Source of the DNA: Bacteroidota bacterium
GTDB taxonomy: Bacteria > Bacteroidota > Bacteroidia > Chitinophagales > Chitinophagaceae
Length of the DNA: 51,164 nucleotides
Assembly: GCA_030706605.1 (NCBI GenBank)
Contig: JAUZOE010000029.1
Location: forward strand, 1-51,164
Reading direction: 5' to 3'
Shown in pieces: positions 1-51,164 of this stretch. The notes under the pieces were generated by a model that was not told where the DNA came from, searched no databases, and saw only the letters and a program-made list of their open reading frames with translations. Numbering within the stretch: position 1 is the first letter of the stretch; every line of letters begins with the position of its first letter. The translations under genes were made by a program, and so were the position numbers.

Positions 1-1085
1 AAGTAATTATTATAAATGCAAAACATTGTCTTCTTTGTGTCCTTAGTCTCTTCGTGGTAAAATAATAATTCTTTGCTTCGCAAAGAACAGAAAATAAAAA
101 CCACCAAGAAATAAAGAACACTAAGTAAATAATATAAATACAAATCATTGTCCTCTTAGTGCTCTTGGTCTCTTTGTGGTAAACAAAAAATTCTTTGCTT
201 CGCAAAGAACAGAAAATAAAAACCACCAAGACACAAAGACCACCAAGTAAATAATATAAATACAAATCATTGTCTTCTTCGTGCCCTTAGTCCCTTAGTG
301 GTAAAACAAAAAGTTCTTTGCTTCGCAAAGAAGAGAAAATAAAAACCACCAAGAAATAAAGAACACTAAGTAAATAATATAAATACAAATCATTGTCTTC
401 TTCGTGCCCTTAGTCCCTTAGTGGTAAAATAATAATTCTTTGCGTAGCAAAGAATAAGAAAGAAAAAACCACCAGGGCACAAAGAGCACCAAGTAAATAA
501 TATAAATACAAATCATTGTCTTCTTCGTGCCCTTTATCCCTTAGTGGTAAAATAATAATTCTTTGCGTAGCAAAGAATAGAAGAAAATAAAAACCACCAA
601 GCCACAAAGACCACCAAGTAGTTATTATAAATACAAAGCATTGTCTTTTTCGTGCTCTTTATTTCTTAGTGGTAAAACAAAAAGTTCTTTGCGAAGCAAA
701 GAACAAGAAATAATAAACCACCAAGAGACAGAGAACACCAAGTAATTATTATAAATGCGAAGCATTTCCTCTTAGTGCTCTTGGTCTCTTTGTGGTAAAA
801 CAAAATTTCTTTGCGAAGCAAAGAACAAGAAACAATAAACCACCAAGAGAAAAAGAGCACCAAGTAATTATTATAAATGCAAAACATTGTCTTCTTTGTG
901 TCCTTAGTCTCTTCGTGGTAAAATAATAATTCTTTGCTTCGCAAAGAATAAGAAAGAAAAAACCACCAAGACACAAAGAACACTAAGTAAATAATATAAA
1001 TACAAATCATTGTCTTCTTTGTGCTCTTATTCCCTTAGTGGTAAAACAAAAATTCTTTGCGGAGCAAAGAATAGAAATTAGTAAA
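1..1085. repeat. Array of ~123-bp palindromic repeats (nine palindromes)
   Basis: Nine copies of a unit recur every 120-126 bp. Each has a left arm (for example 222-247, ACCACCAAG...CACCAAG), an AT-rich centre, a right arm that is its imperfect reverse complement (276-302, ending TTAGTGGT), and a separate perfect palindrome TTCTTTGC-NNN-GCAAAGAA. The palindromes start at 69, 191, 314, 436, 559, 685, 805, 930 and 1053. Their centres are TTC, TTC, TTC, GTA, GTA, GAA, GAA, TTC and GGA. Open frames here are translations of the repeat and are not genes. There is no CRISPR-type unique spacer. Function is unknown. Confidence 0.93.
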
Positions 1086-1101
1086 CCCAAAATATTCATT
1101 C

Positions 1102-1494
1102 ATGTATCTTAAAATATCTGAAAGAGAAGATTTCCTGGGAAAAGAAATTGTTGATGCCGCCTATAAAGTTCATAGAGAATTAGGCCCCGGCCTGTTAGAA
1201 AAAGTTTATGAATCATGCTTTTGTTATGAACTGGGACTAAAGGGAATCTCATACAAAAGGCAGGTTGATATACCAATAAACTATAAGGATGAATTATTTT
1301 TTGAAGACGGATTAAGAATGGATGTTTTAGTGGATGAATTAGTGATTTGCGAATTGAAATCAGTTGAGGAAATTAAGCGCATTTGGATGGCACAAATCAT
1401 AAGTCATCTTAAACTTACTAATCTGAGGCTTGGTTATTTAATCAATTTTAATGTACCGCTAATAAAGAATGGAATAAAAAGGGTAGTGATTTAA
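1102..1494 (+). CDS. GxxExxY family protein (PD-(D/E)XK-like)
   Basis: A 130-residue protein of the GxxExxY family, whose role is not established. The naming motif is G30-L-L-E33-K-V-Y36 inside a helix (VHRELGPGLLEKVYE). A nuclease-like pattern follows: RMD with D74, then E84-L-K86, which fits the D...ExK core of PD-(D/E)XK folds, so nucleic-acid cleavage or binding is possible but unproven. Length is normal for the family and the ATG at 1102 is the natural start. The gene lies wholly within the repeat array: palindromes flank it at 1053 and 1644, and right after its stop codon the sequence resumes as a repeat right arm (ATCATTGTCCTCTTGGTG). It therefore looks like cargo of, or a lodger in, the repeat. 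Confidence 0.88.
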   Translation: MYLKISEREDFLGKEIVDAAYKVHRELGPGLLEKVYESCFCYELGLKGISYKRQVDIPINYKDELFFEDGLRMDVLVDELVICELKSVEEIKRIWMAQIISHLKLTNLRLGYLINFNVPLIKNGIKRVVI

Positions 1495-1790
1495 TCATTG
1501 TCCTCTTGGTGTCCTTCGTGTCTCCGTGGTGAAAAAAAGAATAGAAAATAAAAACCACCAAGAAATAAAGAACACTAAGTAAATAATATAAATACAAATC
1601 ATTTCTTCTTAGTGCTCTTGGTCTCTTGGTGGTAAAACAAAATTTCTTTGCGTAGCAAAGAACAAGAAATAATAAACCACCAAGAGAAAAAGAGCACCAA
1701 GTAAATAATATAAATACAAACCATTTCTTCTTTGTGCCCTTAGTCCCTTAGTGGTAAAAACAAAATTTCTTTGCGAAGCAAAGAACAAGA
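1495..1790. repeat. Continuation of the palindromic repeat array
   Basis: Repeat units continue after the GxxExxY gene. The first resumes in the middle of a unit at about 1495 and has lost its palindrome (GGTGAAAAAAAGAATAG around 1530). Two complete palindromes follow at 1644-1662 (centre GTA) and 1767-1785 (centre GAA). The last lies inside the open frame of the downstream glycosyltransferase, so repeat and coding sequence are fused. Confidence 0.9.
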
Positions 1791-2947
1791 AAGAAAAGAA
1801 CTCTAAGTATTATCAATTCAATATTTACAAAACCCTGATCCTTTTCCTTACCTTAAAAACATTCTCTGCCACCGGTGGTATTGAAAAAGTAAGCCGCGTA
1901 GCCGGTATGGCCATCAATGAATATGCTGAAGCACACCAGGAAAAGCTTTCCGTTATTTCAATGCACGATAAAAAGCTGCCAACTACCAAACCTTATTTCC
2001 CCTCATCAGTATTCATAGGAATGGCCGCTAAGAGAATCGCATTTATTATAAGAGCATGGCGACAAGGCATCAGGAGCAGGGTAGTGGTGTTGAGTCACAT
2101 TAATTTATTACTGCCGGGGTATCTCATCAAATTTTTTTCCGGAAAAACAAAGCTGGTATTGATAGCACATGGCATCGAAGTATGGCAACCGCTTTCCCCG
2201 TTTAAGCAAAGAATGTTGAAAGCCGTAGATCTCATGTTACCCGTAAGCCATTTTACCAAAGAAAAAATGAAATTGCTTTTTCATCTACCCGAAGAAAAAT
2301 TACAGGTGCTCAACAATTGCCTTGATCCCTTTTTACCCACGCCCGCTACTGAAGAAGAAAGAATAAACTGGCGTAGCAAATACCAGCTTAAAGACGACGA
2401 CAGGGTGTTGATGACTTTATCGCGCCTGTCGGCAAAAGAAAAAAATAAGGGATACGATAAAGTGCTGGAATCCATCAGGGAGCTAAGGCCACTATTTCCC
2501 AATTTAAAATATGTGTTCGTTGGCAAATATGATGAGGAAGAAAAAAACCGTGTTGAGCAGCTTGCTGTTTCTCTCGGCATCAGCGATGCCTTAATTTTTA
2601 CCGGCTTTGTTCCTGATAGTGAACTTGCCTTTTATTACAATATGGCCGATGTATATATTATGCCCAGTGAAAAAGAAGGTTTTGGCATTACGTTTATTGA
2701 AGCCATGTATTACCATTTGCCGGTGATAGCGGGCAATCGCGATGGCACCACAGATGCATTGGCCAATGGGCAGCTGGGGACCCTGGTAGATCCCCGCAGC
2801 CAGGAAGCCATAACCGCAGCTATTCACAAAGTATTTACCAATTTAAGTGCGTTTGTGCCTGACCGTAACCTGCTGATGGAACGATTCAGCTATGAGGTTT
2901 ATAAAGACAAATGGAAATCCGTATTAGGGTTATCCAACCCAAAATAG
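1751..2947 (+). CDS. GT4 family glycosyltransferase with repeat-derived 5' end
   Basis: Retaining glycosyltransferase with a GT-B fold, transferring a sugar from a nucleotide-sugar donor at the cytoplasmic face. The N-terminal domain shows the glycine loop TGGIEKVSR. The C-terminal half has SRLSAKEKNKGYDKVLE and the donor-binding E-x7-E region (SEKEGFGITFIEAM), followed by PVIAGNRDGTTD. The start is unusual: no in-frame ATG or TTG lies before the conserved TLILFLTLKTFSATGG segment, and the only conventional candidate is the GTG at 1751. That codon and roughly the first 17 codons come from the repeat, including a whole palindrome. Either the protein carries a repeat-encoded extension or initiation is non-canonical (for example CTG near 1835). 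The gene stands alone, about 75 bp before the DUF6922 gene. Confidence 0.85.
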   Translation: MVKTKFLCEAKNKKEKNSKYYQFNIYKTLILFLTLKTFSATGGIEKVSRVAGMAINEYAEAHQEKLSVISMHDKKLPTTKPYFPSSVFIGMAAKRIAFIIRAWRQGIRSRVVVLSHINLLLPGYLIKFFSGKTKLVLIAHGIEVWQPLSPFKQRMLKAVDLMLPVSHFTKEKMKLLFHLPEEKLQVLNNCLDPFLPTPATEEERINWRSKYQLKDDDRVLMTLSRLSAKEKNKGYDKVLESIRELRPLFPNLKYVFVGKYDEEEKNRVEQLAVSLGISDALIFTGFVPDSELAFYYNMADVYIMPSEKEGFGITFIEAMYYHLPVIAGNRDGTTDALANGQLGTLVDPRSQEAITAAIHKVFTNLSAFVPDRNLLMERFSYEVYKDKWKSVLGLSNPK

Positions 2948-3023
2948 TATTATATATGAGCAGTATCACCAGCGGGAATTCTTTTTAAAACAATTGCTAA
3001 CTTTAGCATCTTAATCGTTTTAC

Positions 3024-3323
3024 ATGAATACCATTTTGTCTGAGCTTTCTCCCCATTTGTTTTGGGACATTAACCGAAATACGCTGGAACTTGAACCTGA
3101 TAAGAAATTCATTATTAAAAGAGTATTGGAGTACGGATTGTGGAAAGACTGGATATTGCTCAGAAAGACCTATGGAATTGATACCATCACAAAAACAACA
3201 CAAGGCTTTAGAGAGTTAGATCCAAGGGCACTTGCCTTTATATCTACTCTTTCCGATATACCTAAGGAAAAATTCAGATGTTATACTACAAAACAATCGA
3301 CACCCCAACACTGGAACTTATAA
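3024..3323 (+). CDS. DUF6922 domain protein (antitoxin-like partner)
   Basis: A 99-residue protein whose pattern (SPHLFWDINRNTLELE, then RVLEYGLWKDW, then the tail RCYTTKQSTPQHWNL) matches my recollection of the Bacteroidota DUF6922 family. These genes usually sit directly before, and overlap, an AbiEii/AbiGii-type nucleotidyltransferase gene. Here the overlap is preserved, since a new ATG lies at 3278, but the partner breaks off almost at once. The protein itself looks intact. A possible promoter element TAACTTTA ends about 20 bp before the ATG. The antitoxin-like role is inferred only from the usual gene order. Confidence 0.75.
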   Translation: MNTILSELSPHLFWDINRNTLELEPDKKFIIKRVLEYGLWKDWILLRKTYGIDTITKTTQGFRELDPRALAFISTLSDIPKEKFRCYTTKQSTPQHWNL

Positions 3324-3343
3324 AAGAGCTTTTAGCCAGGGAC
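3278..3343 (+). pseudogene. 5' remnant of an AbiEii-type nucleotidyltransferase gene
   Basis: The ATG at 3278 overlaps the end of the DUF6922 gene by 46 bp and opens MLYYKTIDTPTLELIKELL, which resembles the start of AbiEii/AbiGii-family nucleotidyltransferases in Bacteroidota. Intact members continue into a LVGGTALAL-type motif and an IDIDLF-type catalytic segment. Neither is present. The frame stays open to 3931, but from about 3480 it is only the antisense of the opposing fibronectin-III-like gene. I read this as a truncated gene of about 20 codons. The exact breakpoint between 3335 and 3400 is uncertain. Confidence 0.45.
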
Positions 3344-3478
3344 AAAAATAACCTTACCAAAAATATTCGTAAACAATCACTTTTCAGAACAGTCACCAGT
3401 TGTCATGCGCTGGTTGGTGGTAATGTAGGCCGTATTAAGCACCCTTGCCTGAGTTTCATTAACCGGCTCATCACTAAA

Positions 3479-4096
3479 TTACTGTACCCATTGATACGCA
3501 GGATCACTATACACTTTTTGTTGTCCGCTGCCCAGGGCGGCAATCCTCACCCAGTAGCGCTGCCCTTGCTTCAGCCGGGTAAATGTAAATTTCCGGCGGC
3601 TGCTATTGTTCACCTGCCACAAGCTGTTATCGGTAATAGGGTCGGGGGTAATTTCAAAAAGATAGCACTTGGCACCCTTCACCGCTTTTATACTGCTGGT
3701 AAGTTCGCCGCTGTTCATACCACTGGTAAGTGTTACATTCCCCGGAGCCGAAATATGAATGGATTCGGGTTTCTTATACAGGGTAAAGCCGCTGCTGACC
3801 AGCATCGTTTCATTGCCTTGTGCAATATGCATGATATACAAGGCCAGTTGAGCCAGTTGCTGCTCAAGCGTTTTACGGGTTTGTTTTTTGTTGGCAATGG
3901 CCATCCGGCTCATGTCCTGGGCTTCTATTAGAAATTGATTGTACTGATTGAGGTTCTCCCTGATTTCACTAAGTGCCGGCGAAGGATTGGGAAAATAGGC
4001 ATTACCTGCCATTGACTCCAGGATAAGTGTCACCTTTAGCCTAAAGTCTGAATCGGTTAAGGGGACAAAATTGATACTTAATTTTGCTTGTTTCAT
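3479..4096 (-). CDS. Fibronectin type III-like domain protein
   Basis: A 205-residue protein with no signal peptide or membrane segment. Residues 1-100 look helical (SEIRENLNQYNQFLIEAQDMSRMA, then QTRKTLEQQLAQLALYIMHIAQG). Residues about 108-205 look like one fibronectin type III beta-sandwich: APGNVTLTSG, a central YLFEITPDP strand, FTRLKQGQRYWVRIAALG and the final YSDPAYQWVQ. Similar small proteins are common in Bacteroidota with no assigned function, and binding or scaffolding would be a guess. It is convergent with the broken AbiEii remnant and divergent from the small gene at 4121, with only 24 bp between the two starts. Confidence 0.75.
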   Translation of the reverse strand: MKQAKLSINFVPLTDSDFRLKVTLILESMAGNAYFPNPSPALSEIRENLNQYNQFLIEAQDMSRMAIANKKQTRKTLEQQLAQLALYIMHIAQGNETMLVSSGFTLYKKPESIHISAPGNVTLTSGMNSGELTSSIKAVKGAKCYLFEITPDPITDNSLWQVNNSSRRKFTFTRLKQGQRYWVRIAALGSGQQKVYSDPAYQWVQ

Positions 4097-4120
4097 AACC
4101 CGGGGTTTTAAAATTAAAGA

Positions 4121-4480
4121 ATGAATTTATTAGATAACGTATATCAATTTTATATTATTGTATCCCGATATTATTTGATAGATGATCCACTGTATGCAGC
4201 CAATAAAGCCCGCCGCTGGGTAAATGAGGGCCATCGTTCAATTAATGAGGCGGATAGCCTGGCCAATAATGCGGGTTTCCCGGTGTATGATTCTGACAAC
4301 CAGGCCAATAATACCCAACAGGCAGCCAATGATCGTAACCACCAGGCAAAGAATAAAGATAATCATGGGAATGATGACCCATATTTGCTCAATGATGCTT
4401 ATTATTTGGCAGACAATCGGTTATTTGATAAGGCAAATGTCCACTTTAGTAAGCGGGCGGTCTATCTTATACAAGATTAA
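4121..4480 (+). CDS. Small Asn-rich heptad-repeat protein, unknown function
   Basis: A 119-residue frame that I do not recognise. A seven-residue period runs through it: a small hydrophobic residue at 27, 34, 41, 48, 55, 62, 69, 76, 83, 90 and 97 (A, V, I, A, V, A, A, A, G, L, A), followed by Asn at 28, 35, 42, 49, 63, 70, 84 and 91. The typical unit is (Q/L)-A-N-(N/D)-x-x-x. This periodicity exists only in this frame and argues that it is, or was, coding; the overlapping frame at 4224-4622 lacks it. The N-terminus is hydrophobic and aromatic (YQFYIIVSRYYLI), and there is no cysteine. An A-rich stretch precedes the ATG. It could form a helical or solenoid-like repeat. Confidence 0.55.
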   Translation: MNLLDNVYQFYIIVSRYYLIDDPLYAANKARRWVNEGHRSINEADSLANNAGFPVYDSDNQANNTQQAANDRNHQAKNKDNHGNDDPYLLNDAYYLADNRLFDKANVHFSKRAVYLIQD

Positions 4481-4597
4481 TTCACTAATTATCAGTTGGA
4501 TACAAACTAAAAGGGCTTATCCTGGCACAATTTTGGAAAACGGGAAAGCGTTCTATTCAATTTTAATTAAAGCAAACAGGGAGATTCCATTACATAT

Positions 4598-5473
4598 ATG
4601 TTTCTCGAAAAATTTTTCATAAAAGACCCTTCCGTAAAAAGACATGTAGCCAAAACACTTACATGGAGGTTAGTCGGCACCATTGATACTATTATGCTCG
4701 GCTGGATCATTACAGGAAATCCGGCAACAGGATTAACGATCGGTGGTTTTGAGATCATTACCAAGATGATCCTGTATTATTTTCACGAACGTATTTGGTT
4801 CCGGGTAAACCTGGGATTACCTAACAGGGAAAAAAGAAAGAAAAATAAAGAAGCGAATACCAAAAACATAAGTGCCCAGTCATTTAAAATTTCACGATCG
4901 CACAGGAACCTCCAAAACCATCATACTTCATTGGTAATATGGTTCACCGGTTTATCAGGCTCCGGAAAATCTACTTTGGCTAATGGTGTGGAACAAAAGC
5001 TTTTCAGCAATGGAATTAAATGTTATGCCCTTGACGGTGATAATGTTCGCCTGGGCATCAATAAGGACCTTGATTTTAGCGATACCGGGCGTAAGGAAAA
5101 TATAAGACGGGTGGCTGAAATAGCCAAGTTGATGGCCGATGCAGGATTGATTGTGATTGCCTCTTTTATCTCTCCCTTTAAGGAAGACAGGGAAATCGCC
5201 AAAAAAATTATCGGTGAAGATCATTTCATAGAGGTGTTTGTAGATTGCCCTTTGGAAGTATGTGAACAGCGCGATGTCAAGGGTCTTTATAAAAAAGCCA
5301 GGCAGGGCACGATAAAAGAATTTACCGGCATCAGCAGTCCTTATGAAGCGCCTGACCATGCCAACATTACCATTCATTCCAATAATGCCGGCCCTGGCGA
5401 AAGCATACAACAGATTATGAGTTACCTGGAAAATAAAATGCAGATCATGGAACAGGAGGGCGCCCATATATAA
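4598..5473 (+). CDS. cysC: DUF2061-adenylylsulfate kinase fusion (APS to PAPS)
   Basis: A 291-residue two-part protein. Residues 1-75 are a DUF2061 membrane domain (KRHVAKTLTWRLVGTIDT, a hydrophobic span to ITG, then the conserved YYFHERIWF). Residues about 113-285 are a complete APS kinase: P-loop GLSGSGKST at 118-126, the DGDNVR loop, GRKENIRRVAEIAKLMADAG and the substrate segment SFISPFKEDR. The kinase uses ATP to make PAPS, the sulfate donor. The fusion would tether it to the inner membrane. Its stop codon directly abuts the cysQ start, so the pair is probably cotranscribed. No ATP sulfurylase (cysD/cysN) is in the window, so APS must come from elsewhere. Full-length APS kinase motifs make activity likely. 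Confidence 0.92.
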   Translation: MFLEKFFIKDPSVKRHVAKTLTWRLVGTIDTIMLGWIITGNPATGLTIGGFEIITKMILYYFHERIWFRVNLGLPNREKRKKNKEANTKNISAQSFKISRSHRNLQNHHTSLVIWFTGLSGSGKSTLANGVEQKLFSNGIKCYALDGDNVRLGINKDLDFSDTGRKENIRRVAEIAKLMADAGLIVIASFISPFKEDREIAKKIIGEDHFIEVFVDCPLEVCEQRDVKGLYKKARQGTIKEFTGISSPYEAPDHANITIHSNNAGPGESIQQIMSYLENKMQIMEQEGAHI

Positions 5474-6253
5474 ATGACATTACCAGCAACAGCAGCACAT
5501 TATCTGGCAACGGCAATCAAAGCTGCCGGGGAAGCATCCCGGGCCATACTGTCCGTTTATGAATCAGGGAGTTTTGGAACCGAAACAAAAACAGATGAAA
5601 GCCCTCTGACCATAGCCGACACCCAATCGAATGATATTATTAAAAGCCATTTAAAAAAAACCGGTTTGCCTGTTTTAAGCGAAGAAGATAAGCTGGTTCC
5701 ATTTGCTGATAGAAAACAATGGGAATATTTCTGGATGGTGGATCCCCTGGACGGTACCAAAGAATTCATAAAACAAAATGGCGAGTTTACAGTGAATATT
5801 GCTTTAATACAAAATAACAAACCTATATTGGGTGTGATCGTGGTGCCGGTGAAAGCTACCTGTTATTTTGCATCCGGTGGTGGCGGGGCGTGGAAACAAA
5901 TTAACCGGGAGGAACCTGTATTATTGCCGGTAAAAGATAAAAAGACCAACCTGTCGGCAGGGGGATTGCGCGTGGTAGCCTCACGCAGCCACCGCGACAA
6001 TGCCACGCAAGCCTTTTTAGATCAGCTTGCTGATCCACAAATAGTGTCTATGGGTAGTTCGTTAAAGTTCATGTTGCTGGTAGAGGGAATGGCGGATATT
6101 TACCCGCGCTTTGCGCCTACTATGGAGTGGGACACCGCAGCGGCACAAGCCATTTTATCCGAAACAGGTCATTCGGTTATTTCAGAAGATACCAAAATGC
6201 CTCTGACTTATAACAAGGAAAACCTGCTGAACCCTTATTTTATTGCAGTTTAA
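5474..6253 (+). CDS. cysQ: 3'(2'),5'-bisphosphate nucleotidase CysQ
   Basis: A 259-residue inositol-monophosphatase-fold enzyme that hydrolyses 3'-phosphoadenosine 5'-phosphate (PAP), the by-product of PAPS use, to AMP; it is normally Mg2+-dependent. Visible motifs are SEED in the first metal site, DPLDGTKEFIKQNGEFTVNIAL for the metal and phosphate site, and MEWDTAAAQAIL at the C-terminus. Length is normal. The ATG immediately follows the cysC stop codon, so translation is probably coupled. Together with the APS kinase and the sulfotransferase at 9031 this supports a sulfation pathway. Palindromic repeats begin shortly after its stop codon. Confidence 0.93.
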   Translation: MTLPATAAHYLATAIKAAGEASRAILSVYESGSFGTETKTDESPLTIADTQSNDIIKSHLKKTGLPVLSEEDKLVPFADRKQWEYFWMVDPLDGTKEFIKQNGEFTVNIALIQNNKPILGVIVVPVKATCYFASGGGGAWKQINREEPVLLPVKDKKTNLSAGGLRVVASRSHRDNATQAFLDQLADPQIVSMGSSLKFMLLVEGMADIYPRFAPTMEWDTAAAQAILSETGHSVISEDTKMPLTYNKENLLNPYFIAV

Positions 6254-6269
6254 AAAAATGAGAAGCAAA

Positions 6270-6835
6270 GACAAGTTAACCACCAAGACACCAAGAGCAC
6301 CAAGGGATTATTTCTTCGAAATAATGAAATACAAATTGGTTCTCCTTTGTGCCCTTTTCCTCTTTGTGCTCTTGGTCCCTTGGTGGTAAAAAATAAGTTC
6401 TTTGCGAAGCAAAGAATAGAAAATAATAAACCACCAAGACACCAAGAACACCAAGCAATTATTATAAATGCAAACCATTTCTTCTTTGTGCTCTTGGTCC
6501 CTTAGTGGTAAAAAATAAATTCTTTGCTTCGCAAAGAAGAAAAAATAAATAAACCACCAAGGCACCAAGAGCACCAAGTAATTATTAGTAAATGCGAATC
6601 ATTGTCTCCTTTGTGCTCTTAGTCCCTTGGTGGTAAAAAATAAGTTCTTTGCGAAGCAAAGAATAGAAAATAATAAACCACCAAGACACCAAGAACACCA
6701 AGCAATTATAATAAACACAAAATATTTTTTCTTTGTGCTCTTGGTCCCTTGGTGGTAAACAAAAAATTCTTTGCAAAGCAAAGAACAAGAAACAAGAACC
6801 ACCAAGGCACAAAGAGCACCAAGAGATTATTTCTT
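6270..6835. repeat. Second block of ~123-bp palindromic repeats
   Basis: Same family as the array at 1-1790. Arms CCACCAAG...CACCAAG and CTTGGTCCCTTGGTGG alternate with palindromes at 6398 (centre GAA), 6520 (TTC), 6645 (GAA) and 6767 (AAA, the only centre that breaks the GNA rule), spaced 122-125 bp. The block fills the gap between cysQ and the ABC exporter genes and contains no credible gene. A weak promoter for wzm could lie in 6836-6885, but I see no clear match to the Bacteroidota consensus. Confidence 0.92.
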
Positions 6836-6885
6836 TGTTTATCGTAACATTGCAGGCATAGCATATTAAATCATTTGACCTTTTC

Positions 6886-7734
6886 ATGTTAAAAGAAACC
6901 ATTTATACACCCCGCGGAGTTTCCAAGGGATTTTTTCCTTTCCTGAAGTCAGGGTTCGTGGGCTTAAAGGAAGGCCATTACCTGGGCAGGCAACTCTTCA
7001 TACGCGACATTAAGGCCCAGTTCCGCGACTCATTCCTCGGTTTCTTCTGGGCATTTGCCCCTGCCTTTGTAACGGCCTTATTGTGGATATTTTTAAATCA
7101 TTCACGGGTTATTTCTGTGAGTGTTACCGGCATGTCGTTCCCGGTATTTGCCATCACGGGCACCTTTTTCTGGCAGATCATTACTCAAAGTATCACGCTG
7201 ACCATGGGCACCATCAATTCGGGTAAATCCCTGTTGACCAAACTCAATTTCCCGAGAGAATCGCTGCTGGTGCAAGCTATGTATAAGCTTTTGTACAACA
7301 TAGGTATTTTGCTCATTGTCACATTGATCATATTATTCTTTATGGGCTGGCGCCCCGGTGTTTCCCTGTTGTTATTGCCTTTTGTAATTATCGATTTATT
7401 AATATTTGGCTTTTCCATAGGGTTGATATTTTTATCCTTATTTACCCTGGTAGCCGATTTTTCGCGTTTCATATCCATCGGTTTACAATTACTCATGTAT
7501 ATCTCTGCGGTGGTGTTCCCGGTGCCGGAAACGGGTGGTTTTGGCACATTAATTTTCAAACTAAACCCTTTTACTTACCTGGTTATATTTGCCAGGGATA
7601 TCTTAGTGGGGATGCCGGTTGAAAACCTTCCCCTCTTCCTGGGGATCAGCGGTGTAGGGGTGATCCTTTTTTGTATTGGCCTGATGGCTTATAAAATTAC
7701 CATGCCATTCATTATAGAAAGGATGGGTTCATAA
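6886..7734 (+). CDS. wzm: Polysaccharide ABC exporter permease (Wzm-type, ABC-2)
   Basis: A 282-residue integral membrane protein of the ABC-2 family. After a cytoplasmic N-terminus it has the conserved LFIRDIKAQFRDSFLGFFWAF segment of O-antigen and teichoic-acid permeases. About six hydrophobic spans follow (ALLWIFLNH, FAITGTFFWQIITQS, ILLIVTLIILFFMGW, IGLIFLSLFTLV, LLMYISAVVFPVP, ISGVGVILFCIGLMA). It should form a dimer in the inner membrane and export an undecaprenyl-linked glycan using the ATPase encoded 9 bp downstream. It is the first gene of the long plus-strand glycan locus. Codon use here looks more GC-rich than in the glycosyltransferase genes downstream. Confidence 0.93.
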   Translation: MLKETIYTPRGVSKGFFPFLKSGFVGLKEGHYLGRQLFIRDIKAQFRDSFLGFFWAFAPAFVTALLWIFLNHSRVISVSVTGMSFPVFAITGTFFWQIITQSITLTMGTINSGKSLLTKLNFPRESLLVQAMYKLLYNIGILLIVTLIILFFMGWRPGVSLLLLPFVIIDLLIFGFSIGLIFLSLFTLVADFSRFISIGLQLLMYISAVVFPVPETGGFGTLIFKLNPFTYLVIFARDILVGMPVENLPLFLGISGVGVILFCIGLMAYKITMPFIIERMGS

Positions 7735-7743
7735 AATAGAATA

Positions 7744-8961
7744 ATGGAGGATAAAGAAATATTGGTAGAAGTGGAGAACGTTTCCAAACGCTTTTGTAAA
7801 GATTTTAAAAGGTCTATCCGCTATGGGTTTATGGATTCCCTGCGGGCACTGCGTGGTAAAAATATGGATGCCACCACATTGCGTAAAGATGAATTCTGGT
7901 CGGTAAAGGATATTTCTTTCCAGTTGCGCCGGGGTGAGTGCCTCGGATTGATAGGGCACAATGGCGCCGGTAAATCTACTTTGCTGAAAATGCTGAACGG
8001 CTTGATTACGCCCGACCATGGAAAGATAGTGATGCGGGGCAAAATAGGGGCATTGATAGAACTGGGCGCGGGTTTTAGCCCGATATTGACCGGCAGGGAA
8101 AATATTTATAATAATGCCGCCGTACTGGGTTTTTCAAAAGAAGAAATTGATGCCCGTTTCCAGGACATTATTGATTTTTCAGAGATTGGTGAATTCCTCG
8201 ATATGCCGGTACAGAATTACAGTTCGGGTATGAAGGTCAGGTTGGGTTTTGCGGTGGCTTCTTTTTTAAACCCAGATGTGCTCCTGGTTGATGAAGTGTT
8301 AGCGGTAGGTGATTTGGGATTTGTATTAAAATGTTATAAACAAATCGATCGGATTTTGCCAAATACAGCTGTTATATTTGTTTCTCATAGCATGCCTATG
8401 ATTTCAAGGGTTTGTAACGAGATAATTTTAATGGAAAAAGGTCATGTAAAGTATCAGGGTAAAAATGTTGGAAAAGGAATTGAATATTACTACTCGTCTT
8501 TTTTGAATTCAGCTGATTGCCAGTTAATATTTACCGACGATTCGATCTTATTTAAAGAATGTATTTTCTTAAATACCAGGTACGAGAAAGGGATAGCAAT
8601 TATTGACTGGAATGAAAGCCTGGAAGTTGTTCTTACGTTTGAAAATAAGACTCATAAAACCGTACCTGTTTTTAAGGTGATAATATATGATAAAGAGCAA
8701 CGAGAAGTAGCAGTGCTCTATTATAATAAATCATTTATAGAAGAGTTATCTTTTGGTGAAATATCAATCAAATTAAAAGTAAAGAACCTGCAATTATCAA
8801 ATGGTTTATATTCACTTTCAGTAGCAGTTTTAGAAAAGCAAGATAACAATATGTTTTTAAGGGTTAATTCTATTGCTTATTTTCAAATCAATCACTATTT
8901 GCCTTCGTGGACTCCTTTTTTATTAGACAGTGATTTTACATTACTATCAAGTAGTAAATAG
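7744..8961 (+). CDS. wzt: Polysaccharide ABC exporter ATPase (Wzt-type) with C-terminal domain
   Basis: A 405-residue ATPase partner of Wzm. Residues 1-245 are the nucleotide-binding domain: Walker A GHNGAGKST at 71-79, ABC signature YSSGM near 160, Walker B LLVDEVLAVGD and the H-loop SHSM. Residues about 255-405 form an extra beta-rich domain of the kind that in Wzt proteins binds the chain end and sets export specificity. Base composition changes inside the gene: up to about 8330 it is balanced, after that clearly AT-rich. This suggests that the C-terminal domain was exchanged to match a new glycan. The C-terminal domain could also carry a different carbohydrate-binding fold. Confidence 0.93.
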   Translation: MEDKEILVEVENVSKRFCKDFKRSIRYGFMDSLRALRGKNMDATTLRKDEFWSVKDISFQLRRGECLGLIGHNGAGKSTLLKMLNGLITPDHGKIVMRGKIGALIELGAGFSPILTGRENIYNNAAVLGFSKEEIDARFQDIIDFSEIGEFLDMPVQNYSSGMKVRLGFAVASFLNPDVLLVDEVLAVGDLGFVLKCYKQIDRILPNTAVIFVSHSMPMISRVCNEIILMEKGHVKYQGKNVGKGIEYYYSSFLNSADCQLIFTDDSILFKECIFLNTRYEKGIAIIDWNESLEVVLTFENKTHKTVPVFKVIIYDKEQREVAVLYYNKSFIEELSFGEISIKLKVKNLQLSNGLYSLSVAVLEKQDNNMFLRVNSIAYFQINHYLPSWTPFLLDSDFTLLSSSK

Positions 8962-9030
8962 GCTTGAAACTGCTTTGTACGGTCTAAAATTTGACGATAG
9001 AACTATTTTTAAAATAGAACCTTATTTAAT

Positions 9031-9804
9031 TTGAAGAATGTTTTGATATTAGGTTCAGGCCGTAGTGGAACCAGCATGGTAACAGGTGCTTTAGCAGATT
9101 CGGGATATAATTTGGGAGATAACAGTGAATACCTCGGAAAAAATCCGGCAAACCCAAAAGGATTTTTTGAAGATTACGAAGTCAATACCATTAATGAAGA
9201 TATTTTAAAATTATCCTTATTTAATTTTCCTGATAAAATAACCTTAAGCCTTTTTCCAAACTTTACTTTTTACAGGGCAAGATGGCTTGCCCGGATTCCT
9301 TTTTTTTTACCAATCAGGTCCAATAAAATTATTAATGAGCGAATAAAAAAAGTAATTTCAAAAGAGCCTTTTTGTTTTAAAGATCCTCGCTTTAGTTATA
9401 CTTTACCAATTTGGTTAGAGTTTATTAATAGGAACACTAAATTAATTATTGTTTACAGGGAACCCGGGAAAACGGCGGAAAGTATTGTGAGAGAGTGTTT
9501 GGAGACTCCGGTACTTAATAAACTTAAAATGACTGAGGACAAAGCGTTAAAGATTTGGAAATCCATGTATTTGCACATTTTAGCAAATTACCAGAAATCA
9601 ACCGACAAAGAATCATGGTTTTTTCTGCATTATAACCAGGTGTTTGAAAAGGATAAAATTCATCAATTAGAAGAATTTATTGATGCTAAAATTAATCACG
9701 CTTTTGCCGAAAAAACGATTAGTCGTTCCTCTCATACTAATGGGCTTATTCATAAAGGCTATTCAGAAATTTATAACCAGCTAAATCTGTTATCAAAATA
9801 CTGA
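9031..9804 (+). CDS. Sulfotransferase family protein
   Basis: A 257-residue protein with the PAPS-dependent sulfotransferase pattern. The 5'-phosphosulfate-binding P-loop is GSGRSGTSM at residues 8-16. The 3'-phosphate site is probably KLIIVYREPGKTAESIVRE, and CFKDPRF fits the family. It would transfer sulfate to a sugar of the locus product in the cytoplasm. The start is TTG at 9031, giving MKNVLILGSGRSGT, the usual distance from start to P-loop; no ATG upstream fits. It follows wzt by 69 bp in AT-rich DNA. With the CysC fusion and CysQ upstream it completes a sulfation set. The acceptor is unknown, and some relatives have no demonstrated activity. Confidence 0.8.
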   Translation: MKNVLILGSGRSGTSMVTGALADSGYNLGDNSEYLGKNPANPKGFFEDYEVNTINEDILKLSLFNFPDKITLSLFPNFTFYRARWLARIPFFLPIRSNKIINERIKKVISKEPFCFKDPRFSYTLPIWLEFINRNTKLIIVYREPGKTAESIVRECLETPVLNKLKMTEDKALKIWKSMYLHILANYQKSTDKESWFFLHYNQVFEKDKIHQLEEFIDAKINHAFAEKTISRSSHTNGLIHKGYSEIYNQLNLLSKY

Positions 9805-9815
9805 AATTCTTCCCT

Positions 9816-10946
9816 ATGAAAATTCTTTTCATATCTCATGATGCTACTCTTACCGGGGCGCCTATATTATTATTAAACCTGGCTAATGCCTTGCATGATT
9901 TACATGAGCTCTCAATAAAAATTATTGTAAAGAATAATATAGGAGTCCTTCAAAAGGATTTTGAAAAAATTGGTGACGTACTCTATTTTAATACTCCTAC
10001 CCAAAAGAAAAGTGGCCGTCTCAGGAATATATTACCGGGTTCAAAGACTAAAAAAAATAATGATAAGATACAGGATTGGATAAACGAGGCTGATATTATA
10101 TTTTCAAATACCATCACCAACGGGGATATTTTGAATTATTTCCATTTTCCTAAATCTAAAGTTGTAATTAGCTATGTGCATGAATTACAAATTGCTTCAG
10201 AGTTTTATACAAATGATGCAGATAGAAAAGTGGTTTTTGAAAAAACGAATATTTTCTGTGTACCATCCAGGTCGGTGAGGCATTTCCTGGAAAACACTTA
10301 TGGAATTGATCCTGGTAAAATTAAAACACTGAACTATTACCTGCCTTTAAATAATGAAGCAGTAGTAAGACAAACCAAAAAGAAAATGGACGTTTTTATT
10401 GTGGGAATGATTGGCACACTGGATTGGAGAAAAGGTGCAGAGTTACTATCTGTAATACTCGTTAACTTTTTCGATAAACATCCTGATGCAGATGTACAAT
10501 TCTTATGGAAAGGATCTAACAAACTTTCAATTGAGTATAAAAGGATTCAATATGAATTAGAAAAAACGGGGCATCTTGATAAAGTAATTTTTGAAAGCCC
10601 TTCGAGGGATGTTTCCGCTTTTTATAATACGATAGACTTATTGCTTTTATGTTCGAAGGAAGATCCTTATCCATTGGTAGTTTTAGAAGCAGCCGGTTTT
10701 CAGAAGCCCTGTATATGCTTTGATAAAGCAGGCGGCGCACCAGAATTTGTTAGAAATGATGCAGGCTATACAGTGCCGTACTTAAATATTAATGCAGTAA
10801 CGGATGCTATTTATAGCTTATATTCAGATCCGGCAAACTGTATCACAAAAGGAGAGATTGCCTATAAGAGGTATCTTGATGAAAATAATAACAAATTATT
10901 GGTTCAGGCTCAATTCCGGGAGCTTTTTACCTCAATTAATTCTTAA
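9816..10946 (+). CDS. GT4 family glycosyltransferase
   Basis: A 376-residue GT-B enzyme. The N-terminal domain begins KILFISHDATLTGAPILLLNLA with the acceptor-side loop. The C-terminal domain has VGMIGTLDWRKGAELL, WKGS, and the donor-binding ESPSRDVSAFYNTIDLLLLCSKEDPYPLVVLEAAG with a typical E-x7-E spacing (E in SKED and E in LEAAG). It starts 11 bp after the sulfotransferase gene with ATG, so cotranscription is likely. Donor and acceptor cannot be read from sequence. Confidence 0.88.
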   Translation: MKILFISHDATLTGAPILLLNLANALHDLHELSIKIIVKNNIGVLQKDFEKIGDVLYFNTPTQKKSGRLRNILPGSKTKKNNDKIQDWINEADIIFSNTITNGDILNYFHFPKSKVVISYVHELQIASEFYTNDADRKVVFEKTNIFCVPSRSVRHFLENTYGIDPGKIKTLNYYLPLNNEAVVRQTKKKMDVFIVGMIGTLDWRKGAELLSVILVNFFDKHPDADVQFLWKGSNKLSIEYKRIQYELEKTGHLDKVIFESPSRDVSAFYNTIDLLLLCSKEDPYPLVVLEAAGFQKPCICFDKAGGAPEFVRNDAGYTVPYLNINAVTDAIYSLYSDPANCITKGEIAYKRYLDENNNKLLVQAQFRELFTSINS

Positions 10947-10956
10947 CTTGAAACAA

Positions 10957-11016
10957 ATGAGACCCATAGCCATCTACCTTCCCCAGTTTCATCCTATCCC
11001 TGAGAATGATGAATAA
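10957..11016 (+). pseudogene. 5' fragment of a WbsX gene (19 codons, duplicated)
   Basis: ATG at 10957 (or TTG at 10948) encodes M-R-P-I-A-I-Y-L-P-Q-F-H-P-I-P-E-N-D-E and then stops. This is the start of the full WbsX-type gene at 11897. The DNA at 10960-11013 matches 11912-11965 at 49 of 54 positions, most tightly at the 3' side. The match ends exactly where the next gene's start overlaps (ATG at 11006). It looks like a remnant left when a methyltransferase gene entered, or was recombined into, the 5' end of a WbsX gene. Confidence 0.8.
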
Positions 11017-11806
11017 AAAAAATATCTTATTTAGAATCTTCAGAAAATTCTTTCCGCAAACAGCGGCTGCTTATTTAAAGTACAAGGATAAAGGGAAATT
11101 GCCTGTTTTTCCACACAATAAAGGTTTTTGTACAGTATGTGAGCAACACGTAACCTTTTACGAATTCGCTCCATGGTTAAGGGATAATTACAAGTGCAGC
11201 AATTGTAACAGTATACCGCGAAACAGGGCCCTGGTAAATGCGCTTAATATTTTTTATCCGAACTGGAAAAATTCGACATTGCATGAATCTTCGCCTGGTG
11301 GCCCATTGTCATTTTATTTGAGTAAAAATGCAAAAGGATATTCCAGTTCACATTTTTTTGAAGATATTCCAAGGGGTGCGCATTCCGGGGATTTTAGATC
11401 AGAAGATTTATCTGCACTTACTTTTGAAGATGAATCTTTGGATATATTTATCACATCTGATGTTTTTGAACATGTAATGGAACCGGAAAAAGCTTTTAAG
11501 GAAATTGCACGGGTACTTAAAAAAGGCGGGGCTCATATTTTTACAATGCCGTGGTATCCCAAATACGAGAAAAGCATACAAAGAGCAAAGATTGAAAATA
11601 ACGAAATCATCTTTCTTTTAGAACCTATTTATCATGGGAATCCAATTAGTGAAAAAGGCTCCCTTGTTACTTATGACTGGGGAAGAGACTTTGTAAATTA
11701 TATATATAAATCAAGTGGATTATATACAACTATTTATTTGGTAAAGGACAGATCCCTGGGGCTTGAAGCAGAGTTCCTGGAAGTTTTTATAAGTGTTAAG
11801 GAATAG
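11006..11806 (+). CDS. SAM-dependent methyltransferase with N-terminal Cys4 module
   Basis: A 266-residue class I methyltransferase. Residues about 30-75 carry paired cysteines (CTVCEQH, then CSNCNSIPRNRAL), a likely zinc ribbon. The Rossmann part has LHESSPGGPLS in place of the usual GxGxG-type loop, DIFITSDVFEHV (the motif IV and post-I region of Methyltransf_11-like folds), and EIARVLKKGGAHIFTMPW. It probably methylates a sugar of the glycan. Start ATG 11006 lies inside the truncated WbsX fragment; a second ATG at 11009 is equally possible. The gene sits between the two copies of the WbsX 5' end, which marks it as a likely late insertion. Confidence 0.85.
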   Translation: MMNKKNILFRIFRKFFPQTAAAYLKYKDKGKLPVFPHNKGFCTVCEQHVTFYEFAPWLRDNYKCSNCNSIPRNRALVNALNIFYPNWKNSTLHESSPGGPLSFYLSKNAKGYSSSHFFEDIPRGAHSGDFRSEDLSALTFEDESLDIFITSDVFEHVMEPEKAFKEIARVLKKGGAHIFTMPWYPKYEKSIQRAKIENNEIIFLLEPIYHGNPISEKGSLVTYDWGRDFVNYIYKSSGLYTTIYLVKDRSLGLEAEFLEVFISVKE

Positions 11807-11896
11807 GACATTTACACTGCTATTTTTTTTATTGATCTGTTTCGTTAGTACAGAAATTGTATACACTCCAAAAGGAAAAGAATATTCAAAATCAGA

Positions 11897-13054
11897 ATGG
11901 ATAAAAATATCCGCCCTATAGCAATCTACCTTCCCCAGTATCATCCTATCCCTGAGAATGATGAATGGTGGGGGAAAGGATTTACCGAATGGACCAATGT
12001 TGTAAAAACAAAGCCTTTATATGAAGGACACTATCAGCCACATTTACCTGCAGATTTAGGATTTTATGATTTAAGAATTGACGAAGTAAGGGAGGCGCAG
12101 GCGGCAATGGCAAAAGAACATGGCATTTATGGATTTTGCTATTATCATTATTGGTTTAATGGCAAACGAATATTGGAAAGGCCGTTCCAGGAAGTATTTG
12201 AAAGCGGCAAACCTGATTTTCCTTTTATGCTTTGCTGGGCCAATGAAAACTGGACAAGAACCTGGGATGGATTAGATAAGCATATTTTGTTGGAGCAGCA
12301 ATATAATGATGAGGATGACAGGGCTCATATCCAATCATTAATTCCTTACTTTAAAGACTCCAGGTATATTAAAGTGAATGGTAAGCCTGTGTTTGCTGTT
12401 TATAAATCTGCATTATTACCTAACGCCGAAAGAACCATACGGATATGGAGGGAAGAAGCCGGGAAGCATGGAATAGAATTGTACCTGTGTCGGTTTGAGA
12501 ATTTTGGCAAGTATGGAAAGCAATACATGGAGGACGGGTTTGATGCTGCCATTGATTTTCAGCCATTTTCTCAAAATATGGACGCATACATGCATGACTT
12601 TTTTTTAAAAGAGGCAAAGAAAGATACCAGGTTAAAAATCAAGCTGAAATATTTTCATAAAACAAGGCAACAACAAAAAGCCGATGATCTTCTGAACGAT
12701 TTCAAACTTTTGCTATATAATAAAATTGATTACAATGATTTTGTAGATTTTGTAATGGAACATTATCAATCTACAAAAGAATATATAAAATTTCCAGGTG
12801 TGGTACCTTCATGGGACAATACAGCGCGAAAGGGGGCTGAGAATGCATATATACTCCATAATGCTAATCCCGGTAAATTTAAAGAATGGCTTTCTTTTTT
12901 AAGTGAATCTTATATCCCCGATTCAGATGAGGAAAATTTTATTTTCATTAATGCATGGAATGAATGGGCAGAGGGCAATCATTTAGAACCTTGTCAAAAA
13001 TGGGGACTTCAGTATTTAGAAGCCGTAAAAGAAATATTTAAAAAAAATGCCTGA
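11897..13054 (+). CDS. WbsX-type glycan enzyme (GH99-like fold)
   Basis: A 385-residue member of the WbsX family (glycosyltransferase WbsX / GH99-like). Family segments are all present: PIAIYLPQYHPIPENDEWWG near the N-terminus, KGFTEWTNV, GFCYYHYWFNGKRILERP, FMLCWANENWTRTWDG and NAWNEWAEGNHLEP near the C-terminus. Relatives are encoded in O-antigen and capsule loci; the precise reaction is poorly defined and may be glycosyl transfer or endo-hydrolysis of a lipid-linked glycan. Length is full. Its 5' end is duplicated 952 bp upstream. It overlaps the following GT2 gene by 8 bp, so translation is coupled. Confidence 0.88.
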   Translation: MDKNIRPIAIYLPQYHPIPENDEWWGKGFTEWTNVVKTKPLYEGHYQPHLPADLGFYDLRIDEVREAQAAMAKEHGIYGFCYYHYWFNGKRILERPFQEVFESGKPDFPFMLCWANENWTRTWDGLDKHILLEQQYNDEDDRAHIQSLIPYFKDSRYIKVNGKPVFAVYKSALLPNAERTIRIWREEAGKHGIELYLCRFENFGKYGKQYMEDGFDAAIDFQPFSQNMDAYMHDFFLKEAKKDTRLKIKLKYFHKTRQQQKADDLLNDFKLLLYNKIDYNDFVDFVMEHYQSTKEYIKFPGVVPSWDNTARKGAENAYILHNANPGKFKEWLSFLSESYIPDSDEENFIFINAWNEWAEGNHLEPCQKWGLQYLEAVKEIFKKNA

Positions 13055-13997
13055 GGTTTCTATAATAGTTCCTAACTATAATCATGCAGCTTTTCTTCAG
13101 CAAAGAATTGACAGTATATTAAATCAGACTTACCAGGATTTTGAATTGATTATTTTGGATGATTGTTCTACTGATAATAGCAGAGATATTTTAGAAAGCC
13201 TAAGAAACCATCCAAAAGTGAGTCACCTGATTTTTAATAAAAAGAATTCCGGTAGTCCTTTTAAGCAATGGCAAAGAGGGATTGAATTGGCAAAAGGTGA
13301 TTATATATGGATTGCTGAAAGTGATGATTATTGTGATCATACCTTTTTGGAAACTGCTTTGGAAAATTTAAATAAGGGCGACAGTTCATTATCATTTTGC
13401 CAATCAGAAAGAGTAGATGAAAATAATATTATTACAGGAGACTATTTTTATTGGACGGAAGATATTAAAACTATAGATTGGAGTAAACAATTTGTAATGA
13501 ACGGGGAAGTATTTATACAGGAAGTGTTGCAATACAAAAATGCTATTCCAAATGCCAGTGCGGTCTTATTTCGCATAAAGAAATTTGATTTTAATAAAAT
13601 AGTTAATTACAAAATGAAAGGTGACTGGCTTTTTTGGATTACTTTTCTGATGTCCGAAAACCTAACCTACTCCCCGGGGAAATTAAATTTTTTTAGAAGC
13701 CATCCGGATACTACCAGGAACCAATGGAGTAATTTAATTGCTGTCAGAAGCAGCATTGAAGAATTAGGAATAAAATATTTCCTTTACAAGTCTGGATTTG
13801 TGAAAAGCCAACAACTCAAAGAGGCATTTTATAAAAGTGTCGATATTTCACTTCCTTATTATGGAGAATTTAAAAAGATATGTTTTGAGTTAGCACTTCC
13901 TTCTTCATTTCAATTTTATTTTTTTCTAAGGAAAGTGTGGTTAAAATTGTTAAGAACAATACCTAGTGGCAAGCCTGGCAACTCTAATAAGTATTAG
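13047..13997 (+). CDS. GT2 family glycosyltransferase
   Basis: A 316-residue GT-A enzyme. The N-terminus has VSIIVPNYNHAAFLQQRIDS, the nucleotide-binding ILDDCSTDNSRDIL, and the metal-binding ESDD of WIAESDDYCD. WLFWITFLM later in the protein fits the catalytic-base region of the family. No membrane anchor is obvious. ATG at 13047 overlaps the WbsX gene by 8 bp. Sugar specificity cannot be told from the sequence. Confidence 0.9.
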   Translation: MPEVSIIVPNYNHAAFLQQRIDSILNQTYQDFELIILDDCSTDNSRDILESLRNHPKVSHLIFNKKNSGSPFKQWQRGIELAKGDYIWIAESDDYCDHTFLETALENLNKGDSSLSFCQSERVDENNIITGDYFYWTEDIKTIDWSKQFVMNGEVFIQEVLQYKNAIPNASAVLFRIKKFDFNKIVNYKMKGDWLFWITFLMSENLTYSPGKLNFFRSHPDTTRNQWSNLIAVRSSIEELGIKYFLYKSGFVKSQQLKEAFYKSVDISLPYYGEFKKICFELALPSSFQFYFFLRKVWLKLLRTIPSGKPGNSNKY

Positions 13998-14062
13998 TAT
14001 TCTATAAATTTTTTAGGACTTATGCATTGCATTGATTCACTTATTTCTAGTATAGTTCGCAA

Positions 14063-15214
14063 ATGAAAATAGCATTTATATCTACTATGGAGGTTAAGGA
14101 ATGGGGTGGTAGCGAGGTGCTGTGGCAGCAAACTGCCAATCATGCCGTCAAAGAAGGGCACAGTGTATTGGCATCTGTAAAAAATTGGCCCGTATTGGAC
14201 CGTAGGATTTTGCAAATGCAATCAAACGGAATTGTTTTGCATTTGAGGATGGAAGATGGTTATAAAATAGCAAGAACCAAAGGATTAATTAAGCGGGCTA
14301 AAAAAAAAATATTCTCAAAATTTATAAAAACTTCACAGGCATACAGGTGGCAACCTGTAATTGAATTTAATCCAGATTTGGTGATAGTGAATTGTGGTGG
14401 TTTATTTAATATTTATGACTTGGTCGGTTTACGCGAATATGTTCTTTCAAGGTTTAATTACCTCACTCTGTTTCAGCATTGTTTTGAACATTTTTATATT
14501 CCGGATGAAGCGAGAAAGGATTTTAGAACCATACTCGAAAAATCGAAACAAAATATTTTTGTGGCCCAAAGAAATCTGAATAATGCAGAAAGAATGTTGG
14601 CTACCGGATTTAATAATGCGTCAGTTATTTACAATCCTCCTAACCTCAAAGATAGAACGATAGTACCTTATCATATAGGTGAATATCCTGAATTTGCCTG
14701 TGTGGCAAGGCTTGAGTCGGATATCAAAGGCCAGGACATCCTCCTGCAGGTGTTTTCTCAAAAAGCCTGGAAGGGGAGAAAATGGAAACTCAATTTATAT
14801 GGTGATGGCTATTCTAAAAAGTATTTATTAGAATTAATCGGTTTATACGGACTTGAAAATCACGTTTTCCTCAAAGATGAAGTAAATGATATAAGAGAGG
14901 TGTGGCGCGAAAATCAATTATTGATTCTGTCCTCCTTTTCCGAAGGAACTCCATTAGCCTTAACTGAGGCCATGTATTGCGGCAGAACCGCAGTGGTTAC
15001 TAATGTGGGCGGATGTTCAGAAATATTAGGAGCAAATGGCTTCATTGCAGAGGTAGCCTCGGTGGAAAGACTGGGTAATGCATTGGAAAATGCGTGGATC
15101 AATCAATTGTCATGGCAAATGATGGGACAAGCATGTGCTGAAAGGATCAATGAGATTTTTATCAACGAGCCCTATTTACAATTGTGGGAAAAATGTGTGG
15201 CTTGTTATGAGTAA
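14063..15214 (+). CDS. GT4 family glycosyltransferase
   Basis: A 383-residue GT-B enzyme. It opens MKIAFISTMEVKEWGGSEVLW, with the glycine loop after the first strand. The C-terminal domain shows CVARLESDIKGQDILLQVF, LNLYGDGYSKKYL and the donor-binding SSFSEGTPLALTEAMYCG with E-x7-E spacing, then VVTNVGGCSEIL. ATG 14063 follows a 65-bp gap. It overlaps the next GT2 gene by 8 bp. Substrate unknown. Confidence 0.9.
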   Translation: MKIAFISTMEVKEWGGSEVLWQQTANHAVKEGHSVLASVKNWPVLDRRILQMQSNGIVLHLRMEDGYKIARTKGLIKRAKKKIFSKFIKTSQAYRWQPVIEFNPDLVIVNCGGLFNIYDLVGLREYVLSRFNYLTLFQHCFEHFYIPDEARKDFRTILEKSKQNIFVAQRNLNNAERMLATGFNNASVIYNPPNLKDRTIVPYHIGEYPEFACVARLESDIKGQDILLQVFSQKAWKGRKWKLNLYGDGYSKKYLLELIGLYGLENHVFLKDEVNDIREVWRENQLLILSSFSEGTPLALTEAMYCGRTAVVTNVGGCSEILGANGFIAEVASVERLGNALENAWINQLSWQMMGQACAERINEIFINEPYLQLWEKCVACYE

Positions 15215-16061
15215 CCATGCGGAGGTTTCTATATTAATTCCTGCTTACAATTGTGAATCTTTCATTGGTGAAGCCCTTGAAAGCATGCTGAATCAAAGTT
15301 TTCCTGGTTTTGAATTGATCATTCTTAATGATGGCTCTACAGATAATACTGAAAATGAGATTTTAAAATTCAAAGACCAAAGAATCAATTATATAAGGTT
15401 TGAAGAAAATAAAGGATATGTTCACGCTCTCAATTATGGGTTAACGATCAATAAGTCGCCGTTTATTTGTAGAATGGATAGCGATGATAAATGTGTGCAG
15501 GATAGGTTATTGAAGCAGGTGAATGTATTTAAAAGTAATCCCCAAACAGGCATATGTGGATCCTCTGCCTATTTAATGAAGGGTGATGACTCTGATAAAT
15601 TAATTACCTGGCAGCAGCCCGAAAATCATATAGATATTCTCATAAAAAGTTTTACAGAGAATCCTATCATACATCCATCCGTAATGTTTCGGAAAGAAGT
15701 GGTAGATGAAATTGGTTTCTACAACCCAACTCTGATGCCTGCGGAGGACCTGGATTATTGGTTAAGGGCAAGTTTCCGTTTCAAATTATATAATGTTCCT
15801 GAACCTTTAATTTATTACCGTGTTCATGATAAACAGATCAGTGTTACAAAAAGAGCCATCCAGGACGAAAGTGCAAAAAGAACCCGTTTGGATTACCTGG
15901 TGAAAATTTTGAATTGTAAAACTGACACGGCTAATATTATTTATGAAAAGCTGAATACAGGCAGGAAATTATCACTGTCCGAAAAATTGATGACGAATAG
16001 TATTATTATCAAATCTTCATTGCCTTTTAAAATTAAAAAATACCTTATTACTGGTCACTGA
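15207..16061 (+). CDS. GT2 family glycosyltransferase
   Basis: A 284-residue GT-A enzyme when started at ATG 15207 (MSNHAEVSILIPAYNCESF). The frame is open from 15135, but the extra 24 codons would overlap the previous gene deeply and precede the normal N-terminus, so I prefer the 8-bp overlap. Motifs are ILNDGSTDNTENEIL, the metal-binding RMDSDD, and AEDLDYWLRASF near the catalytic base. It stops one base before the next gene's TTG start. Specificity unknown. Confidence 0.9.
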   Translation: MSNHAEVSILIPAYNCESFIGEALESMLNQSFPGFELIILNDGSTDNTENEILKFKDQRINYIRFEENKGYVHALNYGLTINKSPFICRMDSDDKCVQDRLLKQVNVFKSNPQTGICGSSAYLMKGDDSDKLITWQQPENHIDILIKSFTENPIIHPSVMFRKEVVDEIGFYNPTLMPAEDLDYWLRASFRFKLYNVPEPLIYYRVHDKQISVTKRAIQDESAKRTRLDYLVKILNCKTDTANIIYEKLNTGRKLSLSEKLMTNSIIIKSSLPFKIKKYLITGH

Positions 16062-16062
16062 A

Positions 16063-17199
16063 TTGATTGCTAAAAAAACTTTTGTATTTTTCTCGCCCTA
16101 CTTAGGACATTCAGGATCGGAGGTATTGCTGTGCAATTTAATAAATGAAATAAGTAAGATTGATGAATTTGAAATTGTATTAGTTGGGTTTACGGATGGC
16201 GATTTGGTTACCCACCTAAATACAAATATTACGTATTTCTCTTTTACCCAATTTTACAGGAAGTATCATTCCTTTAATAAACGAATACAGAGAAAATTAT
16301 TTTCAGGTAACAAACATAATTGCCAGCATTGGTTCTTACTAAAAATTAAACACGACTACCCGGGAGCTACGTGGATATTGAATACACTCAATCTTTCCAA
16401 CCTGTTTGAGTTTATACAGTCGGAAAAAATAGCTTCTTATATCTGGATACATGAAATGGCACCCCAGTTTGAATGGAGAACTATTCCTGAAATTCAATTC
16501 TTGAAAACAGTTCCTGAAAAATTAATTTGTGTATCAGAAGCAGTGGCTTCTTCGATAAGGCCTCTCGGCATTAGAGGCGAAGTAAAAGTTATTTATCCCG
16601 GCATATTTTCAGAAGAAGAAATAACCAAACAGTCATTAAAAAAAATAAAAAACGCCGGAGAATCTGTTATCAATATCGGCATGTCAGGAAGGGTGGATGT
16701 AAATAAAAATTCATTATTTTTTTTAAATTTTGCCAGGTATTTAAAGCAGGAGAATGAAACAAGATTTAAGTTAACCTGGTTAGGAGGTGACGACAGTAAT
16801 GGTTTATTATATTATATAAGAACCATCATAAAAGCGGAGGGTTTATCATCTCTTGTTGAATTTGCAGGGTTCCAAAAAAAAGATTACGTGGATAGTATGG
16901 CCAATTTTGATGTATTCTTATTGCCATCCTACTATGATTCGTTCCCGCTTGTGATGCTTGAAGCATCTTCTTTGGGAATCCCTATAGTAGGATGGGACTC
17001 AGGTGGGATTAAAGAATTTGTTGATGACAATAGAATTGGAAAAATATTAATGAATAACAGCAATGAAGAATTGCATCTTTTCCTTAAAGGATATATTAAT
17101 AATCCACATCAATTTGAACCCGGAATTATCAAAAGTCGTTCCTCTTTTTTTTCAAAAGAAAGGTTTATAAAAAATTTCCTGAAGGTCCTTGCAGAATAA
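16063..17199 (+). CDS. GT4 family glycosyltransferase
   Basis: A 378-residue GT-B enzyme. The N-terminus FVFFSPYLGHSGSEVLLCNLI has the acceptor loop. The C-terminal half has IGMSGRVDVNKNSLFFL, TWLGGDDSNG, VEFAGFQKKDYVDSM and the donor segment LPSYYDSFPLVMLEASSLG, where the first acidic residue of the usual E-x7-E is Asp. The start is TTG 16063, one base after the preceding stop; no in-frame ATG precedes the first beta-strand. A cytoplasmic transferase of unknown specificity. Confidence 0.88.
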   Translation: MIAKKTFVFFSPYLGHSGSEVLLCNLINEISKIDEFEIVLVGFTDGDLVTHLNTNITYFSFTQFYRKYHSFNKRIQRKLFSGNKHNCQHWFLLKIKHDYPGATWILNTLNLSNLFEFIQSEKIASYIWIHEMAPQFEWRTIPEIQFLKTVPEKLICVSEAVASSIRPLGIRGEVKVIYPGIFSEEEITKQSLKKIKNAGESVINIGMSGRVDVNKNSLFFLNFARYLKQENETRFKLTWLGGDDSNGLLYYIRTIIKAEGLSSLVEFAGFQKKDYVDSMANFDVFLLPSYYDSFPLVMLEASSLGIPIVGWDSGGIKEFVDDNRIGKILMNNSNEELHLFLKGYINNPHQFEPGIIKSRSSFFSKERFIKNFLKVLAE

Positions 17200-17243
17200 G
17201 AATTTGTTGATACAATTTTAGAAAGATAAAATTTGAAAAGCGA

Positions 17244-18164
17244 TTGAATAACTTATATATTGTTGCAATTGTAGTTACTTATAATGGCTCCAAATGGATT
17301 GAAAAATGTTTGGGCTCGCTCACTTCGTGTAGTATTCCTTTAAAAATATTTGCTATAGATAATGCTTCCACAGATCATACGGTTTCTCTCATAAAAAACC
17401 AGTTTCCCGGTGTAGAAGTTATTGAAACAGGAGCCAATATAGGTTTTGGCCAGGCCAATAACATAGGATTAAAAAAAGCGTTGGAATTAAATGCTGATTA
17501 TGTTTTTTTATTGAACCAGGATGCATGGGTAGAAAAAGATACCATTGAGCAATTGGTAAGGGTGGCAGATGCCAATAAAGAATACGGAGTGATAAGCCCG
17601 TTTCATTTGTTGCCCGGTCAAAATAAACTGGAATGGTATTTTTCTACTTATATAGCGCCGGAGAAATGTAAAGATTTGGTAAGTGATATTTATTTTAAAC
17701 AAACAAAGAGCGTATATGCTTTGGAGTTTGTAAATGCAGCAGCCTGGTTAATCAGCAAAGAATGTTTGGAACAGGTGGGCGGCTTTGATCCGCTTTTCCC
17801 GCATTACGGTGAGGATGAAGATTATTGCAGCCGGGTGCTGTATAAAAAATTAAAAGTAGGGGTAACTCCTGAAGCAATCATTTATCATGATATTACCATG
17901 AAGACCTGGGACGAAATAAAATTCAATCCACAGCGCCAGTTAATATTTGCTTTTATTGAGTTAAAGAATATTCGTATTTCTTATCATTTCTTATTGTTTA
18001 ATTATTACAAGAACCTAACCGGCAAACTATTTTCTTTGCTGGTATTGCGTAAATGGCGGGAGCTGTGGCTAATGACAAAAATATTTTTCAGGTCGCTGGG
18101 GTATCTCTCTAAAATAAACCGTTCACGTAAGGTTTCAAAGCAATATTGTTCTTATTTAAAATAA
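17244..18164 (+). CDS. GT2 family glycosyltransferase (rhamnosyltransferase-like)
   Basis: A 306-residue GT-A enzyme. It opens LYIVAIVVTYNGSKWIEKCL and has AIDNASTDHTVSLI, the GANIGFGQANNIGLKKAL segment typical of rhamnosyl- and galactofuranosyl-transferase-like GT2 proteins, and the metal motif LLNQDAWV. GGFDPLFPHYGEDEDYCSRV carries the catalytic base region. The start is TTG 17244 after a 44-bp gap. The rhamnosyl assignment is only by resemblance. Confidence 0.88.
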   Translation: MNNLYIVAIVVTYNGSKWIEKCLGSLTSCSIPLKIFAIDNASTDHTVSLIKNQFPGVEVIETGANIGFGQANNIGLKKALELNADYVFLLNQDAWVEKDTIEQLVRVADANKEYGVISPFHLLPGQNKLEWYFSTYIAPEKCKDLVSDIYFKQTKSVYALEFVNAAAWLISKECLEQVGGFDPLFPHYGEDEDYCSRVLYKKLKVGVTPEAIIYHDITMKTWDEIKFNPQRQLIFAFIELKNIRISYHFLLFNYYKNLTGKLFSLLVLRKWRELWLMTKIFFRSLGYLSKINRSRKVSKQYCSYLK

Positions 18165-18170
18165 ATTATT

Positions 18171-19097
18171 TTGTCTGCGGCAGGTAAATTATTAATCAAA
18201 GCGCTACAGTCTTTTCCGTATGTAAAGGGACTGGAAGAGCGCATACATGAGTTTGAAAAATATTCAAGTTTTGCACCGGGGCATTATTACAGTCCCCTTG
18301 CAGATCCCGGGGAATACAAAGCGCAGCAAAGTAAAGACTTTGCTTCTCCGAATTTTGTGCCTGCAGAAATAGATTTTAATAGGGCACAGCAGGTATCGCT
18401 TTTAAAAGCCTTTGCCGGGTTTTATGCAGAAATGCCTTTTACAGAAAAAGATAAAGGAACCAACAGGTTTTCCTTTGACAATATTTTTTTTACTTATGCA
18501 GATGCCATATCGATGTACAGTATGCTACGGGTTTATAAGCCCCGGAGGCTGATAGAAATAGGGTCAGGGTTTTCATCAGCATTGGTATTGGATACTAATG
18601 AACTGTTTTTTAATAACGGTATCCACTTAACTTTTATAGAGCCCAACCCGGAGAGATTGTATCAGAATCTCAGGGGTAGTGAAACGGTAAATATAATAGC
18701 GCAAAAGATACAGGATGTCGAACTGGATATTTTTAAAACACTGGAGGCTGGTGACTTTCTTTTAATCGATACATCGCATGTATCAAAATCGGGGAGCGAT
18801 GTAAACCATATTTATTTTAATATTCTGCCTTATCTTAAAAAGGGTGTTATCATTCATATTCACGATATATTTTTCCCTTTTGAATACCCGGAGAAATGGG
18901 TGATAGAAGAAAAGCGATCATGGAATGAGATTTTTTTGCTGCGTTCTTTCCTCGCTTTTAGCAATGCGTTTAAAATGATTTTTTTCAATGACTATATTCA
19001 AAAAATGGAACACAGATATATTGAAGAAAATATACCTCTATTCCTGAAACGCAATACAACCGTATGCGGTGGTATGTGGATAGAAAAAACGCTCTGA
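18171..19097 (+). CDS. Class I SAM-dependent methyltransferase (Methyltransf_24-like)
   Basis: A 308-residue protein. The SAM-binding core is RLIEIGSGFSSALVLDT (motif I), FIEPNPERLYQNL (acidic end of strand 2) and DFLLIDTSHVSKSGSDV (motif IV region), followed by the HIHDIFFPFEYPE segment seen in Methyltransf_24-type enzymes. The N-terminal 90 residues are extra. The start is TTG 18171, 6 bp after the preceding gene. The following GT2 gene begins 4 bp after its stop, so it is embedded in the operon. It probably O-methylates a sugar. Confidence 0.82.
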   Translation: MSAAGKLLIKALQSFPYVKGLEERIHEFEKYSSFAPGHYYSPLADPGEYKAQQSKDFASPNFVPAEIDFNRAQQVSLLKAFAGFYAEMPFTEKDKGTNRFSFDNIFFTYADAISMYSMLRVYKPRRLIEIGSGFSSALVLDTNELFFNNGIHLTFIEPNPERLYQNLRGSETVNIIAQKIQDVELDIFKTLEAGDFLLIDTSHVSKSGSDVNHIYFNILPYLKKGVIIHIHDIFFPFEYPEKWVIEEKRSWNEIFLLRSFLAFSNAFKMIFFNDYIQKMEHRYIEENIPLFLKRNTTVCGGMWIEKTL

Positions 19098-19101
19098 ATA
19101 C

Positions 19102-20079
19102 ATGCCACAGGTTTCCATCATCATTCCACATTTTAACCGTTCTGTTTTATTACAGCAAACGATTAATTCGGTAAAGGCCCAGACCTATACGGATTGGGAA
19201 ATTATCATCGTAGATGATGGCTCTGATGAAATAGAATGGGAAAGACTAAAAACATATGAAGAGGAGAAAATAAAAATATACCAGCGAACAGATGGCACCA
19301 AAGGTCCATCCCGTTGCAGGAATATAGGCGTATCAAAATCAAAGGGCACTTATTTAATATTTCTTGATTCTGATGATTTGTTAGCTGATTTCTGTCTGGG
19401 GCAAAGGGTAGGGGAGATAGAGAAAGATAATAATACAGGAATGGCGGTTTTCCTGATGGAGGAATTTAATGACTATCCTGGCGATACTAAAACCTGTTTC
19501 AATATTGATGTTCCATTTCCAAAATTACGTGGCCTTTTTATTCAAAATAGGAATCCCTGGAATGTAACCTGTCCGATCTGGAAAAGAGATTTTTTTGAGA
19601 AAACAGGTGGTTTTGACGAATCTTTTCTTTTTATGGAAGATCCTGATTTGCACCTTAGGGTTTTAAATAAGGCTCCAGGAAATATAAAAATCTGTTATGA
19701 TAAACCGGCAGACTGTTATTACAGGATCAACCATATAGACAATACCAAAGAAAGCTTCTGGTACCATTCAATTTTTTACAGGATACAGTTTTATAAAAAG
19801 ATAACAAGTGGGGCTTATGCAAATGATTTTGTGATCAGTCATCAACAAGATATTAGGATTGGAGTGTATCATTTAATAAGAACATTTCTCTACTCAAGGA
19901 AAAAACAATTTCCTGAACTTTATACGGAGCTTATAGCCTGGATGAAAGAAAGCAGGTTGTTTTCAACTTTCGAAATCACTAAATTCAGATTTTTAATAAA
20001 TACCGGGAACTCGGCTTCAGGTATCCTACAAAAACTCAGATTTCGGGGAATCTGTTATAAACTATTACCTGTTGATTAG
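19102..20079 (+). CDS. GT2 family glycosyltransferase
   Basis: A 325-residue GT-A enzyme. It begins MPQVSIIIPHFNRSVLLQQTI and has IIVDDGSDEIEW, KGPSRCRNIGVSKSKGTYLIFLDSDD (metal site DSDD) and FDESFLFMEDPDLHLRVL at the base region. ATG 19102 lies 4 bp after the methyltransferase gene. Specificity unknown. Confidence 0.9.
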   Translation: MPQVSIIIPHFNRSVLLQQTINSVKAQTYTDWEIIIVDDGSDEIEWERLKTYEEEKIKIYQRTDGTKGPSRCRNIGVSKSKGTYLIFLDSDDLLADFCLGQRVGEIEKDNNTGMAVFLMEEFNDYPGDTKTCFNIDVPFPKLRGLFIQNRNPWNVTCPIWKRDFFEKTGGFDESFLFMEDPDLHLRVLNKAPGNIKICYDKPADCYYRINHIDNTKESFWYHSIFYRIQFYKKITSGAYANDFVISHQQDIRIGVYHLIRTFLYSRKKQFPELYTELIAWMKESRLFSTFEITKFRFLINTGNSASGILQKLRFRGICYKLLPVD

Positions 20080-20118
20080 CACTCTTGCTTTTTATCATAG
20101 AATTTTTACCATTTTTAA

Positions 20119-21177
20119 GTGAATCAATTTAAACTCCGGCATTTACCCGAATTAGATGCCCTGCGGACCTTCGCAGTGGTAATGGTTATGCTGGCGCATT
20201 ATCTACCGGATATTGGTTTAAGATTACCATTTTCCTGGTATGGTGTTGACTTATTTTTTACCATATCAGGCTTCCTGATAACTACCATATTGATCAATGC
20301 GTTTAAGAATAATAATGGAAAAAACCGGCTAAACATTATTAAAAACTTCCTTATAAGAAGAGTATTCAGACTGTTCCCTGCATATTATTTTTTTTTACTT
20401 TTTTTTTGGGGGTTAAAAAATATATTCAATATCTGGATTTGGAGAGATGAGTTTACGATTTATTTCTTTACCTATACCCCTAACTGGTTATTTCTTAAAA
20501 CGGGATTGAATAATGCAGCCTGCTTCTCACACTTATGGTCATTGGGTGTAGAAGAACAATTTTATTTATTTTGGCCGTGGCTATTACTGTTTCCTCCTGT
20601 TAAATATCGTGTTGGTATTATCCTGGGTATGATTTTGATTTCGATAATCCTGGGTTTTATTTATTATGATAATAGTATTGCCGTGTTGCCTTTTGCAAAT
20701 TTTCATACTTTGGGAGCTGGCTGTTTATTAGCTTATTTTTATACCCAAAATGCTTCAATAATAAATTGGTTAAAAAAATACAGGATGTGGATTGTAACTG
20801 TTTCATTTGTTAACCTGTTAATTGTATTGTACTTTTTCCCGGGGTTATCTTCTTTTGAATCTGTTTACAGGGCATTGAGTTTAAGTATTTGCACTGCAGC
20901 TTTAGTGCTGGTAAGCATTTTTGGATGGGCAGGTGTTTTAAAAATAGTGGCAAGAAATAAACTAGTACAGTACATAGGCAAAATCAGCTATGGTATTTAT
21001 TTATATCATTTACCTATTCCTGTTTTGACGGGTTTAATACTTACCCGAATGCATTTGCATGTGAATAATGTGGTATTATTTTTTGCATATTTTGCTATTA
21101 CTTTTGTTATAGCAGCTATTTCTTATAAGTATTTGGAAATGCCATTTTTGAAACTTAAGAAAAGGTTTAATGATTAG
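20119..21177 (+). CDS. Acyltransferase 3 family membrane protein (OafA-like)
   Basis: A 352-residue polytopic acyltransferase. The family signature lies at the N-terminus: PELDALRTFAVVMVMLAHY (catalytic His in AHY), then WYGVDLFFTISGFLITTIL and the arginines of FLIRRVFRLFPAYY. SHLWSLGVEEQFYLFWPW follows. About ten hydrophobic spans end at AISYKYLEMPF. It would acylate, usually O-acetylate, a glycan at the membrane, consistent with a decorated polysaccharide. The start is GTG 20119, giving MNQFKLRHLPELDALR. Confidence 0.93.
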   Translation: MNQFKLRHLPELDALRTFAVVMVMLAHYLPDIGLRLPFSWYGVDLFFTISGFLITTILINAFKNNNGKNRLNIIKNFLIRRVFRLFPAYYFFLLFFWGLKNIFNIWIWRDEFTIYFFTYTPNWLFLKTGLNNAACFSHLWSLGVEEQFYLFWPWLLLFPPVKYRVGIILGMILISIILGFIYYDNSIAVLPFANFHTLGAGCLLAYFYTQNASIINWLKKYRMWIVTVSFVNLLIVLYFFPGLSSFESVYRALSLSICTAALVLVSIFGWAGVLKIVARNKLVQYIGKISYGIYLYHLPIPVLTGLILTRMHLHVNNVVLFFAYFAITFVIAAISYKYLEMPFLKLKKRFND

Positions 21178-21224
21178 AAATATAATCCAGGATTGTTATT
21201 TATTCTCTCTCTCTTTATAAATAG

Positions 21225-22184
21225 TTGAAAGTTTCTGTTATTATACCGGTAAAAAACGGAGCTGCTACTTTAGCCAGGTGTCTTCAAAGTATAACGAGCC
21301 AAAGCATTGCAGCAGAGATAGAGATAATTATTCTTGATTCTATGTCCACAGATGAAAGCAGGGAAATTGCTTTGCAATACGGAGCTATCATTATTGATAT
21401 TCCTGGCAACAGCTTTAATCATGGCCTTACCCGGAATCTTGGAGTAAAGTATGCTACCGGAGATTTAATTTATTTAACAGTGCAGGATGCCAGTATAGCA
21501 GAAGTTGAGATGTTGGGAAAAATGGCAACGCATTTTGATGACAAGGAAGTGATGGGGGTGGTGGGTCACCAGGCAGTGCCGCATGAAAAGGATAAGAATC
21601 CATTGCTTTGGTTTAAGCGATTCAGCAAACCTGAAATAACCATCCGCCAGGTACAAAATGCAACAGAGTTTGAAAAGCTTCCGGTAGCAGCACAACAAAA
21701 ATTAGTGGCCTGGGATAATGTGGTGGCCATGTATAGAAAAACGGCTTTGCTACAGCAGCCTTTTGTAGCAACTGAATTTGCAGAAGACTGGATATGGAGT
21801 GAACAGGCTTTACGGAGGGGATGGAAATTAATTCATGATGCCAATATAGTTGCCTGGCATTATCATCATCGCGGATTTAGTTATGCTTTCAGGGTAGCAT
21901 ATGCCATGAATTATCATTTCTACCAATTTTTGGGGTACCGGCCTGCTGTACCGGCATTCTTATCACCAATGCTAAAAGCTACCTATCATATTTTTAAAAA
22001 CCCTGTATTGGGACTTAAAGAAAAATGTTATTGGGCTTTTCATAACTACGCAGGGATATCGGGTACTTTTTTTTCGCATATCAATTTTTTATGGCGGCTG
22101 CAAACAGGATCGGTAAAATCGGTGGAGAAAGGATATAAAAAATATTGTAAAGACATACCGCAGGGCAAACAAAAGAAATATTAA
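21225..22184 (+). CDS. GT2 family glycosyltransferase (rhamnosyltransferase-like)
   Basis: A 319-residue GT-A enzyme. It begins KVSVIIPVKNGAATLARCLQS and has IILDSMSTDESREIA, the NSFNHGLTRNLGVKYATGD segment characteristic of dTDP-rhamnosyltransferase-like GT2 proteins, and the metal site TVQDAS (QDA in place of DDD). The late segment FAEDWIWSEQALRRGW holds the probable base. The start is TTG 21225. The C-terminal third is basic and aromatic without a clear membrane span. The rhamnose assignment is tentative. Confidence 0.9.
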   Translation: MKVSVIIPVKNGAATLARCLQSITSQSIAAEIEIIILDSMSTDESREIALQYGAIIIDIPGNSFNHGLTRNLGVKYATGDLIYLTVQDASIAEVEMLGKMATHFDDKEVMGVVGHQAVPHEKDKNPLLWFKRFSKPEITIRQVQNATEFEKLPVAAQQKLVAWDNVVAMYRKTALLQQPFVATEFAEDWIWSEQALRRGWKLIHDANIVAWHYHHRGFSYAFRVAYAMNYHFYQFLGYRPAVPAFLSPMLKATYHIFKNPVLGLKEKCYWAFHNYAGISGTFFSHINFLWRLQTGSVKSVEKGYKKYCKDIPQGKQKKY

Positions 22185-22210
22185 ATAAGCTTCGAACATA
22201 AAAATTTATA

Positions 22211-22963
22211 ATGCTTACATTATTAGAAAATATTTTTACAAGTTCTTTAATTGAAAATCCACAAGGGAAAATGGTTTCGCTCCATTCTCATACATCCAGG
22301 GGACAGGGGATATTTTTGCAGGGAATATTTGACCAGGTAAAGCCGAAAAAAACTTTAGAGATCGGAATGGCATTTGGGATTTCATCTCTTTTTATTTTAG
22401 AAAAACACAGGGAATATGACCATCCAAATAAATCTCATATCATTATTGAGCCATATCCATGGAAAGGTATAGCAGAATATAACTTTGCGAAAGCAGGATT
22501 GTTTGAATTAACTGATATTTATTACAAAAAATCTTATGAAATCCTGCCTGGATTAGTAGCTGAAAATATCCGCATCCAGTACGCTTATGTAGATACTATA
22601 AAACTTTTTGACAATGTGATGCAGGATATTTTCTTTATAGATAAAATGCTGGATGTGGGGGGAGTAATCATATTAGACGATTGTGGAGGATCCTGGCCAG
22701 GTATTCAAAAAGCGGCAAGGTTTTTAAACTCTTTGCCACATTATGAATTTTTAGGAGGGTATAGAAAAAGCCCGCTAACCCTGAAAAGGAAAATTGCATT
22801 GGCGGTTACTACTTTTGCTATTAATCTTGTCCCTTTTAAAAATAGATTTTTACCTGGGTTTAATTTAAAAACCAATCGAAGCCTGGATTTGGAATATAGA
22901 TGTATTGCATTTAAAAAAAAATTGGAAGACACTAGAAGCTGGGATTGGGATATATCTTTTTAA
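22211..22963 (+). CDS. Class I SAM-dependent methyltransferase (Methyltransf_24-like)
   Basis: A 250-residue protein. Motif I is KTLEIGMAFGISSLFIL, followed by HIIIEPYPW at strand 2 and IFFIDKMLDVGGVIILDDCGGSWPG, the DD loop of Methyltransf_24 proteins. Its tail overlaps no other gene; the GT2 gene starts 2 bp later at 22965. It probably methylates a sugar hydroxyl of the locus product. It resembles the enzyme at 18171 in type but not closely in sequence. Confidence 0.85.
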   Translation: MLTLLENIFTSSLIENPQGKMVSLHSHTSRGQGIFLQGIFDQVKPKKTLEIGMAFGISSLFILEKHREYDHPNKSHIIIEPYPWKGIAEYNFAKAGLFELTDIYYKKSYEILPGLVAENIRIQYAYVDTIKLFDNVMQDIFFIDKMLDVGGVIILDDCGGSWPGIQKAARFLNSLPHYEFLGGYRKSPLTLKRKIALAVTTFAINLVPFKNRFLPGFNLKTNRSLDLEYRCIAFKKKLEDTRSWDWDISF

Positions 22964-22964
22964 A

Positions 22965-23858
22965 ATGAAAATTTTTCCTTTAGTAAGTGTTTTAATGACG
23001 GCCTACAACCGTGAAAAATACATTGCGGAAGCAATAGAAAGTGTTTTGGCATCTACCTACACTAATTTTGAGTTGATCATAGTGGATGATGGCTCTACCG
23101 ATAATACGGTAAGCATTGCCCGTAGCTTTGAAGCAATAGATACCAGGGTAAAGGTGTATGTGAATGAAACAAATTTGGGAGATTATCCAAATAGAAATAG
23201 AGCCGCAAGCTATGCAAAAGGTAAATATTTAAAGTATCTCGATAGCGATGATTCCATTTATCCAGAGGGGCTCTCTTATTGTATAGAAGAGATGGAAAAA
23301 TACCCTAATTCATCTTTCGGTCTGTCAATGATTGATAATGATTCTGGTACTTCGGTATTTATGAATAGTGAAGAGGTTATCAGGAAACATTTTTTTCAAT
23401 CCAGTCATCTTTCTGCAGGACCAACAGGAATGATTATAAAGAGGGAACTATTTGAAAAAATTGGAGGCTTTGACCCACGCTTTTATATGGCAAGTGATTC
23501 ATTTTTTAACATTCACGTAGCAAGTATATCACCGGTTGTTTTATTAAAACAAAAGTTTTTTTATTATAGGATACATGAAGGGCAGGAACAAAATAATCCT
23601 AAAGGTTATTTTATTTATGGATACCTGGCTAATCGTAACATATTAAAAACTTTAAAATTGCCTTTAACAAAAAATGAAATAATTTTTTTGAGTAAAAAAA
23701 ATAAAAAGCAACATGCTGTTGCTTTAATTAAACACTTAATCTTTAAAAGGAAAATCAAGGATTCATTTTTTGTAATGAAGCAAACCGATTTTGGTTTTGT
23801 TGATATAATCATAGGGTTATTCTACAAAATATCCGATAAGTTTGGTTTGAAGGTTTAG
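22965..23858 (+). CDS. GT2 family glycosyltransferase
   Basis: A 297-residue GT-A enzyme from ATG 22965 (MKIFPLVSVLMTAYNREKYI). The frame is open from 22905, but the extra 20 codons lie inside the preceding methyltransferase and are not part of the fold. Motifs are IIVDDGSTDNTVSIA, GDYPNRNRAASYAKG, the metal site LDSDDS and IGGFDPRFYMASDSF. The C-terminus is basic. Specificity unknown. Confidence 0.9.
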   Translation: MKIFPLVSVLMTAYNREKYIAEAIESVLASTYTNFELIIVDDGSTDNTVSIARSFEAIDTRVKVYVNETNLGDYPNRNRAASYAKGKYLKYLDSDDSIYPEGLSYCIEEMEKYPNSSFGLSMIDNDSGTSVFMNSEEVIRKHFFQSSHLSAGPTGMIIKRELFEKIGGFDPRFYMASDSFFNIHVASISPVVLLKQKFFYYRIHEGQEQNNPKGYFIYGYLANRNILKTLKLPLTKNEIIFLSKKNKKQHAVALIKHLIFKRKIKDSFFVMKQTDFGFVDIIIGLFYKISDKFGLKV

Positions 23859-23874
23859 TATATTAAAATACTTT

Positions 23875-24585
23875 ATGAATTTAATTGAAAAAATAAATAA
23901 TAAATTTTGTGACAAAGCTTATTCAAGTCAGAAAATAAGCTATTCCCAATCTGGCGAAGATTTGATAGTTGATTTTCTATTAACATGGGTTCTTGGAATA
24001 AAAGAACCTTCCTACATTGATATCGGTGCTCACCATGCCTATAAATTTAATAATAACTTTATTTTTTACAAAAGAGGATTGACAGGAATAGATATTGAAC
24101 CTGACCCGATTTTATTTGCAGACATAGCTAAAAAGCGGCCAAAGGATATCAATATCAATAAAGGCATAGGTTCTAATATAAAAAATGAATATGCTGATTT
24201 TTATATAATGTCTTCAAGAACCCTAAACACATTCTCAAAAATGGAAGCAGAGAGAATAAGTGAAGAGGGAATTAATAAAATTGTAGAAATAAAATCGATT
24301 GAATTGATTAATATCAATGATATTTTATGTAAATATTATTCTGAAAATGCGCTGGATTTTTTATCGATAGATGTTGAAGGATTAGACTTAGAGATTTTGA
24401 GAAGTATAGATTTTGAGAAATACGGCCCGAAAGTGATATGCGTTGAAACAATAATTTTCACAAGCGACCGAATTTTTAAAAAACAGCAATCTACTATTGA
24501 TTTTCTTTTAGAAAATGGGTATGCCTGTTATGCTGATACTTCTATAAATTCAATTTTTGTGAGAAGATGTTGTTTAGATTTTTAG
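23875..24585 (+). CDS. FkbM family methyltransferase
   Basis: A 236-residue FkbM-type SAM methyltransferase. The signature runs YSQSGEDLIVDFLL, YIDIGAHHAYKFNN (motif I), GLTGIDIEPDPILF and ALDFLSIDVEGLDLEILRSIDF, which is the diagnostic IDVEG segment of the family. These enzymes O-methylate sugars or polyketides. It opens a visibly more AT-rich three-gene stretch (23875-26534), which suggests separate acquisition of this piece of the locus. Confidence 0.9.
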   Translation: MNLIEKINNKFCDKAYSSQKISYSQSGEDLIVDFLLTWVLGIKEPSYIDIGAHHAYKFNNNFIFYKRGLTGIDIEPDPILFADIAKKRPKDININKGIGSNIKNEYADFYIMSSRTLNTFSKMEAERISEEGINKIVEIKSIELININDILCKYYSENALDFLSIDVEGLDLEILRSIDFEKYGPKVICVETIIFTSDRIFKKQQSTIDFLLENGYACYADTSINSIFVRRCCLDF

Positions 24586-24607
24586 ATTTTTTTCTTTGAA
24601 CTAAATT

Positions 24608-25576
24608 ATGATAAAAGAGATTAATAAATTATTAGGAAAAGCTGGATTTCAGATTAAAAAAAATATAGCCTTAGAAAGCGAAAAGGTTTATTACAGAAAT
24701 ACAATTAAGTGTTTAGAAGATTTATATAATTATAGGTGCACACAGTTTAAATTAAATTTAAATGAGCAAATAATTGGAATCGTCTTTTCAAAAAACCGTG
24801 CTATGCAGCTTCATGCCTTAATATCTTCTTATTTTTATTATACAGAAAATGTTGCACCACTGAAGGTGATATTTACAACAGACAATGAGCAACACAAAAA
24901 ATCGTATCAAATTCTGAAAGAAGAATTTAGCACATTGGCTGTAGAATTTATTTGCGAAAATGATTTTAAAGCCCAATTAAAATCAATTGTTCAAAAAACA
25001 GAAGCTGATCGAATCTTTTTTATGACTGATGATGCAATTTTTTTAGATGAATATAATCTTTCCAATGTACTTAAATTTAATCCTTTGAAGACAATATTTT
25101 CTTTAAGACTTGGAAAGAATATAAATTTTTCATTTACTCATAATAAAGTCCAGGGATTGCCTAAATTCAAAAGTCTAATTCTTAATTCTCAAATTTTGTA
25201 TGAATGGATTTGGAAGAATATGAGTAATTCTCCTGATTGGTATTATCCCTTATCTGTTGATGCAAATATTTTTAGTAAAAATGAAATCGATATAATTATT
25301 AAATATATCGATTTCAACAATCCAAATACATTTGAAGCCAGTTTGCAAATATTCATAAATGTTTTTTTGCCACGGAAAGGTGTTTGTTATGAAAACGCAA
25401 AATATGTAAATATTCCATGTAATATCGTCCAAAATGATTTTGAAAATATCTATACAGGAACATTTAGCGTGTCGGAATTATTAAAATTATTTTTAGAGGG
25501 CAAAAGAATAAATTGGAAATTATATAAGGGAATAGATGCAATAAGCATTCAAAAAAGTAAATATGATTTTATTTAA
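24608..25576 (+). CDS. Unrecognised protein, possible GT-A glycosyltransferase
   Basis: A 322-residue protein that I cannot place in a named family. The core resembles a GT-A nucleotide-sugar domain: IIGIVFSKNRAMQLHALISS (strand 1 and acceptor loop, like GT2 VFTYNRP), LKVIFTTDNEQHKKSYQIL, EFICENDFKAQL and a possible metal site FFMTDDAIFLDE. Downstream come YYPLSVDANIF and NTFEASLQIFIN. No signal peptide or membrane span is seen. It is very AT-rich and lies between an FkbM methyltransferase and a GT2 gene with short gaps, so a role in building or modifying the same glycan is likely. The enzyme class is inferred from pattern only. Confidence 0.6.
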   Translation: MIKEINKLLGKAGFQIKKNIALESEKVYYRNTIKCLEDLYNYRCTQFKLNLNEQIIGIVFSKNRAMQLHALISSYFYYTENVAPLKVIFTTDNEQHKKSYQILKEEFSTLAVEFICENDFKAQLKSIVQKTEADRIFFMTDDAIFLDEYNLSNVLKFNPLKTIFSLRLGKNINFSFTHNKVQGLPKFKSLILNSQILYEWIWKNMSNSPDWYYPLSVDANIFSKNEIDIIIKYIDFNNPNTFEASLQIFINVFLPRKGVCYENAKYVNIPCNIVQNDFENIYTGTFSVSELLKLFLEGKRINWKLYKGIDAISIQKSKYDFI

Positions 25577-25607
25577 TCTATTCCATACATAACTTTATTT
25601 AATCAAA

Positions 25608-26534
25608 GTGGCCCCTTTAGTTACCGTTTGCATTCCAAATTATAATAAAGCTGATTTTATTGGTGATACTATTGATAGTATTTATTCTCAAATTTATCGA
25701 AATATAGAACTAATTATTATCGATGATTGCTCTACAGACAATTCTGTTGAAGTTATTCAAAATAAAATAATAAATCCTCCTTTCAAAACCACGTTTTTAC
25801 AAAACAGCGAAAATAGAGGAATTTGTTATTCTTTAAATAAAGCAATCGAAATTTCAAATGGAAAATATTATCAGATGATTGGATCTGACGATTTAATCTT
25901 GAACAATAAAATCAATAATCAAGTGAATATTTTGGAGCAATTATCTGACGATTATGCTTTAACTTTTGGTAAGCCATATCGAATTGATATTCATGGAAAA
26001 TCACTTCAAAAGGATTATTATGAATCTATAGACTTTGATATCTCAAATTTGAAAAATGCTTGTTTTGAAGATTTATTATTGAAGAATTTTATTCCATCCA
26101 CTTCCCATCTTGTAAGAATGGATGCAATAAAAAAAGTTGGAATGTATGATGAATCTCTTTATGCAGAAGATTGGGATTTATGGTTAAGGATAATAAAGCA
26201 ATTTAAATTTTTCTTTACGAATGAATATGATTCAGCTTATAGGATCGTACCATCTTCTCTTTCAAATAATTCCAACAATTTTGCAAACGTTTATGATTCC
26301 TATTGCCAAACTTTATTAAAGCATCTAAATTATTCAAAAAAAGGGAATAAGTATATTGCACAAAATATTTGTAGCATGGCAATTATCGTATACAAATACA
26401 ATGGTAATTCTGCCAAAAAACTTTTGGAAAAGAATTTCCAATTAAATAGAAGTTTCAAATCATTAGTATTGTTTATAGCATGTAAATTGGGGATAAAATA
26501 TAGTTATTACAATTCGCTTAAATTCAAGAAGTGA
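25608..26534 (+). CDS. GT2 family glycosyltransferase
   Basis: A 308-residue GT-A enzyme. It begins PLVTVCIPNYNKADFIGDTID and has IIIDDCSTDNSVEVI, CYSLNKAIEISNGKYYQMIGSDD (metal site GSDD) and YAEDWDLWLRIIKQF at the base region. The start is GTG 25608. The gene is strongly AT-rich like its two upstream neighbours. Specificity unknown. Confidence 0.9.
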   Translation: MAPLVTVCIPNYNKADFIGDTIDSIYSQIYRNIELIIIDDCSTDNSVEVIQNKIINPPFKTTFLQNSENRGICYSLNKAIEISNGKYYQMIGSDDLILNNKINNQVNILEQLSDDYALTFGKPYRIDIHGKSLQKDYYESIDFDISNLKNACFEDLLLKNFIPSTSHLVRMDAIKKVGMYDESLYAEDWDLWLRIIKQFKFFFTNEYDSAYRIVPSSLSNNSNNFANVYDSYCQTLLKHLNYSKKGNKYIAQNICSMAIIVYKYNGNSAKKLLEKNFQLNRSFKSLVLFIACKLGIKYSYYNSLKFKK

Positions 26535-26589
26535 ACCTGTACTTCTATTTTAGAAAATGCTCAATAAAAAATGAACAGGCTTTATTTAC

Positions 26590-27915
26590 ATGAAAATCAT
26601 CCACGCACTCAATCATTTTCTTCCTCATCATATAGCAGGTACAGAGATGTATGTATATACCTTAGCAAAGGCAATGAACAAATGTGATTTAGAAAGCCTG
26701 GTTATTATTCCTAATTATGGAGCGCAGGAAAATGAGGAATACCTCTTTGAAAATATCAGGGTAATAAAATATGCAGAACCTTCCATTGTAGATCGTGCAT
26801 TGCAAATGGGGAAAAGAAACCCTGATGGTCTTCCCTTCTTTATGGAATTAATTAAAAGGGAACAACCAGGTATCATTCATTTTCATGAACTCGCCGGTAG
26901 CAACGGAATAACGCTGAGTCATGTAAAAGCGGCAAGTGAAACAGGCTGCAAAGTGATGATGACTTTTCACCTGGCCAGGTACAGTTGCCAAACAGGAACA
27001 TTAATGTATAAAAATGAAGTACCCTGTGATGGTTTCATCAATATAAAAAAATGTACGCTTTGCTGTTATCATAAAAACGGGTTGAGTGATGCAACATCCG
27101 CTCTTCTTTTGCCACTGGCAAAGCTGTTGTATTCTTTTCATGTGGATGCATGCGGATGGAATAACAGGGTGGGAACTGCTTTGAGTTATCCTTTTATTAT
27201 TGACCAACTTAAAAAGAATCTTCAACTGCTTGCAGGATATTGTGATAGGATGGTGGTGATTTCAAAATGGTACCGGGAGGTACTTTTACTGAATGGGGTA
27301 GCGGCTGATAAAATGATACTGATAGAACAGGGTGCTTTTAATGTTATAAACACACTTCCTCAAAGCACAAAAGCCTCTTTACCTGTTAAAATAATCTTTG
27401 TGGGCAGGATAGCCCATTTCAAAGGTGTGAACCTGTTGATTGAGGTCATGAAAAAGCTATCTCCCGAAAAAATAACGTTGGATATTTACGGTGATTCAGG
27501 CGATAAAGATTATATGGATCAATGCAGGAAAGATTCGGAAAAGATGATCAACATTTGCTGGAAAGGAAGGTTGTCGCCAGATAAAGTAGTGACTACCATG
27601 TCTCAATATGATTTACTTTGTTTGCCATCTACAGTATGCGAAATGTCGCCACTGGTAGTACAGGAAGCCCTTGCTGCCGGGATCCCGGTTATTGCGTCAA
27701 ATGTATATGGGAATGCAGAACAAATAAAAGAGGGAATCAATGGCTGGCTTTTTAAAATGAATGACAGTAACGATTTAATGATGAAGATGAAAATGCTGAT
27801 TGAACATCCGGAAATGCTGTATAAGGCCAAAAATAAAATTCAGGTTCCCCGCACCTTTGAAAAGGTAGTTTCTGAATACATCAACCTGTACAAAGAATTA
27901 CTGTCATCCACTTAA
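26590..27915 (+). CDS. GT4 family glycosyltransferase (long form)
   Basis: A 441-residue GT-B enzyme. The N-terminus KIIHALNHFLPHHIAGTEMYVYTLA has the acceptor loop. An insertion around residues 130-165 carries a cysteine cluster (SCQTGTLMYKNEVPCDGF, then KKCTLCCYHKNG), which some GT4 proteins have and which may bind a metal. The C-terminal half has FVGRIAHFKGVNLLIEVM, DIYGDSGDKDYMD and LPSTVCEMSPLVVQEALAAG, the donor site with E-x7-E-like spacing. ATG 26590 follows a 55-bp gap where base composition rises again. Confidence 0.9.
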   Translation: MKIIHALNHFLPHHIAGTEMYVYTLAKAMNKCDLESLVIIPNYGAQENEEYLFENIRVIKYAEPSIVDRALQMGKRNPDGLPFFMELIKREQPGIIHFHELAGSNGITLSHVKAASETGCKVMMTFHLARYSCQTGTLMYKNEVPCDGFINIKKCTLCCYHKNGLSDATSALLLPLAKLLYSFHVDACGWNNRVGTALSYPFIIDQLKKNLQLLAGYCDRMVVISKWYREVLLLNGVAADKMILIEQGAFNVINTLPQSTKASLPVKIIFVGRIAHFKGVNLLIEVMKKLSPEKITLDIYGDSGDKDYMDQCRKDSEKMINICWKGRLSPDKVVTTMSQYDLLCLPSTVCEMSPLVVQEALAAGIPVIASNVYGNAEQIKEGINGWLFKMNDSNDLMMKMKMLIEHPEMLYKAKNKIQVPRTFEKVVSEYINLYKELLSST

Positions 27916-27933
27916 CGATTTAATTAACGGCAT

Positions 27934-28905
27934 TTGCAACCCAAAGTATCCATCATTATTCCTGCCTATAATGCCGAAAAGTGGATATCCCAGGCATTGG
28001 AATCTGTAATCAGTCAAACCTGGAATAACATTGAAATTATTATTGTAAATGATGGCTCCACAGATGGAACCAAAGATATCATCCAATCGTTCAATGATGA
28101 ACGTATCCGGTATTTTTCACAGGAAAATAAAGGACAGTGCGCAGCTTCGAATGCCGGACTAAAACAAGCAACAGGAGACTATATAAAATTTTTTGATGCT
28201 GACGATATTATGAATGCGGAACATGTGGAAGAACAATTAAAAAAGTTAAACGGAAGCAAGACAAGTATTGCGTCTTGTGCCTGGGGGAAATTTTATAATG
28301 GAAACCCATCTTCGGCAAGTATCGTCCCTGAAACTGTTTGGAAAGATATGATTCCTATTGATTGGCTGAAGGCGGCCCTTTCACAAAAGCGTGACATGAT
28401 GGGAGCGTATATTTGGATGATACCAAAAGAAGTTTTAAAAAAATCGGGCGGTTGGGATGAAAGGCTTTCATTAAATAATGATTTTGAATTTAGTATAAGA
28501 TTGTTGCTGAATGCTGATAAAATTTTATTTACGCCTGGGGCAACTATATTTTATCGCTCCGGGATAAAAGGTACTTTATCAAAAAAAATCACGAGACAAG
28601 CCTATTACCAGGCTTTCCTTTCAACTCAATCAGGTTGCTCTTATTTATTAAATGCTGATCCTGGCAAAGAAATGAAATTGATCTGTGCCAACCGATACCA
28701 GGATTTGATATTTCAAATGTACCCTTACCATCCTGAGATTACCAGGGAAATGGAAGCTAAAATAAAAGAGTGGGGAGGTAGTAACCTGAAGATGGAGGGT
28801 AGCCCGATTATCCAGGCCCTAAGCCGGGTGTTTGGCTGGAAAAATGCTAAAAAGATTCGATTGGTATTTTATCGGTTGGGCTATTTAAAACTAATTAAAA
28901 AATAA
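27934..28905 (+). CDS. GT2 family glycosyltransferase
   Basis: A 323-residue GT-A enzyme. It begins PKVSIIIPAYNAEKWISQALE and has IIVNDGSTDGTKDII, GQCAASNAGLKQATGDYIKFFDADD (metal site DADD) and GGWDERLSLNNDFEFSIRLL. The start is TTG 27934, 18 bp after the preceding stop. Specificity unknown. Confidence 0.9.
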   Translation: MQPKVSIIIPAYNAEKWISQALESVISQTWNNIEIIIVNDGSTDGTKDIIQSFNDERIRYFSQENKGQCAASNAGLKQATGDYIKFFDADDIMNAEHVEEQLKKLNGSKTSIASCAWGKFYNGNPSSASIVPETVWKDMIPIDWLKAALSQKRDMMGAYIWMIPKEVLKKSGGWDERLSLNNDFEFSIRLLLNADKILFTPGATIFYRSGIKGTLSKKITRQAYYQAFLSTQSGCSYLLNADPGKEMKLICANRYQDLIFQMYPYHPEITREMEAKIKEWGGSNLKMEGSPIIQALSRVFGWKNAKKIRLVFYRLGYLKLIKK

Positions 28906-28915
28906 TACTGCTTTT

Positions 28916-30121
28916 TTGCGGATTCTCTTTATCTCTACTCACAATTTAGCTACTAATCCCCGGTTGGTGAAGGAAATTGACCTGGCTCTTGAGAACCAGT
29001 ATGAAGTAAGTGTATTGTGTTGCACCTTTGAAAACTGGAGCCAGAAAATAAATGAGGGCATCATCAACCGGTTGAGAAATAAGGTTAACTTTTATTTAGT
29101 TCCGGGGAATCGGAATCCCATGGGTGGCTGGATTACCAGTTCTTTTGTGTTTGCATTGGCGGGGATGGGTCTTCGGATTTTTCCACGAAACAGCCTGCTA
29201 CTCTCTTTAAAAAGCAATAAGCGTTCTTTCCTATTATTGCAGTATTTAAAAAAGATAAAAGGAAAAATTGATTTGGTAATTGCGCATAACCCCGGCAGTT
29301 TTTACCCGGCTATGCAATATGCCAGGAAAAATAAAATTCCATTCGGCATTGACCTGGAAGATTACCATCCCGGGGAAACTACAGATAAAAAAATATCCCG
29401 TTATCTTAAATATCTTTTGAAGAAAATAGTACCCAAAGCAGACTATCTTTCTGCAGCCTCTCCATTGATACTGCAATATAGCTTGAAGGATATCGGCCCT
29501 TATAAAAAGACAACAGAGGTGATCATGAATTGGTTTCCTGCTGATGAATTCAGGCAACCTTTAGAAATACATAAAGAACGGTTTCAATTAGTATGGTTTT
29601 CACAAAATATTGCCCGGGGCAGGGGATTGGAAGATATGATCCCGGTTATAAAAAAACTAAGCCACATCGTTGAATTGCATCTTTATGGAAACCAGGATCC
29701 ATCTTTCTTTGATGCTTATTTAAAAGGTATTGACAATATCATCATTCATGAGCCGTTGCCCCAACCGGTACTCCACCATGAACTGGCAAAATATGATGCA
29801 GGGCTGGCATTGGAAAATACAGCGAGTAATCTTAACCGTGATTTATGTATTACCAATAAGATCCTTTCTTATTACCAGGCCGGGCTTTATATTATCGCCT
29901 CTCCCACAAAAGCACAAACGGAGTTTGTAAGGGATCATAAAGAGTCCGGGACTTTAGTGGAACTTTCACCGGGAAATATGGAAGAGACACTGGATCAATT
30001 ATACCTGCAGAAAGAGAAAATCTGTTCGCAAAAACAATCAAGATACCAGGCATCGGGAACCAATAATTGGGAATTGGAATCGCAAAAAATATTACAAACC
30101 TGGAAAGAAATTCTACATTGA
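28916..30121 (+). CDS. GT4-like glycosyltransferase
   Basis: A 401-residue GT-B protein. It begins RILFISTHNLATNPRLVKEIDLAL. The N-terminal domain contains DLVIAHNPGSFYPAMQYARK and FGIDLEDYHPGE. The C-terminal domain is less canonical: LVWFSQNIARGRGLEDMI, LHLYGNQD, HHELAKYDAGLALENTASNLNRDLCITNKILSYYQAGLYIIAS, where the usual acidic pair is replaced by ENT...N. It may use an unusual donor or be a divergent family member. The start is TTG 28916; its stop overlaps the next gene's TTG start in TTGA. Confidence 0.8.
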   Translation: MRILFISTHNLATNPRLVKEIDLALENQYEVSVLCCTFENWSQKINEGIINRLRNKVNFYLVPGNRNPMGGWITSSFVFALAGMGLRIFPRNSLLLSLKSNKRSFLLLQYLKKIKGKIDLVIAHNPGSFYPAMQYARKNKIPFGIDLEDYHPGETTDKKISRYLKYLLKKIVPKADYLSAASPLILQYSLKDIGPYKKTTEVIMNWFPADEFRQPLEIHKERFQLVWFSQNIARGRGLEDMIPVIKKLSHIVELHLYGNQDPSFFDAYLKGIDNIIIHEPLPQPVLHHELAKYDAGLALENTASNLNRDLCITNKILSYYQAGLYIIASPTKAQTEFVRDHKESGTLVELSPGNMEETLDQLYLQKEKICSQKQSRYQASGTNNWELESQKILQTWKEILH

Positions 30122-31401
30122 AAAAAATACTCATTATATCGCCTCATTTTCCACCCTCTAATTTAACGGCGGTACACAGGGCCAGGTTCTTTGCCAATCA
30201 TCTTCCTGAATTTGGATGGGAGCCTGTAATACTTACGGTGCATGAAAAATATTATGAAGAAGAATTAGATCAAAACCTTGAAAAACTATTGCCCCCCGGC
30301 CTGAGGGTGGAAAAAGTAAAGGCCAGGCGTGTTAGCCACCCAAGGATTATTGGCGATATTGGTTTGCGGGCATTTTTCCCGATGTTTAAAAAAGCCAGGG
30401 AAATAATAAAGAAAGAAAAAATTGATTTTGTGTACATTACCATTCCTTCATTTTATGGGGCGCTTTGGGGTCGGTGGCTGCACAAGGCTACCGGTGTAAA
30501 ATATGGGATTGATTATATAGATCCCTGGGTACATGCATTTCCCGGGAGTAATAAGTTATTTTCACGGCATTGGCTGGCGACCAAAGTGTCCCGGTTTTTA
30601 GAGCCCATAGCGGTAAAGAAAGCATCGCTGATTACGGGTGTGGCAGAGTCTTATTACTATGATGTGATATTAAGAAATCCTCATTTGAAAGATAATTGTC
30701 TTTTTGCGGCTATTCCCTATGGTAGTGAAAAAAGCGATCATGACGCAGTGAAAGATATGGATTTGAAACCTTACTTGTTTGACTATAAACCGGGGATCAT
30801 CCAAATGGTGTACGCGGGGGCTATGTTACCCAAAGCGTATCAGCCGCTGGAAGAAATATTTAAGGCTATCCAAAAGAATAAAACCACTTTAGGCCAATTC
30901 GAACTCCACTTCATTGGTACAGGAAAAAGTGCCAATGATCCTAATGGTTATAATATCAAATCCCTGGCTGAGAAATACGGTTTATGGCAAACCGTGGTAT
31001 TTGAATACCCTAAAAGGATTCCTTACCTTGATGTGTTGGTACATCTTAACATCGCAGATGGCGTTTTTATTTTGGGTAGTACAGAAGCGCATTATACCCC
31101 ATCAAAGGTTTACCAGGCAGTACTTTCTGAAAAACCCATATTGGCAGTTTTGCACAGTGAAAGCACGGGAGTGAAAGTAATCAGGGAGTCTCATTGCGGG
31201 ATAGTGCTTGATTTTGACGGGGAAAAAGATATTAAAAAAATAGGCCGGGATTTCAACAGGATACTTATGGAATTCATCAAAATGACAAAAACGTTTGCCC
31301 CGGAAAACATTGATCATTCGGGGTTTGAAAATTATTCTGCAAAAGTAATTACCTATATTTTATCAAAAAAGTTGGATAGGATTATTAATAAACAGGATTA
31401 G
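30118..31401 (+). CDS. GT4-like glycosyltransferase
   Basis: A 427-residue GT-B protein from TTG 30118 (KKILIISPHFPPSNLTAVHR). The frame is open from 30067, but those codons lie inside the preceding gene and precede the normal N-terminus. Motifs are FVYITIPSFYGALWGRWLHK, YGIDYIDPWVHAFPG, MVYAGAMLPKAYQPLEEIF, LHFIGTGKS and a late ADGVFILGSTEAHYTPSKVYQAVLSEKPILAV, which replaces the common E-x7-E. It overlaps the upstream gene by 4 bp, a tight translational pair. It closes the first glycan gene run. Confidence 0.82.
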   Translation: MKKILIISPHFPPSNLTAVHRARFFANHLPEFGWEPVILTVHEKYYEEELDQNLEKLLPPGLRVEKVKARRVSHPRIIGDIGLRAFFPMFKKAREIIKKEKIDFVYITIPSFYGALWGRWLHKATGVKYGIDYIDPWVHAFPGSNKLFSRHWLATKVSRFLEPIAVKKASLITGVAESYYYDVILRNPHLKDNCLFAAIPYGSEKSDHDAVKDMDLKPYLFDYKPGIIQMVYAGAMLPKAYQPLEEIFKAIQKNKTTLGQFELHFIGTGKSANDPNGYNIKSLAEKYGLWQTVVFEYPKRIPYLDVLVHLNIADGVFILGSTEAHYTPSKVYQAVLSEKPILAVLHSESTGVKVIRESHCGIVLDFDGEKDIKKIGRDFNRILMEFIKMTKTFAPENIDHSGFENYSAKVITYILSKKLDRIINKQD

Positions 31402-31455
31402 ATATTTTAATCTCAAATCCTTATTAGTATTAAGTTAGTCTCTATTTACTTTTTT

Positions 31456-31492
31456 GCCTTGATACAAAAAAGATAACAAAAAAAATCAAGGC
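31456..31492 (+). repeat. Hairpin repeat CCTTGAT...ATCAAGG (copy 1)
   Basis: Perfect 8-bp inverted repeat GCCTTGAT (31456-31463) and ATCAAGGC (31485-31492) around an A-rich loop. The reverse complement of 38097-38126 shows the same arms and a similar loop, and 38309-38340 is a looser relative. It is therefore a dispersed element present in both orientations. It could also end transcription of the upstream run, though no T-tract follows on the plus strand. Confidence 0.65.
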
Positions 31493-31650
31493 TGCATAAA
31501 AAAAGCTAAAAATAGGAATGATGGTCTAAAATGAAATGAGTCCCAACGATAGAATATATCCCGGCTATAGTGCGACTTACCGGCAATGTGCTATCCCCAG
31601 CCTGGGTAACATCCATTTCATTTCTTAACGACTATCATCCCCATTTTTGT

Positions 31651-31716
31651 AACGCTTTTTTTATGAGGCCGCTGAACAATACCCAGGTAGTTTGCCTTTG
31701 TGCCCGTTCGACCTAA
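31651..31716 (+). promoter_or_regulatory. Conserved leader with mini-ORF MRPLNN..., copy 1
   Basis: AACGCT, a T-run, then ATGAGGCCGCTGAACAATA (31651-31681) closely matches 38529-38558 before the glycosyltransferase gene at 38581. Both encode an ATG mini-ORF: here 17 codons (MRPLNNTQVVCLCARST, stop at 31714), ending 15 bp before the next gene. It could be a leader peptide or merely a diverged copy of the repeat family at 37853-38580. Confidence 0.4.
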
Positions 31717-31731
31717 TCCTATTAATAAATA

Positions 31732-32604
31732 ATGGCTAAAGTATTTGTAAAGATTCCCAAAACGGGCCTTGGTAATATGTTGATGGTATGGGCGCATGCC
31801 CTGGTATTTGCAAGAATGAATGGTTTGGAAATAGTTTGCAGTTCCTGGTGGGGTTTCCGGTGGGGAGCTCTTGTGAGAGGCGAGAAAAGAAGGAGGTTGT
31901 ATAGGAATTATTTTAAGGAGACTGATTTTGTAAAACGAAATCTTTACCAGGTGAAACTTTTATTGGGCGAGGTTATAAAAGACCCGGCAATATATCAATT
32001 AAGTAAAGAAGAAAAAGAATCCGGTAAAATATTCCTGTTTCAAAAGACCATTCGTGAAAGTGACCTCTTCAAATTGTTAAGAGACCACCAGGCATTGATC
32101 AGGGAAGAACTTTATCAATTATTAAACAGTAATATCCGGCAGGAATTGTCAAAGTATGAGGCTCCTGTAATTGGAGTACACATAAGAAGAGGTGATTTTA
32201 AAATTGGGAACCAGGCAACGCCTTTATCGTACTTTATAAATACGATTAATTTAGTTAGAAAAAATGCAATGAAGGATTTACCGGTTACTGTTTTTTCAGA
32301 TGCACACATTTCAGAACTCACTGATATACTCGGGTTGCCACAGGTTAAAATGGCTGAAGATAAAGCTGACATATTGGATATCTTAATCATGAGTAAAAGC
32401 AGGATATTAATATTATCCAAAGACAGTACATTCAGTTATTGGGCAGCTTTTTTATCGGACGCATTGGTAATTATGAAACACGATGATTGGCAGTCAGCAA
32501 TCAGGCAACCCGGTGAGAACTATAGGGAGATTAAATGGAATGATAACCAGGTTGAATCCCAAAGAAAAGTAGAAAAATTAATAAGCTCTTTCCGTTTTTA
32601 TTGA
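31732..32604 (+). CDS. GT11-like glycosyltransferase (alpha-1,2-fucosyltransferase family)
   Basis: A 290-residue protein. The decisive motif is PVIGVHIRRGDF near residue 145, the HxRRxD signature of GT11 and related GDP-fucose-binding enzymes. The N-terminus KTGLGNMLMVWAHALVFARMNG matches the GGLGNQ-type opening of GT11 with changed residues. The C-terminal part has VTVFSDAHISELTDILG, then ILDILIMSKSRILILSKDSTFSYWAAFLSD, the typical SNSSFSWW-like segment in variant form. It probably adds a deoxyhexose to the glycan. It is first in the second glycan block and has a leader motif upstream. Confidence 0.8.
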   Translation: MAKVFVKIPKTGLGNMLMVWAHALVFARMNGLEIVCSSWWGFRWGALVRGEKRRRLYRNYFKETDFVKRNLYQVKLLLGEVIKDPAIYQLSKEEKESGKIFLFQKTIRESDLFKLLRDHQALIREELYQLLNSNIRQELSKYEAPVIGVHIRRGDFKIGNQATPLSYFINTINLVRKNAMKDLPVTVFSDAHISELTDILGLPQVKMAEDKADILDILIMSKSRILILSKDSTFSYWAAFLSDALVIMKHDDWQSAIRQPGENYREIKWNDNQVESQRKVEKLISSFRFY

Positions 32605-32644
32605 TTGTGAAAGGGCAGGCAAATTTGATATAAAAAATAAAGAG

Positions 32645-33781
32645 TTGAATAAAAGGATACAGCCTCTTGATGGGTTAAGGACTATTGCTGCTTTAGGAGT
32701 TATATGGGTTCATGTATGGGCTTTTTATAAGATTCCGAAATTGTCTTTTTTTTCAATTGACTTTTACCAGCTTATATCCATTGTAGGAAATGGGGTAGAT
32801 TTCTTTTTTGTAATAAGTGGTTTTTGTATGTACCTGATGACAGGTAATAAAGCTTTTTCAATCGGGAGCTACCTTAAGTTTATCTATAAGCGTTTTCTGA
32901 GAATTGCGCCGGCATTTTATGTAAGTGTGCTGGTGTATGCAATCTATGTCAAAATTGAAAACCCTGATTTTTTATTTCTTTATAATGTGGTTTTTCACTT
33001 TTTGTTTCTTAATAATATTGTAACAGGAAATACCATATCCGCGCCTTTCTGGTCAATAGGAACTGAATGGCATTTTTACATGTTGTTACCCCTTGTAATT
33101 ATTCTATCAAGAAAATTGTCCATAACCAAAGCGGTGCTTCTGCTTTCAATTTGCTCAATAGCACTTTTTTGTATAGTGAATCTTGGTTATCTTTCTTTTG
33201 ACTTTTGGGAAAAACAAATACTGATACGATTTCCTGAATTCGGTGTTGGAATTATTGCTGCTGATCTTTTCAAAAAGAATAGAAAATTACCGTCTTTTTT
33301 AAAAGGTACTAAGGGGATACTGGTTGCTGTTATTATTATGTTCCTGGGCAGGTCAATGAAATTCACTCCTCTTTTAGAGGCTTTAAAAACTAATGGTTTT
33401 TTGGTAAAATCACTGGCACTGCCGGTAATGACATTCGGGTTTAGTGTTTTACTGTTTCATGTGGTTACTGAAACATCCCGCATTTCAAAATGGCTTTCAG
33501 GGAAAATGATAACTTATTTGGGGAGGATATCCTACAGTATTTATTTGTGGCATTCTCTGATCATTATTTTATTAAGTCCGCTTCTTGTGGTATTGCCTTT
33601 TGGAACTCTTAACCTGGTGGCAGGTTTTTTTTTGGTAAGCATCCTGACGATTATCGTTTCCCATTTTTCTTATAACTTTTTAGAATCATTTTATTTTAAA
33701 AGAAAAAGAGATGAAAAGACTTTCAATAATAATGACACACCCTATCCAGTACAACGCCCCGTGGATACGGTTGTTAGCTGA
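32645..33781 (+). CDS. Acyltransferase 3 family membrane protein
   Basis: A 378-residue polytopic acyltransferase. The signature is RIQPLDGLRTIAALGVIWVH with the catalytic His, then VGNGVDFFFVISGFCMYL, YKRFLRIAPAFYVSV and APFWSIGTEWHFYMLLP. About ten hydrophobic spans follow, with YLGRISYSIYLWHSLI near the end. It likely O-acylates a glycan. The start is TTG 32645. Its 3' end overlaps the next gene by 71 bp, so the last 20 or so hydrophilic residues share DNA with the next enzyme's N-terminus. Confidence 0.92.
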   Translation: MNKRIQPLDGLRTIAALGVIWVHVWAFYKIPKLSFFSIDFYQLISIVGNGVDFFFVISGFCMYLMTGNKAFSIGSYLKFIYKRFLRIAPAFYVSVLVYAIYVKIENPDFLFLYNVVFHFLFLNNIVTGNTISAPFWSIGTEWHFYMLLPLVIILSRKLSITKAVLLLSICSIALFCIVNLGYLSFDFWEKQILIRFPEFGVGIIAADLFKKNRKLPSFLKGTKGILVAVIIMFLGRSMKFTPLLEALKTNGFLVKSLALPVMTFGFSVLLFHVVTETSRISKWLSGKMITYLGRISYSIYLWHSLIIILLSPLLVVLPFGTLNLVAGFFLVSILTIIVSHFSYNFLESFYFKRKRDEKTFNNNDTPYPVQRPVDTVVS

Positions 33782-34874
33782 AAGGGAAAAGATAGAAATA
33801 AAAGTTTTTTATACCTGGAGCCAGGTTGAAAATGGATCGAAGTTTGATCCGGGGTTTAAGAAAAATATCGAATGGGACATTCCCTTATTATCAGGTTACA
33901 ATTATGAATTTATCAAAAATACAGCAAAGCATCCCGGAACAAGAAAACATTCGGGCATTATAAATCCCGGACTGATCAGCGCAATCGAAAATTGGAAGCC
34001 TGATGCCATTTTGGTTAACGGATGGAATTTTAAAAGTCATTTACAATGCATCAATTATTTTCATAAAAGAATACCGGTGTTTTTTCGTGGAGATTCTACT
34101 TTATTGGATGAACAAAATGGAATTCGGAGTATGGTCAGAAAAGTAGCCTTGAAAAGCGTATATAAAAAAGTGGATTATGCCTTGTATGTGGGATTGGAAA
34201 ATAAGAAATATTTTTTGAAGTATGGGGTAAAAGAAGATCATTTAGTATGGACACCACATGCCATTGATAACGAAAGATTTGCTCCCGGCAGGGATAAAAT
34301 AAAACTTGCGAATGAAATAAAACATAATCTGAATATCAACGGGGACCAGTTCGTATTTTTATATGCCGGTAAATTTGAAATAAAAAAAGATGTCCTGCTA
34401 TTGCTGGACGTGTTTTCACAACTCAACAATACAAATGTTCATTTGGTGATGGTAGGAAATGGAGAAATGGAAAGTGAATTGAAAAAGAGAGGCGGCGATA
34501 ATAGCAATATTCATTTTCTTGATTTTCAAAATCAAAAGAGAATGCCTCTCATATATCAACTGGCGGATGTTTTTGTATTGCCCTCCAAAGGTCCGGGAGA
34601 AACATGGGGCTTATGCGTAAATGAAGCAATGGCTTCGGGGAAACCCGTTTTAGTGAGTAATAAATGTGGTTGTGCCACAGATCTTATTGAAGAAGGGAAA
34701 AATGGTTATATTTTCGAATCGGGCAAGAGCGGTGATCTTTTACAAAAAATGGAATTGCTGCTGAAAGAGGAAAAATATTTAGCAAGAATGGGAGAGGTAT
34801 CTTTGCAAAAAATTCAAAACTGGTCGTTTGAAAAAATTGCAACATCAATTGAAAACCTGGTTTTAAACATTTAA
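33711..34874 (+). CDS. GT4 family glycosyltransferase
   Basis: A 387-residue GT-B enzyme. It opens MKRLSIIMTHPIQYNAPWIRLL, a proper first strand and loop, which supports ATG 33711 despite the 71-bp overlap with the acyltransferase gene. Also visible are FFRGDSTLL, FLYAGKFEIKKDVLLLLDVF, LVMVGNGEME and the donor site LPSKGPGETWGLCVNEAMASG with an E-x7-E arrangement, then SNKCGCATDLI. Specificity unknown. Confidence 0.92.
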   Translation: MKRLSIIMTHPIQYNAPWIRLLAEREKIEIKVFYTWSQVENGSKFDPGFKKNIEWDIPLLSGYNYEFIKNTAKHPGTRKHSGIINPGLISAIENWKPDAILVNGWNFKSHLQCINYFHKRIPVFFRGDSTLLDEQNGIRSMVRKVALKSVYKKVDYALYVGLENKKYFLKYGVKEDHLVWTPHAIDNERFAPGRDKIKLANEIKHNLNINGDQFVFLYAGKFEIKKDVLLLLDVFSQLNNTNVHLVMVGNGEMESELKKRGGDNSNIHFLDFQNQKRMPLIYQLADVFVLPSKGPGETWGLCVNEAMASGKPVLVSNKCGCATDLIEEGKNGYIFESGKSGDLLQKMELLLKEEKYLARMGEVSLQKIQNWSFEKIATSIENLVLNI

Positions 34875-34883
34875 ATTCAGCTA

Positions 34884-36302
34884 TTGGTTTCATTATTTAA
34901 TGTAAAAATTAACTGGGGGATCTATTTTGGAATCCTGGTATTGATTTTATTAATTATACCAGGCATTTCGATATGGTCTTTTTTGGCTTTAATGATAGCC
35001 GTTCACCAGTTTATGCTGGTGTTTTATTCCTATGGATATGTGATACCGGTACGTTACTGGTGCGGCGCTATGATGAGCCTTCAAATGCTGGTAGGGCCTT
35101 CCTTTGCGTATAACGGGCTTGATAAATACCAGTTTATCAAATATAGAATGCAGGTTCCTGAGTATGACTATTTCTCGTATGCCATACCTGCAGTAATTCT
35201 TTTTATACTGGGACTGCATATTTCGGCAGGGAAATTGAAAGGAGAAAAAATTAATGAACCAGCAGTAAAAGAATTTGTGCAAAATAATCCTGATATTCCT
35301 TATGTCTTTATCGCAATAGGATTTTTTTCTTCAATGGTTTCCGGATTCTTCGGGTCAGAACTGGCAAACGTATTTTATTTGTTAGGTAGTTTTAAGTTTA
35401 TAGGCGCTTTCATGCTATTGCTTGGAGGCCGGACTTTAAAAGTATTGCCTTTAGTAATTGTATTCGGTTCTATAGTATTATCTTCTTTAAGTTCGGCGAT
35501 GTTTCATGACCTGGTAACGTGGGCCGTATTTTTTCTCGCCGTGATTACCATTAAATATAAACCTCCCATTACTACAAAGGGATTATTTGCACTGGGCTTT
35601 TTTGTATTGATTATCATCATTCAACAATTAAAAAATACTTATAGAGAAGCCACCCAGTTCCAGGGTAAACAGGGAAATATTGAGGCTTTTGATGATGCTT
35701 ATGATGAGGCACGAACAAACGGTACTATATTTGACATGAATAGTCTTGCCCAAAGTAATGTCCGCATTAACCAGGGATTTATTGTTACTTATGTAATGAC
35801 TAATATACCGGCGAGAGAACCCTTTGCTGATGGCGCAGAATTGTATAAAATCCTGGAAGCCGCATTTTTGCCAAGAATTATAGCGCCCAATAAATTAAAA
35901 GCAGGGGATAATACCTTCTTTACCAAATATTCGGGCATACAATTAAGGCGATATACGTCAATGAGCCTGAGTGCGATGGGTGATGGCTATGCTAATTTTG
36001 GAATTTTTGGCGGATGTATCTTTATGTTTGTTTTAGGCTGGATATTTAACCTCGTATTAAATGGCTTCCAGAAATTCAGCCGCAATTTCCCGGTGATCTT
36101 ACTTTTTACTCCTATGGTCTTTTATTTCCCTATGCGGCCGGATACCGCTTTACAAACGGGTTTGGGTCACCTGGTAAAATCCTGTTTCCTTTTGTACATG
36201 ATGCTCATTTTCTGGAAGAAAGATCTAAATAAAGGCGCTGTGTCAGAAAAAGTGCTGCGGTCAAAGCAATCATTGAAGAAAGCGAGGCTGGAAGGAGCAT
36301 AG
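34884..36302 (+). CDS. Wzy-like polysaccharide polymerase membrane protein
   Basis: A 472-residue polytopic protein with about ten to twelve hydrophobic spans (ILVLILLIIPGISIW, AVILFILGLHI, VFGSIVLSSLSSAMF, GLFALGFFVLIIIIQ, FMFVLGWIFNLVL). A long loop near residues 260-370 contains FDMNSLAQSNVRINQGFIVTY and PRIIAPNKLKAGDNTFF, a layout typical of O-antigen polymerases. It would join lipid-linked repeat units on the periplasmic side. The nearby exosortase makes it a candidate for the Wzy-like protein associated with exosortase Y, an assignment from memory that needs an HMM check. The start is TTG 34884, 9 bp after the GT4 gene. No flippase gene is visible. Confidence 0.78.
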   Translation: MVSLFNVKINWGIYFGILVLILLIIPGISIWSFLALMIAVHQFMLVFYSYGYVIPVRYWCGAMMSLQMLVGPSFAYNGLDKYQFIKYRMQVPEYDYFSYAIPAVILFILGLHISAGKLKGEKINEPAVKEFVQNNPDIPYVFIAIGFFSSMVSGFFGSELANVFYLLGSFKFIGAFMLLLGGRTLKVLPLVIVFGSIVLSSLSSAMFHDLVTWAVFFLAVITIKYKPPITTKGLFALGFFVLIIIIQQLKNTYREATQFQGKQGNIEAFDDAYDEARTNGTIFDMNSLAQSNVRINQGFIVTYVMTNIPAREPFADGAELYKILEAAFLPRIIAPNKLKAGDNTFFTKYSGIQLRRYTSMSLSAMGDGYANFGIFGGCIFMFVLGWIFNLVLNGFQKFSRNFPVILLFTPMVFYFPMRPDTALQTGLGHLVKSCFLLYMMLIFWKKDLNKGAVSEKVLRSKQSLKKARLEGA

Positions 36303-36427
36303 CCTGTTCTTCTTTTTTTCCTGGTTATTAAGATTATTAAAAATGTATTCATCAGGGTCAAATCAATAACTCATCACTTATCTCTCATCACTGATTTTTT
36401 AGTACTTAAAAAGGTGATGCGTTCCAT

Positions 36428-36460
36428 ATGGCTAAGGCATAGCTAAGGTATGGCTAAGGC
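36428..36460 (+). repeat. Three tandem 11-bp units (ATGGCTAAGGC)
   Basis: Units ATGGCTAAGGC (36428), ATAGCTAAGGT (36439) and ATGGCTAAGGC (36450) follow head to tail in the 257-bp gap between the polymerase and beta-helix genes. The rest of the gap is AT-rich with no gene. The copies are short, and function is unknown; replication slippage is a sufficient explanation. Confidence 0.6.
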
Positions 36461-36559
36461 ATGGATAGTGTATGAAAAAGAGGTGCTGAATTACGGGTAC
36501 TTTTACCATAAAAATGAAATACTTTCTATATCACTAAACACTACCATTTACCAATATTT

Positions 36560-37852
36560 ATGAAATCATTAATGACCATGGTTCTGAGTTTCCTCCTCCT
36601 GGAAGCCGGGGCTACTTCAATAACAAGAGATACCACCATTTCGGGTACATGGGATTTAAAAGGGCAGGTTTTAAATTTATCGGCAAAAATCAGTGGGAAC
36701 GGTACTATCAAAAATGCCCTGATTGAAGCGAATCCTTTTATCCAGGTCTTTGATGTCTCAGTATCTTTAGCGGGATGCAGGGCCAGGGAATTTTCGGCCA
36801 TGTGGTATGGCGCATCTGCCACTAACCCGGATAATTCTGCGGCACTACAAAAATCAATCAACACCTGTATTAACTCAATGCCTTTATACATTCCGCGGGG
36901 TATTTACAACTATTCCCAATCTTTGAAGATTGCTGTTTTGTACAAGAACCAGTATGTAGGTGCTTCCATTCATATCTACGGAGACGGGGGGCTTTGGAAT
37001 GAGGGGACCGTATTGCATTATACGGGTAATGATTTTGCCCTTGGAGGCCAGTACCTGAAAGGCACAGAAATAGATCACCTGACCCTTAAAGGCAATTTTC
37101 ATTCACCCTCTGTTACTGGTCCTGCTTATTATTCCATTCCCTTCTCTGAATACAACGACCCTAAAGTAGGCCAAAACCTGAGCGGGATTGTAATTGATTA
37201 TGATGGCACTAAAAATACCGGCGGGTCTACAGCCGTGCAATTGCATGACCTGAATGTGGGAAATTTTGCAATTGATTATGCCATTTCGCCTAATGGAGCC
37301 ACCTTTAATGCAGATATCATTTTAATGGAAAACATCCGGTGTGGCGATGCGAGGCTTGGGATATCATCAGGGCAGTCGCAGGAGAAAGGAAATGTAATCC
37401 GGGGGCTTTATAGCTGGGGACGGATTCATACTATTTTTGCTTCCAATATTTACGGTAAGCACCAGGCGGGCAATTATACCATCGACGGGGGAAATATTGC
37501 CGGAATGCCTGTGAGGCTGATTTACAATCCTGAATCAGGCTGGTTTCCTACCCATATTTCCAATTTATATTGCGAATCATTAGGAAGTATAGGAATGATA
37601 ACGGCAGGAGACAGCAAAAACAATATGCCCACTTCCATCAGTAATTGTGTTTTTAACTTCGCAGTTCAGCCGCTAGCCGGTACTCAACTGTTATTAACTT
37701 CTAATAGTACTTTTATTCAATTTACTAATTGTTTATTCAGATATTATGGAAGGTATTCAGATACCTTGCATTTTAATGGGATTGCTACATTTGACAATTG
37801 TAGTTTCAGTGGGCCTGTAGTAGGTAATGCGGGTAGTGTTTATAAAAAATAA
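36560..37852 (+). CDS. Secreted right-handed beta-helix protein (pectate-lyase-like)
   Basis: A 430-residue protein with a signal peptide (SLMTMVLSFLLLEAGATS). FSAMWYGASATNPDNSAALQKSI followed by PLYIPRGIYNYSQSLKI is the standard opening of the pectate-lyase-superfamily beta-helix, and the rest shows the short repeating strands with Asn and Gly turns of such solenoids (IVIDYDGTKNTGG, LHDLNVGNF, TISNLYCESLG-like, SNCVFNF, FTNCLFRYYG). Catalytic residues could not be assigned. It would act in the periplasm or outside the cell, perhaps trimming or modifying the locus polysaccharide. No T9SS tail or lipobox was seen. Confidence 0.8.
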   Translation: MKSLMTMVLSFLLLEAGATSITRDTTISGTWDLKGQVLNLSAKISGNGTIKNALIEANPFIQVFDVSVSLAGCRAREFSAMWYGASATNPDNSAALQKSINTCINSMPLYIPRGIYNYSQSLKIAVLYKNQYVGASIHIYGDGGLWNEGTVLHYTGNDFALGGQYLKGTEIDHLTLKGNFHSPSVTGPAYYSIPFSEYNDPKVGQNLSGIVIDYDGTKNTGGSTAVQLHDLNVGNFAIDYAISPNGATFNADIILMENIRCGDARLGISSGQSQEKGNVIRGLYSWGRIHTIFASNIYGKHQAGNYTIDGGNIAGMPVRLIYNPESGWFPTHISNLYCESLGSIGMITAGDSKNNMPTSISNCVFNFAVQPLAGTQLLLTSNSTFIQFTNCLFRYYGRYSDTLHFNGIATFDNCSFSGPVVGNAGSVYKK

Positions 37853-38096
37853 CCGGTTATCCATAATCTGTTACCTGATTCATCGGAGTATAGGTTTGCT
37901 ATTCATTAGAGCCTTCGGTGGCGCGGGTTGGACAATTGTCTGAACCAGGACTCACAAGATGAAAAGATTCATAGGATTATAGGGTTACTATTAATTGAAG
38001 CGTTCGGTAGCGATGGCCGGACAAACGCGCGAATTGCGAAGCAATCATGAACACCCATAAAAAAATAGATATTATGTGAATAACCGATTGGGTTGT

Positions 38097-38126
38097 CCTT
38101 GATTTTTTGTTTCTTTTGCATCAAGG
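38097..38126 (-). repeat. Hairpin repeat CCTTGAT...ATCAAGG (copy 2, reversed)
   Basis: Arms CCTTGAT (38097-38103) and ATCAAGG (38120-38126) enclose a T-rich loop on the plus strand. Its reverse complement matches the element at 31456-31492. A related weaker copy, CTTGAA (38310-38315) with TTCAAG (38335-38340), follows about 210 bp later in the same orientation. Confidence 0.6.
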
Positions 38127-38528
38127 TAAAAGAAAAGGAAAAACAACCTTACCACAAAGAAAAAAAGAGCACTAAGAAAAAAAATACCTTGTATTTATTT
38201 TTCAATAAAAAAACTATTCCTCTTTGCGCTTTCGTGAATTATAGGTTTGCTATTCATTGAAGTCTTCGGTGGCAATGGCCGGACAAACGCACGGAGTGAT
38301 CGGGTTGTCCTTGAACTTTTTGGTTACTTTTTCTTTCAAGAGAAAAAGTGACAAGCAAACCATCTATACAGACAACTATTTTTTATATCGGCAAAAATTT
38401 CACTACAAAGAAAAAAAGGACACTAAGGAAAAATTCATGCATCCATTTCAGGAATCCTGCTATTCATTGAAGCCTTTGGTGGCGATGGCCGGACAAGCAA
38501 ACCATTCACATACATAAGGATCAATTGA

Positions 38529-38575
38529 AACGCTTTTTTATGAGGCCGGTGAACAATAGCCTTCAATCTTATTAA
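38529..38575 (+). promoter_or_regulatory. Conserved leader with mini-ORF MRPVNN..., copy 2
   Basis: Matches the leader at 31651: AACGCT, a T-run, ATGAGGCCGGTGAACAATA. The mini-ORF at 38540 encodes MRPVNNSLQSY and stops at 38573-38575, 5 bp before the next gene's ATG. It may be a leader peptide or a diverged member of the spacer repeat family. Confidence 0.4.
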
Positions 38576-38580
38576 AATCA

Positions 38581-39735
38581 ATGACGAAGATATTTATTAC
38601 TATACCCTGGTTTCTTCCTGCCTTCAGAGCAGGAGGTCCTGTGCAGTCCATTGCCAACCTGGTAAAGGAATTTCACGAAGGAGTGGAGTATTTTATTTTT
38701 TGCGGAGATACCGATTTAAACGGAGCGGCCCTTGAAAATATTACAACCGGAAAGTGGGTGCCTTTTAATGAATACACACAGGTCTGGTATGCGGCTCCCC
38801 AAAAAATAAGTGAACGCCTGGTGAGGCAGATCGAAAAAATAAAGCCGGATATTCTCTATATCAACGGGATGTTTTCATGGCATTTTAATATGGTGCCGAT
38901 TTTATTTTGTAAAGCCCCGGTAAAAATACTTTCCACACGGGGGATGCTTCATGCGGGCGCTTTGTCTCAGAAAAAATGGAAAAAGAAAATATACCTGCAG
39001 GCTTTTAAATTATTAGAATATCATCATAAAGTTTCCTTTCACGCTACGGATGAGGAAGAGTATAAATACATCAGCAATTATTTTGGGAAAGCAGCAAACA
39101 TTTTTACTGCAGGAAATTTTCCTAACAAGACAGGAACTTTACCATTTCCTTTGAAAGAAGTGGGTTCTTTATCAATGGCAAGTATTGCCCTTGTCAGTCC
39201 TATGAAAAATATCTTACTGGTATTGCAGGCATTGGAAAAATCGGAAGCCAATATCCGGTATGATATTTATGGCCCGATAAAAGATGAAGCTTATTGGGAT
39301 TTGTGTAAACAAACAATTAAGACACTACCTGAAAATATCCGGGTACATTATCACAAAGAAATAGAACCCCACAAGACGAAGGAAGCGCTGGCATCCATCC
39401 ATGTATTTATATTGCCCAGCAAAAGTGAAAATTTCGGTCATGCTATTTATGAGGCATTATCTGCAGGCCGACCGGTAATTACCAGCAATAATACTCCCTG
39501 GAATTATTTAAGTGAATCTAACGCGGGAATCAATATTCATATTGATGATAAAATTAAGGCTATCAATGAATTAAGTGAGTCTATTGCTTTTTTTGCTTCA
39601 ATGGATAATACGGAGATACAAAAATGGCACAAGGGCGCTGTTGCCTATGCTGAAAAAGCAATAGATGTCGAAATCACCAAAGAAGCGTATGCGAAAATGT
39701 TTTTAAATTATCCTTCTCTTACAGAAGAGAAATAA
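38581..39735 (+). CDS. GT4 family glycosyltransferase, exosortase-linked
   Basis: A 384-residue GT-B enzyme. It opens KIFITIPWFLPAFRAGGPVQSIANLV with the glycine loop. The middle has LYINGMFSWHFNMVPI and STRGMLHAGALSQKKWKK. The donor side has ALVSPMKNILLVLQAL, YDIYGPIKDEAYW and LPSKSENFGHAIYEALSAG with E-x7-E spacing, then PVITSNNTPW. It lies 130 bp upstream of the exosortase gene and may be the glycosyltransferase that travels with exosortase Y systems, an assignment from memory. It begins a new transcription unit after the repeat spacer. Confidence 0.88.
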   Translation: MTKIFITIPWFLPAFRAGGPVQSIANLVKEFHEGVEYFIFCGDTDLNGAALENITTGKWVPFNEYTQVWYAAPQKISERLVRQIEKIKPDILYINGMFSWHFNMVPILFCKAPVKILSTRGMLHAGALSQKKWKKKIYLQAFKLLEYHHKVSFHATDEEEYKYISNYFGKAANIFTAGNFPNKTGTLPFPLKEVGSLSMASIALVSPMKNILLVLQALEKSEANIRYDIYGPIKDEAYWDLCKQTIKTLPENIRVHYHKEIEPHKTKEALASIHVFILPSKSENFGHAIYEALSAGRPVITSNNTPWNYLSESNAGINIHIDDKIKAINELSESIAFFASMDNTEIQKWHKGAVAYAEKAIDVEITKEAYAKMFLNYPSLTEEK

Positions 39736-39865
39736 GGGGAGGATTTAAAGGCAAAAGATTTCTATATGTTCTTAATATATGGATATTTATAAAGAATTGC
39801 TTTACTTTTAAGATATTTGCCCGATAACGTTTTACCTATTAAGTATAAGCATTTAACCACCAACC

Positions 39866-40420
39866 TTGAAAAACCCTCTTGCTATTTATTTAATCAAATT
39901 CGCAGGCGTTTTTTGCATTTGTTATTTTGGCACCCTGGCAATGATAGGGCTGGCTGCACCGGGAGGCATTTACAGTCCTTTTGTTGCAAAATACCTGGAT
40001 TATGTAAGCTGGATAAAAATTTCATTAATGCGGGCTACAGCATTTTTTTTATCTTTTTTTCACATTGGCACCCAAACAGAACCGGGATTTATTATCAAAT
40101 TCAAAGGAGGCAGGGGAGTTTTAATTGCTATGAGTTGTGTAGGATATGGAGTATATAGTTTTTGGATTGCCTTTGTAGCAGCCAATAAAGGAAAATGGTT
40201 GAAAAAAACTTTATGGATTGTATGCGGTGTTCTGGCACTCTGGTTGATTAATGCCATCCGGATTACTTTATTTTTGACTTCGGTTAATAAGGGCTGGCCG
40301 ATGCCATTAGGAATTGACCATCATACCTGGTTTAATATATTTGCTTACCTGTTGATATTTTTTATGATTTGGTTGTACGATAAATCGTTGAAAAAAGACA
40401 GGATGAAAAGAATAATTTAG
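39866..40420 (+). CDS. Exosortase family membrane protease/transpeptidase
   Basis: A 184-residue polytopic protein that fits the exosortase/archaeosortase family, at the short end for the family. Hydrophobic spans are near residues 9-30, 85-105, 114-138 and 155-171. The expected catalytic triad is visible: Cys91 in MSCVGYG, Arg132 in INAIRITLFL and His152 or His153 in DHHTWFN. Such enzymes sort proteins bearing a short C-terminal anchor and occur with polysaccharide loci. It could be the Bacteroidota subtype XrtY, given the Wzy-like protein, glycosyltransferases and WcaF neighbour, but the subtype needs an HMM search. The start is TTG 39866. No protein with an obvious exosortase tail is in the window. 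Confidence 0.82.
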   Translation: MKNPLAIYLIKFAGVFCICYFGTLAMIGLAAPGGIYSPFVAKYLDYVSWIKISLMRATAFFLSFFHIGTQTEPGFIIKFKGGRGVLIAMSCVGYGVYSFWIAFVAANKGKWLKKTLWIVCGVLALWLINAIRITLFLTSVNKGWPMPLGIDHHTWFNIFAYLLIFFMIWLYDKSLKKDRMKRII

Positions 40421-40427
40421 AAAAATA

Positions 40428-40976
40428 ATGAGTACTAATCTGGCTAATTATAATAATTCATGGTATCGTCCGGGCACTCCTTTCAAACGATTGTGCTGGT
40501 ACCTGGTTAATTTACTGATTTTCAAAAATTCTTTTATTCATTCTTATCAATTCAAGGTGTTCCTGTTACGGATTTTTGGTGCAAAAGCAGGGAGCAATTT
40601 AGTGATTAAACCTAATGTCAATATTAAATACCCATGGTTTTTAGAAATAGGGGACAATACATGGATTGGCGAAAAAGTATGGATCGATAATTTGGGAAAG
40701 GTTTCTATTGGCAAAAATGTTTGTTTATCACAAGGGGTTATGTTGCTTTCCGGAAATCATGATTATACCAAACCTACTTTTGACCTGGTAATAAAAGAGA
40801 TAATCCTGGAAGATGGGGTTTGGATCGGGGCCGGATCTATCCTGGTTGGTGGCGTTATTTGTAAAGATCATTCGGTTTTGTCGGCGGGTTCTGTAGCCAC
40901 TCAAACGCTGGAACGAATGAGTATTTACCGGGGAAATCCTGCAGTAAAAATAAAAGAAAGGAAATTTGAAGATTGA
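40428..40976 (+). CDS. wcaF: WcaF-type hexapeptide acetyltransferase
   Basis: A 182-residue left-handed beta-helix acetyltransferase. The N-terminus (NNSWYRPGTPFKRLCWYLVN) matches WcaF-family extracellular polysaccharide acetyltransferases. The hexapeptide ladder follows (IGDNTWIGEKVWIDNLGKVS, IGKNVCLSQGVML), with SGNHDY containing the catalytic-type His, VWIGAGSILVGGV and GNPAVKIKERKF at the end. It transfers an acetyl group from acetyl-CoA to a sugar. It starts 7 bp after the exosortase gene, so the two are probably cotranscribed. Confidence 0.9.
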   Translation: MSTNLANYNNSWYRPGTPFKRLCWYLVNLLIFKNSFIHSYQFKVFLLRIFGAKAGSNLVIKPNVNIKYPWFLEIGDNTWIGEKVWIDNLGKVSIGKNVCLSQGVMLLSGNHDYTKPTFDLVIKEIILEDGVWIGAGSILVGGVICKDHSVLSAGSVATQTLERMSIYRGNPAVKIKERKFED

Positions 40977-41127
40977 TTGGCAATATTATTGCTATGTATT
41001 TGCCATTAGTTATAATAACAGGCTAACAAATAGTAAAAGATATCTTTTTGAAGAAATAAGCTCCCAATATTGGCAAGAAAAAATATCTTCGTGGCTGGAA
41101 TTTTACCATGATGATTATGAAAATTGA
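40966..41127 (+). CDS. Possible small protein of 53 residues
   Basis: A frame from TTG 40966, overlapping the end of the wcaF-type gene by 11 bp, encodes MKIDWQYYCYVFAISYNNRL, then TNSKRYLFEEISSQYWQEK and ISSWLEFYHDDYEN. It is rich in Trp, Tyr and acidic residues, unlike random AT-rich sequence, and fills most of an otherwise empty gap. Many real genes in this locus use TTG. It could be a genuine small protein or the tail of a decayed gene. I recognise no family. Confidence 0.35.
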   Translation: MKIDWQYYCYVFAISYNNRLTNSKRYLFEEISSQYWQEKISSWLEFYHDDYEN

Positions 41128-41160
41128 AAAATATGTATTTTCTTTACCATCAATTTTAAT

Positions 41161-42015
41161 ATGAAGGTTTCAATAATAACAGTTACACTAAACTCGGAAA
41201 AATATCTTTTGGACTGTATCAATTCAGTTCGAAAGCAGAATTATTCAGATATTGAACATATTGTTATTGATGGAAAATCTACAGACCATACTCTAAAAAT
41301 CATTCAGGATAATTCGGCATATATCGATCATTGGATTTCAGAACCCGATAGAGGTATGTATGATGCTATTAATAAAGGCATTAAGTTAGCTACCGGGGAT
41401 ATTATTGGTATTCTAAACAGTGACGATGCATTTGCTTCTTCCGGAGTCATAAGAAATATTGTGGATTGTTTTAAAAATACCAATAGTGATAGTGTCTATG
41501 GTGACCTGGTGTTTGTAGACCCGGTAAATACAGAAAAAATTACCCGTTTTTGGAAAGGCATTCCTTATAAACGCTATAGGTTTAACTTTGGCTGGATGCC
41601 TGCTCATCCCACTTTTTATATGAAGCGTAGTTTGATTCAACAATATGGCTTCTATGAAAATCACTATTTTACTTCTGCTGATTATGAATTTATGGCCCGG
41701 TATCTTTATAAGCACAAGATACAGGCGACCTACTTGGAACAAATGGTGGTAAAGATGCGTAGAGGAGGGGCCAGTAATGGAAATATATGGAGACGTCTGC
41801 GTGCCAACCGACGAGATTATCTTGCTATGAAAAAGAATCATATTCCATTTTCATTTTTTGTTTCCATTTTAAAACCGATTATCAAAATAAAGCAATATAG
41901 TAAGCCTTACCTGAAACGGGCCGAGGAGGAATGTCTACCCAAAAGTACTTCTACAATTACCTATTTGCCTGTTGACGGAAAAGTGCTAAGTTCACATAGT
42001 GAAGTTGTTCAATAA
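41161..42015 (+). CDS. GT2 family glycosyltransferase (WcaE-like)
   Basis: A 284-residue GT-A enzyme. It begins KVSIITVTLNSEKYLLDCINS and has IVIDGKSTDHTLKII, the ISEPDRGMYDAINKGIKLATGDIIGILNSDD segment typical of colanic-acid WcaE-like transferases, GWMPAHPTFYMKR and FTSADYEFMARYLYK. ATG 41161 is well placed. Its last 17 bp overlap the following phosphatase gene. Specificity unknown. Confidence 0.92.
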   Translation: MKVSIITVTLNSEKYLLDCINSVRKQNYSDIEHIVIDGKSTDHTLKIIQDNSAYIDHWISEPDRGMYDAINKGIKLATGDIIGILNSDDAFASSGVIRNIVDCFKNTNSDSVYGDLVFVDPVNTEKITRFWKGIPYKRYRFNFGWMPAHPTFYMKRSLIQQYGFYENHYFTSADYEFMARYLYKHKIQATYLEQMVVKMRRGGASNGNIWRRLRANRRDYLAMKKNHIPFSFFVSILKPIIKIKQYSKPYLKRAEEECLPKSTSTITYLPVDGKVLSSHSEVVQ

Positions 42016-42736
42016 GAGAAAAAATATCCCTTTGTACCCCGGGTTTTCATGGCTTGCCCAGGATATTCATTCCCATATTCTGCCGGGTATTGATGATGGT
42101 TCGCCTGATGTGGAAACTTCCCTTCAACTTTTACAGTCTCTCTCTGAAGCAGGCATTCATCAGTTTATCTGTACACCTCATATCATTGGTGATATGTACC
42201 GGAACACTCCTGAATCAGTTAATAATGCATTGGCTACTTTAAAAAATGCCTGTTTGAACAGCGGTGTGAATGTGTCAATAAATGCAGCAGCAGAGTATAT
42301 GCTTGATGATTATTTTATGGACTTACTCCGAAAAAAAGAGCCATTGCTTACGCTTACAAAAAATTATATTCTTACTGAACTTTCATATGCAGCTTCACCC
42401 GGTAATTTAGAAAAAATTTCTTTTGAGCTTAATACCAATAATTACCAGCCCCTGATGGCTCACCCAGAAAGGTATCATTACTACCATAAAAACTATGATG
42501 CTTATTACCGGCTAAAAGAATTGGGATTTTTACTCCAGGTTAACCTTCTTTCCATCACTGGTTATTATGGAAAAAATGTGGCTAAAGCGGCCAAATATAT
42601 TCTTAAAAATGACCTTGCTGATTTTGTGGGAACTGACCTGCACCATTTTACTCATTTGCAGGTATTAACCGATACGGATTCAATAAAATTATTTGAAAAA
42701 TATTTTGGCAACAAAATGTATAATGAGTTTACCTAA
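41999..42736 (+). CDS. CpsB/YwqE-type PHP tyrosine-protein phosphatase
   Basis: A 245-residue PHP-fold metal-dependent phosphatase. Metal ligands appear in order: DIHSHILPGIDDG (HxH), FICTPHIIGDMY, LTELSYA, LMAHPERY and GTDLHHFTH. Homologues dephosphorylate the capsule-assembly tyrosine kinase (Wzc/CpsD type) and so tune chain length. No such kinase is in the window, so the partner must lie elsewhere. The start is GTG 41999 (MKLFNKRKNIPLYPG), overlapping the GT2 gene by 17 bp. It ends the second glycan run. Confidence 0.92.
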   Translation: MKLFNKRKNIPLYPGFSWLAQDIHSHILPGIDDGSPDVETSLQLLQSLSEAGIHQFICTPHIIGDMYRNTPESVNNALATLKNACLNSGVNVSINAAAEYMLDDYFMDLLRKKEPLLTLTKNYILTELSYAASPGNLEKISFELNTNNYQPLMAHPERYHYYHKNYDAYYRLKELGFLLQVNLLSITGYYGKNVAKAAKYILKNDLADFVGTDLHHFTHLQVLTDTDSIKLFEKYFGNKMYNEFT

Positions 42737-42821
42737 ATATTACTGATAGGCGAAAAGGCAACATTAATAATTTCTTTAGTTTGTATCCTGGTTAAAAAAT
42801 CCTGATTATTATATTCAAATA

Positions 42822-44657
42822 ATGAAGCATTTAAAATCTTTAAACAAATATTTCTGGAAATACAGGTGGCTGTTTTTACTAGGAGTAGTATTCATTATTT
42901 TGTCAAACTATTTCAGGATACTGGCTCCCCAGTTTACGAAATATGTTTTGAATACCGTAGAAATCAACCTGCAGAAAGGTCATGCAACACCAGAAGCAAA
43001 AATGATCACCCATTATGATCCTTTGGTGAAAGATTTTATCCGGTATTTTAATACTAAGGATACTCCATTTAAAACAAAAATATTATACTCAGGTATCATC
43101 CTTTTGCTACTGGCGCTTATAAGTGGATTTTTCATGTTTTTGATGAGGCAGACAATCATTGTAATGAGTCGTCATATTGAGTTTGAACAAAAAAATGAAA
43201 TTTTCCGGCATTACCAGCTATTGGATACTAATTTTTATAAAACGCATAACACCGGTGATCTCATGAGCCGGATTTCGGAAGATGTGAGCAGGGTGCGTAT
43301 GTATACCGGGCCGGCTATTATGTATTTGATTAACCTCGCTGCCACTATTGGGTTTTCTGTTACCTATATGTTGAATGAAAATAAAGAACTCACGCTTTAT
43401 GTGCTGGCGCCATTGCCCTTACTGGCGTTTACAATTTATTATGTGAACACGGTTATCAACCGTAAAGCCGATAAAATTCAATCACTTCTTTCTGATCTTA
43501 CTACTAATGCCCAGGAATCTTATTCCGGTATCAGGGTAATTAAATCATTTGTTCAGGAAAAAGCCATGCTGGGCTTTTTCGAGGAGAATAGTGAACAATA
43601 CAGGAATAATTCTATCTCGCTCGCAAAAACAGAAGCTATCTATTTTCCTTCTATGGGATTAATGATTGGACTGAGTACCTTACTCACCATCATGATTGGT
43701 GGATTTTATGTAATAGAAGGAAGTATATCTATTGGGGTTATAGGAGAATTTATTCTATACGTGCTTTTGCTTACTTTCCCGGTAAGTGCCATTGGATGGA
43801 CTGCAAGTATGATTCAAAGAGCAGCAACGTCACAGAGACGCATAAACGAATTTTTACATACTGAACCGTCAGTGAAGAATGAACCGGAAGCAAGAGAAAT
43901 GACCTTAAAAGGAAATATAGAATTTAAAAATGTGGATTTTATTTATCCCCATACCGGTATTCATGCCATAAAAAATTTCTCACTAAATATAAAGAGAGGA
44001 GAAAAAATAGCCATCATAGGGAAGACAGGGGCTGGCAAATCTACCCTTGCTCAATTGATGCTGAGGATGTATGATCCTCAAAAAGGCACATTATTTTATG
44101 ATGGGATCAATATTAAAGATATTGAGTTGAGAACACTTCGTTCACAAATCAGTTATGTGCCCCAGGATGTTTTTTTATTCAGTGATACGGTAGAACAAAA
44201 TATTGGTTTTGCATTAGACAAACCGGGGAAAGGGGAAGTGATTCTGGCAGCTAAAAATGCCGTCGTAGAAAAAGAAATTGAAACTTTTCCTAAGGGGTAT
44301 CAAACGCTGATAGGAGAGAGAGGAGTAACACTTAGTGGAGGTCAAAAGCAAAGAATATCTATTGCCCGGGCTTTGATAAAAGATCATGAAATTGTAATTT
44401 TTGATGACTGTCTCAGTGCTGTAGATGCAAAAACCGAAAATGAAATTATCTCGAATCTTTACAGTTATCTTGAAACTAAAACAGCTGTAATTATTACTCA
44501 CCGGATATTTTCTCTTTTTAATTTTGATAAAATTATCTTATTAAAAGATGGAGCTATTGCCGAACAAGGTACCCATCAATCTTTGCTCGAATGGAATGGA
44601 TTATACGCTGAAATGTACCGCCATCAGCAGGACCAGGAAAGAAATCTGGCACAATGA
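42822..44657 (+). CDS. MsbA-like ABC exporter (fused permease and ATPase)
   Basis: A 611-residue ABC half-transporter. Residues 1-340 hold six membrane spans (WLFLLGVVFIILSNYF, IILLLLALISGFFMFL, VLAPLPLLAFTIYYV, LTIMIGGFYVIEG). The ATPase domain has Walker A GKTGAGKST near residue 407, the Q-loop VPQDVFLFSD, signature LSGGQKQRISIARAL, Walker B IVIFDDCLSAVDAKTE and ITHRI. It could flip a lipid-linked glycan, lipid A or another lipid; family alone does not decide. As the next gene after the polysaccharide run it might supply the missing flippase function, a guess. Its own promoter in 42737-42821 is unclear. In Walker B the catalytic Glu is replaced by Asp (FDD). Confidence 0.92.
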   Translation: MKHLKSLNKYFWKYRWLFLLGVVFIILSNYFRILAPQFTKYVLNTVEINLQKGHATPEAKMITHYDPLVKDFIRYFNTKDTPFKTKILYSGIILLLLALISGFFMFLMRQTIIVMSRHIEFEQKNEIFRHYQLLDTNFYKTHNTGDLMSRISEDVSRVRMYTGPAIMYLINLAATIGFSVTYMLNENKELTLYVLAPLPLLAFTIYYVNTVINRKADKIQSLLSDLTTNAQESYSGIRVIKSFVQEKAMLGFFEENSEQYRNNSISLAKTEAIYFPSMGLMIGLSTLLTIMIGGFYVIEGSISIGVIGEFILYVLLLTFPVSAIGWTASMIQRAATSQRRINEFLHTEPSVKNEPEAREMTLKGNIEFKNVDFIYPHTGIHAIKNFSLNIKRGEKIAIIGKTGAGKSTLAQLMLRMYDPQKGTLFYDGINIKDIELRTLRSQISYVPQDVFLFSDTVEQNIGFALDKPGKGEVILAAKNAVVEKEIETFPKGYQTLIGERGVTLSGGQKQRISIARALIKDHEIVIFDDCLSAVDAKTENEIISNLYSYLETKTAVIITHRIFSLFNFDKIILLKDGAIAEQGTHQSLLEWNGLYAEMYRHQQDQERNLAQ

Positions 44658-44677
44658 TTTTTTGAATGAGCATTTAT

Positions 44678-44707
44678 TTTGCTAATCGAAAAACAATTTT
44701 ATCTTTG
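44678..44707 (+). promoter_or_regulatory. Bacteroidota-type promoter of the PUR-alpha gene
   Basis: TTTG at 44678-44681 and TATCTTTG at 44700-44707 with 18 nt between them match the -33 TTTG and -7 TAnnTTTG pattern of the Bacteroidota primary sigma factor. The GTG start is 44 bp downstream of the -7 box, leaving room for a leader. Confidence 0.7.
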
Positions 44708-44751
44708 CTTCTATTAAAGAAGTGTTATAAATCAACTAAAAAATTCAAAAA

Positions 44752-45246
44752 GTGGCGTACGAAAACAATGACAAAAAGATGGAAAGTGTTTACAGCCAAC
44801 GTATCAGGGCAGGTAAACGCAGAACTTATTTCTTTGATGTAAGGGAAACACGTGGTAACGATTACTATCTCACGATTACTGAAAGCCGGAAAAGATTTAA
44901 TGAAGATGGTTATGACAGGCATAAAATTTTCCTGTACAAAGAAGATTTTAATAAATTCCTGAAAGGAATGACGGAAGCCATTGATTATGTAAAAACAGAT
45001 TTGATGCCTGATTTTGATTTTGATGCATTCAATCATGAAAATTCAGAAAATTATGAAGGGCATTCTACTGAAGTAAAAAAAGAAGGGGAAGAGGTTACGG
45101 AAACTCTTTCTGAAGAAAAAGCAGAAGAAGCCCCTACAGAAATTACATCGGCCGCTACTCCGGAAATTGAAAAAATAGAAGATAAAGAAGACGATGATCT
45201 TCCCCCTGCAAGCACTATAGAGCACGAAGAAGTAGATAAATGGTAA
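44752..45246 (+). CDS. PUR-alpha-like nucleic-acid-binding protein (DUF3276)
   Basis: A 164-residue protein. Residues about 9-85 are the DUF3276/PUR domain: SVYSQRIRAGKRRTYFFDVR, the second strand set DYYLTITESRKRF and KIFLYKEDFNKFLKGM. It is widespread in Bacteroidota and binds single-stranded DNA or RNA in related PUR-alpha proteins. The C-terminal half (from about 100) is a low-complexity Glu, Lys and Thr tail. The start is GTG 44752 (MAYENNDKKMES). It has its own promoter and a terminator after the stop, so it is a stand-alone gene outside the glycan locus. Confidence 0.92.
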   Translation: MAYENNDKKMESVYSQRIRAGKRRTYFFDVRETRGNDYYLTITESRKRFNEDGYDRHKIFLYKEDFNKFLKGMTEAIDYVKTDLMPDFDFDAFNHENSENYEGHSTEVKKEGEEVTETLSEEKAEEAPTEITSAATPEIEKIEDKEDDDLPPASTIEHEEVDKW

Positions 45247-45270
45247 TACTATATTAGGAAATTGATAAAA

Positions 45271-45305
45271 AAAATCCTCTCAGCTTTTGGGAGGATTTTT
45301 TTGTT
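45271..45305 (+). terminator. Rho-independent terminator after the PUR-alpha gene
   Basis: Stem AAAATCCTC (45271-45279) pairs with GAGGATTTT (45291-45299) across an 11-nt loop and runs into a T-tract. The A-run on the other side makes it usable on the minus strand too, where the GH16 gene ends about 40 bp away. Confidence 0.85.
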
Positions 45306-45345
45306 TTTATGGAAGCATGGTCTTCGTTTCGGTTGATTTTTTGCC

Positions 45346-46137
45346 TTATTTTTTGGATACTTTTTTATAAACTTTGACATAATCAATGATAAAAACATCC
45401 GGAAATACCGTGTGCACAAGATCCCCGGCCTCATGTGGAATCTCCATGCTAAGGATGATATATTGCTTAACATGTGATATGCCCATATGAACTTCATAGA
45501 ACTTATACCCATCTATATAAAAAATGTATTTTTCAGGAGTCCATTCGAGTGCGAACTTGTGGAAGCCTTTACTAACTCCTTTAAGATAGCTTTGCATACC
45601 ATGGGTAGTATGCTGTGATGGGCCATATGGGCCCCACCAAACATTGTGTGACACAATATCGGTTCCTAATTTTTTAAAAAATTCCATGATATCTATTTCC
45701 GCTCCGTATAGCGAAGGATTGTTATCTCCATCTGACAACTGTGGCGATTGAAGCCAGAAAGCACCCCATACACCGGGCGATTTTTGTAGTTGTGCCCTGC
45801 ATTCAAAATATCCATATTTAGTCATAAACCGGTCCTGGGTCCCAACGGCACTAATAAGCATACTGTCTCCTTTTTTTAAGGCAAATAATTTCAGGTAACC
45901 GTTTTCCACTTTCATCGCTTCATCCGATACATATCCTAAGGCCCTGGCTCCTTTGCCCCGGATATTCCATTTAGTAGTATCCAGTTTATTGCCATTAAAT
46001 TGATCTTCCCAAAATAGCTTGTATCCTAATTGTTGAGGGGTATATCTTTTGTTTGATACAGGTCCCTGGGCGGGTCTTTGTGCCAGGCAACTGATAACTA
46101 TAAAGATTCCTGGTATGATTAAAAAATATCTTTTCAT
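45346..46137 (-). CDS. Glycoside hydrolase family 16 protein
   Basis: A 263-residue GH16 enzyme. The N-terminus FLIIPGIFIVISCLAQ is a signal peptide with a lipobox-like VISC, so it may be a lipoprotein. The fold shows KLFWEDQFNGNKLDTTKWNI, FECRAQLQKSPGVWGAFWLQS and the catalytic ExDxxE as EIDIMEF (nucleophile and acid/base Glu), then HNVWWGPYGPSQHTTHG and FALEWTPEKYIFYIDG. GH16 members cut beta-1,3 or beta-1,4 glucans or galactans. It lies 77 bp downstream of the esterase on the same strand and may form a glycan-degrading pair with it. Substrate cannot be told. Confidence 0.93.
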   Translation of the reverse strand: MKRYFLIIPGIFIVISCLAQRPAQGPVSNKRYTPQQLGYKLFWEDQFNGNKLDTTKWNIRGKGARALGYVSDEAMKVENGYLKLFALKKGDSMLISAVGTQDRFMTKYGYFECRAQLQKSPGVWGAFWLQSPQLSDGDNNPSLYGAEIDIMEFFKKLGTDIVSHNVWWGPYGPSQHTTHGMQSYLKGVSKGFHKFALEWTPEKYIFYIDGYKFYEVHMGISHVKQYIILSMEIPHEAGDLVHTVFPDVFIIDYVKVYKKVSKK

Positions 46138-46214
46138 TTTTGATTAATATACTCCTGCCAGTTTTCTTAATATATTTACTGCAGGAAAAAATTTGAAGTA
46201 AAAATCTCTATTGT

Positions 46215-47075
46215 TTAATCTTGTTTGATTATGCGTTTATTTTTATTCTGTTGAATAAGTTCCAAATATGCAACAGCATATCGTTGCCCAAGAATTCTTT
46301 GCGATTTTGAGTTGAAATGAATGAAATCTTCTTTAGATTTCAAATCACCTGTATGGACTAAAGAACAATACTGATCAGAAAATGCTACATGATCAATGGT
46401 TTTATTGATGGATTCCCAATTTCTTTTTGTGCTAAGTTTTACCGGGTAGGAACCCAATTCACCTATAAGGATCGGGAGTGAATCGTCATGGGCATATTGC
46501 CTGAAAAATTTAAAAAGTTCTTTTAAATTATTTTCATATGCAGGTATTTTATCTGCCTCCGCATCACTTTCTCCCTGGTGCCAAAGTATGCCTTTCAAAT
46601 GGCCATATTTCTTTGCAAGTTCAACTTTCTCCATAAAATTACTTTTCAGATGAATATCCCTAAATGAAGAATCATTAAGCCAAAAGTTTATTGAACTTCC
46701 CCCAACAGCACAGGGAAGCAGTAAGACGACAATACCCTTATTAAGATGATTTATCAATTCCCGGGCGAAAGACATGCCACAATCAAGTCCTTGTAATCCG
46801 GGTTCGTAAAAATGCAATGGTTCTTTTGCCCTGATCAATTGTTTTTCTTTATTTATAGAGATGATCCGTGGGTTGGGGAGGGTATCCTGGGGTTCAACAA
46901 AAGCCCGGCCTGCCATATTTGACTGACCCGCCATTATGAAAACGCAAACATTTTCTTTTGGAGGAAGAGATGTGACAAAAACTGTTTTTTTGGGGAAGTT
47001 AGTTGTACGATTTAAAGTGTTTTGCCCAATAGCCAACAAAGGAAAAATTGAAATCAAAAATAAAAGTTGTTTCAT
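46215..47075 (-). CDS. SASA-type carbohydrate esterase (sialate O-acetylesterase-like)
   Basis: A 286-residue SGNH-like esterase from ATG 47075 (MKQLLFLISIFPLLAIGQ, a signal peptide). A longer frame from 47099 would put MNKSLFVK before the signal and is less likely. Family motifs are VFIMAGQSNMAGRAF (nucleophile Ser), VLLLPCAVGGSSINFW, GILWHQGESDAE and DFIHFNSKSQR with the Asp and His of the triad. It should remove acetyl groups from polysaccharides in the periplasm or outside. It sits just upstream of the GH16 gene. The enzyme set is the counterpart of the acetyltransferases encoded upstream. Confidence 0.9.
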   Translation of the reverse strand: MKQLLFLISIFPLLAIGQNTLNRTTNFPKKTVFVTSLPPKENVCVFIMAGQSNMAGRAFVEPQDTLPNPRIISINKEKQLIRAKEPLHFYEPGLQGLDCGMSFARELINHLNKGIVVLLLPCAVGGSSINFWLNDSSFRDIHLKSNFMEKVELAKKYGHLKGILWHQGESDAEADKIPAYENNLKELFKFFRQYAHDDSLPILIGELGSYPVKLSTKRNWESINKTIDHVAFSDQYCSLVHTGDLKSKEDFIHFNSKSQRILGQRYAVAYLELIQQNKNKRIIKQD

Positions 47076-47099
47076 CTTTACAAAAAGGGATTTGTTCAT

Positions 47100-47492
47100 T
47101 TTAAATTTTCAAATAACATTTTTTCACACTTAGTTTATGAACTTTACTATACAGGAATTTTTTCAAAATACTTACATAACGAAAATAATGATTAATACCT
47201 TACTATTTTCTCTAATTCTATTTTAGTGTTTTTGAAAAACATAGGGAGTGCCCGGGGAGCACAATGTATAGTATTGGGTTCTTTAGTTTTAACCTGGAAA
47301 GTCCTAAACCCTTTGGTTGCACAAATAGAAAAGTATTATTGTGTAATCTATAATCTATAAAAAAATAGGTCATCCTGTTTCTACAGGATGACACTTTACG
47401 ATTGCTTAATATAATCTTATAAGATTCTTAAATGATCAACGCTGAGTCAGGTATATTTTGGTTGATTAATACTAACATGGTGTAAATCATAC
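47100..47492. other. Intergenic region with ndk terminator
   Basis: About 390 bp with no gene. On the minus strand it holds the terminator of ndk (47361-47392), and presumably the esterase promoter in the AT-rich part near 47100-47220, which I cannot pinpoint. I see nothing else. Confidence 0.6.
47361..47392 (-). terminator. Rho-independent terminator of ndk
   Basis: Perfect 10-bp stem GTCATCCTGT (47369-47378) with ACAGGATGAC (47383-47392) and a TTCT loop. Read on the minus strand it is followed by CTATTTTTTTA, a T-tract, about 100 bp after the ndk stop. Confidence 0.8.
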
Positions 47493-47909
47493 TTAAAACT
47501 GCTCCAGTTTACTAAAGAAAAAATCGCCTTCAATTTTTGCATTGTCATCGCTGTCGCTTCCGTGAACTGCATTTTCACCAATTGAAGCTGCGTACAATTT
47601 TCTTATGGTACCTTCTGCTGCCTGGGCAGGATTAGTAGCCCCGATCAATTCCCTGAAATCTTCTACTGCGTTTTCTTTCTCAAGAATGGCTGCTGTAATG
47701 GGACCAGAGCTCATAAATTCAACTAATTCCCCATAAAAAGGCCGTTCTTTATGGACTGCATAAAATTCACCTACTTTTACTGCAGAAAGGTGAGTCATTT
47801 TCATAGCTACAATGCGAAAACCTGCTTCATTAATCATTTTTAAGATAGCGCCTGTATTTCCTTTGGAAGTAGCATCAGGTTTGATCATTGTAAAAGTTCT
47901 GTTGTTCAT
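47493..47909 (-). CDS. ndk: Nucleoside-diphosphate kinase
   Basis: A 138-residue housekeeping enzyme that moves the gamma phosphate between nucleoside triphosphates and diphosphates through a phospho-histidine. [20 protein letters not shown] opens the fold, [19 protein letters not shown] is the nucleotide site and [13 protein letters not shown] contains the active histidine. Length is standard. The gene stands alone with terminators on either side, so it is outside the glycan locus in function. Confidence 0.97.
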
Positions 47910-48031
47910 TATTTTTATTTTTGGCTGCGAAGCTAATAATTTAATTGCTGAATAATTGAATTGTTTTAATTCCTTAACTCTTATTATATTCTTTAATGAC
48001 TTTTATGCCTCTCTTACTAAGGTATAATCTT

Positions 48032-48069
48032 AAAAAACCGCTATGGAATTACTTCCAAAGCGGTTTTTT
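48032..48069. terminator. Bidirectional-looking terminator between ndk and the T9SS gene
   Basis: AAAAAACCGCT (48032-48042) pairs with AGCGGTTTTTT (48059-48069) across a 16-nt loop. T-runs on both strands make it usable either way; it lies 20 bp after the stop of the minus-strand T9SS gene. Confidence 0.85.
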
Positions 48070-48088
48070 TCATGTTGTAAGGTTTTTA

Positions 48089-49735
48089 TTATCTTTTTTG
48101 CAATTTGCTGTTGTAATTAATATCATCATTAGAAATGCTCAGGTAATAAACACCAGGGCTTAAAACCGGTAAGTTACCTATCTGGATAGAGTTATTTCCT
48201 TTATTTACCTGGATTGTTTTCTGGAATACTGGCTGGCCGATAGTGTTACGTAAAACCAGGGTAGCATTATCTGTTTTTGAAGCGCTAAATGAAGTAGTAA
48301 AATTGTTTACAAAAGGGTTAGGGAAAACTTCAATGCCATTCTTTAATCCTACAGCTATTTTTATAATTGGAGAGAATACAAATTTGCCATCAATATCTAC
48401 CTGTTTTAGACGATAATAAATATATTGGCTACCTGGCGCTCCATTATCCTGGTAAGTGTAGTTTTTTGGAGAATAACTAGTTCCTGCACTTTTTACAGAA
48501 GTTACTAAAGAGAAATCCTGTCCGTCTGTGCTTCTGAATAGATCAAAATGATCACTGTTTATTTCCTGGCTGGTTTGCCAATCAAGAAAAGTAGTTCCAT
48601 CTGAATATCTTCCGTTGAATGAAGATAATATTACCGGTGTAGGTCCGCATGAATTTACAATAAGTGTATATTCATTAAAATACCGACAATCAGCATTAGA
48701 TAAACCGGATTGAGAAGTAGATACTACCAGTCTGTATTTATATCCATTCATAGAAGAAGAAACATTGCTAAAAGAAAGAGGAAGTGTATAGCTATCACCA
48801 ATGAATGTAGCTTGTTGCCCTGAGGTACTGTCCACAAAAGTGACTCCTCCATCAATACTCTTTTTCCATTTGTACCATGTATTGGCATGAGTAACATCTG
48901 TAACAATATAATTTAAGCTAAGGCTGGTTCCATCGCAAATATTATTAGGAGCAGCACTTCCATTTGCACTTTTAATAGCAATATTTGATTGGGTAACATT
49001 GATTGAAATATCATCTAATCCTAAATCATTACCGTTAGCAACTGCTGTAGCATTTACTACCTGTAAGTCCACAGTATTAGTAGTTGCTGTAAAAGTGCCA
49101 CCTACTTTAACCCAGGTGGGTGTGCTGGTATAAGCAATCGGACCGGAGGTTGCAATTACTGAACCATTCACCTTAAATGAAATATTAGGTTCAGAGCCCG
49201 GAGTGGCAGCGGAACTACTTGAAGGCAAAATGTTAAGCACCCACGCAGAAAATTCATAAGTAGTACCTATGCAAACGGGGATTGATTTTATTTGGTAAAA
49301 CAGGGCACTCTTTGTGTTATTCGGGGCACCATTCACAGCCATAAAATAGCCCCCATCTCCTGTATGGTCTTTGCCTCTCCAATCACCTTTAATACAATTT
49401 CCGCCGTTAGCATCACCTACATTTTTGATAATAGTATAGGTAAATTCGGGACCTAAGCCACCACTTTTATATACATAAGTATAATCTGAACAAGGCAGAA
49501 AAGAACCACCGGAAGAACATCCGGATAGTGCATTGCCTATATTATTTACAGGACTGTAAGTTGCCGCGCCGGATTTTGTACAACTTGCCGAACTTGAACT
49601 GCTTGTATTAGGGGTAATATAAGGGGTACTGAAAGTACCTTTGGCGCCTAATAAATTAGGACCAACCTGCGCAGTAGAAGATTGGTAAGAGCCAATACAT
49701 AATGCCAATATTACTATTGAGTAAAAAAGTTTCAT
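48089..49735 (-). CDS. Secreted surface protein with T9SS type A sorting domain
   Basis: A 548-residue protein. The N-terminus LFYSIVILALCIGSYQSSTAQ is a signal peptide. Residues about 60-245 look like a beta-sandwich, carbohydrate-binding-like module (EFTYTIIKNVGDANGG, GYFMAVNGAPN, FSAWVLNILPSSSS, LQVVNATAVANGNDLGLDDI). An Ig-like part with TWYKWKKSIDGG follows. FDLFRSTDGQDFSLV begins a second beta domain. The last 80 residues are the type A sorting domain: IEVFPNPFVNNF, VLRNTIGQPVFQKTI and LSPGVYYLSI, ending in KLQKR. It is exported by Sec, then type IX secretion, to the cell surface. It may adhere to glycans. No catalytic domain was found. Confidence 0.9.
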   Translation of the reverse strand: MKLFYSIVILALCIGSYQSSTAQVGPNLLGAKGTFSTPYITPNTSSSSSASCTKSGAATYSPVNNIGNALSGCSSGGSFLPCSDYTYVYKSGGLGPEFTYTIIKNVGDANGGNCIKGDWRGKDHTGDGGYFMAVNGAPNNTKSALFYQIKSIPVCIGTTYEFSAWVLNILPSSSSAATPGSEPNISFKVNGSVIATSGPIAYTSTPTWVKVGGTFTATTNTVDLQVVNATAVANGNDLGLDDISINVTQSNIAIKSANGSAAPNNICDGTSLSLNYIVTDVTHANTWYKWKKSIDGGVTFVDSTSGQQATFIGDSYTLPLSFSNVSSSMNGYKYRLVVSTSQSGLSNADCRYFNEYTLIVNSCGPTPVILSSFNGRYSDGTTFLDWQTSQEINSDHFDLFRSTDGQDFSLVTSVKSAGTSYSPKNYTYQDNGAPGSQYIYYRLKQVDIDGKFVFSPIIKIAVGLKNGIEVFPNPFVNNFTTSFSASKTDNATLVLRNTIGQPVFQKTIQVNKGNNSIQIGNLPVLSPGVYYLSISNDDINYNSKLQKR

Positions 49736-50285
49736 TCTTTTGTAGTTTAGAGTTTAAATAAATTGTAAACGGGAATACAAAAGATATGTGGATTGGTACC
49801 GGCTTAACTTTTGAAAAGGGGATTATTCAATTAAGAAGAAGATAGGGTAGCTAGGGGGCTATTTAACTTACTTAATGTGGAATTTTAAGAGATAATTGGA
49901 TCTGGAGAATCTGCCTGTGTAAAATGCAGATTTATTATAGTGATGTAAAATTAATAACATTTTCCAAATATGCAAATTTTTTTCAATTTTTTTTCTTAAA
50001 AATTTAGAAATAGTTATTTTATGCTATACTTAACTGCCGAGGATAAATTAATTCGCAAAAAATCGTTCATCATTTTAGGCATTGAAGATGCATTACAATT
50101 CAAAAGAATATTTTTTAGCAGTCACTTCTTAAACATAAACAGAGTATGAAAAAGCCTATAATTTATATTATGTTAAACAGGCGCACAGCCTACGTTTCAG
50201 CCCACCCTTTCTTTTCTTTTTTTTCTTGCCATTGCCACCGACAGTATTAGGTTTATAAGTATATTGTGGTATCTAAAAATTAAAT
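49736..50285. other. AT-rich intergenic region
   Basis: 550 bp without a strong gene. A 42-codon frame at 50021-50149 (MLYLTAEDKLIRKKSFIILG, then IEDALQFKRIF...) is possible but unsupported. The region should contain the promoters of the flanking genes that read away from it, but no clear TTTG/TAnnTTTG pair was found. Confidence 0.5.
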
Positions 50286-50768
50286 ATGACAGATAACGAT
50301 GCAATCATATTTTTAGCTGATGAGATTATAAAGCATGTAAAAAACAGAATTGAATTTGATTTAAATAGTCAATTAATTGCACTTAAAATCGAGTTTAATT
50401 TAGATAATCAAAAAATTACTTCTGATAAAACCGATTTTACAGATGAAGAAATAAAAATATTTACTCTTATTCAACAAATACCAAATTATCAAGTAAGAGA
50501 TTTTATGATTGACGAAGGTTATATAAAAGAATCAGATGCACCGAATTTTTATAAGCTAACTAAATTAGGAAGAGAAATAAAATCCGTAGGAAATATTTCG
50601 AAATATAAAAGACAAAAAGAGATTCTTATTAATCAGATCGAACTGGATAATCGTCAAGCCCGATTAAATCAAAAACTGTTGGTATATGGTGCGATCGGCG
50701 CAGCTGTTGGAGCGATTGGTCTTGTAATTTGGGAAGTATTTTTGTTTTTCTATTGTAAGAAGCAATAG
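50286..50768 (+). CDS. Small C-terminally anchored membrane protein, unknown function
   Basis: A 160-residue protein. Residues 1-50 are helical and acidic (AIIFLADEIIKHVKNRIEFD). Residues about 55-100 have a winged-helix-like outline (TDEEIKIFTLIQQIP, then YQVRDFMIDEGYIKES, FYKLTKLGREIKSVG), where the L-T-x-x-G-R-E end resembles the wing of DNA-binding domains. A basic coiled segment (KRQKEILINQIELDNRQARLNQ) leads to one membrane span (YGAIGAAVGAIGLVIWEVFLFFY) at the C-terminus. It might sense or tether something at the membrane. I recognise no named family. Confidence 0.65.
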   Translation: MTDNDAIIFLADEIIKHVKNRIEFDLNSQLIALKIEFNLDNQKITSDKTDFTDEEIKIFTLIQQIPNYQVRDFMIDEGYIKESDAPNFYKLTKLGREIKSVGNISKYKRQKEILINQIELDNRQARLNQKLLVYGAIGAAVGAIGLVIWEVFLFFYCKKQ

Positions 50769-51164
50769 CAGTTTTAGGCAAGATGATTTCATCCTGCAAT
50801 ACAATTGTTTTAGCTTTCGCCTTTTTGTTCCAAAAAGCCAACTCATTTACTTTTGCAACTGATTAATAAAAGGAGATAGACATTTTTTTCAAAAATGATA
50901 AAAGAATGCTCCGCAGCTAAGAAAAAAAACAAAAGAAGCCAACACACAATGCTTTGCTACCCTTTCGCTACACAGCCATCGCACTTGCAAAAAGTTTTTT
51001 AAATAAACTTAACTTTTTGCCCCTCCCTTTGCCAACCTGAGTAACATAATATAGCGTTATACTCAAAAACCAATTCTTCTGTTTATAATTTTGTTATCAC
51101 AAAAGAGCATTCCCTTATTGCGATTTTTCCTTTTAAATTCAGTTGTAAAGGAAAAAGAAAAAAT
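50769..51164. other. AT-rich end region with one inverted repeat
   Basis: About 395 bp with no credible gene. A perfect 10-bp inverted repeat GCAAAAAGTT (50987-50996) and AACTTTTTGC (51011-51020) encloses 14 nt; no T-tract follows. Its purpose is unclear. Confidence 0.5.

Follow-up and report, generated by a model that had tools for sequence, protein, structure and literature searches.

What keeps the arms of fifteen short palindromes identical, while the three bases at their centres vary, is the question raised by the window studied here (the whole stretch of 51,164 nucleotides analysed, from a Chitinophagaceae bacterium). The 15 copies of TTCTTTGC-NNN-GCAAAGAA described in a sequence-only reading of this DNA are real, each having no mismatch in a search that allowed up to two (shuffled sequences gave a mean of 0.02); 14 of their 15 starts had been placed correctly, and the copy put at 805 starts at 807. 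An exact search of the source genome (71 contigs) with the 19-mers returned these 15 copies and none elsewhere. In the alignment of the 15 repeat units all 16 palindrome-arm columns are invariant, as compared with 35 of 118 other columns (P = 3.5e-8), which bears out the claim that the perfect arms are under constraint. The positions of the cores, determined by motif search, are as follows.

69..87, no strand, core palindrome, centre TTC
191..209, no strand, core palindrome, centre TTC
314..332, no strand, core palindrome, centre TTC
436..454, no strand, core palindrome, centre GTA
559..577, no strand, core palindrome, centre GTA
685..703, no strand, core palindrome, centre GAA
807..825, no strand, core palindrome, centre GAA
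930..948, no strand, core palindrome, centre TTC
1053..1071, no strand, core palindrome, centre GGA
1644..1662, no strand, core palindrome, centre GTA
1767..1785, no strand, core palindrome, centre GAA
6398..6416, no strand, core palindrome, centre GAA
6520..6538, no strand, core palindrome, centre TTC
6645..6663, no strand, core palindrome, centre GAA
6767..6785, no strand, core palindrome, centre AAA (sole exception to GNA/TNC)

The palindrome is the linker that joins inverted arms built of the heptamer CACNAAG, and the resulting 122-bp unit forms an array that surrounds a GxxExxY gene. Two extra linkers, found by reading, retain only part of the core: one lies after position 1530, and the other, a half core at 6262-6271, opens the second array 8 bp past the stop codon of CysQ (whose best relatives in 20 genomes of the genus, source included, are 50-51% identical). 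The unit tree clearly shows tandem duplication. Copies in the source genome form one cluster, with two weak ones outside it; since nearly every copy lies in that cluster, there is no dispersed copy number in this genome. No left arm of the gene-bearing unit was seen at 1072-1101. The remaining features of the locus are listed below.

1..1077, no strand, tandem array 1a, period ~122 bp (repeat finding; it extends into the contig start, so its length is a minimum)
1102..1494, + strand, GxxExxY gene, 130 aa, predicted PD-(D/E)XK nuclease family (TIGR04256 / PF13366 PDDEXK_3; profile matches, conserved residues, fold model)
1505..1530, - strand, inward-facing arm on the right of the gene-bearing unit, with three heptamers of CACNRAG type (motif search and reading)
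1546..1797, no strand, tandem array 1b, resuming past the gene (repeat finding)
6262..6831, no strand, tandem array 2 (repeat finding for 6356-6831; start by reading)
6362..6387, - strand, L arm example (CTTNGTG...GTGGT), one of 16 L arms in the arrays
6430..6455, + strand, R arm example (ACCACNAAG...CACNAAG), one of 15 R arms in the arrays
38151..38236, no strand, isolated copy, degenerate and without the gene (arms at 38151-38176, left, and ~38220-38236, right and weak; by eye)

The supposition that a nuclease is linked to these palindromes is supported by the gene inside the array, a nuclease-family member by profile match (133.2 bits against a curated cut-off of 35, and 131.1 against 22) and the only PF13366 match in the source genome. 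Residues D74 (79/79), E84 (78/79), K86 (79/79) and Q98 (79/79) are conserved among GxxExxY proteins, as is E33; two sequences with internal stops, L102 and L158, were omitted from one of the alignments. The best-ranked solved structures matching the predicted fold model (pLDDT 94.5) include lambda exonuclease (6m9k, 3slp) and SSO0001 (4ic1), which we take to be a Cas4, the matches being weak (one at E <= 0.001, TM-score ~0.5, identity <20%); no sequence relatives of the 130-aa domain were found among solved structures. The protein is thus predicted to be a PD-(D/E)XK nuclease. Of 248 genomes sampled in the same order, 168 contain genes scoring above the family cut-off. We know of no established function for GxxExxY genes, and two papers that name them give them a passing mention; an algal virus paper annotates one such protein. 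The idea that the gene is phage or plasmid cargo was rejected, as it was found in 0 of 50,697 phage records, 8 of 72,556 plasmid records and at least one locus on a viral contig.

To what extent the arms belong to the gene was examined in 110 GxxExxY loci, comprising the best 80 of 343 and a second sample of the 30 best-scoring (one per genome, not random). Inward CACNAAG heptamers reach a density of 16 per kb in the 50 bp to the left of the gene and 26 per kb in the 50 bp to its right, against about 0.2 per kb at a distance of 2-5 kb; at least two inward copies on each side are present at 51 of 78 loci (two of the 80 with short flanks being removed) and in 0 of 369 control windows. Position 4 of the motif is free and the others are tighter, with heptamers spaced by 8 bp (119 cases) or 10 bp (36). 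CACNAAG is not universal: in the second sample (two of 30 removed for short flanks) it occurs at just 6 of 28 loci, so the search was widened to other motif flavours. Eight flavours, those besides CACNAAG being picked after inspection of 30 of the 110 loci, account for at least four copies of one flavour within 250 bp at 103/110 loci versus 10/566 shifted control windows. The flanks of one locus also match each other in inverted orientation, with median scores of 33 and 37 in the two GxxExxY samples (79/80 and 28/30 loci) and 33 around S23p/IVP genes (28/30 loci), as opposed to 17 in shifted windows; arms paired across loci score 18 in mixed-flavour samples and 27 in the mostly-CACNAAG sample. 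A small ORF flanked by terminal inverted repeats is thus seen in both GxxExxY samples, while the gene of the window has the right arm only.

The flavour of the arms largely follows the protein tree and co-segregates with the protein, with 13 changes compared with 35-40 in 300 shuffles; flavour CGCRRAG is unclustered (75 of 500 shuffles equally low), and within the second sample, where 29 loci were labelled, clustering is modest (10 changes versus 12-19 in shuffles). Tandem arrays lie at most 1 kb from the gene at 24 of the 110 loci, and 37 were counted in 250 kb near the gene versus 10 in 511 kb farther away. When loci were instead found via the strict arm motif, 2 of 30, some of them overlapping, had a GxxExxY match in the DNA examined. 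At the genome level the gene is present in 11/11 arm-positive and 41/69 arm-negative genomes, a difference (Fisher p 0.006) confounded by phylogeny and by genome choice, as all 11 positives were taken and the 69 negatives were hand-picked with one whole family (f35) omitted.

Common junctions between genes, to judge from close relatives, can be occupied or not: one operon junction may be empty, hold a gene-less unit or bear the gene. The names of the junction genes, metH, sufB/C/D/S and fadA/B, are those we presume from their translations. At a split-metH junction within one genus we found two genes with different flavours (one GxxExxY copy having an internal stop), one gene-less unit and one short junction; the latter holds one CACAAAG and may therefore be a remnant and not an untouched site. 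Among 14 genomes inspected by eye at sufD-sufS, five have the gene, two a short junction, three arm remnants and four other sequences. The GxxExxY proteins of this junction are 92% alike, so some of the polymorphism could be due to vertical inheritance with losses. Target-site duplication was sought at 60 loci with readable ends, array linkers being among them; the mean best direct repeat was 2.43 versus 1.87 in shuffled data (p 0.004), and no canonical duplication was clear.

Taken as a whole, this looks like a small selfish DNA element of an undescribed kind, and a literature search found no description of a GxxExxY element with inward short-repeat arms. Our best reading is that of a nuclease-encoding element resembling the intervening sequences of 23S rRNA. 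On balance we consider it probable that the 19-mers are linkers of gene-less tandem units, and that these units belong to a family of small elements whose GxxExxY nuclease recognises and cuts its own arm flavour. The element would consist of two inward arms, each repeating a short motif a few times (in the window CACNAAG, mostly 8 or 10 bp apart), and between them would lie the nuclease gene or else a short spacer of A/T. The enzyme would most likely bind arms of its own flavour and cut there or at a structure formed by the arms, and repair or replication of the cut could lead to insertion, amplification or loss of units, hence to self-mobility, tandem arrays and polymorphic junctions. The conserved core would keep the tip of the repeat folded as a compact hairpin, perhaps a point of processing or template switching, which would explain the GAA/TTC flips among the copies.

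The best surviving alternative, although in our view unlikely, places selection at the level of RNA: the arms would pair in the transcript and be trimmed by RNase III, as in 23S rRNA intervening sequences, the nuclease being a passenger and foldable inserts being tolerated between operon genes. The intervening sequence of Coxiella has terminal inverted repeats and tandem heptamers beside a small S23p ORF (PF05635) and is called selfish (PMC4990558). The GxxExxY element shares with it the terminal inverted repeats, the tandem heptamers and the single small ORF in the loop. Moreover, S23p/IVP genes bear inverted short-repeat arms of other flavours (CACNAAG as a motif common to them was rejected, being found at 1 of 28 loci), and they lie between co-directional neighbours at 25 of 27 loci, many of which represent an identical junction. 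The sufB-sufC junction holds a GxxExxY gene at one locus (L140) and an IVP gene at another (L180), both neighbours being shared. The units also fold well as RNA (mean z -6.7 for 13 units, the tip being formed by the core), so that the proposed ability to form a hairpin holds. What speaks against pairing as the selected property, and contradicts for the larger arms the view that selection acts on a hairpin rather than on sequence, is that facing arms of the window units match no better than other arm pairs, including within one hairpin, and that the free position 4 of CACNAAG, at 33 loci, lacks covariation between arms. Judged from this pattern in the sequences, the arms resemble sites recognised by a protein more than they do paired stems. 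The orientation of neighbours around GxxExxY genes is at baseline (58/88 vs. 166/264). The element further differs from the rRNA intervening sequences in lying between protein genes, in its PD-(D/E)XK nuclease ORF, in the free, non-covarying base of its arms, in its gene-less tandem arrays and in the variation of flavour with protein clade. No Rfam family matched the window at gathering thresholds and location in a 23S rRNA gene was not seen; PF05635 has 0 matches in the source genome, the ORF of the window being GxxExxY.

That the GNA triloop itself is under selection, as a stable DNA mini-hairpin of the d(GCGNAGC) class recognised on single-stranded DNA by a nuclease or recombinase, appears improbable. 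The centres are GAA (5), TTC (5), GTA (3), GGA (1) and AAA (1), and thus 14 of 15 are GNA or TNC as proposed, AAA being the sole exception, while the core arms are the best-conserved portion of the unit. The rule is nevertheless weak because it rests on few independent changes. In a unit tree built without the core, many forks of which are poorly supported, at least seven centre changes are needed, or five if GAA and TTC are treated as one state. The suggested flips between GAA and TTC are supported. The copies arose by tandem duplication, with about 5-7 changes at the centre, and are not independent of one another. Three of the nine single changes from GAA stay GNA, and of the types seen GTA and GGA stay while AAA breaks the rule, so that the retention has p ~0.26 when counted by change type and ~0.045 if five changes, four of them staying GNA, are assumed independent. 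The proposed genome-wide tabulation of centres found no copies beyond the 15 in the source genome, and in 195 genomes of the family (source included) there were four matches to the 19-mer in three others, with centres TGA, AGC, AAA and TTT, none of them GNA or TNC, and with contexts that by eye appear unrelated to the window. Inspection by eye of consensus tandem units from other GxxExxY loci did not show this core, and the unit of one such locus (L100) contains another palindrome. Ranking of the 64 centres by DNA folding energy was abandoned, as the parameters yield one value for all of them and are therefore uninformative on GNA.

We regard as similarly doubtful that these repeats are remnants of ordinary MITEs or insertion sequences, mobilised by a host transposase unrelated to them, with GxxExxY as captured cargo. 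Terminal inverted repeats and gene-less copies do exist, and 28 of 30 arm loci had no GxxExxY gene in the DNA examined, but flavour largely tracks the nuclease clade, target duplication is not consistent, the gene is rare on mobile replicons (counts given above), and no known transposase was detected with Pfam and NCBIfam among the eight ORFs scanned, from 1102 to 7734. A functionless array produced by replication slippage, with the gene merely sharing repeat-tolerant intergenic places, would account for the tandem duplication in the unit tree but is very hard to credit, since an association fixed in position and orientation across several phyla (by record titles) would be unexpected.

The proposed nuclease-encoding element also invites comparison with other systems. 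REP/REPIN sequences are short palindromes repeated between genes, and their movement is attributed to a RAYT transposase encoded among them. The likeness lies in such repeats and in a protein encoded among them; however, the core of the window has, by reading, no GTAG or CGTC tag, the protein is a predicted PD-(D/E)XK nuclease and not a Y1 (HUH) transposase, and the arms comprise several heptamers. The ends of Tn7 and Mu each contain several direct copies of a protein-binding motif, inverted between the ends, and TnsA is a PD-(D/E)XK nuclease. The GxxExxY arms are similarly arranged and accompany a nuclease of the same predicted class, but the element is very small, shows no DDE transposase or helper genes and has no clear target duplication. 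With lambda exonuclease and Cas4 the protein shares, at weak similarity, a fold among the best-ranked matches and the conserved D...ExK...Q residues.

Tentatively, and with less confidence than for the locus itself, GxxExxY proteins may be sequence-specific nucleases of minimal selfish elements spread across phyla, whose iteron-like inverted arms constitute a private recognition code with exchangeable flavours. These elements would then give rise to gene-less hairpin arrays and would have insertion hotspots between operon genes in common with S23p/IVP elements, the 23S rRNA intervening sequences being one branch of a far larger set of elements. If the flanking motifs are what the nuclease targets, a testable role would be available for a gene that is very common but has no known function. 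The spread of 23S intervening sequences could then be compared with many natural cases, and numerous inverted repeats in Bacteroidota that now seem stray would acquire an owner.

The 15 copies of the 19-nt palindromic core (two 8-nt arms around a three-nucleotide centre) are real and all perfect, and an exact search of the genome returned those 15 only; their start positions are as given by the sequence-only reading, except for one, which lies at 807 rather than at 805. The cores fall into two clusters of a tandem repeat with a period of about 122 bp. When the 15 units are aligned, none of the 16 core arm columns varies, whereas just 35 of the 118 other columns are invariant (P = 3.5e-8), which indicates stronger constraint on the core than on the remainder of the repeat. 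The centres are GAA and TTC in five copies each, GTA in three, and GGA and AAA in one each; on a poorly resolved unit tree built without the core, they imply at least seven changes, or at least five if GAA and TTC are regarded as one state. Because the events behind the 15 copies are so few, the proposed selection for a GNA triloop (TNC on the other strand) could not be established and is suggestive at most. The family sample (195 genomes, own genome included) contains four further matches to the 19-mer, in three other genomes, with the centres TGA, AGC, AAA, and TTT and with surroundings that seem unrelated by eye. The contig starts inside the array (window 1-30), where the assembly probably broke or collapsed, and the array copy number is therefore a lower bound.

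Each repeat unit is composed of two arms, L (CTTNGTG...GTGGT) and R (ACCAC...CACNAAG), each of about three heptamers of the CACNAAG type. The core is located in the linker leading from the L arm of one unit to the R arm of the next, and the other interval between arms is an A/T spacer, in place of which the middle of array 1 holds a GxxExxY gene (TIGR04256/PF13366), the sole PF13366 match in the genome:

1102-1494, GxxExxY gene in the middle of array 1 (profile match)
1505-1530, right arm of the gene-bearing unit

No left arm of this gene was seen in the window. Farther along, at 4598-5473, adenylyl-sulfate kinase is fused behind a DUF2061 membrane domain and followed by CysQ (profile matches); this region adjoins glycosyltransferase and ABC-2 transporter genes.

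Inverted motifs flank GxxExxY genes elsewhere as well. In a first sample of 80 loci from named assemblies (the best 80 of 343), the density of inward-facing CACNAAG within 50 bp of the gene is 16 per kb on the left side and 26 per kb on the right, vs. about 0.2 per kb at a distance of 2-5 kb. At least two copies on each side were found at 51 of 78 loci and in none of 369 control windows. CACNAAG marks only 6 of the 28 loci of a second sample (30 loci), the flanks of which carry other variants of the motif (flavours) in the same layout. At least four copies of one of eight flavours counted are present at 103 of 110 loci vs. 10 of 566 shifted windows, a figure that is partly circular since the flavours beyond CACNAAG were picked after the second sample had been read. 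A motif-free test, in which each left flank was aligned to its reverse-complemented right counterpart, gave median scores of 33 (n = 79) and 37 (n = 28) for the two GxxExxY samples and 33 for 28 loci of S23p/IVP genes (IVP, PF05635), vs. 17 for shifted windows; between different loci, the respective scores were 27, 18, and 18, the first sample being mostly of one flavour. On the protein tree, flavour largely follows the protein: it changes 13 times vs. 35-40 times in 300 shuffles (second sample alone, 10 vs. 12-19), and one flavour, CGCRRAG, shows no clustering on this tree.

CACNAAG is free at position 4 (A 123, T 100, G 52, C 51) and tighter elsewhere, with A tolerated at position 7 and T partly at position 2; copies are mostly spaced by 8 or 10 bp. 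Across 33 loci, facing arms have the same base at position 4 in 19 of 78 cases, no different from shuffles (p 0.70). In the window, the two arms of an L-core-R hairpin share 20.9 of 26 columns and arms across one spacer share 20.4, vs. 20.5 for other pairs (p 0.15 and p 0.53, respectively). With no agreement between arms beyond that of shuffles or other pairs, the arms look like recognition sites. The units fold well as RNA, with a mean z of -6.7 with the core at the tip vs. -4.3 in the other register.

The structure model of GxxExxY (pLDDT 94.5) best matches lambda exonuclease among solved structures, with SSO0001, which we take to be a Cas4, among the next; a single match attains E 0.001, and the TM-scores lie near 0.5. 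D74, K86, and Q98 do not vary across 79 aligned rows, of which 78 retain E84. These residues and the fold matches suggest that GxxExxY, predicted to be of the PD-(D/E)XK type, is likely an active nuclease. In three genomes (G417, G427, and G443), the match lies inside an 883-aa open frame, possibly a fusion of GxxExxY to a larger protein.

Tandem arrays (period 40-300 bp) occur within 1 kb of the gene at 24 of 110 loci, with 37 arrays in 250 kb near the gene vs. 10 in 511 kb farther off. The unit consensus of the array right of the gene at locus L100 has its own internal palindrome, CCCGATAGCTATCGGG. The strict arm pattern is present in 11 of 148 genomes of a phylum sample, and 28 of 30 strict-arm loci, several of them overlapping, lack a GxxExxY match within the approximately 1.5-3 kb examined, which points to gene-free arms being common. 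Searches with the window protein matched 8 of 72,556 plasmid records, none of 50,697 phage records, and at least one locus in viral contigs.

Comparison of shared operon junctions, whose genes we take from their translations to be metH, sufB/C/D/S, and fadA/B, revealed both presence and absence. At a split-metH junction in six genomes of one genus, one genome carries the GxxExxY gene with one flavour, a second carries it with an internal stop and another flavour, a third has a unit lacking the gene, in yet another flavour, and a fourth is short (about 50 nt), still with one CACAAAG; the last two show a rearrangement and no match, respectively. Neighbouring genes of the two gene-bearing genomes are 96-99% identical vs. 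just 65% over 94 residues for their GxxExxY proteins, which suggests that different elements reached one site. Among 14 genomes of another genus, sufD-sufS holds, by eye, the gene in five (one seemingly broken by an in-frame stop), a short junction in two (61 and 64 nt), arm remnants in three, and other sequence in four. The same junction at L251 (genome G556) holds a different long hairpin, CGTCAGACGCCCTCGTCGGACG, as if hairpin elements of various kinds could be accommodated there. For fadB-fadA, eight genomes of a third genus were compared, seven with a match and six readable; four of these carry an IVP gene flanked by short-repeat arms (identified by profile in three and by eye in one), and the other two have a short junction. 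IVP genes lie at fadB-fadA in ten loci (L164, L165, L168, L173, L176, L177, L178, L183, L184, and L186), with differently worded flanks; some of these loci have clear inverted arms, others weak ones. The sufB-sufC junction is occupied by GxxExxY at L140 and by IVP at L180. At another junction, L166, L167, and L169, from three genomes of one genus, have TAGTATT arms in common.

The papers found to name GxxExxY mention it in passing. Searches of open-licence papers for PDDEXK_3, six arm sequences, and descriptive phrases gave no paper, and none of the matches listed by broader searches describes such elements. The closest system found is the 23S intervening sequence of Coxiella (PMC4990558), in which terminal inverted repeats and tandem heptamers accompany an S23p ORF. 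Overall, the palindrome array is real, constrained, and part of an element family built around GxxExxY nucleases; as the best-supported mechanism, the nuclease would recognize the arms and drive the element.
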